Assembly (NCBI GenBank): GCA_030154045.1 | Contig: JASKKU010000008.1 | Coordinates: 1 to 35,218 of the forward strand | Origin: Candidatus Woesearchaeota archaeon | Lineage (GTDB): Archaea; Nanobdellota; Nanobdellia; Woesearchaeales; JASKKU01 | DNA length: 35,218 nt | Reading direction: 5' to 3' | In this document: piece by piece, positions 1 to 35,218 of the stretch | Numbering within the stretch: position 1 is the first letter of the stretch | Layout of the letters: each line of letters begins with the position of its first letter | The notes under the pieces: generated by a model | Told to the model about the DNA's origin: nothing | What the model saw: the letters and a program-made list of their open reading frames with translations, nothing else | The model's database searches: none | Translations under genes and position numbers: made by a program

Positions 1-2
1 TA

Positions 3-68
3 TCAGAAGAAGATTTGTTGAATGATTCTAAACAATGCTCTTTGTCTAATTTCTTTGCTAAGAAATAG
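3..68 (+). CDS. Possible 3' end of a gene cut by the left edge
   Basis: One forward frame is open from the window edge to a TAG at 66-68, giving a polar tail of 21 residues that ends in AKK. The other two forward frames stop within the first 25 bases. With so little sequence this could be the C-terminus of an upstream gene or chance. No family can be named. The tRNA-Cys on the opposite strand follows nine bases later, so the two units would converge. Confidence 0.3.
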   Translation, partial: SEEDLLNDSKQCSLSNFFAKK

Positions 69-76
69 TTTGAAAG

Positions 77-149
77 TGGTGGCGCTTGGACTTGAACCCA
101 GGAAAAGTCGGTCTGCAGCCGACCGCCGTAGCCGCTGGGCCACGCCTCC
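77..149 (-). tRNA. tRNA-Cys (anticodon GCA), with mismatched stems
   Basis: Read on the minus strand the 73 bases fold as a tRNA: acceptor GGAGGCG, D-arm with GG in the loop, a perfect 5-bp anticodon stem around CTGCAGA (anticodon GCA), a 5-base variable loop, and T-loop TTCAAGT. Two stem positions do not pair: A3 faces A70 in the acceptor and G51 faces A63 in the T-stem. The discriminator is A, whereas archaeal tRNA-Cys normally has U73. CCA is not encoded. A TATA-like AAAATATTAAAAT overlaps the stop codon of the TPI gene about 31 bp upstream, so the gene is probably transcribed. The identity call rests on the anticodon; a degraded or specialised tRNA is possible. Confidence 0.85.
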
Positions 150-177
150 CTAAATTTTTTAGAACTTAGCTCCTATT

Positions 178-888
178 TTAATATTTTTTCTTTTTTTCAA
201 AGAATTGTTCTATTGCTTCACACATTTCTAGTATCTTTTTGCTTCTGTTCTTTGGTTTGACTAACGCTGAGGCTACAAGAACACCATCGCTTCCTAATTC
301 TAATGCTCTTGTTACATCTTTCTTGGAATGTATTCCTGCTCCGCATAGGACTTTTATGTTTGGGTTTATTGATTTGATGTATTTTACGGTTTTTTCAATA
401 AGATGAGGCTTAGCTGTAGATACAGAGGTTTTTGTGCCTATGAGTTCGGGAGGTTCAATCGCAATAAAATCAGGATTTAACTGAGCAATAGCTTGTGCAG
501 TCTCTTCGTTTATGGTGCAGACTAATGAGGTTAAATCATTTTTTTTACAAGCATTGATTAGTTCAGAAATTTCGTGGATTGTTCTCTGGTCTTCTGAATG
601 ATTTATTAAAATGCCTTTGGCACCGGCATCCTTTACAGTTTGAAAAAGAACCTTGCCTGTGTAGGCTCCAGGTTTTGTGATATCAACATGTTGAGAAAAC
701 ACTTTGGTTTTGCATTTACTGGAAAGTCTATATATGTCAGCTACTTGAGAAATTATAACAATCTCACACAACTTAAATTTTCTTTTAATAGAATCACAAG
801 TTTTGCATAATTCTAAGGCTTTTTCTCCGGAACCTTCGAGGTATGTTTTTAGATTGATGAAGAGATAGCCTTTGGTTTTTTCGTTCAT
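178..888 (-). CDS. tpiA: Triosephosphate isomerase, archaeal type
   Basis: This cytosolic glycolysis and gluconeogenesis enzyme interconverts dihydroxyacetone phosphate and glyceraldehyde 3-phosphate. At 236 residues it has the short archaeal length, against about 250 in bacteria and eukaryotes. The active-site residues are visible: N12 and K14 in INLKTY, H97 in NHSED, and the catalytic E145 in AIEPPELIGT. The phosphate-binding GAGI lies near residues 183-186. The ATG at 888 lies 26.5 bp from the centre of the palindromic TATA box at 910-919, so the mRNA should be essentially leaderless. That box is shared with the divergent gene at 941. The 3' end carries the probable promoter of tRNA-Cys. 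Confidence 0.96.
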   Translation of the reverse strand: MNEKTKGYLFINLKTYLEGSGEKALELCKTCDSIKRKFKLCEIVIISQVADIYRLSSKCKTKVFSQHVDITKPGAYTGKVLFQTVKDAGAKGILINHSEDQRTIHEISELINACKKNDLTSLVCTINEETAQAIAQLNPDFIAIEPPELIGTKTSVSTAKPHLIEKTVKYIKSINPNIKVLCGAGIHSKKDVTRALELGSDGVLVASALVKPKNRSKKILEMCEAIEQFFEKKKKY

Positions 889-909
889 GTTTCAAAAATA
901 TATCATTAA

Positions 910-919
910 ATTTATAAAT
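910..919. promoter_or_regulatory. Palindromic bidirectional TATA box
   Basis: ATTTATAAAT is a perfect 10-bp palindrome centred at 914.5. The ATG of the TPI gene (888, minus) and the ATG at 941 (plus) are each 26.5 bp from this centre. In archaea TBP places the start site about 25-28 bp from the TATA box, so one box could start two leaderless divergent transcripts. Confidence 0.75.
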
Positions 920-940
920 CTTTTCAGATTAGTTTGCATT

Positions 941-1720
941 ATGAGTTTTATTGTTTTTAATCAGATTAATGGCTTAGATAACCTAATAAAAACGCGGCTT
1001 TCAGATTTGGTTGGTGCTCTTAAGAGTTTAAATAAATCAGTTTTTTTTCTAGATGAATTTAAGGAGTTCGCTTTTTTGCAGGATGTAAAAGATTATATCA
1101 TCTCGATACAAAAAGGGATAATCTATGGTTCTTCACAAGACCTTGAATATAGAGACTTACTTTTGAAATTTGTTAAAAAATTTAATTTTCATATTATCTT
1201 AGAACTCCCAGAGAATATCTTTTTAGACATAAACAACTTTTTGCCTTTTGAAGACACGATTTTCATAGGAATAAATGATAAAGTTAATTCTGATGCCGGA
1301 ACTTTTTTGTACAGACATCTTGTTGTTAAAAGAAATCTGTTTAAGGAGGTTATCGGAATACGATGCCTTGATTCTGATTTGATAGATATTTTTAGGATAA
1401 TTGCTATAGATAATAAGAAGTATTTGTTTATGAATCCGAATTTTTTGGTTAAAGACGCTTTATTATTTAATGAAAGTTCAGCATCCTTTTTTAATGTTAA
1501 GAAACTAAAGTCTGGCAAGAAGTTTTTTGAAGTTAAAGCAGAAGAGACTAGTTTGAAACATCTGAGATTTTTTATATATGGAAAAAATGTTCTTTTATTT
1601 GATGACGCCTTTAGACTTAAATCTTTTTTTGAGGAGCAGAAGTTTAACATCTTTTTGTTAAAGGCCGAGCTTAGAAATAAAGAAGTTTATCCCTTTAATC
1701 TAATAAGAGAGTTTTACTAA
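941..1720 (+). CDS. Hypothetical protein, no recognised family
   Basis: The 259-residue product begins MSFIVFNQINGL and ends LIREFY. The frame is open further upstream to 872, but that would overlap the TPI start; the ATG at 941 sits at leaderless distance from the shared TATA box, so I chose it. No signal peptide or convincing membrane segment is seen. The composition is rich in Phe, Leu, Ile and Lys with alternating hydrophobic stretches, as expected of a folded alpha/beta protein (inference). No nucleotide-binding, metal-binding or catalytic motif was recognised. Codon use resembles that of its neighbours. It is convincingly a gene because of its length, its promoter position and its fit between neighbours. 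Confidence 0.75.
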   Translation: MSFIVFNQINGLDNLIKTRLSDLVGALKSLNKSVFFLDEFKEFAFLQDVKDYIISIQKGIIYGSSQDLEYRDLLLKFVKKFNFHIILELPENIFLDINNFLPFEDTIFIGINDKVNSDAGTFLYRHLVVKRNLFKEVIGIRCLDSDLIDIFRIIAIDNKKYLFMNPNFLVKDALLFNESSASFFNVKKLKSGKKFFEVKAEETSLKHLRFFIYGKNVLLFDDAFRLKSFFEEQKFNIFLLKAELRNKEVYPFNLIREFY

Positions 1721-1788
1721 TTTTGATTTTAAATCTGGGCGTTTAATAACTAAGTGCTTTGCTTTTTTTGGTTCTAACTCAAAATATT

Positions 1789-1794
1789 TTTAAA
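1789..1794 (+). promoter_or_regulatory. TATA box of the Hel308 half-gene
   Basis: TTTAAA within a T/A-rich run is centred 29.5 bp before the TTG at 1821. That matches the spacing at other apparently leaderless genes in the window and supports independent expression of the half-length helicase gene. Confidence 0.6.
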
Positions 1795-1820
1795 TAGCTC
1801 TTTTTTCTAATAGTTTTAGT

Positions 1821-3383
1821 TTGAAAATCGAAGAGCATTCTAAAGACGAAGTTATTAATTTAGTTGTAGATACGCTTAAGAAAAACAAACAGGTTTTGAT
1901 TTTTGTTAATGCTAAACGAAGTGCAGAAAAGGTAGCTCTAGATATTGCTCATTTTTTAGAAAAGAACTTTAATAGATCAAACCTAAATCTTGATTTGAAT
2001 AAACTTAATGAATTGAGTAATAAGCTTGTTTCAGTACTTGAAAGGCCTACAGTGCAGTGCTTGAAGTTAGAGGAGTGTTCTAAGTTTGGAGTTTGTTTTC
2101 ATCATTCTGGATTGCTTCCTGAACAAAAAGAGCTGATAGAAACATCTTTTCGTGAAGGGATATTGAAAGTAATCGTGGCAACACCCACTTTGGCTGCAGG
2201 TGTTGACCTGCCAGCATTTAGAGTTATTATTAGAGACCTCAAAAGGTATAGTAGAGGAAGGTCTGTGTATATTCCGATTATGGAGTATATGCAACAGGCT
2301 GGTAGAGCAGGAAGACCTAAATATGATAATGTTGGAGAAGCTATAATTGTTGTTTCGAGCGTTTCTGAAAGAGAAAAAGCAATCAACGACTATATCCTGG
2401 GGGAACCTGAAGACATTTATTCTAAATTGGCAGTTGAGCCAGTTTTGAGAACCTTTGCATTATCTTTGATTGCCGGAAATTTCTTTAACACTGAAGAAGA
2501 TTTAATAACCTTCTTTAATAAAACATTCTGGTCTCATCAGTATAAGGATGTTGATAAGATAAGGTTTTTAATTAAAGGCATTATTTCTGAGTTGATAGAA
2601 AAAGGTTTCTTGTACATAGACAATGAATTTTATTATGCAACAAGTCTGGGTAAAAGGGTTTCAGAACTTTATCTAGATCCTTTGACAGCGTATGATTTTG
2701 TCAAAGCCCTTGAAAGAGTTGAGCAGTTTGATAGTTTTGCAATTCTGGTTTTGATATCGAAGTCTTTAGAGTTAAGACCTTTGCCTTCAGTGTATAAAAA
2801 GGACATTGATTGGGTTTATGAATTAATACAAGAGATACAAGATAGTTTGTTGTTTGACTTGCCTTCAGAATTTGATTACGATTTTGAAGAGTTCCTTAAA
2901 GCAGTGAAGTTTGCCAAGTTGTTGGATGATTGGATTAATGAACTTGATGAGGAAGAAATTTTAGAAAAGTATAATGTTAGGCCTGGAGAGTTGAGGGTTA
3001 AACTTGAACTGGTTGACTGGTTAATCTATGCGTTGATTGAGTTGGCTAAGGTTGTGAACAAAGTTAAGTTAGTAAACGATTTGTTTAGATTAAGAATGAG
3101 GTTGCATTATGGAGCTAAGGAAGAATTAATTCCTCTGCTTAAACTAAAAGGTATTGGGAAACATAGAGCAAGACTGCTTTATTCTAATGGCATTAAAAAT
3201 CTGGGGGATGTGAAAAAAGTAGGTTTCAAAAAACTTAAAGAGATAATTGGAGATAAGCTTGCGGTTAAAGTGCTTGAGCAAGTAAATATTACAGTTGAAG
3301 ATGAACTGCTTTCAAAAGAGGAAACAATTGGTAAACTTAAGAGGTTATCAAGAAGCAATCAATCATCGCTTAATGATTTCTGA
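1821..3383 (+). CDS. hel308: Hel308-type helicase, C-terminal half only (no RecA1)
   Basis: The 520 residues match archaeal Hel308 from the start of the second RecA domain to the end. Motif IV region VLIFVNAKRSAEK is at about residues 25-37, motif V ATPTLAAGVDLPA at about 120-132, and motif VI QQAGRAGR at about 158-165. Winged-helix, ratchet and C-terminal helix-hairpin-helix (LKGIGKHRARLLYSNGI) regions follow. Full-length Hel308 is about 700 residues; the missing part is the whole RecA1 domain with Walker A and the DExH box. An in-frame TAA lies at 1791-1793 and no ATG occurs for roughly 150 codons, so the likely start is TTG 1821, 29.5 bp after a TATA centre. All 520 codons are intact, which argues against decay. 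The RecA1 half is presumably encoded elsewhere. Hel308 remodels stalled replication forks. Confidence 0.88.
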   Translation: MKIEEHSKDEVINLVVDTLKKNKQVLIFVNAKRSAEKVALDIAHFLEKNFNRSNLNLDLNKLNELSNKLVSVLERPTVQCLKLEECSKFGVCFHHSGLLPEQKELIETSFREGILKVIVATPTLAAGVDLPAFRVIIRDLKRYSRGRSVYIPIMEYMQQAGRAGRPKYDNVGEAIIVVSSVSEREKAINDYILGEPEDIYSKLAVEPVLRTFALSLIAGNFFNTEEDLITFFNKTFWSHQYKDVDKIRFLIKGIISELIEKGFLYIDNEFYYATSLGKRVSELYLDPLTAYDFVKALERVEQFDSFAILVLISKSLELRPLPSVYKKDIDWVYELIQEIQDSLLFDLPSEFDYDFEEFLKAVKFAKLLDDWINELDEEEILEKYNVRPGELRVKLELVDWLIYALIELAKVVNKVKLVNDLFRLRMRLHYGAKEELIPLLKLKGIGKHRARLLYSNGIKNLGDVKKVGFKKLKEIIGDKLAVKVLEQVNITVEDELLSKEETIGKLKRLSRSNQSSLNDF

Positions 3384-3468
3384 GAGTGTGTTATCACTTG
3401 AAAATTAAATAAAGGATAAGTTTATAAATTTTCATTCTGTTTCTTGTTCTTAGTTAGGTAAAAATAAA

Positions 3469-5277
3469 ATGAATAAGAAATCTCATAATCAAACAGATAA
3501 AAAAAGAAGAAAAGTTATTAAAAAGCATATTCAATTTAGAGCAAAGCACAAGCTTAAACCTCAAGATAAAAGAAAGGTTTTAGTTGTTGTTATTGAGATA
3601 GCCATTTTGTTTTTGGTTTTGGTGTTGTTTTCTCATATGATTCTGCAGAAATCAAAAGTTTATTCAATTAATGCATTGGCAGTAAGCAATCCGGACTCAA
3701 CTTTCTCACACGGAAGTACTGCTAAGATATATCTTTGGTTAAAGGAAGGTTCTGGAAATGTGTTTATTGATACCTCGCCCATGAGTAGCATAGACTTACA
3801 GGCTTCGATAAGGTACTCAAACAAATTGGCTTGCGAGTTCCTTGAGGAAGATTGTTCCAAATATGATTTCTTTTATAGGGTTGATACGAGCAGTTTTATG
3901 GTTAGCGGACCGAGTGCAAGCATGGCTATTGCAGTTCTAACAGTCGCTGCTTTGAAAGATTTGCCAATCAATGATAGCGTTGCAGTTACGGGTACTATAA
4001 ACTCAGGGTATCTTATTGGTCCTGTAGCAGGTCTTTTACAGAAGGTTCAGTCAACCTTTGAAACAAACATTAAAACGATTTTGATTCCGTTTGGTCAATC
4101 TATTGTTAAATCAGAGAATCAAACGATTAATCTTACAGAGTATGGTAAAGTAATGGGAAACAAGGGTGTAATTGAAATAACGAGTTTGTATGATGCCTTG
4201 GAATACTTTACAGGTAAAAAATTCTATGAAAAGAAAGTAGTTAATGTTTCAGACCAGAAATATGAAACTGTTATGAAAGAGGTTGCAAACAAGTTATGCG
4301 ATAGAACTAAGAATTTGTTGGTTCAAGTAAACTCATCTTTGGCTGAGGATGAGGAGAGTTATCTCAATTTAGCTCAACAGTTCTATAATGATTCCTTAGA
4401 TGCAATGAGCAAAGGTAATTTTTATGCTGCCGCAAGTTTTTGTTTTAGTGCCAACCCTAGATTACTATATCTACTCTTAAAACGCAATCCTGATGAAGTT
4501 GGTGAACTTGAGACGTTTGTTAAATCAAAAATAGATTTCTTTGATAATAACTTGCTAACCAAAGAAGCAAAAACTTTAGGTGATTTGCAGATAAAAGGCG
4601 TTGTGAACTCAAGAGTTGAAGAAGCCAAAAAAGAACTAGCCAAGTTTGAGAATAATCAAAGCGATTTGTTTTCCTTGGCTTATGCTTTTGAAAGGATTTA
4701 TAGCGCTGTTTTATGGTCAAAGTTTTATTCCCTGGATACAAAGCAGTTAAACTTTGATCAAGATTACTTGAAAAAACAATGCATGGATATGATCTACGAA
4801 TTAAATTCTATGAAGGAGTTCTTAAAATTTTATGTTCCAGAATCTATGCTGTCTTCGATAAATTTGGACCTGCCAAAAAAGTATTTTGAAGAATCAAAGT
4901 ATGACTTGTGTTTGTTTGAGTCTCTTAAAACAAGGGCTTCGCTCAATGTTTTTAATACATACCTCTTTGTTGACCAATCAAGATTTAATGAAACCATCTC
5001 AGAGAAACTCAATGCTGCATTTAAAGAGATTCAGAAACAGACAGCTAAAGGTTATTTTCCTATTGTAGCTTATAGTTATTATACGTATGCAAAACAACTT
5101 GCTGAAAAGAATGAATCTTCTTCAGCAATTCTATTCTCTGAATACGCTTTAGAACTGTCAAAAATGGACCTGTTTTTAAGAAAAGAAAAGGGTTTTCATT
5201 TTAATTTTTACATTCAGATACTTATCTTAGGTTTTATTTTGGGATACCTCTTTCGTGATATCTTGAGACAAGTTTAA
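3469..5277 (+). CDS. Membrane-anchored Lon-fold serine protease (COG1750-like)
   Basis: The 602-residue protein has a very basic N-terminal tail (residues 1-36), a transmembrane segment at about 37-60, a Lon-type S16 protease fold, a long helical region and a second transmembrane segment near 582-600. The catalytic dyad is visible: S149 in GPSAS and K192 in GLLQK, 43 residues apart, the same distance as S679 and K722 in E. coli Lon. No AAA domain is present. It resembles the archaeal predicted membrane proteases of COG1750. The topology suggests the protease domain faces outside (inference from the basic tail). A TATA box TTTATAAA lies at 3421-3428, leaving a leader of about 17 bases. The gene converges on the PLD gene, with overlapping stop codons. 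Confidence 0.85.
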   Translation: MNKKSHNQTDKKRRKVIKKHIQFRAKHKLKPQDKRKVLVVVIEIAILFLVLVLFSHMILQKSKVYSINALAVSNPDSTFSHGSTAKIYLWLKEGSGNVFIDTSPMSSIDLQASIRYSNKLACEFLEEDCSKYDFFYRVDTSSFMVSGPSASMAIAVLTVAALKDLPINDSVAVTGTINSGYLIGPVAGLLQKVQSTFETNIKTILIPFGQSIVKSENQTINLTEYGKVMGNKGVIEITSLYDALEYFTGKKFYEKKVVNVSDQKYETVMKEVANKLCDRTKNLLVQVNSSLAEDEESYLNLAQQFYNDSLDAMSKGNFYAAASFCFSANPRLLYLLLKRNPDEVGELETFVKSKIDFFDNNLLTKEAKTLGDLQIKGVVNSRVEEAKKELAKFENNQSDLFSLAYAFERIYSAVLWSKFYSLDTKQLNFDQDYLKKQCMDMIYELNSMKEFLKFYVPESMLSSINLDLPKKYFEESKYDLCLFESLKTRASLNVFNTYLFVDQSRFNETISEKLNAAFKEIQKQTAKGYFPIVAYSYYTYAKQLAEKNESSSAILFSEYALELSKMDLFLRKEKGFHFNFYIQILILGFILGYLFRDILRQV

Positions 5278-6275
5278 ATGGCAAAGTATAGTTTTTTAAA
5301 CATCTTAACATAACCATCATAGACTTTTGGGTCTGAGATTATTATCATTAATTCATCGTTATTTTCAAATCCATTCGCTGAAGGATTTACTGAGCCAGTT
5401 ATTATTTTGTTGTCTATGATCCAGACTTTCAAGTGCAGGTCTTTTAAGGTTTTAGTAAAGTTTTCAAGTTTGCGAAAGTCGCTCCCTCTTAGATTAATGT
5501 TATTTTGATTAATTATTCCTTTAACATCAATCTTATTGCTTTTCTCTAGCAAGGTTTGAGCGATATCATTATCAGTTATTAAAAACTGAGCAAACCAGAC
5601 CTTTTCTTTTGCGTTTCTAATCTCGTACAACAATCTCTTTTTACAAGGTTCAACTTTGCAATCAAAAAGTTGAATTTTTTTATAGAAAACACTACTGAGC
5701 AAATTCTGTTGGAATCTTGGGTTAGTACTTAATTGATTGTATATTGTGTTTAATTTTTTGTTGAAAGTCTTAGATTCTATTACTATGAAATCGTTTACCT
5801 GCTGAAATCCTTTTTTTGTAGGATTCAATGAACCCAACAATACATAATTATTATCAATCACGCAAAACTTATGATGCATTAACCCTTTTGAATACACTGG
5901 CAAAAGTGAAGAATTTTCTAAAGATTTGTTTAGCTCTTTTATTAGTTTATCAACTTTCCAGAAATTTTGATAAAAGACTTTTATCTCAGAGTTTTTTGAA
6001 ATGAGAACCTTCAAAGTGTCCTCGTCATCCAAAGAGTATAATGCGCATTTTATTGTATGCGAACTGTTTAAAACTTTTAAAAATTCAGATTTGCAGCCAG
6101 GACAGAATCCTATTAAGTAATCTTTTTGTTCATTTATACATCTTAATTCAAGAAGGTATTCAATAAAGCGGTAATGTTTGAGAATTAAGAGAAATATAAA
6201 TATTATGAGAAAGGTCTCAATAATTTTATCTATTATTTGCTTCTTTTTCGAGTTTTTCTTTAATCTTCTTTCCAC
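5274..6275 (-). CDS. Membrane-anchored phospholipase D-fold protein, two HKD motifs
   Basis: The 333 residues start with a basic stretch and one membrane segment at about 17-32 (LIIFIFLLIL). Two HxK-x4-D motifs follow. The first is H134/K136/D141 followed by GSLNP; the second is HLKVWIID followed by GSVNP near the C-terminus. Two HKD motifs make one complete active site, so this is probably an active phosphodiesterase: a nuclease, phospholipase or cardiolipin-synthase relative. Cysteines in FCPGC and in FDCKVEPC may form disulfides if the domain is outside the cell. The ATG at 6275 overlaps the previous gene by 50 bases, and no later start precedes the membrane segment, so translation is probably coupled. 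The substrate cannot be told from sequence. Confidence 0.85.
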   Translation of the reverse strand: MERRLKKNSKKKQIIDKIIETFLIIFIFLLILKHYRFIEYLLELRCINEQKDYLIGFCPGCKSEFLKVLNSSHTIKCALYSLDDEDTLKVLISKNSEIKVFYQNFWKVDKLIKELNKSLENSSLLPVYSKGLMHHKFCVIDNNYVLLGSLNPTKKGFQQVNDFIVIESKTFNKKLNTIYNQLSTNPRFQQNLLSSVFYKKIQLFDCKVEPCKKRLLYEIRNAKEKVWFAQFLITDNDIAQTLLEKSNKIDVKGIINQNNINLRGSDFRKLENFTKTLKDLHLKVWIIDNKIITGSVNPSANGFENNDELMIIISDPKVYDGYVKMFKKLYFAI

Positions 6276-6771
6276 TTTGAAATATTGAAAAGAAGATTGA
6301 AGGGTTGTTTAAAGAGATTTTTTTGAGCATTGTGTAGATTTTTCCGAAATTCGGTTTATTAAATGTGATTTTTTCAAGTTCAGCATACTTTATAAGTTCG
6401 TAAATGGAGACTCCATCTAGTAGATTGTTCTCAGGAGGAGATACTGTTTCCGAACCTTTCAGAAAGCTTTCCAAGAATTCAGTTGCGCATTCTTCAACAC
6501 TTTTTGCATTTACATTCTCTTTTTCTTTTGGAACCAACTCAATCTTGTTAGATTTGGAGAAGTATTTTAGTAGAATGTGTATTAAAACTTTTTTTTCAAC
6601 TTTGTCTTCTTCTGAGATTTTTATATGACTTTGTTTGAGAAGCTTATTTTTTCTGATATTTTTTAATACTTTTTTTTCAAGAAACGTTTGGAAACATTGA
6701 TCGCAGAAATGTACTGGGTTAAACGGGAACTTAATACTAGCATCTCTTTTTCTGCAGAATTCACATTTCAT
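6226..6771 (-). CDS. Zinc-finger protein resembling a PP-loop-less Ncs6/CTU1 (TtcA-like)
   Basis: The 181 residues open with a zinc-binding module (C3, C6, C23, C26; CDQCF) like that of the tRNA thiolation enzymes Ncs6/CTU1 and TtuA. The stretch after it (KVLIHILLKYF) resembles the helix that follows the ATP-binding SGGKDS loop in those enzymes, but the loop itself is replaced by a charged sequence, EEDKVEKK. Later parts (ATEFLESFLKGS, SIYELIKYAELEKI) resemble the segments around the family's LLRGD and its later EKE...YA region. Length is about 180, against 300 or more for active members. I infer a shortened, catalytically dead homologue, perhaps a partner subunit as CTU2 is to CTU1. A TATA-like TTTAAA at 6795-6800 is 26.5 bp from the ATG. 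Confidence 0.6.
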   Translation of the reverse strand: MKCEFCRKRDASIKFPFNPVHFCDQCFQTFLEKKVLKNIRKNKLLKQSHIKISEEDKVEKKVLIHILLKYFSKSNKIELVPKEKENVNAKSVEECATEFLESFLKGSETVSPPENNLLDGVSIYELIKYAELEKITFNKPNFGKIYTMLKKISLNNPSIFFSIFQSGKKIKEKLEKEANNR

Positions 6772-6806
6772 TTTTTTTAATAGTTTAAAAATAGTTTAAA
6801 GAAAAA

Positions 6807-7400
6807 TTACTTTTTGTGCCTCTCATTATATCTTTTTACAACATCTCTGTATTCTCTGAATTCAGGCAGTTCTTTGATTCTGTTTATGTATCTTGGTGGA
6901 ATACTTGTTAAGACCGTTTTCACGAATTTAAAAGTGATCTTTAAATCGGTTTCAAGGTCTTCTAAGGTTACATTAGGCTTAGGTTCTTCTTCATCTTCAA
7001 AGGCTACATCCTCAATGGTTTCCCTTGTGAAAATTTTCTTAAAGAGATTAATGAATCTTCTTAAAAAGCCGGATGATTCTCGTTCTTCTTCAAGTTCTTC
7101 AAAATCGTTGTTATCTTCTTCTGTAGAAACTTCAAGAGGTTCTTCTTCAATGACTTCTTCTTCAATTACTTCCTCAATAACCTTGTCTCTTTTGAAAAGA
7201 TTTAGAAACCTCCTAAAGAATGAAACCTTGTTTTGCTGTTCGGGTTCGCCTTCAGAGTAGATTTCTAAGGTTATGTTTGATTTATTTGGCTTTTCTCTTT
7301 TTTTTGGAGAAATTTGCTTTCTTTGACTTAGATACTGATCAAGCTCTTTTCTGAAACTTATCCTTTCATCGTCTTTTGCAATGTTTTCATCATAAACCAT
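6807..7400 (-). CDS. Acidic protein with two amphipathic repeats, unknown function
   Basis: This 197-residue protein has no signal peptide. Two copies of an amphipathic basic-aromatic segment are separated by a strongly acidic linker: FFRRFLNLFKRDKVIEEV at about residues 61-78 and FLRRFINLFKK...IEDV at about 112-132. The linker (80-108) is mostly Glu and Asp. The C-terminal 50 residues look folded and end in a basic tail. A TATA-like TTTAAA at 7427-7432 is 29.5 bp from the ATG, so the message is probably leaderless. The opposite strand is also open over much of the length because of the Glu-rich codons; the promoter and the coherent repeats favour this strand. No family was recognised. The repeats could be membrane- or partner-binding helices (inference). 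Confidence 0.7.
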   Translation of the reverse strand: MVYDENIAKDDERISFRKELDQYLSQRKQISPKKREKPNKSNITLEIYSEGEPEQQNKVSFFRRFLNLFKRDKVIEEVIEEEVIEEEPLEVSTEEDNNDFEELEEERESSGFLRRFINLFKKIFTRETIEDVAFEDEEEPKPNVTLEDLETDLKITFKFVKTVLTSIPPRYINRIKELPEFREYRDVVKRYNERHKK

Positions 7401-7600
7401 TTTGATATTTTGAGTTGTTTTGAATATTTAAAATTATTTGTTTTTTATTTGTTTTTGTATTTTTTATCTTAAATAGTACGTTATAGTGATGTGTGGATTA
7501 AAAAAGTTATTAGCTTTAAAAAGAAAGATTTATATATGTGTTTTAAGAGAGAGAACGTATTAACTAAGCTTTTATGTTAGACGAGTTTATAAAAAGTCGT

Positions 7601-7606
7601 AGGAGG
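7601..7606 (+). promoter_or_regulatory. Perfect Shine-Dalgarno of the lipoprotein gene
   Basis: AGGAGG lies eight bases before the ATG at 7615. A TATA-like ATTTATATAT at about 7529-7538 predicts a leader of roughly 50 bases, in contrast with the leaderless genes nearby. Confidence 0.7.
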
Positions 7607-7614
7607 TTAAAATT

Positions 7615-8622
7615 ATGAAAAGGTTAATCTACCTAATATCATTGATTGTTGTAATGTTGTTTATCACGAGTTGTACATCGAATACTAGCACGACTAATTT
7701 CTCTTCACCATATGTTGGCGGAGACAATGGTTTAATCGCAGAGTTTCAGGAGAATAGCCCTCCTGACGAAATCTACGATAATGGTCTAAAGCCTTTTAAC
7801 ATTGTTTTGAGATTGAAAAATGATGGAGAGTTTAAAATTGCGAGGAATAGCATCCTTATAAAAGCCACAGGTTTTTCACCTAAGGACTTTGGTACAACAG
7901 AATCCGCTTTGACAATTACTTCCTTAGATACAGACCTTGACCCTAAGCAGAAGTCAAGCGATGGGACAATTAAGCAGGGAGGCGAAACAATAGTCTCTTT
8001 GCCAAAGAGCGGGTCTTTAGCATATAAAAACTCAATTTCAGGTACTGGTGAGTTAAAACTTCCAATGAGCGTTGATTTATGTTATCTATATAAAACTAGA
8101 TCAACTAGTCTTTTATGTGTAACTCCCGATTTGCTAAGAGCTTCCTCTGATGATGTTTGTGAAGTAAATGGCGAGAAACAAGTCTTTTCATCAGGTTCTC
8201 CACTTAAAGTTACAAAGCTTTCAGAATCAGCAACCAAGGATAAGTTAAGGATAGAATTCGAGATTACTTTCAATGGAAAAGGCAGACTCATTAAACCTAA
8301 TGGAAATCTTTTCAAATCTTTAAACTGTGGTGCATCTGAGTATGACTTTGATACGGTTGATACCGTTTATGTAGTGGTAGACCCAGATCATCAATGGGGC
8401 TCAATGATAAGATGTAAGGGCTTGTCTTCCTCTTCATACAACAGCGGTTATGTGAGGTTGTTTGATTCAAACGGTGCCAAGAAAACCGTGATCAACTGCG
8501 AGATTCCAATCTCTAGCATAAATAAGGGCAACTATGTTAAACCAATAGATATAGATATTTATTATCAATATAAAGAGAGATTGAACAAAGAAATAACCAT
8601 AAAGCATATTGAAACTGGCTAA
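7615..8622 (+). CDS. Secreted lipoprotein, unknown function
   Basis: The 335-residue protein begins with a lipoprotein signal: KR, a hydrophobic core, then LFITSC, so the mature chain would start at C20 and be lipid-anchored outside the cell. The rest is beta-rich, with repeated patterns typical of Ig-like or CARDB-like extracellular modules (for example FNIVLRLKNDGEFKIARNS), and several cysteines that could form disulfides. No catalytic motif is seen. A strong Shine-Dalgarno precedes the start, and the upstream TATA-like ATTTATATAT suggests a long leader. It diverges from the acidic repeat protein and ends seven bases before the convergent coiled-coil gene. A role in the cell surface or in solute binding is only a guess. 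Confidence 0.8.
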   Translation: MKRLIYLISLIVVMLFITSCTSNTSTTNFSSPYVGGDNGLIAEFQENSPPDEIYDNGLKPFNIVLRLKNDGEFKIARNSILIKATGFSPKDFGTTESALTITSLDTDLDPKQKSSDGTIKQGGETIVSLPKSGSLAYKNSISGTGELKLPMSVDLCYLYKTRSTSLLCVTPDLLRASSDDVCEVNGEKQVFSSGSPLKVTKLSESATKDKLRIEFEITFNGKGRLIKPNGNLFKSLNCGASEYDFDTVDTVYVVVDPDHQWGSMIRCKGLSSSSYNSGYVRLFDSNGAKKTVINCEIPISSINKGNYVKPIDIDIYYQYKERLNKEITIKHIETG

Positions 8623-8629
8623 AATTTTC

Positions 8630-8863
8630 TTATTTTTTCCTTTTTGATAAAAACCCAAAGAACTTCTTTTTTGTTTCGGATTTTTCCGCTTCTTTCTTGT
8701 TATCTTTGTCTTTAACAGATTCTAAATTTTTGCTGAGTTCTGTTAACTTTTCTTTAAGGAGGGTTATTTCAATTTCTTTCTCTTTCAGTGTTTTTTCTAA
8801 TTCTAAGTTATACCTTCTTAATTCTTCAATGATTCGGTCTTTTAATTCGTCGTTAGATGGCAT
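8630..8863 (-). CDS. Small coiled-coil protein downstream of rfcS
   Basis: The 77-residue, highly charged protein starts MPSNDELKD. Its middle is a predicted coiled coil with Leu/Ile at heptad positions (YNLELEKTLKEKEIEITLLK), and it ends in a basic tail, KKKFFGFLSKRKK. The ATG at 8863 is separated from the rfcS stop by one base, so the two are probably co-transcribed; an in-frame TTG five codons earlier, inside rfcS, is less likely. Coupling to the clamp loader may hint at a replication role, but no family was recognised. Confidence 0.65.
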   Translation of the reverse strand: MPSNDELKDRIIEELRRYNLELEKTLKEKEIEITLLKEKLTELSKNLESVKDKDNKKEAEKSETKKKFFGFLSKRKK

Positions 8864-8864
8864 T

Positions 8865-9845
8865 TTAATTATTTTCAAGGAGTATTCTTGCTATCCTTGC
8901 TAACAAAGCTTCTAATTGGATTATTGTGTCAGAACCTTCTGTAAGCCTGAACTCAATCTCGCCGCAAGCTTCAATGCATTGGAGTTTCTTAATATCAGTT
9001 ATGTTCATTGTTGTAATGTACTTATAAATCTCTTTTATCAGGTCTTGTCCTGAGAGACCGTTCTCTAGCAAGGTTCTAATGAGTTCTTTGCGGGCGTTTT
9101 GTATATCTTTCCTCTGAATTAAATTAAAGATCTTTTTAATGTCATTTTTGCTAATATTGCTTGTGATCTTGTTTACTGTTTCTTCATCTATGGTTTTAGA
9201 AAGCGCTGCGCATGCCTGCATGATGTTTTCAAGTTTTCTGCAGTCGCCTTCGCTAGCCTCATATAATGCTTCTTTGCCGTCTTCGGTTACTGTTAGACCT
9301 TCGCTTTTACTGATTTTGTCGATTAATGCGAAGATGTCTTCTTTTTTCAAAGGTTTAAACCTAAAGAACACAGTTCTTGATTGAATAGGCTCTATGATTT
9401 TTGACGAATAATTACACGAGAGTATGAACCTACAGGTTCTAGTGAAATCTTCCATCACTCTTCTCAATGCTTGCTGTGCTTCTTTTGTTAAAGCATCGCT
9501 TTCATCTAGATAAACTAGTTTGAACGGGACATCAGAAATTGCTTTAGTACGGGCGAAGTCTTTTACTTTAACTCTAATAATGTCTATTCCTCGTTCATCA
9601 GAGGCATTTAATTCGAGAAGGTTTTCTCTCCAAGCATCTCCATAGAGTTTTCTGGCAATGACTAATGCTAGTGTGGTTTTGCCTACGCCAGGAGGGCCTG
9701 CAAATAATAAATTTGGCAGGTTTTTCTTCTCAACAAAAGCTTTTACTCTTTTGACTATGTCTTCTTGACCTAGGATTTCATCAAAATCCTTAGGTCTGTA
9801 TTTCTCAGTCCAAACATCGTGTCCTTCTTCTTGATTAGAATTCAT
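8865..9845 (-). CDS. rfcS: Replication factor C small subunit
   Basis: At 326 residues this is the usual length for the archaeal clamp-loader small subunit, which loads PCNA onto primed DNA using ATP together with RfcL (not in this window). Walker A is GPPGVGKTT at residues 50-58. Walker B is LDESD at 113-117, where most relatives have DEAD. Sensor 1 is N145 in SCNYSS, and the arginine finger is R157 in the SRT version of the SRC motif. An AAA lid and the C-terminal collar helices follow. The ATG at 9845 is 28.5 bp from the TATA centre at 9873.5, shared with the divergent PIN gene. The small coiled-coil gene follows immediately. Confidence 0.96.
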   Translation of the reverse strand: MNSNQEEGHDVWTEKYRPKDFDEILGQEDIVKRVKAFVEKKNLPNLLFAGPPGVGKTTLALVIARKLYGDAWRENLLELNASDERGIDIIRVKVKDFARTKAISDVPFKLVYLDESDALTKEAQQALRRVMEDFTRTCRFILSCNYSSKIIEPIQSRTVFFRFKPLKKEDIFALIDKISKSEGLTVTEDGKEALYEASEGDCRKLENIMQACAALSKTIDEETVNKITSNISKNDIKKIFNLIQRKDIQNARKELIRTLLENGLSGQDLIKEIYKYITTMNITDIKKLQCIEACGEIEFRLTEGSDTIIQLEALLARIARILLENN

Positions 9846-9867
9846 AAATGTCTTGAATGAAAAGATA

Positions 9868-9880
9868 ATTTTTAAATATT
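9868..9880. promoter_or_regulatory. Shared TATA element between rfcS and the PIN gene
   Basis: TTTTTAAATATT has a self-complementary TTTAAA core centred at 9873.5. The rfcS ATG (9845, minus) is 28.5 bp away and the PIN-domain ATG (9901, plus) 27.5 bp away. Only 55 bp separate the genes and no other TATA candidate is better placed, so both directions probably use this element. Confidence 0.65.
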
Positions 9881-9900
9881 GTGATTTTTTTTAAAACCTG

Positions 9901-10323
9901 ATGAAGTTAATCTTAGATACTAATTTTGTTTTAGTGCCTCTGAGATATTCCTTGAATTTGGAATTTGAACTTAACAGGTTAGCCTTTAATGAATTCTTTA
10001 TGCTTAAAGAATGCCTTTTAGAGTTAATGCATCTGGATGAAAGAGAGAAGATTTTCGGGAGAAAAATGCTGCTGAGGCTTGACCCAAAGATTATTGAATT
10101 TAAAAACAAAAAAATTATAAATGAAGTACCTTACCACGAGCTTGATTTAAGTTTAGATTGGAGCTCTAATTGCAAAAGCGGTTATTGTGATGAAGCGATT
10201 CTTAAAGTGGCGAAAGAGTTTGGCTTTGCTGTGGCGACTTTAGATAAAAAATTAATGTTAGAACTGGTTAAAAACGGAGTTAGAGTGGTCACTTTAAGCA
10301 ATAATGTTTTAAAACTTGTTTAA
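9901..10323 (+). CDS. PIN-domain ribonuclease (COG1412, Fcf1/Utp24-like)
   Basis: The 140 residues form a PIN fold. The acidic metal-binding residues of the family are present: D6 in LDTNF, E41 in the ECLLEL segment, D97 in YCDEAIL and D115 in ATLDKKL. The sequence resembles the archaeal COG1412 group, related to the eukaryotic rRNA-processing nuclease Fcf1. In many archaea this gene precedes rpoE (rpo7) and spt4, and the same order occurs here, which supports the call over a VapC toxin. No antitoxin-like gene adjoins it. The ATG is at leaderless distance from the TATA element shared with rfcS. A role in ribosome biogenesis is inference from family and context. Confidence 0.85.
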   Translation: MKLILDTNFVLVPLRYSLNLEFELNRLAFNEFFMLKECLLELMHLDEREKIFGRKMLLRLDPKIIEFKNKKIINEVPYHELDLSLDWSSNCKSGYCDEAILKVAKEFGFAVATLDKKLMLELVKNGVRVVTLSNNVLKLV

Positions 10324-10404
10324 TTTGGTGCAAAAATAACAACTCTTAAAAATGAATTGTAAACCTTACTTTTTGTAGATTTAGATGTTTGAAAGGTGAA
10401 CTAA

Positions 10405-10947
10405 ATGTTTTACAAGATGCTTTTAAAGGATGTTATCAGAATAGACCCTACTTTGTTCGGTTATCCTATTGAAGAAAGTGCTATCAAAGAGTTAAATAAT
10501 AAATATGTTGGTTATGTGTCTCAGGACTTAGGCATAGTTATTGCTGTAGGAAATTTGATTGAGATTAGCGAGGGCAAGATTTTGCCTGAAGACGGAGGCA
10601 CTTATCACAAGGTTACTTTTGAATTATTCACTTTTGTCCCAGAGATGAAAGAGGTTCTAATGGGTGTTGTGAGAAAAGTAGAGGAGTTTGGCGTATTTTT
10701 AGACATTGGACCTATAGATGGAATGGTTCACATATCGCAGGCAATGGATGATTTTGTTTCATTTTCAAAAGACGGTGTTTTACAGGGTAAAGAGAGCAAG
10801 AGAACCCTAGGTGTGGGAGATGTTTGTAAGGCCAGAATTATTGCAATCAGTTTTAGAGATATTGAGAATATTAAGATCGGCTTGACTATGAGGCAGCCGT
10901 ATCTTGGAAGACTAGATTGGATATCTGCGGAAGAGGATAAACAATGA
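10405..10947 (+). CDS. rpo7: RNA polymerase subunit Rpo7 (E')
   Basis: The 180 residues match archaeal Rpo7/RpoE', the counterpart of Rpb7, which forms the polymerase stalk with Rpo4 and binds emerging RNA. The N-terminal RNP-like domain (LLKDVIRIDPTLFG) is followed by an S1 domain from about residue 82 (GVVRKVEEFGVFLDIGPIDGMVHIS). The start is set by the Shine-Dalgarno AGGTGA at 10394-10399. A TATA-like TTAAAA around 10356 gives a short leader. The stop overlaps the start of spt4 as ATGA, so the two are translationally coupled. It is the first gene of an operon continuing to eS31. Confidence 0.97.
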   Translation: MFYKMLLKDVIRIDPTLFGYPIEESAIKELNNKYVGYVSQDLGIVIAVGNLIEISEGKILPEDGGTYHKVTFELFTFVPEMKEVLMGVVRKVEEFGVFLDIGPIDGMVHISQAMDDFVSFSKDGVLQGKESKRTLGVGDVCKARIIAISFRDIENIKIGLTMRQPYLGRLDWISAEEDKQ

Positions 10948-11129
10948 AAAAGAAATTTTGTAAAAAATGTAAGATTTTGGTAAAGGGCGATAAATGTCCT
11001 ATCTGTGGAGGTAACAGTTTCACAGAGACTTATTACGGCTTGGTTGCTGTAATTGATACTAACAAATCAAAGATGGCTAAGGAGTTAGATATAACAATAC
11101 CAGGAGAATATGCGTTAAAGGTGAGATAA
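10944..11129 (+). CDS. spt4: Transcription elongation factor Spt4 (RpoE'')
   Basis: The 61-residue zinc protein has two CxxC pairs (C6, C9 and C18, C21) and the conserved region YYGLVAVIDTNKSKMA. Spt4 pairs with Spt5 (not here) to form a clamp that keeps RNA polymerase processive. Length and motifs are typical. Its start overlaps the rpo7 stop as ATGA, and its own stop overlaps the eS24 start the same way, so all three are tightly coupled. Confidence 0.96.
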   Translation: MKKKFCKKCKILVKGDKCPICGGNSFTETYYGLVAVIDTNKSKMAKELDITIPGEYALKVR

Positions 11130-11431
11130 TGAAAGACTTGAAAATAATCAATGAAAAAGCTGAACCCTTGTATAAAAGGAAGTTTTTTGTGGCAAAGATC
11201 ATTTTTGAAGGAGTTACCCCTTCAAGAGAAGAGGTCAAAAAAGAGTTAAGTGAGAAGTTTAAATTTAATCCTGACTTGATGGTTGTTGAGAAAATTAAGA
11301 CCATATTCGGAGAGAGTGCCGCTGAGATTTATTTCTATGTGTATGATGATGAGTCAGCATTTAAGGCTTTAGCTAAGGAACATCTAATCAAGAGAGATAC
11401 TAAACCAAGCGAAGAAGAGCAAGAGGGTTAA
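11129..11431 (+). CDS. rps24e: Ribosomal protein eS24
   Basis: The 100 residues match archaeal and eukaryotic eS24 of the small ribosomal subunit. The conserved region includes [18 protein letters not shown], a helix ([11 protein letters not shown]), and [23 protein letters not shown]. The C-terminus is slightly longer and more acidic than in many archaea. It starts within the ATGA overlap with spt4 and is followed by eS31 with a two-base gap. The order rpo7-spt4-eS24-eS31 is conserved across many archaea. Confidence 0.96.
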
Positions 11432-11433
11432 AA

Positions 11434-11607
11434 ATGGCAAAGAAAAAGAACAAAAAACCTAATGTTACTCCAAAGGTTTATACTTTTTATGAGAATGGAA
11501 AGTTAAAGAAGAAAGTATGCCCTAAGTGTGGACCTGGAGTGTTCTTGGCAGAGCATAAAGATAGGTTCTCATGCGGAAAGTGTGGCTACACAGAGTTTAA
11601 GAAATAA
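11434..11607 (+). CDS. rps27ae: Ribosomal protein eS31 (S27ae)
   Basis: A 57-residue frame starts at the ATG two bases after the eS24 stop and ends in TAA at 11605-11607. The product has a basic N-terminus (MAKKKNKK), then [18 protein letters not shown], and a second pair in FSCGKCGY, so the cysteines C29, C32, C47 and C50 form a zinc ribbon. This is the archaeal form without ubiquitin. The position after eS24 is the standard archaeal arrangement. Confidence 0.96.
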
Positions 11608-11611
11608 GCTT

Positions 11612-13885
11612 TTATTCTTTTTTAATTTCGTTCTCTTTTTTACTAGTTTTGTATTCTGAGTTAAAAATATCATAAATAGTTTTGGCTTTTTCTGGGCCTA
11701 TGTTCTCGATTTTTAGTAAATCATCAATGTTTGAATTTGCTAGATTCCTTATTGTTTTGAAATGGGTTAGTATTGGTTTAGAAAGCGTTGAACCTATGTT
11801 CGGCAAAGAAGAAACAATGTATTCTTGGATTTCTTTAATCGTTCTTGGTTTTTTTGTGTGTAATGCTATGCTTTTGTTTAGATTAAGTTGTTCGTTTTTT
11901 GCAATTAAGAATAGATACTCAGCAGTATCTTTTGGGTTCTTTGTAAAAATGATTGGTAATCTGTAATCTATTGCTAATGAAACGATTAACCCTCGAATTG
12001 AATTCTCATTAATATTCCTCAATGAGAACAAGTCTTCGGTTCCTTGAACTATGAGTAGAGGTTTTTTGTATTTACTTGTTAAATTTTTGACTTGCGTGAA
12101 TAATCTGTTGTCAATCAAAGATGTGAGAAAATCTTCTTTTGTTTTGAATTCTATGCAAACATCTTCAGATAAAACATAATCTCCAATTTCCAAGTTAGTC
12201 ATCTCAAGTTCTATGTCTGGGTTAGAGAATAATGCTTTTATCACAGGTGAGGCTTTTTCACGATAATCTGCAATAATCTTTACTTTTTTTTGAACTTCTT
12301 TGTTGTTATTATCAATGAAATTCTTTAAGCTAACATTATTTTTTGATTCGCTGCTCTGATTTAAGGAGATCTTCTTTAAGTTCTTCTTTATGTCTTTTAA
12401 GGTTCTATACATCCTCCTTTCTTTGTGGTAGGCGCTCCATCTGTAAGCTTCGTCTCTTGTTTTTCTTGCAACAAATATGTAAATATGGCCTATATCGTGT
12501 CTTCCTGTTCTGCCTTTTCGTTGTATAAACCTGATTGCGCTTGGCACGGGTTCGTAGAATATAACATAATCAACTGAGGGTAAATCCAAACCTTCTTCAG
12601 CAACAGAAGTAGCTACCAAGGCTTGGAATTCGCCTTGTGAGAACTTCTCGATAATTTCCTTTTGCTCTTTTTGGGATAAGCCTAAGCCGTTTTTTTTTGC
12701 TTGGCCCACAAAAGATTTTACTTTGATTAAATCTTTAATCTCTTCAATAATCTTTGAGACAGAATCTCGGTATTGAGTAAATATGATAATTTTTGCTTCA
12801 GGTTCCTTCCCTTTGATTTCTTGGATTAGTTCTTTAAGTTTGTCAAGTTTTGGATGCTTTTCTCCATTCTCATACATAAGCTCAATAAGATGGTGAGCTG
12901 AATTAAAGTAAGGGTCTTTGAATAGGTTTTTTGAAGCTTTTGTGTTGGTTTTGAGAGCCTCCTGATAGAGTTTGTCGAAGTAAGTTTTTACAGAAGAAAT
13001 ATCTTGGGTTTCTAATAATTCAATGGCATGCTCAATCTTCATGGCTTCTGCTAGTAAAGATAATGCCTGCAAGTTTTCAAAACTTTTGTCGCCTTGGGAC
13101 ACTTCTTTACGGATGTCTGCCTGTAAACCTAGCAACTCTTTTTTTCGCAAATCCTTGATTTTCCCTTTTTCTAATAAGCCAAACTCGCTGACTTTCTCAA
13201 GTTTGCTCAGGTAGCTTTTTTCCAAAAAGGTTTTTGCTTTCTCAAAGTTCTCAGGTAAATCTATATAAATCCATTTTATCTTTTTCTCTTTAATATAAGG
13301 TTTGACATCAGGGTCTTCGTCAGTTCTGACTTCAATAGCTTCAATATATAGATTGTTGCAGATTTCTTGTATCTTTTCTAAGTCAGAGCCTGGGCTGGCA
13401 GTCATGGCAATGATTCTTGAGAACCTTGAAGTTTCGTGATATTGTTTGGCAATCCAGACATAAGAGTAATCTCCAACAGCTCTGTGAGCTTCGTCAAATC
13501 CTAGCAATGAAACATCAGATAAACTTATTCTTGATGTTAAGATATCGTTTTCTAAACCCTGGGGGGTTGAGAAAATAACCTTCTTTTCCTCCCAAAGTTT
13601 TTCACGGTTTTCAGGACTGATTTTTCCAGTCAGAACAGTCATCTCTTCTTCAGGAATATCTGTGCTCGACAAGAATACTTTAAGATATTGGTCAACTAAC
13701 GGTTTTGTTGGACCTAGAAGAACAACCTTTGAGTTTGGATAAATGTTTAGTCTTTGGACAGCGAGCATAACAAATATGTTGGTCTTGCCTAAGCCCGTAG
13801 GAAGAACGACTAATGTGTTCTTTTGCGAGCATGTATGAAAAATAGTTTCTTGATATAATCTGGGTTTGAAGGTAATGTTATACAT
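11612..13885 (-). CDS. hef: Hef: FANCM-type helicase fused to XPF-type nuclease
   Basis: This 757-residue protein joins a superfamily 2 helicase to an XPF-like nuclease and a C-terminal helix-hairpin-helix, the archaeal Hef architecture for processing stalled forks and branched DNA. Walker A is PTGLGKT at 29-35 and the DEAH box is at 131-134. The helical insert follows, then motif VI, IQRKGRTGR. In the nuclease, GDYVLSEDVCIEFKTKEDF aligns with the ERKxxxD motif, but the Arg is Phe (EFK); the Glu, Lys and Asp remain. The two helix-hairpin-helix elements are PNIGSTLSKPI and ENIGPEKAKTI. The ATG at 13885 is 28.5 bp from a palindromic TATA shared with the divergent small membrane gene. It converges on the eS31 operon. 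Confidence 0.94.
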   Translation of the reverse strand: MYNITFKPRLYQETIFHTCSQKNTLVVLPTGLGKTNIFVMLAVQRLNIYPNSKVVLLGPTKPLVDQYLKVFLSSTDIPEEEMTVLTGKISPENREKLWEEKKVIFSTPQGLENDILTSRISLSDVSLLGFDEAHRAVGDYSYVWIAKQYHETSRFSRIIAMTASPGSDLEKIQEICNNLYIEAIEVRTDEDPDVKPYIKEKKIKWIYIDLPENFEKAKTFLEKSYLSKLEKVSEFGLLEKGKIKDLRKKELLGLQADIRKEVSQGDKSFENLQALSLLAEAMKIEHAIELLETQDISSVKTYFDKLYQEALKTNTKASKNLFKDPYFNSAHHLIELMYENGEKHPKLDKLKELIQEIKGKEPEAKIIIFTQYRDSVSKIIEEIKDLIKVKSFVGQAKKNGLGLSQKEQKEIIEKFSQGEFQALVATSVAEEGLDLPSVDYVIFYEPVPSAIRFIQRKGRTGRHDIGHIYIFVARKTRDEAYRWSAYHKERRMYRTLKDIKKNLKKISLNQSSESKNNVSLKNFIDNNNKEVQKKVKIIADYREKASPVIKALFSNPDIELEMTNLEIGDYVLSEDVCIEFKTKEDFLTSLIDNRLFTQVKNLTSKYKKPLLIVQGTEDLFSLRNINENSIRGLIVSLAIDYRLPIIFTKNPKDTAEYLFLIAKNEQLNLNKSIALHTKKPRTIKEIQEYIVSSLPNIGSTLSKPILTHFKTIRNLANSNIDDLLKIENIGPEKAKTIYDIFNSEYKTSKKENEIKKE

Positions 13886-13908
13886 AATAGTGTAGCTTTT
13901 TTACGAAA

Positions 13909-13918
13909 TTTATATAAA
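13909..13918. promoter_or_regulatory. Palindromic bidirectional TATA box (hef / small membrane gene)
   Basis: TTTATATAAA is a perfect 10-bp palindrome centred at 13913.5. The hef ATG (13885, minus) and the ATG at 13942 (plus) are each exactly 28.5 bp from the centre. Confidence 0.75.
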
Positions 13919-13941
13919 TTTTGTTTAAGTTTTTGAAAAAG

Positions 13942-14208
13942 ATGTTACTTAAGATACTTGCATTGTTTGACCTTTTGGGTTTAGTCTTCTTGGTTTTGTC
14001 TTTATTTAATCTATTATTTATAAGACCATTTATAGCAATCCTGGTTTTTTTCATAACAAAATTCATAATTTTTCAGGATGTTGCCAGTTTCCTAGATATG
14101 CTCGTTGGTGTTTATATTATTTTCATTCTGCTAGGCTTATCTAATATTGTTTTAACAATCTTGGCTATAATCTACTTAGCACAGAAGATCTTGTTCTCGT
14201 TTGTTTGA
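13942..14208 (+). CDS. Small membrane protein, three predicted TM segments
   Basis: The 88 residues are almost entirely hydrophobic, with three likely membrane segments at about 4-24, 26-44 and 52-82 (the last perhaps two short ones). Charged residues are limited to short loops (FIRPF, FIIFQD, LAQKI). An in-frame TTG seven codons earlier is possible, but the ATG at 13942 lies exactly at leaderless distance from the palindromic TATA box, so I chose it. No family was recognised. It diverges from hef and precedes psmB, but no functional link is evident. Confidence 0.65.
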   Translation: MLLKILALFDLLGLVFLVLSLFNLLFIRPFIAILVFFITKFIIFQDVASFLDMLVGVYIIFILLGLSNIVLTILAIIYLAQKILFSFV

Positions 14209-14304
14209 GAAAGGGTTATAAAATAGAAAGATAAAATAGAAAAATATTTAAACCCCGGTCTTAGATACCTATCTTATTAGAAAATTTATTCTGGGTGTTT
14301 TAAA

Positions 14305-14952
14305 TTGATAAAGGAAGAGAACATTCTAAAAACTGGGACAACAACAGTTGCTTTAATGTGTAAAGATGGGCTTGTTTTGGGTGCTGATAAGAGGGCAACC
14401 TCTGGTTATTTGATTGCAGACAAGAAAGCTCAAAAGATTCACAAGATTGGTGAAAATCTAGCTTTGACTATTGCAGGTTCAGTTTCTGATGCGCAGATGT
14501 TCATCAAGTTGATAACTGCTGAGATTAAACTATTTAAATTGAGAGCCAATAGAGACCCAACTGTTAGCGAGGTAGTCAATGTTTTAGGTCTTATTGTATA
14601 TAATAAAATAAGGTCATTATCAACAATTCCAGCCATAACCCAGTTTATTGTTGGTGGCAAGGATGTTGAAGGGTTCCATTTGTATGATCTTTATCCTGAT
14701 GGTTCTATCACCCAGATAGATGATTTCTTTTCTACAGGCAGCGGAAGTGTCATGGCTTTAGGTGTTTTAGAAGCAAGATACAATAAAGATATTACTGTTA
14801 AAGAAGGAGTTAAATTAGCTTATGATGCGTTGTACGGTGCACTTAATAGAGATATTGCTTCAGGCAATGGAATTGAGATTGTAAGCATTACAGATGAGGG
14901 CGTGAAAACTGAGGTAAATAAAGTCTTCACCATAGAACGTCTTGAAAAGTAA
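14305..14952 (+). CDS. psmB: 20S proteasome beta subunit
   Basis: The 215-residue precursor carries an 11-residue propeptide ending LKTG before TTTVAL; self-cleavage after G11 would expose T12 as the catalytic N-terminal threonine. The other catalytic residues fit: D28 (Asp17 of the mature chain) in GADKRAT and K44 (Lys33) in AQKIHKIG, with SGSGSVMALG later. The beta rings do the cutting inside the archaeal 20S proteasome; the alpha subunit is not in this window. The start is TTG, supported by the propeptide length and a GGGTG about seven bases upstream. A TATA-like TTTAAA at about 14248 gives a 30-base leader. FttA follows, a common archaeal neighbour. Confidence 0.96.
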   Translation: MIKEENILKTGTTTVALMCKDGLVLGADKRATSGYLIADKKAQKIHKIGENLALTIAGSVSDAQMFIKLITAEIKLFKLRANRDPTVSEVVNVLGLIVYNKIRSLSTIPAITQFIVGGKDVEGFHLYDLYPDGSITQIDDFFSTGSGSVMALGVLEARYNKDITVKEGVKLAYDALYGALNRDIASGNGIEIVSITDEGVKTEVNKVFTIERLEK

Positions 14953-15050
14953 GCTGAGATTTATAAGATTGTAGATGCAATAAATAAACTTTTACTCCTT
15001 TTGGTTTTTAATATTTAAGTGTTTTAGTGTTTTTAGAGAGGTTGTTTTGA

Positions 15051-16949
15051 ATGAACGATTTACCTATTTTTAAGGAACTTTTTACAATAATTCCAGAGGA
15101 TAAGATAAGCCAGATATTTTTTGAAGGAGCGAATATTGTATTGTATACAAAAGATGCAGACTTTTTCTTTAATTCAAATGGCTATTTAAAAGAGGCAGTC
15201 AACGCTCTTAAAAAAAGAATTGAGCTTAGGGCTGATCCGGCAATTATTGCTGACCAAGAGGATGTTAGGAAAGCCATAAAAGAGCTAGTGCCTGAGGAGG
15301 CTGGTGTTACAGACATTCTGTTTGATCCTGCTAGGTCAGTAGTTATCATAGAAGCTCATAAGCCTGGTTCTGTCATCGGCAAAGAAGGTTCTATTTTAAA
15401 GAGCATCAAACAGAAAACTAGGTGGACTCCTGGTGTTAGAAGGGCTCCACCAGTCAAGTCTAAGATTGTTGAAGATATAAGGAAAGTTTTGTTTCTGGAA
15501 TCTGAGTATAGGAGAGATTTCTTGAACAAAGTAGGACAAAGGATTTATGAAGGCTGGACAAAGAGTAAAAAAGAAGAATGGGTTAGAATTAGTTTTCTAG
15601 GAGGGGCTCGCCAGGTTGGCAAGAGCAGTCTGTTTTTACAAACTCCAGAATCAAGAGTTCTTTTGGATTGCGGAATTGATGTAACTGACACATCTAGGCC
15701 TTACCCATTCCTGGAAGCACCAGAGTTTAGAATTAACGAGCTTGATGCGGTTATAATCACGCATTCTCATCTAGATCACATAGGTTTAGTTCCTTATTTG
15801 TTTAAATTTGGATATCGGGGACCTGTTTACTGCACAGAACCAACCAGGGATGTTGGGGCTCTTCTCTTAATTGATTTTATTAAGGTTATGATGGAGAAGA
15901 GGCAGGACCCAATATTCACAATTGATGATGTTAAGGAGTTTATTAAGCATACAATTACTTTGGATTATGACTCAGTTACTGATATAACTCCAGATGTTAG
16001 ATTAACTTTCCACAATGCGGGCCATATTCTCGGAAGTGCAATGGCTCATATTAATGTAGGAAACGGTTTACACAATTTCTTATACACAGGAGATATTAAA
16101 TTCGCGAGATCTTTGCTTTTAGACCCTCCACCAACAAATTTCCAAAGACTAGAAACTGTAATTATGGAAAGCACTTATGGTGGAAAGGATAATGTTATGC
16201 CTTCCCGTAAACAGAGCGAAGAACTCTTGTTAAACACGGTTAAGGAAACTTTAGAAAGAGGCGGCAAGGTTCTTATTCCAGTCTTAGGTTCTGGAAGGGC
16301 ACAAGAGGTTATGGTATTAATTGAACAAGCTATAAGGAACGGTCAGTTGCCAGAGGTTCCGGTTTATATAGATGGAATGGTTTGGGATATCACCGCAATT
16401 TATTCTGTTTACCCAGAGTTTTTTAATAAAAACCTCAAGAAGATGATATTTGCTGAAGACCACAATCCTTTCTTATCAAAACATTTTAAGACTGTTGGTT
16501 CTGGAAAGGAAAGACAACAAGTGATTGAAGGTGGTCCTTGTGTAATTCTTGCCACTTCAGGTATGCTTGTAGGTGGTCCTAGCGTTGAATATCTGAGAAA
16601 CCTAGGAGATAATCCAAAGAATAGTCTTATTTTTGTTTCTTATCAAGGAGAAGGTTCACTTGGAAGACGTATTCAAAACGGAGAACGTGAGATTTACTTT
16701 GCTACTGGAGAAAACAAGCACGAGATTTTGAATTTGAGGATGAATGTAATCACGATTGATGGTTTAAGCGGTCATAGCGATAGGAAACAGTTAATGGCTT
16801 TTGTTGGGTCCCTTCAGCCAAAACCTAAGAAAGTAATTCTTGTGCATGGCGAGGTAAGCAGAGCTTTGGACCTAGCAAGTTCAATTCATAGAACTTACAA
16901 GGTTGAAACGAATTTGCCTAAGAATTTAGAAGCGATAAGGTTAAAGTAA
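15051..16949 (+). CDS. fttA: Transcription termination factor FttA (aCPSF1)
   Basis: At 632 residues this has the archaeal aCPSF1 layout: two N-terminal KH domains (GSVIGKEG at 106-113 in the second), a metallo-beta-lactamase domain and a beta-CASP domain. The zinc motif is HSHLDH at 238-243. Further metal ligands lie in NAGHILGSAM and YTGDIKF, the beta-CASP region carries ESTYGGKD, ATSGMLVGGPS and GLSGHSDRKQL, and the C-terminus has LVHGE. FttA is an endoribonuclease that cuts nascent RNA at U-rich sites and ends transcription, acting with Spt4/Spt5 and the Rpo4/7 stalk; rpo7 and spt4 are encoded 4 kb upstream. A GAGAGGTT sequence precedes the ATG. T-rich DNA follows its own stop. Confidence 0.97.
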   Translation: MNDLPIFKELFTIIPEDKISQIFFEGANIVLYTKDADFFFNSNGYLKEAVNALKKRIELRADPAIIADQEDVRKAIKELVPEEAGVTDILFDPARSVVIIEAHKPGSVIGKEGSILKSIKQKTRWTPGVRRAPPVKSKIVEDIRKVLFLESEYRRDFLNKVGQRIYEGWTKSKKEEWVRISFLGGARQVGKSSLFLQTPESRVLLDCGIDVTDTSRPYPFLEAPEFRINELDAVIITHSHLDHIGLVPYLFKFGYRGPVYCTEPTRDVGALLLIDFIKVMMEKRQDPIFTIDDVKEFIKHTITLDYDSVTDITPDVRLTFHNAGHILGSAMAHINVGNGLHNFLYTGDIKFARSLLLDPPPTNFQRLETVIMESTYGGKDNVMPSRKQSEELLLNTVKETLERGGKVLIPVLGSGRAQEVMVLIEQAIRNGQLPEVPVYIDGMVWDITAIYSVYPEFFNKNLKKMIFAEDHNPFLSKHFKTVGSGKERQQVIEGGPCVILATSGMLVGGPSVEYLRNLGDNPKNSLIFVSYQGEGSLGRRIQNGEREIYFATGENKHEILNLRMNVITIDGLSGHSDRKQLMAFVGSLQPKPKKVILVHGEVSRALDLASSIHRTYKVETNLPKNLEAIRLK

Positions 16950-16966
16950 ATCTGTTTTCTGTTCAA

Positions 16967-16982
16967 TTTTTTTGTGTTTTTT
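16967..16982 (+). terminator. Candidate U-tract terminator after fttA
   Basis: Two T-runs (TTTTTTT and TTTTTT separated by GTG) begin 18 bases after the fttA stop and lack a hairpin. This is the form expected of archaeal factor-dependent or intrinsic U-tract termination. It may serve FttA's own mRNA. Confidence 0.5.
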
Positions 16983-17092
16983 AAAACATCTTAAAAATTT
17001 ATTCTAACTCTTTTTCCTTTTTTAAATGAGTTTTTAAACAATTTCTGAAATCAAAAATATATTTGTTAAATAATTGTTTTTAAGATAAAAAC

Positions 17093-17101
17093 ATATTTAA
17101 A
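17093..17101 (+). promoter_or_regulatory. TATA box of the ribonucleotide reductase gene
   Basis: ATATTTAAA, with its TTTAAA centred at 17098.5, predicts a start site near 17125. That places the whole pair of palindromes (17128-17175) in or just after the initiation region, with a leader of about 55 bases before the start codon. Confidence 0.55.
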
Positions 17102-17127
17102 GATTGATGCTGAAAAAAAGCATAGGA

Positions 17128-17143
17128 CAACAGAATATTGTTG
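17128..17143. promoter_or_regulatory. NrdR-box-like palindrome, upstream copy
   Basis: ACAACA (17127-17132) and TGTTGT (17139-17144) are inverted around 17135.5. Against the bacterial NrdR-box consensus ACACWATATATWGTGT this 16-mer matches at about 10 positions, strongly on the right half. Its centre is 32 bp from that of the stronger copy downstream, the usual three-turn spacing of paired NrdR boxes. Confidence 0.5.
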
Positions 17144-17159
17144 TTTGTGTGGAGTAATA

Positions 17160-17175
17160 ACACAATATATTGTGG
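17160..17175. promoter_or_regulatory. NrdR-box-like palindrome, downstream copy
   Basis: The 16-mer ACACAATATATTGTGG matches the bacterial NrdR-box consensus ACACWATATATWGTGT at 15 of 16 positions and contains the perfect 14-bp palindrome CACAATATATTGTG (17161-17174). It ends three bases before the first ATG of the class II ribonucleotide reductase gene. Confidence 0.65.
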
Positions 17176-17178
17176 TGT

Positions 17179-19869
17179 ATGAATATGACACAGAATTTTA
17201 TGGAACAAAATTTACCCAAGTATGTAATTAAACGAAGCGGTGTTAAAGTTGAGTTTGATGTAAATAGGATTAAGAATTCTATTTGGAGGGCAATGCTTAG
17301 CGAAAATAAAGCTGATGAAAAAGTGTTAAACGATGTTGTTGAAGAAGTACTTCATTTGATATCCCAACAATATGCTAATAGGGAACCGAGTGTTGAAGAG
17401 ATACAGGATTTAATTGAGATTTCTTTAATGCGTAAGAGTTTATTTGATGTAGCAAAGTCTTTTATCATATATAGAAAGAAGAAAGCAGACGAGCGTAATG
17501 AAAAGAAGAACCTTCTGAATGTTTCTCAGCTCGATGATGTTGAAAAATCCTTCTCGCTTAATGCCATCAGGGTTTTGGCTTCAAGGTATCTTATAAAAAA
17601 TGAAGAAAACAAAATCGTAGAAAGGCCAAGACAGTTGTTTGAACGCGTTAGTATTATTTCTATTTTGGCTGAGTTGCTTTTTGATGAAAAAGTCTATTCT
17701 AAGGATACAGGTTTTAAACAGGATACAAAAAGAATAGATGAGTTGCTCGCGTTAAGTGATGAGTTTGACAACAAGTATGCAATTGGCCGCTATAAACTAA
17801 ACAAGTACTTTTTTGAAAGAATGCTTTTGTTATTTAAAGAGCTTGCTTCTGAAGGGCATATGCTTGTTTCAATTGATGAGTTCTTGAAGCTTCTTGAGAC
17901 CGGTTATTTCAATAAATATGAAGAGATGATTGATGAGGTGTTTGAGCTTTTAACTCATAAAGTGTTTATGCCAAACACTCCTGCTTTGATAAATGCTGGC
18001 CGCAGACTCGGAATGCTCTCTGCGTGTTTCACTTTAGATGTGGAAGATGATATGGAATCAATTATGCAATTAGCTCATGACGTTGCTATAATCCAAAAAT
18101 GCGGTGGTGGCACAGGTATTAATTTTTCTAAACTTAGGCCCAAGGATGATGTTGTTGACTCTACTAAAGGAGTTTCTTCAGGACCAATTTCTTTTATGAA
18201 ACTCATTGATTCGGTTTCGGATGTAATCAAACAAGGAGGCGTTAGAAGAGGAGCAAACATGGGCATTTTAGAAGATTGGCATCCAGATATTATTGATTTT
18301 ATAAAAGCAAAAGAAACAGACGGTGTTTTGTCAAATTTCAATATCTCTGTAGGTTTGTGGGATGATTTCTGGCAGGCTTTACTTGAAGGGAGGAAGTATT
18401 CTATTATAAATCCGAGAACCAATAAAGAAGTTAGAAAACAGGATGCCAAAGAGATATTTGATATGATATCTTATTATGCTTGGTCTATTGCTGATCCAGG
18501 TGTTTTGTTCTTAGATAATATCAATAGGAGAAATGTTTTAGAGCCTGCAAAGAAAGCAAAGATTAATGTAACGAATCCTTGCGGTGAAGAACCTCTGTAT
18601 CCGAACGAGTCTTGCAATTTGGCAAGCATTAGTTTGAACAAGTTTGTGAAGGATGGACAGTTTGATTGGCAGGAGTTTGATAGTGTTGTGCGCAAGGTTG
18701 CAAGGTATCTTAATAATATGATGGAAGTTAACAATTATCCCCTAGAAAAGATTCACAAAGCAACTAAATTGACAAGGAGAATTGGTGTTGGAGTTATGGG
18801 CTTGGCTGAAGCTCTCTTTATGATGAAGATAAAATACAACAGCAGTGAAGGTTTTAGTTTCATGCGTAAAGTGATGGAACATTTAACATATAACGCTTAT
18901 TTAGAATCAGTTCAATTATCCAAGGAAAGAGGACCTTTCCCATTATTCGATAAGACCAAGTATGTTGATGGAGAATTGCCTGTAGAAGGATTTTATCATA
19001 GGGAACTTTGGACTTTGAACTGGGATGAGTTAGTTAAACAAATTAAAAAGCACGGTTTAAGGAATGGGATGGTATCTACATGTCCGCCAACAGGTTCAGT
19101 AAGCATGATTGCAGATACTACAAGCGGTATTGAACCTGTGTTTGCATTAGTGTTTGAGAAGAGAGTAACGGTTGGCAATTTCTTCTATATTGATCCTGTT
19201 TTTGAGGGAGAGCTTAAGAAAAGAGGTCTTTATAGTGAAGAGCTATTAAAGAAAATTAGCGAGAATGCAGGCAGTATTCAAACAATTGAAGGAATTCCTG
19301 AAGACTTAAAGGAGGTGTTCGTTACAGCAATGGATTTGCATTGGCTTGACCATTTGGTTGCTCAAGGAGAGATGCAGTTGTGGGTTACAGATAGTATTAG
19401 TAAAACGATAAACATGAAGAAGAATGTTAGTGTTGAAGATATTAAGTATGCGTATCTGATTGCGCACGAACTCAATTGCAAAGGCGTCACAGTTTATAGA
19501 GATGGAAGCAAGTTTGGTCAAGTACTTAATGTGGAAGGTGATGGTTCTGAGGAGATTATGTTAAAACCTTCAAAATATGCGATTGATAAATTAAAAAGCA
19601 TATTAGAAAAAGACCCAAGATACTCTAGGTTTATTGACTTTGATTCAGTGGTTGAGTCCGACGCAAACAAATCTTTGGATGTATTCATTATGAAAAAAGA
19701 TGACACGGAACCAGAAACCAAAAGTAAACGAAATTTTAGAAGAGTAGTTAGTAAAGAAGATGGAATCGTTGGCAAAGATATTTGTCCGATCTGTGGAGGA
19801 AAATTAACTTCAGAATCGGGATGCAAGACTTGTCATAATTGTGGATGGAGCGCTTGTACGATTAGTTAA
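17179..19869 (+). CDS. nrdJ: Class II (adenosylcobalamin-dependent) ribonucleotide reductase
   Basis: The roughly 896-residue enzyme reduces ribonucleotides to deoxyribonucleotides. An N-terminal ATP-cone (VIKRSGVKVEFDVNRIKNSI) senses ATP/dATP. The catalytic barrel includes MPNTPALINAG, CGGGTGINFSKLRP, NPCGEEPLYPNESCNL and CPPTGSVSMIADTTSGIEP, which carry the radical cysteine and Glu of the NPCGE type. The C-terminus has a zinc-binding cluster (CPICGG...CKTCHNCGW) with the terminal redox cysteines. No small radical subunit is encoded nearby, and the form fits oxygen-independent, B12-using enzymes. Possible starts are TTG 17170, ATG 17179 and ATG 17185; the last has GGTG at a good distance. 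The leader carries a likely NrdR operator. It ends overlapping the next gene by four bases. Confidence 0.95.
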   Translation: MNMTQNFMEQNLPKYVIKRSGVKVEFDVNRIKNSIWRAMLSENKADEKVLNDVVEEVLHLISQQYANREPSVEEIQDLIEISLMRKSLFDVAKSFIIYRKKKADERNEKKNLLNVSQLDDVEKSFSLNAIRVLASRYLIKNEENKIVERPRQLFERVSIISILAELLFDEKVYSKDTGFKQDTKRIDELLALSDEFDNKYAIGRYKLNKYFFERMLLLFKELASEGHMLVSIDEFLKLLETGYFNKYEEMIDEVFELLTHKVFMPNTPALINAGRRLGMLSACFTLDVEDDMESIMQLAHDVAIIQKCGGGTGINFSKLRPKDDVVDSTKGVSSGPISFMKLIDSVSDVIKQGGVRRGANMGILEDWHPDIIDFIKAKETDGVLSNFNISVGLWDDFWQALLEGRKYSIINPRTNKEVRKQDAKEIFDMISYYAWSIADPGVLFLDNINRRNVLEPAKKAKINVTNPCGEEPLYPNESCNLASISLNKFVKDGQFDWQEFDSVVRKVARYLNNMMEVNNYPLEKIHKATKLTRRIGVGVMGLAEALFMMKIKYNSSEGFSFMRKVMEHLTYNAYLESVQLSKERGPFPLFDKTKYVDGELPVEGFYHRELWTLNWDELVKQIKKHGLRNGMVSTCPPTGSVSMIADTTSGIEPVFALVFEKRVTVGNFFYIDPVFEGELKKRGLYSEELLKKISENAGSIQTIEGIPEDLKEVFVTAMDLHWLDHLVAQGEMQLWVTDSISKTINMKKNVSVEDIKYAYLIAHELNCKGVTVYRDGSKFGQVLNVEGDGSEEIMLKPSKYAIDKLKSILEKDPRYSRFIDFDSVVESDANKSLDVFIMKKDDTEPETKSKRNFRRVVSKEDGIVGKDICPICGGKLTSESGCKTCHNCGWSACTIS

Positions 19870-20591
19870 TTTCTTTCTTTTTTTTGGAAGTATTCTTCGT
19901 TTAATTTCAATACATTTGTTTTTGCGGTTTTTTCTTTGATGATTATTCCTCTTCTTAATAGAGAGCTAACATTTCTTGAAACAGAGGACTTTGGCAAACC
20001 TAACCTCTTTGTGAGTTCTGATTGAGTGACTGTTTTTTCTTTTAAGAGAATCTCAATAATTATTTTTTGTCTATCGTTAAGTTCATCAAAGTTAAATTTG
20101 TTTTTTCGCTGTTTTGCTAGTATTAAAGTTAAAACTAACGATAATACAACTGTTAAAGTGATGAAGAAGATTAAGAGATAATTTGTTTTTTGTGTTTTAA
20201 TTGCAGAAAATTGTAAAACTAATTCTAAATTTTTCGAGGAATCAGAGCCCTTGATAACAATCCTGTCTTTTTCGGTAGTTATTATGAATCTTGTAGAAGA
20301 TTTGAAATAGTTTAACAAAGCATCAGAAGGAAGTCTTATGTTGTAGTTTATAGCTTCGAAGAAACATTCTGGAGATATGTTTACTAAAATCTTGTTGTTT
20401 TTTATTTGTGTAAATTTCAAACTGTCTTTAATATTTTCTAATTCCGGGCAGTCGGTTTGTCCCGAGATGATCACTTCTCCTTTGTTATTTATATCAATAG
20501 TTAAATCGCCAAAGTATGCGAAGGCAAAATGCGTTATAAAAATATAGCAGATTATTATAAAAGTGACCGTTGATTTTTTGATCGTTCCCAT
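19866..20591 (-). CDS. Membrane-bound winged-helix regulator (COG2512-like)
   Basis: The 241-residue protein has a signal or anchor segment at about 8-25, an extracellular beta-rich domain of about 110 residues with two cysteines (TDCPEL and SPECFF) that may form a disulfide, one membrane segment at about 137-160, and a cytoplasmic winged helix-turn-helix of the MarR/IclR kind (LNDRQKIIIEILLK, VTQSELTKRLGLPKSSVSRNVSSLLRRG). This outside-sensor, inside-DNA-binder layout resembles archaeal membrane-associated regulators of COG2512. It diverges from the sequon-rich secreted protein gene, and GTTCC repeats lie in the shared promoter, so it may control that gene and itself (inference). The ATG is 29.5 bp from an AT-rich TATA centre. 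Confidence 0.8.
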   Translation of the reverse strand: MGTIKKSTVTFIIICYIFITHFAFAYFGDLTIDINNKGEVIISGQTDCPELENIKDSLKFTQIKNNKILVNISPECFFEAINYNIRLPSDALLNYFKSSTRFIITTEKDRIVIKGSDSSKNLELVLQFSAIKTQKTNYLLIFFITLTVVLSLVLTLILAKQRKNKFNFDELNDRQKIIIEILLKEKTVTQSELTKRLGLPKSSVSRNVSSLLRRGIIIKEKTAKTNVLKLNEEYFQKKERN

Positions 20592-20633
20592 TGTTCCGCC
20601 AAGTTTCCGGCAAAAATATTTATATTGTTCCGC
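20584..20633. repeat. GTTCC repeats around the divergent promoter
   Basis: Four GTTCC-like words occur in the same direction at 20584, 20593, 20603 (GTTTCC) and 20627. The longest exact copy is TTGTTCCGC at 20591-20599 and 20625-20633, 34 bp apart and flanking the TATA element ATATTTATAT at 20616-20625. They could be binding sites for the adjacent winged-helix regulator; the first lies inside its coding start. Confidence 0.45.
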
Positions 20634-20673
20634 TACTATGTTATTATTAGAATTTAGATTTTAAATCTTTTTC

Positions 20674-20680
20674 GGAGGTG
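20674..20680 (+). promoter_or_regulatory. Shine-Dalgarno of the sequon-protein gene
   Basis: GGAGGTG lies seven bases before the ATG at 20688 and matches the archaeal anti-Shine-Dalgarno well. Together with the TATA centred near 20620 it implies a leader of about 40 bases. Confidence 0.65.
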
Positions 20681-20687
20681 AAGAAAA

Positions 20688-21770
20688 ATGAAAAGCAAGT
20701 TAGGAATTTTGATGCTGGTCTTTGTAGCATTAGTTTTGGTGGTTGTTCCTTTAACCTTAGCTGATGAAAACGAAACTTTGTCTGGAGAAAATGAAACTCA
20801 AATTGAAAATGAAACTGAGATTGATAATGAAACTGGAATTGAAAATGAAACGGTGACTGAAGAAAATGAAAGTGATATGGAAAACGAAACTGAGGTTGAG
20901 GATAATACCAAAGTTATTGAGTCTGAAGACCAAGCTTTGAAAGCTTTTACAAATGGTATAGGTGCAAAGGTGAGGCTATTACAATTATATAAATCAGTAG
21001 AAAGACAGATTATAAAAGGCGAAGAAGTAGTCAGAGCAATTAAAGAAATTAAGCCGGAATATAATACATCTGAACTTGAGTTGATTTTGGAAAACTTAAA
21101 GGCTTTAGCCGATGAGATTAATGACAGTGTTTCTCAAATCCCAGACCAACTTACCGAAGAAAACATTTCTGAATTGAGCGCTAATTTTGTAGCTTTAATT
21201 AATGAAAGTAGAACTTTAATTAGACAATTTGGAACAATTTTGCATGAAGACTTTTCAGAGAGCGAACTTTCGCAAATAAGAGCCGAAGTTAATAAAAGAG
21301 TACAGGAAAGAATGAAGACTAAGCTTAAGGCTATTCATGAAAAGGTTTTAGAGTATGCAAAGAAGCATAATGAAGAGGTAATAAGAGCTGTGTTTGGTAA
21401 ACGAATTTTGAATGAATCTGATTTAGTAGATAAGGAAAAGATAAGAGAAAAGCTTAGAAGTGTTTTGAGGAATAGAAATCAAGAGATTAATCAGTTAAAA
21501 GAGAGAATTAAACAAATGAGAGAAGTTCAGAAACAGCAAATTGAAAGAATAAAAACTAGGATACAGACTTTAAAGCGAGAGGGAAAACTTGGCGAAGGTA
21601 TTGAAGAAAGAATCATGTCTAGATTAAATGAAAGAGTTAGGAATAATACACAATTAGAAGAAAGACTAGCTAAGCTGAAAACAAAGAGAACTCCAATCTT
21701 TGATAAGATAAAAGCGCTTAGAGAGAGAAAAACTCCGGGCGCTCCAGTAAATACAGGGATGAGAAGATAA
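20688..21770 (+). CDS. Secreted coiled-coil protein with a dense N-glycosylation sequon stalk
   Basis: The 360 residues begin with a signal peptide ending near LTLAD (about residue 26). Residues 27-68 hold seven N-x-T/S sequons, at N28, N35, N41, N47, N53, N60 and N66, nearly all NET, spaced 5-7 residues apart within a Glu-rich linker. At least six more sequons occur later (NTS, NDS, NIS, NES, NES, NNT). From about residue 80 the protein is mostly helical, with a long charged coiled coil at about 195-345 rich in Arg, Lys and Glu. The C-terminus is basic and has no second membrane segment. I infer an exported, heavily N-glycosylated surface protein modified by AglB. No family name can be given. 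Confidence 0.82.
   Translation: MKSKLGILMLVFVALVLVVVPLTLADENETLSGENETQIENETEIDNETGIENETVTEENESDMENETEVEDNTKVIESEDQALKAFTNGIGAKVRLLQLYKSVERQIIKGEEVVRAIKEIKPEYNTSELELILENLKALADEINDSVSQIPDQLTEENISELSANFVALINESRTLIRQFGTILHEDFSESELSQIRAEVNKRVQERMKTKLKAIHEKVLEYAKKHNEEVIRAVFGKRILNESDLVDKEKIREKLRSVLRNRNQEINQLKERIKQMREVQKQQIERIKTRIQTLKREGKLGEGIEERIMSRLNERVRNNTQLEERLAKLKTKRTPIFDKIKALRERKTPGAPVNTGMRR
20766..20891 (+). repeat. Degenerate coding repeat encoding the sequon stalk
   Basis: Imperfect units of 15-21 bp containing GAAAATGAAACT-like words repeat in frame, each encoding E-N-E-T with a short acidic spacer. Silent changes between copies (AAC/AAT, ACT/ACG) show the repeat is not recent and that the amino-acid pattern has been kept. 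Confidence 0.7.
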
Positions 21771-21870
21771 AGTTTTAATGGCTTAACTTAAAACAAGTGA
21801 CAAAATTTTAAATATGTTTTTTATTGTTTTTTAATTGTCGCTTTTTTTAAATCAAAAGAGGTGATGTTTA

Positions 21871-22113
21871 ATGAAAAAAGCCATGATCGCAGGAATATTA
21901 GTTTTTGTAATCTTAGGAATGCTATTAACATCTTGTTCAACTCAGCAATCAGGTAATCAAGTTAATATTAATGCTGAAACTAATGAACAACCATCGCAGA
22001 ATGCAAACGAACAGCCAGCAAACGTAGATGCAGAAGTGAATACAACTGTAGATGAACTTGATGATGTCTTAGTAGACCCTAACGAAGAGATTGAGATCGG
22101 CGAGATTATCTAA
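21871..22113 (+). CDS. Small acidic lipoprotein
   Basis: The 80-residue protein has a lipoprotein signal with lipobox LLTSC, giving a mature chain of about 59 residues. That chain is rich in Asn, Gln, Glu and Asp and ends in an acidic tail, NEEIEIGEII. The mature part looks disordered and no domain is recognised. An AGAGGTGAT Shine-Dalgarno lies five bases before the ATG, and a TATA-like TTTAAA at 21807-21812 gives a leader of about 33 bases. It follows the sequon protein in the same direction but has its own promoter. Confidence 0.75.
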   Translation: MKKAMIAGILVFVILGMLLTSCSTQQSGNQVNINAETNEQPSQNANEQPANVDAEVNTTVDELDDVLVDPNEEIEIGEII

Positions 22114-22205
22114 GAAATTTTTATTTTTTATACTTTTCTTCTAGTTCTACATCATCTATAAAACAAAAAACTTTAAAAATTAGCTCTTGTTGCTTTCAAT
22201 TAAAA

Positions 22206-22279
22206 GGGCCCTTAGCTTAGCTTGGTAGAGCATCCGGCTCTTAACCGGAAGGTCGGGGGTTCGAAGCCCCCAGGGCTCA
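22206..22279 (+). tRNA. tRNA-Lys (anticodon CUU)
   Basis: The 74 bases form a full cloverleaf: acceptor GGGCCCT with AGGGCTC (one G-U pair), D-arm GCTTAGCTTGGTAGAGC, anticodon loop CTCTTAA in the stem TCCGG/CCGGA, T-loop TTCGAAG, and discriminator A. CCA is not encoded. A TATA core TTTAAA (22172-22177) is centred 31.5 bp upstream of the mature 5' end. Confidence 0.97.
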
Positions 22280-22380
22280 TACATTACTCTTTCTAAAGTT
22301 GTTATTGGATTTTTATAAAGAATATTCTTTTGCTAGTTAATTTCTTCTAGAGCTGTTATTTAGAAAGAATTTAATGAAAG

Positions 22381-22454
22381 GGTGGCAGCCGGGATTTGAA
22401 CCCGGTCTAAGAGGGCCACAACCTCTCGTGCTGCCAGGTTACACCACCGCCACC
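22381..22454 (-). tRNA. tRNA-His (anticodon GUG)
   Basis: Read on the minus strand the gene has anticodon loop TTGTGGC (GUG), acceptor GTGGCGG with CTGCCAC, discriminator C73, and an encoded G at position -1 that pairs with it, the identity feature of tRNA-His. The T-arm is CCGGG-TTCAAAT-CCCGG. A TATA-like ATTTATAA (22481-22488) is centred 31.5 bp before position 1. HisRS is encoded 4 kb away. Confidence 0.97.
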
Positions 22455-22559
22455 ATATTGTTTTTGGAAAGATGAAGCAGTTATAAATTTTTCTTTCAGA
22501 AATAGCACTTCTTATAAGTAGTAAATTTTATAAATTGCAGACTTTTTCATTCAATAAAA

Positions 22560-23804
22560 ATGACTGAGCATGATTTTTATGAAACAAAAGAGTTGCTAGA
22601 AAAGGAACTTGACGAACTTAGGGAGAAATATGGCTATGATAGAATGCCTAAACTTGAGATAAAAAGGGATGGTAGTGATATTACTATTTCCTTTGAGATT
22701 AGTGCGAATGTTGATAAAGCGCGCCTGATTAATATCTTTACAACAAACATCGGAGATATGAAAGTAAGTCCTTTTAAGGAAAATGAACTTTTATTGTTTT
22801 ACGGTAATAACTATGGTTTAAAGAATATGATTAGTTTTAATCAGTATCTTGATGGTACAAGGCATTATGTTTCAATTCATAAACGTGATAAGAATTTTTC
22901 TAATGCAGAAATTAATGCAATTTTAGAAGCGTATGTTGAGGGAAATTCAATAACTGAAGGAAAACAAGGCACTCTTGAACGATTATTAAATTATGGAGTT
23001 ACAGTTTATGACTCTAAAGAAAAACTTGGATGGGATTATATTGCAGGCTATGATGATGTTAAAGCTGAAATAAGAGATACAGTTATTCTTCCCCTTAAGC
23101 ATCCGGAGGTTTATGATGATATTGTTAAGGGCACCAGAATGAAGTTTGAGAGTATTCGTCCTAAAGCAGTTCTTTTTGAAGGCCCTCCTGGAACTGGCAA
23201 AACGACTACAGCAAAGATTATTGCGTCTGAAACTGAAATTCCATTAGTTTATGTTCCGATTGAGAGTATTATGACGAAGTGGTATGGAGAAAGTGAAAGG
23301 AATCTTGCAGGAATTTTTGATACTGCTAATGAATTTGATAATGCGATTTTATTTTTAGATGAAATTGATTCTTTGGCTACATCAAGAGATGACGGTATTC
23401 ATGAGGCAACGAGAAGAGTTTTATCAGTTCTACTTAGAAAGATTGATGGTATTGAATCCTCTGAACAAAATGTTATTGTGATAGGTTCTACGAATAGGAA
23501 ACAAGATTTAGACCCAGCATTACTAAGCAGGTTTGATGTAAGCATTTATTTTAGATTACCGAACTTAGAAGAAAGGGCAAAGATTTTTGGAAATTATGCC
23601 AAACATTTGAGGGATGAAGATAGATTAATTTTGGCAGAAAAATCTGAGAACTTTTCTGGAAGGAATATCAAAGATTTATGCGAGTATTGCGAACGAAGCT
23701 GGGCTTCCAAACGATTGAGAAATGAAGTAGACCAAGAACTGCCTACTTTAGATGAATATATTAGAGCTTTAGAGAGACGGAAGAGTTCTTTTGAAGGATT
23801 TTAA
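22560..23804 (+). CDS. Single-module AAA ATPase with unknown N-domain
   Basis: The 414 residues contain one classical AAA module at about 150-400: Walker A GPPGTGKT at 208-215, pore loop KWYGE at 240-244, Walker B ILFLDEID at 263-270, sensor GSTN and arginine finger LLSRFD. The aromatic pore loop and the KWYGESERN stretch resemble Cdc48/p97, Vps4 and katanin-like unfoldases. The first 145 residues are charged, with a short coiled coil at the start and an unrecognised alpha/beta region; they are neither the Cdc48 N-domain nor the PAN OB-domain. It probably forms a ring that threads a substrate. The ATG is 29.5 bp from the TATA box TTTATAAA at 22527-22534, so the mRNA is leaderless. Confidence 0.85.
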   Translation: MTEHDFYETKELLEKELDELREKYGYDRMPKLEIKRDGSDITISFEISANVDKARLINIFTTNIGDMKVSPFKENELLLFYGNNYGLKNMISFNQYLDGTRHYVSIHKRDKNFSNAEINAILEAYVEGNSITEGKQGTLERLLNYGVTVYDSKEKLGWDYIAGYDDVKAEIRDTVILPLKHPEVYDDIVKGTRMKFESIRPKAVLFEGPPGTGKTTTAKIIASETEIPLVYVPIESIMTKWYGESERNLAGIFDTANEFDNAILFLDEIDSLATSRDDGIHEATRRVLSVLLRKIDGIESSEQNVIVIGSTNRKQDLDPALLSRFDVSIYFRLPNLEERAKIFGNYAKHLRDEDRLILAEKSENFSGRNIKDLCEYCERSWASKRLRNEVDQELPTLDEYIRALERRKSSFEGF

Positions 23805-23881
23805 AGTTCTTTTTTCCTTTTTATAAATCTATAAAAAAACAAAAACTTTTAAATAGTTTCTTTGTGCGCATTTTTTGTGAT

Positions 23882-24007
23882 GCCGGCGTAGCTCAGCCTG
23901 GTCAGAGCGCTAGACTCATAAGTTTATGAGTGTTGAGCTTTACGCGATGAAAAGAAAGCTCTAACTGGGACATCTAGAGGTCCGGGGTTCAAAGCCCCGC
24001 GCCGGCA
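23882..24007 (+). tRNA. tRNA-Met (elongator, CAU) with intron
   Basis: Exons 23882-23920 and 23972-24007 join to a 75-base tRNA: acceptor GCCGGCG/CGCCGGC, D-arm GCTCAGCCTGGTCAGAGC, anticodon stem CTAGA/TCTAG around CTCATAA (anticodon CAT), T-arm CGGGG-TTCAAAG-CCCCG, discriminator A. The sequence resembles archaeal elongator tRNA-Met; an Ile2 tRNA read with modified C34 is the alternative. A TATA core TTTAAA at 23848-23853 is centred 31.5 bp upstream. Confidence 0.95.
23921..23971 (+). other. Archaeal tRNA intron (bulge-helix-bulge) in tRNA-Met
   Basis: The 51-base intron lies between positions 37 and 38. CTCA (23915-23918) pairs with TGGG (23966-23969) as the 4-bp central helix. The two 3-base bulges are TAA (23919-23921) and ACA (23970-23972), and outer helices GTT/AAC and CTAGA/TCTAG complete the motif. 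A 7-bp hairpin (GAGCTTT/AAAGCTC) forms the intron body. This is the canonical substrate of archaeal tRNA splicing endonuclease. Confidence 0.9.
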
Positions 24008-24069
24008 GACCCTTTTCTTAAATAATAAATAACTTAAATAATGAGCTTTTTTACTTATCTGGTGAAACC

Positions 24070-25671
24070 ATGGAAAATCCTTTTCAACCGATATTTATTC
24101 TGCCTGAAGGATATCAAAGATTGAGCGGAAGAAGTGCTTTAAGGAACAACATTGCTGCAGCCATAGAGGTTGCAGAAACTGTGAGAACTACTCTTGGTCC
24201 AAAAGGTATGGACAAGATGTTAGTGGATTCCTTAGGTAATGTGACTATTACAAATGATGGTGTTACGATTCTTAAAGAAATGGAGATAGAGCACCCTGCT
24301 GCAAAGATTATTGCAGATATTGCTAAAACTCAAGAAGAAGAGATTGGAGACGGAACTACTACGGCAGTTATTCTTGCAGGAGAGCTCTTGAAACAGGCTT
24401 TAGAACTGATAGATCAGAATGTTCATCCGAGCGCCATAACTAAAGGCTTTAGGTTGGCAAATGAGCAGGCTTTGAAAATTATTGGCGAGATTGCTATAGA
24501 TGTAGATGTTGATAAAGATGAACTATTGAAGAAAATTGCTATGACTGCAATGACTGGAAAGAATGCTGAGTTGGCTAAAGAACATCTTGCTGAAGAAGTT
24601 GTTAAAGCTGTTAGACTTCTTTCTTCTGAATTAAAGAGAGAGAACTTTAAGATTGTTGCTAAAGAGGGTGATTCCATACTTGACACTAAGACGATTCATG
24701 GCATAGTCATAGATAAAGAGAGGGTTCATCCTGCAATGCCTGAAAGGATTGAAAATGCTAAGATTGCCCTTTTGGATACTCCTCTTGAAATTAGAGATCT
24801 AGATATTGATGCTAAGATCCAGATTACTGAGCCCGACAAGATTCAGGAGTTTCTAAATATGGAGGAACAGATTCTTACAGATATGGTCGATAAAATTGTA
24901 GAGAGCGGAGCTAATGTAGTGTTCTGTCAGAAAGGGATTGATGAGATTGCGCAATTTTTGCTAGCGAGAAGGGGCATTCTTGCAGTAAGAAGAGTTAAAA
25001 GAACCGATTTGGAGCTTTTAGCTAAGGCAACAGGTGCTCAAATTATTACTAACTTACTACAATTGGATAAATACAGTTTAGGCCACTCAGATGTTGTTTA
25101 TGAAGAGAAAGTTGGCGATGAAAATATGATTTTTGTGGAAGGTTGCAAGAATCCTAAAGCTCTCACAATCCTAGTTAGGGGCGCTACAGAGCAAGTTGTG
25201 GAAGAGGTTAAACGAGCATTAGAAGATGCTATAGGAGATTGCATCTCTGTAATAAAGAGCAAGAAAGTGGTTGCAGGTGCTGGCGCTTGCGAAGTTGAGC
25301 TTGCTTTAAGATTGAAAGAATTTGCTTCAAAGTTTAAAGGCAAGGAACAAATCGTAATAGAATCTTTTGCTAATGCTGTTGAGGTTGTACCCAAGACTCT
25401 TGCAGAAAATTCAGGTTTTGATTCAATTGAAAAACTCGGCGAACTTAGGGCTGTCCATAAAAAAGGGAATAAAAACCATGGTTTAAATGTTGATACAGGT
25501 AAGGTTGTGGATTGTTTAGAAGAAGGAATTCTAGAACCTATGAAGATTAAGGTGCAAGCGATAAATTCAGCATCAGAAGTCGCCAGTTTGATCTTAAGAG
25601 TGGATGATGTAATTTCAGCAGGCAAGAAAATTAAGGATGAGATTGACAACGAGAAAAGCAAATCTTCATAA
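24070..25671 (+). CDS. thsA: Thermosome subunit (group II chaperonin)
   Basis: The 533-residue protein matches archaeal thermosome/CCT subunits, which form double rings that fold proteins using ATP. Visible signatures are [21 protein letters not shown], the ATP-site [15 protein letters not shown] near residues 97-111, and the late [13 protein letters not shown] and [13 protein letters not shown]. The C-terminus ends DNEKSKSS and lacks the Gly-Met-rich tail of many subunits. The ATG is preceded by GGTGA. The DUF460 gene follows after eight bases, so they likely share a transcript. Only one subunit gene is seen here. Confidence 0.97.
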
Positions 25672-25679
25672 TTTTTAAA

Positions 25680-26777
25680 ATGCTAACTATTGTTGGGTTA
25701 GACCCAGGAACAACTTTTGGTTTAGCTATTCTCGATTTGGATTCTAACATTGTTTTTTTAGGAAGTTTTAGAGTCCATGATTTAAAGACAATCATTGATA
25801 AGGTGTTTGAGTTTGGAAAACCTCTGGTTTTAGCTACAGATAAAGTTAAGGTTCCTAGTTTTATTCAGAATTTAAGTTCCCGTTTGGGAGTAAAGGTTAT
25901 AACTCCGAAATATGATATTTCTTTGAGAGAAAAAAACGAGATAAATAGAATTTATGACTTTATCGCGAACAACTCTCATGAGAGAGATGCTTTGGCAGGA
26001 GCGTTTTTTGCATATAAAACTTTAAAAGCTACTGTTGAAAAGGTAAGGCGGTCAGCGCAGGATATGTTTGAGGATACGTTGCCTTTGGTTATAAACAAGG
26101 AACAGAATCTTAATGCTGTTCTAAGTTCATTCTCAGAAAAAACCGAACAGACTAAGAAACCTGCTGTTAAGACAAAGTCTGAACTACATAAACAAAGGTT
26201 GAGTGCAAAGATATCTGAACTAAAAAGTGAGATTAGATTTTTGAAGTTTGAGATTTTTGAGCTTAAGTCAAAGCTTAAAGAAAAAGACCTTAAGATTTCG
26301 TCTTTGAAAAAAGAGGTTAATACAAAAGTTAGAGCAGCTTTGGAGAAAAAACAACAGCATCTGTTTAAAGTGATTCAAGATAAAGAGCAAGCAATAGATG
26401 CTTTGTCAAAGAAGATTAAAGAACTTGAGGAAGAAAACAAAAAAATTAAAAATATTTTGTCTTCTCAGGTTTTATTGGTTGTACCAAAGGAAGTTTCTCT
26501 GACAACTAAAACAAAAATTAAAGACAAATATCTTTTTGTAAAACATTCGCTTGTTGATGAAGACTTTGTTAAAAACTTGTTTGATAAGGGCATTTTTATT
26601 CTTACAGATAATCATAAACTGAAGAATTTAATTTATTTGAAAAAGATATATTATGAAACTGGTAGATTTGTAGTTGTAAGTTTAAACGATGTTGAGGAAG
26701 CGTTATCTCAAAAACATGATGTTGATTTATACCAGTTTATAGAAGAGTACAAGAAAAAAAGAAGAGAACGATTATAA
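25680..26777 (+). CDS. DUF460 (COG2433) RNase H-fold protein, short form
   Basis: The 365 residues start with a RuvC/RNase H-like domain: GLDPGTTFGLAILDLD at about 6-21, LATDKVKVPSF, and SHERDALAGAFFAYK, which are typical of the archaeal DUF460 family. A linker and a coiled coil of about 110 residues (roughly 165-275) follow, then a C-terminal domain ending in a basic tail. Family members are commonly 600 residues or more, so this is a reduced form. The acidic residues of the first domain (D8, the D in ATDK, and the E and D in HERDA) suggest nuclease activity, but none is established here. It sits eight bases after the thermosome gene. The last six bases overlap the HisRS stop on the other strand. 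Confidence 0.85.
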   Translation: MLTIVGLDPGTTFGLAILDLDSNIVFLGSFRVHDLKTIIDKVFEFGKPLVLATDKVKVPSFIQNLSSRLGVKVITPKYDISLREKNEINRIYDFIANNSHERDALAGAFFAYKTLKATVEKVRRSAQDMFEDTLPLVINKEQNLNAVLSSFSEKTEQTKKPAVKTKSELHKQRLSAKISELKSEIRFLKFEIFELKSKLKEKDLKISSLKKEVNTKVRAALEKKQQHLFKVIQDKEQAIDALSKKIKELEEENKKIKNILSSQVLLVVPKEVSLTTKTKIKDKYLFVKHSLVDEDFVKNLFDKGIFILTDNHKLKNLIYLKKIYYETGRFVVVSLNDVEEALSQKHDVDLYQFIEEYKKKRRERL

Positions 26778-28073
26778 TTCAGATTTCAGTTCTTTTATTG
26801 CATCGCTTAAGGTTATCTGTTTTTGTTCGCCGGTTTTTAGGTCCTTCAAACTGATTTTGTTTCCTTCTTCAATAAAAATCGCTTTTGAAAAGTTTTGTTC
26901 GTTAGCGTATTTCAACTGTTTCTTTAAACTTCTCTTCATTAAATCAAGTTCGCAGATTATTCCTTCTTTTCTTAGTTGGTTCACGACTTTGAAACCTTCT
27001 TTTATCTGGTTTTCGTTGAAGTAGCATACTAAAACTTTTAATTCATCTCCTAACAACTTGTTTTTTAGTTCTGGATTTTTATCGATGATATCAATAATTC
27101 TCTCAATGCCAAAAGATATTCCAACGGCCGGCGTTTTTATACCAGATAATAACTCTACCAAATTATCATAACGACCGCCACCGTTTATTGAACCCACTTC
27201 TTGATAATTGTTTAATCTAACTTCAAAAATTGGGCCAGTATAATAATCAAAACCTCTAGCAAGTGTTAAATCTATTGCAATTTTGTCATAGAAATCGAGT
27301 CCGCTTGATAAATCTAAGATCTCTTTCAATTCGTTTATTCCTTCTAGCGCAAGTTGATTTTTTGTTTTTTCTTCTAGGATTTTGAGTTTCTTTAAGTTGT
27401 CTTTTTCATTTAAAGGCAGGATTTTTTTTATTTTTGTGAACAGCATTTCATCAAAGTTGTTTTCCTGTAATTCTTTTTTGACGCCTTCTTCTCCAATCTT
27501 ATTTAGCTTGTCAAGTATTCTGATAACTTGAACAACTTCGTCATTTTTTAAGCCCAATTCTTCTAGGATGCCCTGAAGGACTTTTCTGTTGTTTAGGAAT
27601 ATTGTGAAATTAGTTAAACCTAGTTTGTTTAGAGCTTGGTTAACAATCGATAATAACTCAACTTCACAAAGCATGCTTTCTGAACCAAAGATATCTATGT
27701 CCATTTGCATGAATTCTCTGTACCTGCCTTGTTGAGGATTCTCATAACGCCAGACTTTTCCATACGAGTAGGCTTTAATAGGTTTTTTTAATTCAGGATG
27801 CGAAGCAATGATTCTGCTTAATTGTGTTGTCAAGTCAAACCTTAAACCAAGTTTTCTACCAGCTTTATCTTTAAACGTGTAGATTTCTTTCTCTATTTCA
27901 GGACCACTTTTCTTGGTTAGAATCTCAAAATGCTCAATTGCAGGACCTTCCCATTTCTTGAAGTTGGCTTTCTCAAAGACTTCTTCAATAATTTTGATTA
28001 CTTTTTTCCTTACTTCCATCTCTCCTGGTGCAAAATCCCGCGTACCTTTTGGACCTGTTAACTCGTTCATCAT
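26772..28073 (-). CDS. hisS: Histidyl-tRNA synthetase
   Basis: The 433-residue class II synthetase attaches histidine to tRNA-His. Motif 1 follows the N-terminal GPKGTRDF. Motif 2 is YGKVWRYENPQQGRYREFMQMD. The histidine-specific motif is LARGFDYYTGPIFEV, and motif 3 is GGGRYDNL...AVGISFGIERI. A C-terminal anticodon-binding domain (about 345-433) completes the usual length. The protein opens with two Met codons, at 28073 and 28070. A TATA-like ATAAATAAAT about 25-28 bp upstream fits a leaderless start. Confidence 0.96.
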   Translation of the reverse strand: MMNELTGPKGTRDFAPGEMEVRKKVIKIIEEVFEKANFKKWEGPAIEHFEILTKKSGPEIEKEIYTFKDKAGRKLGLRFDLTTQLSRIIASHPELKKPIKAYSYGKVWRYENPQQGRYREFMQMDIDIFGSESMLCEVELLSIVNQALNKLGLTNFTIFLNNRKVLQGILEELGLKNDEVVQVIRILDKLNKIGEEGVKKELQENNFDEMLFTKIKKILPLNEKDNLKKLKILEEKTKNQLALEGINELKEILDLSSGLDFYDKIAIDLTLARGFDYYTGPIFEVRLNNYQEVGSINGGGRYDNLVELLSGIKTPAVGISFGIERIIDIIDKNPELKNKLLGDELKVLVCYFNENQIKEGFKVVNQLRKEGIICELDLMKRSLKKQLKYANEQNFSKAIFIEEGNKISLKDLKTGEQKQITLSDAIKELKSEL

Positions 28074-28251
28074 CTCTTAAGATAGAGTTTTGATTTATTT
28101 ATGTTTTGGTTTGGTATTCTGTAATGTATGCGATTAAGGGAAATTGCGAAGCGATGCAAAAGAAATTGGGAAAAATTTCTCAAAATTTTACCGATTAATG
28201 GCTGTTATCTGAGCTGAGCGAAATAATGGGGAATTTTTTAAAGTTTGCCAA

Positions 28252-28962
28252 TCATTTTTGTAATGTCTTAATAATTTCTTTCCCTATATCTTTTATAGGT
28301 TCTGATAGGTGCAGTTTACTCGCTAATTCAGAGATCTTTTTGAGTAAAAGAACATATCTGTTTTTAATGCGATCCCTTAAAGTATTCTGTTCTACTTTTT
28401 GAGCAAAAGTAATAGAATCAACGAATTTAACATTTTTAAAGTGTTTTGATTTATAAACAAAATTATCAACTACTTTTTTAGGACCAGGCCAGCTAAGAGT
28501 ATCGTGAAAAGCCATTATTCCTCCGTTTATAACTTTAGGGAACCACAAGTCGAAATCTAATTTAACTGATTCGTATTTATGATCGCCGTCAATAAAGATA
28601 AGTTCCACCGGTTTATTAAAAGTCTTTGCCGCTTCTTCAGAAGTTTTAACAATCGGGATGATTATATCATCTACTCCTGCATTTTTAATATTTTTTTTAA
28701 ATTCCTCAAAAGACTTGTTTCTTTTACCTTTTTGGTGTTTGGAAGGAGTAGAATGTGGATCAATCGCATAAATTTTAACTTTGTTCCCGCTTTTAGATCC
28801 GCTGGCCAACCAGACTGTAGACCTTCCGTTACAAGAGCCAATCTCGACAATTACTCCCCTTCCTTTACAGTTTTTTGCAAGATTAAAAAGCAATTCCCCT
28901 TCTCTGTCACTTAACCAACCAAAAATTTTATTTGCAATTTTTTTAGTTTCTTTAATGTTCAT
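28252..28962 (-). CDS. Class I SAM-dependent methyltransferase (Methyltransf_24-like)
   Basis: The 236-residue protein has a Rossmann methyltransferase core: motif I VIVEIGSCNGRSTVWLA at about 37-53, an acidic motif II YAIDPHS, LIFIDGDHKYESVKLDFDLW, and GGIMAFHDT. The IDGDH and HDT pair is typical of the TylF/CmcI-like group that modifies sugars or small molecules and binds a metal. The C-terminal 50 residues are basic and helical. It is flanked by two noncoding gaps of about 180 and 210 bp, larger than most here, so it may be an insertion (inference). A TATA-like TTTATAAA at about 28988-28995 is 29 bp from the ATG. The substrate is unknown; surface glycans are a possibility. Confidence 0.8.
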   Translation of the reverse strand: MNIKETKKIANKIFGWLSDREGELLFNLAKNCKGRGVIVEIGSCNGRSTVWLASGSKSGNKVKIYAIDPHSTPSKHQKGKRNKSFEEFKKNIKNAGVDDIIIPIVKTSEEAAKTFNKPVELIFIDGDHKYESVKLDFDLWFPKVINGGIMAFHDTLSWPGPKKVVDNFVYKSKHFKNVKFVDSITFAQKVEQNTLRDRIKNRYVLLLKKISELASKLHLSEPIKDIGKEIIKTLQK

Positions 28963-29172
28963 AACTTATATATGCTTCCTAAAACTTTTATAAATTGTTC
29001 TTTTTAATCTTTTTAAGTAGATAGTGTGTCAATTTATAGTAACTATGATTTTTCCTCAGACTCACATAGAACCTAATTTTGATAAAATAACTCTGACTTT
29101 GTCTCGTTCGTCATAACCTTAAAAAAAAGAAAAAATTTAAAAATGCCGCATTTACCCGTTCAAAATTAGAAA

Positions 29173-29775
29173 ATGTCATCCGAAGTTAAGTTTTTTAATA
29201 GGTGGGGTATTGAAGGAATTGAAGTAGAGGATCCTGGCTTAAAAGCTTATATTACTTTAACTCCAAGGTTTGTGCCTAAAACCGGAGCAAGGTATGCTGG
29301 TTTAAGGTTCTACAAGTCAAAGATATCAATTGTTGAGAGATTAATAAACAAACTCTTTGTTCCAGGTCATAGAGGTAAGAAGCACAAAATTACATCAGGT
29401 CACGCTGTTGGTAAGACCTCTAATGCATATAATGCTGTTTATAGAGCTTTAGAGATACTAGAACAGAGAACTGGAGAGAATCCAATCAAAGTTTTGGTTA
29501 AAGCTGTTGAGAATGCTGCGCCTAGAGAAGAGATTGTTTCAATCGAGTATGGCGGTGCAAGATATCCTAAAGCTGTTGAGTGCGCTCCTCAACGCAGGGT
29601 TGACCTTGCTTTGAGAAACTTTGTTATTGGAACTTACAATAGGAGTTTCAAATCTAAGAAAACCTTGGCAGAGTGTTTAGCTGAGGAACTATTAGCTGCT
29701 TACAGACTAGACCCAAGTTCTTTCGCAATTTCAAAGAAAGTTGAGCTAGAGAAGCAGGCTGACGCTTCAAGATAA
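29173..29775 (+). CDS. rps7: Ribosomal protein uS7
   Basis: The 200 residues match archaeal uS7, which organises the head of the small ribosomal subunit. Conserved stretches include TGARYAGLRFYKSKISIVERLINKL, NAYNAVYRALEILEQRTGENP, YGGARYPKAVECAPQRRVDLALR and the C-terminal SFAISKKVELEKQA. In many archaea uS7 lies with uS12 and elongation factors; here it stands alone between unrelated genes. A TATA-like TTTAAA at 29136-29141 gives a leader of only a few bases. Confidence 0.97.
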   Translation: MSSEVKFFNRWGIEGIEVEDPGLKAYITLTPRFVPKTGARYAGLRFYKSKISIVERLINKLFVPGHRGKKHKITSGHAVGKTSNAYNAVYRALEILEQRTGENPIKVLVKAVENAAPREEIVSIEYGGARYPKAVECAPQRRVDLALRNFVIGTYNRSFKSKKTLAECLAEELLAAYRLDPSSFAISKKVELEKQADASR

Positions 29776-29801
29776 ATTTAGAGTTGTTTTTTTATTTCTG
29801 T

Positions 29802-31826
29802 TTAGATTATATTTATCTCTTCTCTTTTGTTTTTATAATCAGGCCTTACTTTGAAACCGTAGATTATTAGATAATTCCATAAGAAACCAGGCCTTTTAAC
29901 GAGCCTTACAACAAAACCGTTATTCTTGAATTTTTGTTCTAATTCGAGTTCGTTGCTTAAATATGGTGGATTTGGTAAAAATCCAAACAAATCACAGAAT
30001 TCTATAAAGTAAATCTGGCCGAAATCTTTAAGTTTCATCTTAACTCTTTTTAAAAATTCGTCTAAGTCGTTAACTGAATCAAGTATTCCATTGAATATTA
30101 GTACATCTGCTTTTTCCTCAAACTTAAGTTCAAGATTTGGGTCGTGTATTGTATAAAAGTCGTAAACTAGGATTTCTTTGTTTAATTGAATCTTGCTTAT
30201 CCTGTCTTCAACAATTTCTAAATTTCTCTCTGTTTGATCAGCCGCAATAATTCTGGAGGTAGCATCAGCATGTTTTATTAGTTCTTGTGTTAAGGTTCCA
30301 ACACCACAACCGTATTCTACAATAGTTTTGTCCTTTAAATCTCCTATTAGGGTAATGATTTCTTTTCTAATCTTTCTCGGGAGATTAACAGATTCTAGTA
30401 GAATGTAAGTTTTAGTGAGGTGTTCATTAAAAAAAGATTTTAGCTTTGGATTGTTGTATAACTGCATTAATAGATAGAATGGGAACCCAATTAAAATGAA
30501 GGATAAAGCAACGCTAAATAATATGGTAGCATTTGCTTGATATTTTATCCAAACTGCGATAATCAGAATAAGAATAAATGTAGTGATTAAAGGTCCAATC
30601 TTGCCTGCTGGTGCTTTAAATGGCCTTTCTAAGTTAGGTTTTTTTATTCTTAAATATGTGACTGCAATTAACATCGCGCTAATCATAGCAAAGCTTAAAG
30701 GCATAAGGATTTGAACTAAGGTGGCATAACCTGATTTTGTTAAGCCTATGAATGTAAATAAAATCATAATTATACTCTGGAAAATGATAGCACGGTAAGG
30801 TGTTTTGTAAACAGGGTGTACCTTGTTTAATTGTGGAATGAAAACTTTGTCTCTTGCCATAGCCATTAACAACCTTGGAGCACTTACTATCCAGTCAGCA
30901 GCTGAACCAAGTATGCTTAGAAAAATAAGGATTGAAAGTAGTTGTGAACCTTTTTCCCCCAAGAAATCAAAACCCAGTTTTTGATAGACCCAGCCAGGAT
31001 TTTCTTCTTGAAGAGCAGAATTGCTTAAATTAGCAACACCGAAGTAGCCTATGATTACAACAAGCGAAAGTATAGATACAATAGATAATATGATTTGAGC
31101 CCAGATTACTGCTTTAGGCACAACTTTTGAAGGATTTTTTGTTTCTTCGGATAATGAAAAAACGCTTTCCATTCCTAAGAAAATATCTGCGATAAATATC
31201 AAAGTTATAAACAGGTTGGTAAAATTTGCTTTGAAGTTGTTGGAAAGAAAGAAAGGGTTAAAGTTGGATAACGAAAAATTTCCTGAAAAAAAGATGACTA
31301 TGATAACTGCAATTATGAGTATAAGCTGTAATAATCCAAAAAACATAACAAACATAGAACTGAATTCGATTCCTCTGAAAGCAACATAATTAAATAATAT
31401 CAGAATTAGTATGCCGAGCACAATTTTGAACAAACTAGCGTTAATTGGAATATTAAAAAGAACAATAACCTCTTGCTGGAAGAAGTATTGCAATGCTGAG
31501 ACAACTAGCATTGCAGTAGTAAGGTTTCCTATGATCCATTCTATCCAACCTATTAAGAAACCTGTAAATTGGTTGTAAGCTTGTTTCGCGAATTCATAAA
31601 CTCCACCAATTGAAGGAAACATACTGGCAAGTTCTGCGAAGTATAGTACAATAACCATACTTAACAGCCCAACCAAAATCCAAGAGATTACTGCGCTTCC
31701 GCCACTCATCTGAACGCTAATAGCAGGAACAAAGAATATGCCTGAGCCCATAACTGAAGTTATAGCAAGAATTATTAAGATTGGCAGGTTTAATGATTTC
31801 TTTAATTCAGAATTGTTATTGTCCAT
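29802..31826 (-). CDS. Amino acid permease (APC) fused to a SAM methyltransferase
   Basis: One open frame of 674 residues joins two proteins. Residues 1 to about 457 are an APC-superfamily transporter with roughly 12 membrane segments; the conserved start is ITSVMGSGIFFVPAI, and GGVYEFAKQAY and SEETKNPSKVVPKA follow. Residues from about 470 are a class I methyltransferase: motif I VEYGCGVGTLTQELI near 503-517, then IIAADQT, DVLIFNGILDSV, GQIYFIEF and a C-terminal WNYLIIYGFKV. The C-terminal part recalls PmtA-like phospholipid or KsgA-like methyltransferases, but the substrate cannot be assigned. An AGAGGAC Shine-Dalgarno lies upstream of the ATG. The frame is continuous, with no stop or start signal at the junction near base 30455. 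Confidence 0.88.
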   Translation of the reverse strand: MDNNNSELKKSLNLPILIILAITSVMGSGIFFVPAISVQMSGGSAVISWILVGLLSMVIVLYFAELASMFPSIGGVYEFAKQAYNQFTGFLIGWIEWIIGNLTTAMLVVSALQYFFQQEVIVLFNIPINASLFKIVLGILILILFNYVAFRGIEFSSMFVMFFGLLQLILIIAVIIVIFFSGNFSLSNFNPFFLSNNFKANFTNLFITLIFIADIFLGMESVFSLSEETKNPSKVVPKAVIWAQIILSIVSILSLVVIIGYFGVANLSNSALQEENPGWVYQKLGFDFLGEKGSQLLSILIFLSILGSAADWIVSAPRLLMAMARDKVFIPQLNKVHPVYKTPYRAIIFQSIIMILFTFIGLTKSGYATLVQILMPLSFAMISAMLIAVTYLRIKKPNLERPFKAPAGKIGPLITTFILILIIAVWIKYQANATILFSVALSFILIGFPFYLLMQLYNNPKLKSFFNEHLTKTYILLESVNLPRKIRKEIITLIGDLKDKTIVEYGCGVGTLTQELIKHADATSRIIAADQTERNLEIVEDRISKIQLNKEILVYDFYTIHDPNLELKFEEKADVLIFNGILDSVNDLDEFLKRVKMKLKDFGQIYFIEFCDLFGFLPNPPYLSNELELEQKFKNNGFVVRLVKRPGFLWNYLIIYGFKVRPDYKNKREEINII

Positions 31827-31905
31827 TCTTTGTCCTCTCTTTCATGAAAGTTTTTGAATCTTTTTATTTTTTTGTTAGTATTTATAAGTCTTAATAAAAA
31901 AAGTT

Positions 31906-31911
31906 TTTAAA
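31906..31911 (+). promoter_or_regulatory. TATA box of topA, supporting a later start
   Basis: TTTAAA is centred at 31908.5, which is 28.5 bp before the ATG at 31937 but only 7.5 bp before the ATG at 31916. The spacing matches other leaderless genes only for the later ATG. Confidence 0.55.
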
Positions 31912-31936
31912 CTTAATGTCAAAATACTCTTTCATA

Positions 31937-34138
31937 ATGGGTTATACTTTGATAATTGCAGAAAAACCGAGTGCTGCCAGAAAGATTGCTACTTTCTTGT
32001 CAACAGGAAAGGTTGAAACCGTTAAAGAGGGAAAGGTCTCGTATTTTAAACTAGAGCACAAGGGTAATCCAATAGTTGTTGTTTCGGCTGCAGGCCATTT
32101 GTATTCTTTGGCTGAGGATACAAAAACTCAAGGATATCCTGTGTTTGATATAAAGTGGTTCCCTCTTTATGAAATAAATAAAGAGATGAAACATACTAAG
32201 CAGTTCTTGGAAGTTATAAAAAAATTGGCAAAAAACGCTTCTGATTTTGTTATTGCTTGCGATTATGATACTGAAGGCGAAGTTATTGGTTACAATATTC
32301 TTAGATTTGCTTGCGGTCAAAAAGATGCTAAAAGAATGAAGTTCTCCACATTAACAAAACCTGAGATTGTTTCAGCTTTTGAAAATGCTATGCCTACTTT
32401 AGACTGGGGTCAAGCTAATGCGGGTTTGGCAAGGCATATGATTGACTGGCTCTATGGTATAAATCTGTCAAGGGCTTTGATGTCTTCAATAAAAAAGGCT
32501 GGAATCTATAAAGTTATGAGCATAGGCCGAGTTCAAGGTCCTACTTTAAAATTAGTTGTTGATAGAGAGGAACAGATTAAAAACTTCAAGCCGAAAAAAT
32601 ACTGGGAATTGTTTGTTGTTGGTGAGATAAACAAACAAGAGATTAAAGCTCAGCATACCAATGGAAGGTTTGATGAGGAAAATAAGGCTAAAGAAGTTTA
32701 TAACAAGGTTTTAAACAAGAATGGCATTGTCTCTCAAGTCAAAAAATCTTCCAAGAAAGTTTTGCCACCGTATCCTTTTGACTTAACCACTTTACAAACA
32801 GAGGCTTACGCTGCTTTTAGGTTTAGTCCTAAGAAAACTTTAGAATTGGCGCAACAGCTTTATCTTTCCTCATACATCTCATATCCTAGAACAAGTTCTC
32901 AAAAATTGCCTTCTTCAATCAATTTTAAAGCAATACTCAACAACTTATCTTCTGTCAAGGATTATTCTTCGTGGGCTAAAGAGCTATTGAAAAACCAGAA
33001 GTTGAAACCGCATAATGGAAAAAAAGATGACCCCGCGCATCCAGCAATATATCCTACAGGTATTATTCCTAAGAATTTAAACAATGATTTGATGAAACTT
33101 TATGATTTGATTGTTAGGAGATTTCTTGCAACTTTCTCTGAACCTGCTGTAAGAGAAACGTTATCAGTGAAAATAGATATTAATGGAGAACCTTTTGCTT
33201 TTAGCGCTACTAGAACTAAGGAAAAGGGTTGGTTTGAGATTTATGAGAAGTACCTTAGGCTTGATGAGGATTTGTTTATAGAAATTAAAGAAGGAGATTC
33301 TTTCTTTAACAAAAAAACCGTGTTAGAAGAGAAGGAAACTAAGCCACCAAAAAGGTTTACTCAGTCTTCTTTGATTAAAGAGATGGAGAAGCATAACCTT
33401 GGAACTAAAGCAACGCGAGCTCAGATCATTGATACTCTTTACCAAAGGGGTTATATAATTAATGATCCTATTGAAGCTACAGACTTTGGAATTGCAACTG
33501 TAAAGGTATTGGAAAAGTATTCGCCTAAAATTGTGGACTTTAAACTTACAGGTCATCTTGAAGAACAGATGGATTTGATTAGGGAAAAGAAAAAGAAGGC
33601 AGATGAGCTGATAGATGAATCAAAAGAGGTTCTAAAACAGGTTCTTTCTGATTTCAAACAGAAAGAGAATGATATTGGAAAAGAATTGAAGCAATCTTTT
33701 ATCGAGACAAATAAGAAAGCTAACTCTTTTGGAACTTGTCCACAATGTAAGGAAGGAACGCTTGTTTTAAGGGATGGGAAGTTTGGCAAGTTTTTGGCTT
33801 GTAGCAGGTATCCTAAATGTAAGTTCACATTAAGTTTGCCGAAAAATGCAAATGTAAAGCCTACAGATAAGGTTTGTGATGCTTGTAGGTATCCTCTAGT
33901 AAAAATAAGATATGGAAAAAACAAGGCTGTAGTTACTTGCATTAATCCTAATTGTCCTAAGAAGAATAAAAGTGAGGAAGAACAGAATATTTTAAAGGAG
34001 GAGGCTAAATCAAAGAAATGCCCTAAATGCGGAGCGCCTTTAGTTTTAAGAAAAGGCCCCCATGGTTATTTCTTCGGTTGTTCTAATTATCCAAAGTGTA
34101 ACTATCTTGAACCTTTAGCTGAGAATAAAAAATCATAA
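31937..34138 (+). CDS. topA: DNA topoisomerase IA, archaeal
   Basis: The roughly 733-residue enzyme relaxes negatively supercoiled DNA by single-strand passage. The TOPRIM domain starts TLIIAEKPSAARKIA and includes the metal-binding DYDTEGE. The catalytic tyrosine is in SYISYPRTSSQKL, about residue 316 from this start. GTKATRAQIIDTLYQRGYI marks the later core. Three C-terminal zinc modules end the protein (CPQC...CSRYPKC, CDAC...CINPNC, CPKC...CSNYPKC). The frame also has an ATG at 31916, but MGYTLIIAEKPSA at 31937 matches the usual family start and lies 28.5 bp after the TATA centre. The divergent permease fusion has a separate promoter. Confidence 0.95.
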   Translation: MGYTLIIAEKPSAARKIATFLSTGKVETVKEGKVSYFKLEHKGNPIVVVSAAGHLYSLAEDTKTQGYPVFDIKWFPLYEINKEMKHTKQFLEVIKKLAKNASDFVIACDYDTEGEVIGYNILRFACGQKDAKRMKFSTLTKPEIVSAFENAMPTLDWGQANAGLARHMIDWLYGINLSRALMSSIKKAGIYKVMSIGRVQGPTLKLVVDREEQIKNFKPKKYWELFVVGEINKQEIKAQHTNGRFDEENKAKEVYNKVLNKNGIVSQVKKSSKKVLPPYPFDLTTLQTEAYAAFRFSPKKTLELAQQLYLSSYISYPRTSSQKLPSSINFKAILNNLSSVKDYSSWAKELLKNQKLKPHNGKKDDPAHPAIYPTGIIPKNLNNDLMKLYDLIVRRFLATFSEPAVRETLSVKIDINGEPFAFSATRTKEKGWFEIYEKYLRLDEDLFIEIKEGDSFFNKKTVLEEKETKPPKRFTQSSLIKEMEKHNLGTKATRAQIIDTLYQRGYIINDPIEATDFGIATVKVLEKYSPKIVDFKLTGHLEEQMDLIREKKKKADELIDESKEVLKQVLSDFKQKENDIGKELKQSFIETNKKANSFGTCPQCKEGTLVLRDGKFGKFLACSRYPKCKFTLSLPKNANVKPTDKVCDACRYPLVKIRYGKNKAVVTCINPNCPKKNKSEEEQNILKEEAKSKKCPKCGAPLVLRKGPHGYFFGCSNYPKCNYLEPLAENKKS

Positions 34139-34158
34139 TTCTTAACTTTAGAAAAAAC

Positions 34159-34232
34159 TGGGGCAGCGGGGATTTGAACCCCGGACACCATGGTCTTCAG
34201 CCATGTGCTCTCCCAGGCTGAGCTACCGCCCC
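34159..34232 (-). tRNA. tRNA-Phe (anticodon GAA)
   Basis: The minus-strand cloverleaf has acceptor GGGGCGG with CTGCCCC, D-arm GCTCAGCCTGGGAGAGC, anticodon loop CTGAAGA (GAA) in stem CATGG/CCATG, T-arm CGGGG-TTCAAAT-CCCCG and discriminator A. CCA is not encoded. The TATA palindrome ATTTATAAAT (34259-34268) is centred 31.5 bp upstream of the mature 5' end. Confidence 0.97.
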
Positions 34233-34277
34233 TTATAGAACTTAGAGGAAAAAATATGATTTATAAATCTTTTTGTT

Positions 34278-35218
34278 TTATGGTAGCGTTCTCCTCTTTG
34301 TGTTTAGTAAGCCCCATTCAACTGTTAAAAGTATTAGGCCTATAAGCATGAAGGGAATTGTTAAATCTAGAGGAACTAAACCTTTTTCTGTTTCGACAAT
34401 TTCTTTTAAGCTTTCTCCCAAATCATCTTTTGTTTCTGCTCTAAAGAACTTGCCGTTGGTTTGTTCAGCAATCTGTTTTAGTTCATCCTCATCAAGCTTG
34501 GTAAAACCATCAGGAATAAACTTGCCGCCTTCTTTTGTGCCTATACCGATTGTGTAAATTGGAATCTTTAGCTCTTTAGCATAGTATACAGCTTGTTCTA
34601 ATTCTGTGCCTACAGTTGACCTGCCGTCAGTTATTAGAATTACGGCTCCTGGTTTGGTTTCAGTCTGCAGAAGGTTGGCTGAGGTTATTATAGCTTCGCC
34701 TAGGTCTGTTCCTGGAATGTTTAAGATATCTAAAGAATCAATCTTGGCTTTTAGTTTTTCGTAATCATCAGAGAGCTCAGAAACGATTATTGAAGAACCT
34801 GCAAAAGAAACTATGCCTACTTTGGATTTAGTTGATTTTAATCTGTTTATAAGGAATTTGCTGTGAGTTTTTGCAACCTCAAACCTGTTAGGATTCATAT
34901 CGTCTGCCAACATTGAACTTGAAGAGTCAATAGCAAGGACATAATTTCTATTGGCTACATCTCCTTCATACCATACAACAGGATGGCATAAAGATAAGAT
35001 TAAGAATAGCAAGGTTAACAATCTTAAGAACAATAAATCCAAAGACAAATTAACTTTGTTTGTTTTAGGTTCATTGACTTCTTCAAACACGACTTTTTTA
35101 AGGGCTTCAAAATTGGCAAACAGGAAAGCCTTTTGTTTGACTTTTACGGAAACGAATAAATGAGTTATGACTATCCAAACTAAAATAGTTAAGAACCATA
35201 ACAACCAGCTTGAGTCTG
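34278..35218 (-). CDS. VWA-domain membrane protein (BatA-like), 5' end cut by the window
   Basis: The frame ends at 34278 and stays open to the right edge, so the N-terminus is missing; a TTG at 35204 is available but probably internal. Membrane segments occur at the start (about 1-19, counting from 35204) and at about 55-75, with another at the C-terminus (DLTIPFMLIGLILLTVEWG). The von Willebrand A domain between them has an intact MIDAS metal site: DSSSS, the T of PGTDLG, and ITDG. This layout is that of BatA-like proteins, which often neighbour a MoxR ATPase and a DUF58 protein; such partners would lie upstream, beyond the window. The role is likely envelope assembly or stress (inference). 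Confidence 0.85.
   Translation of the reverse strand, partial: DSSWLLWFLTILVWIVITHLFVSVKVKQKAFLFANFEALKKVVFEEVNEPKTNKVNLSLDLLFLRLLTLLFLILSLCHPVVWYEGDVANRNYVLAIDSSSSMLADDMNPNRFEVAKTHSKFLINRLKSTKSKVGIVSFAGSSIIVSELSDDYEKLKAKIDSLDILNIPGTDLGEAIITSANLLQTETKPGAVILITDGRSTVGTELEQAVYYAKELKIPIYTIGIGTKEGGKFIPDGFTKLDEDELKQIAEQTNGKFFRAETKDDLGESLKEIVETEKGLVPLDLTIPFMLIGLILLTVEWGLLNTKRRTLP

What the first reader, a model, noticed from the sequence alone, without database searches (positions are those of the whole stretch)
1789..3383. Hel308 helicase reduced to its C-terminal half, with its own promoter
The protein aligns with Hel308 from exactly the start of RecA2 to the end, while RecA1 (Walker A, DExH) is absent and not encoded just upstream. 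The 520 codons are intact, an in-frame stop lies at 1791, and TTG 1821 sits 29.5 bp from a TATA centre as at other leaderless genes. This looks like a gene split at a domain border into two polypeptides that reassemble, as for several proteins of reduced archaea such as Nanoarchaeum. The alternative is a RecA2-ratchet protein with a non-helicase role.
Basis: partly seen in the sequence, partly recalled or inferred. Interest (0 to 1): 0.78.

Follow-up and report, generated by a model that had tools for sequence, protein, structure and literature searches.

The report
DNA-repair helicase encoded in two pieces
A DNA-repair helicase that is one protein in other archaea (Hel308) is encoded here as two separate, unlinked genes, and the same cut between its two motor domains is found in nearly every genome of this archaeal order, so the enzyme most likely has to be put together from two proteins.

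Summary
Confirmed and extended. Window 1821-3383 encodes the C-terminal part of Hel308 (RecA2, winged helix, ratchet, HhH). The missing RecA1 half exists in the same genome as a separate 223-codon gene on another contig (G000:C8:2242-2913, minus strand), with its own start, stop and TATA-like box. No full-length Hel308 was found in this genome.

The cut is not private to this genome. In a sample of 166 genomes of the same order (a named relative is Candidatus Woesearchaeota), 141 carry both halves and no listed match is full length. In other orders of the class, 26 of 28 Hel308 genes are single frames. A joint tree puts all split forms on one side of one branch, which fits a single ancient fission inside the RecA1-RecA2 linker with little or nothing lost. 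The core residues of the ATP site, divided between the chains, are invariant in 66 of 66 pairs. Most C-chains also end in a PIP-box-like tail.

Best explanation: an obligate two-subunit Hel308. Physical assembly is inferred, not shown. Nine full-text literature searches found no description of it. Novelty: new variant of a known kind.

The parts
1787..1794 (+). TATA-like box (TTTTAAATA region; perfect YTTAWAWA match centred 28 bp before the start codon)
   Evidence: perfect box 25-31 bp upstream of 10 of 27 gene starts in the window, 0-4 in shifted controls
1791..1793 (+). in-frame stop TAA upstream of the ORF: the frame cannot extend into a RecA1 domain
   Evidence: sequence
1821..3383 (+). 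Hel308 C-chain, 520 aa: RecA2 (motifs IV-VI), winged helix, ratchet (domain 4), HhH (domain 5)
2175..2219 (+). motif V of RecA2 (VATPTLAAGVDLPAF), the site where an intein sits in seven other C-chains of the order
2292..2318 (+). motif VI (QQAGRAGRP) with the arginine finger; Q158, G161, R162, G164, R165 invariant in 66 of 66 split pairs
3360..3380 (+). PIP-box-like C-terminal tail QSSLNDF
   Evidence: same type in 57 of 79 non-full-length C-chains; FEN1 of the same genome ends QSSLSRWF

Best explanation
Hel308 in this archaeon is a two-subunit enzyme. A 223-aa N-chain (RecA1: Walker A, DExH, SAT motif), encoded on contig C8, and the 520-aa C-chain of the window (RecA2, winged helix, ratchet, HhH, PIP-like tail) associate in trans, form one ATP site at the RecA1/RecA2 cleft, and work as an ordinary 3'-5' Hel308 at stalled replication forks, probably recruited to PCNA through the C-chain tail. 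The gene was broken once, in the flexible inter-domain linker, in an ancestor of the order, and the halves were dispersed. Shown: both genes, the break point, co-occurrence, a tree consistent with one origin, conserved motifs, predicted folds. Inferred: physical assembly, helicase activity, PCNA binding.
For: The complementary RecA1-only ORF in the same genome. The same split in the order: 141 of 166 genomes with both halves, no listed match full length; single frames in 26 of 28 genomes of other orders. The cut lies in the 14-18-residue linker with little or nothing lost. Catalytic residues of both chains invariant in 66 of 66 pairs. Split forms on one side of one branch; N and C distances correlate, r 0.47 against a permutation maximum of 0.35. 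Each half folds with confidence and matches Hel308/Hjm structures best. Each has a TATA-like box.
Against: No direct evidence of association; the complex could not be modelled here. 13 order genomes have only the N-half and 8 only the C-half, some with high estimated completeness (G096, G116, G125). The branch separating split from full-length forms has only moderate support (SH-aLRT 80). The co-occurrence excess is modest (p 0.02) because both halves are nearly universal.
Confidence: 0.88

Rival explanations
1. The C-chain works alone as a DNA-binding RecA2-ratchet protein without helicase activity, and the RecA1 protein has a separate role or another partner.
For: 13 genomes with the N-half and no C-half and 8 with the reverse; no neighbourhood links the halves.
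Against: Motif V and VI residues whose role is to contact a nucleotide held by RecA1 are invariant in 66 of 66 C-chains, while mean column identity of the chain is 47%. The N-chain has no DNA-binding or partner domain besides RecA1. The one-sided losses are of the size expected for draft genomes of 86-100% completeness.
Confidence: 0.06
2. The two chains are joined covalently after translation (protein trans-splicing) or their RNAs are trans-spliced, giving a single-chain Hel308.
For: Split inteins join the split DNA polymerase of Nanoarchaeum (own knowledge); inteins occur in some C-chains of this order.
Against: N-chains end at a stop codon mostly 1-5 residues after the hairpin with no intein fragment, and C-chains begin just before RecA2. 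The inteins found are whole and lie in motif V, far from the break.
Confidence: 0.02
3. Artefact: misassembly, binning error or decaying pseudogene.
For: The genome is a draft in 29 contigs; some order genomes lack one half.
Against: The same break point in genomes of dozens of families, including one single-contig genome (G011, halves 37 kb apart on opposite strands); intact frames, conserved motifs, separate promoter-like boxes.
Confidence: 0.01

Closest known systems
Archaeal Hel308/Hjm helicase (Archaeoglobus fulgidus 2p6r, Pyrococcus furiosus 2zj2, Sulfolobus 2va8)
   Same: All five domains and all helicase motifs are present, in the same order, over the two chains; a C-terminal PIP box as in P. 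furiosus Hjm (PMC2636818)
   Different: Two genes and two polypeptides, cut in the RecA1-RecA2 linker; the known proteins are one chain of about 700 aa
Split protein genes of Nanoarchaeum equitans and Nst1 (reverse gyrase, PolB, Glu-tRNA amidotransferase and others; PMC3655853)
   Same: A gene that is single elsewhere is broken at a tolerable site into two unlinked genes in a DPANN archaeon; some sites shared by relatives
   Different: Hel308 is not on that list; here one break is shared by a whole order of many families, and the genomes (0.6-2.1 Mb) are not the most reduced
Split Lhr helicase (NEQ003-409, Nst172-239; PMC3655853)
   Same: An SF2 helicase related to Hel308 encoded by two genes
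   Different: A different family (Lhr), and the two nanoarchaea are cut at different sites

Membership tests
Hel308/Hjm helicase | RecA1 with Walker A, DExH and SAT motifs | tested here: met
   N-chain: TPTASGKT, DEIH, SATIGN; matches 2p6r residues 1-220
Hel308/Hjm helicase | RecA2 with motifs IV, V, VI and arginine finger | tested here: met
   C-chain:
Hel308/Hjm helicase | Winged helix, ratchet domain 4 and HhH domain 5 | tested here: met
   HTH_61, PF21280 (E 8e-32), HHH_5; fold match to 2zj8/2p6r
Hel308/Hjm helicase | All domains in one polypeptide | tested here: not met
   Two ORFs on two contigs; neither half reaches the NCBIfam Hel308 cut-off. It is filed as a two-subunit variant, not as a standard single-chain member
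Hel308/Hjm helicase | ATP-dependent 3'-5' unwinding of forked DNA | not testable with these tools
   needs purified proteins
Split archaeal protein genes (Nanoarchaeum type) | Gene single in relatives, here in two complementary ORFs at separate loci | tested here: met
Split archaeal protein genes (Nanoarchaeum type) | Products assemble into the functional protein | not testable with these tools
   Supported indirectly by co-retention and conservation of the shared active site
Split-intein gene (Nanoarchaeum PolB type) | Intein halves at the break | tested here: not met
   N-chains end mostly 1-5 residues after the hairpin with no intein sequence
PIP-box proteins | Terminal QxxLxxFF-type motif | tested here: inconclusive
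   QSSLNDF at the C-terminus; one aromatic instead of two; 57 of 79 relatives have a similar tail; binding not tested

The most novel reading that the evidence does not exclude
In a whole order of DPANN archaea Hel308 is an obligate heterodimer whose ATP site is completed only when the two chains meet, so that helicase activity can be controlled by subunit supply or by assembly on PCNA; in the lineages that seem to keep only the N-half, RecA1 may have found another partner.
Probability: 0.25. Interest if true: 0.75.

Novelty: new variant of a known kind. Interest (0 to 1): 0.62.

Why it matters
SF2 helicases move by opening and closing two RecA lobes that are normally tethered by a linker. Here the tether has been absent across a large archaeal order, so the lobes must associate without it, or their association must be regulated. 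That makes a natural system to test what the linker does. It is also a clade-level gene fission in a core repair enzyme, useful as a rare-event marker for DPANN phylogeny. Automatic annotation is likely to miss it, because neither half reaches the curated Hel308 cut-off.

Tried and rejected
Assembly error or pseudogene: rejected by recurrence and intact motifs. Full-length copy elsewhere in the genome: none; the paralogue on C7 is a DSHCT Ski2-like helicase. Split-intein origin: rejected, no intein remnants at the break; the inserts in G008, G028, G040, G092, G103, G126 and G209 lie in motif V. Frames of 749, 769 and 653 aa in the order looked like re-fusions but are C- or N-terminal extensions without RecA1. 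A conserved operon linking the halves, or a conserved C-half neighbourhood: none found in 13 loci; the N-half lies near SRP receptor and prefoldin genes in 5 of 13. The search for related loci in genome contigs returned only one relative. Nine full-text literature searches found no report of a split Hel308; subscription papers and preprints were not covered. Co-folding the two chains was not possible with the single-chain structure tool.

Full report
OBSERVATION. The ORF 1821-3383 (+) is intact, 520 codons from a TTG, with an in-frame stop at 1791. Sequence comparison places it on Hel308/Hjm from residue 228 (2zj2, E 3e-96) or 233 (2p6r, E 1e-84) to near the end. Pfam finds Helicase_C, HTH_61, the archaeal helicase domain 4 and HHH_5, but no DEAD domain. 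The upstream frame 941-1720 has no Pfam match.

THE MISSING HALF. A DEAD-family search of the window's own genome (805 kb, 29 contigs, 95% complete) gave seven places. One, G000:C8:2242-2913 (minus), is an ORF of only 223 aa. It matches Hel308 residues 1-220, carries TPTASGKT, DEIH and SATIGN, and stops right after the beta-hairpin that ends RecA1. It starts with ATG and has a TATA-like sequence (7 of 8) centred 28 bp upstream. Its neighbours on contig C8 are unrelated. No full-length Hel308 is present: the ratchet family PF21280 hits only the window, and the best paralogue, on C7, is a DSHCT Ski2-like helicase.

DISTRIBUTION. In an even sample of 279 genomes of the phylum, 166 belong to the window's order. 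Of these, 149 have the C-half (PF21280 match) and 154 the N-half (E below 1e-35); by my tally of the two lists 141 have both, 13 only N, 8 only C and 4 neither (Fisher p 0.02). Listed C frames are mostly about 490-600 aa, apart from intein carriers, three extended frames and pieces at contig ends; listed N frames are 197-299 aa. In other orders of the class 28 genomes have a C match, and 26 of these are single frames of 624-755 aa, two of them apparently cut by contig ends. The other two are G276, broken by contig ends, and G266 (below).

BREAK POINT. In 24 full-length proteins the linker between the RecA1 hairpin and RecA2 is mostly 14-18 residues. In 67 split pairs the N-chain runs mostly 1-5 residues past the hairpin (two open-frame outliers, 13 and 23) and the C-chain starts mostly 12-17 residues before the RecA2 landmark. 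The cut is therefore at one place, in the linker, and little or nothing was lost.

ONE ORIGIN. A tree of joined N+C alignments (66 split, 24 full-length, 713 columns) puts all split forms on one side of one branch: one change, against 21 on average with shuffled labels. Support for that branch is moderate (SH-aLRT 80). N and C distances correlate (r 0.47; maximum of 2000 permutations 0.35), though part of that is shared ancestry. Hel308 is one chain in the other archaea with solved structures, so fission is the derived state.

FUNCTION. In the N-chain P-T-x-S-G-K-T of motif I, D-E-x-H of motif II and S-A-T of motif III, and in the C-chain T121, A125, G127, P131, Q158, G161, R162, G164, R165 and P166, are invariant in 66 of 66 pairs, at least as strict as in the full-length proteins. 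The mean column identity of the C-chain is 47%. An arginine finger has a role only beside a nucleotide held by RecA1, so selection appears to act on the joint site. Each half folds with confidence (pLDDT 92.5 and 90.3), and the best PDB matches of each are Hel308/Hjm structures. The most likely mechanism is association in trans to an ordinary Hel308 at stalled forks. Assembly itself is inferred.

C-TERMINAL TAIL. 57 of 79 non-full-length C-chains have Qxx[LIMV]xx[FYW] near the end, usually within KRKGQxSLxxY/F, against 3 of 24 full-length proteins and 2.7% of shuffled tails. The window protein ends NQSSLNDF; FEN1 of the same genome ends KQSSLSRWF, and PCNA is present. P. furiosus Hjm has a C-terminal PIP box required for PCNA interaction (PMC2636818). 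PCNA binding by the C-chain is likely but untested.

SIDE FINDINGS. Seven genomes carry an insert of about 500 aa in motif V of the C-chain (CTPTL|C...HN|S), identified in G040 as a whole intein with a LAGLIDADG domain. In G266, of another order, Hel308 is split independently directly after motif VI (GRAGRP-stop; the second part starts MTEKYGEAIS). The parts lie about 25 kb apart on opposite strands of one contig, as expected if one inversion had a breakpoint in the gene. This is a possible picture of how such splits arise, seen in one draft genome only.

OPEN POINTS. Several genomes of high estimated completeness have N without C (G096, G108, G116, G125), and both sampled members of genus g95 lack C. 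Three of the missing C-halves turned up as partial frames with a profile search (G256, G298, G301). Missing assembly is the simplest reading, but exchange of the partner is not excluded.

LITERATURE. Known split genes in Nanoarchaeota include reverse gyrase, Lhr, DNA polymerase I and others, not Hel308 (PMC3655853). A DPANN review mentions split reverse gyrase, tRNA synthetases and Dph1/2 (PMC6349945). Nine full-text searches found no split Hel308; subscription papers and preprints were not covered.

Noticed in passing
G266, L149:1457-2638 (-) and L150:946-2007 (+): Independent second split of Hel308 in another order of the class, directly after motif VI (GRAGRP-stop), halves about 25 kb apart on opposite strands; fits one inversion with a breakpoint inside the gene.
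   Followed up: partly
L112, L113, L114, L115, L116, L117, L118 (C-chains of G092, G209, G126, G103, G040, G028, G008): Insert of about 500 aa in motif V of the split Hel308 C-chain, recurring at one site in several families; in G040 Pfam identifies a whole intein with a LAGLIDADG endonuclease.
   Followed up: partly
G096, G108, G116, G125, G253 and other genomes of the order: N-half present but C-half not found despite high estimated completeness; both sampled members of genus g95 lack it.
   Followed up: partly
L110:2993-5275 (G041): Hel308 C-chain frame continues into a Methyltransf_30 (MnmC-like) domain: fusion with the next gene.
   Followed up: no
window 29802-31826 (-): Amino acid permease fused to a C-terminal SAM-dependent methyltransferase domain.
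   Followed up: no
window 941-1720 (+): 259-aa protein directly upstream of the C-chain with no Pfam match, divergent from the TPI gene with closely spaced TATA-like boxes.
   Followed up: no
L120, L227, L233, L236, L240: In 5 of 13 loci the N-half gene lies near SRP receptor (FtsY-type) and prefoldin genes, while the C-half has no conserved neighbour.
   Followed up: partly
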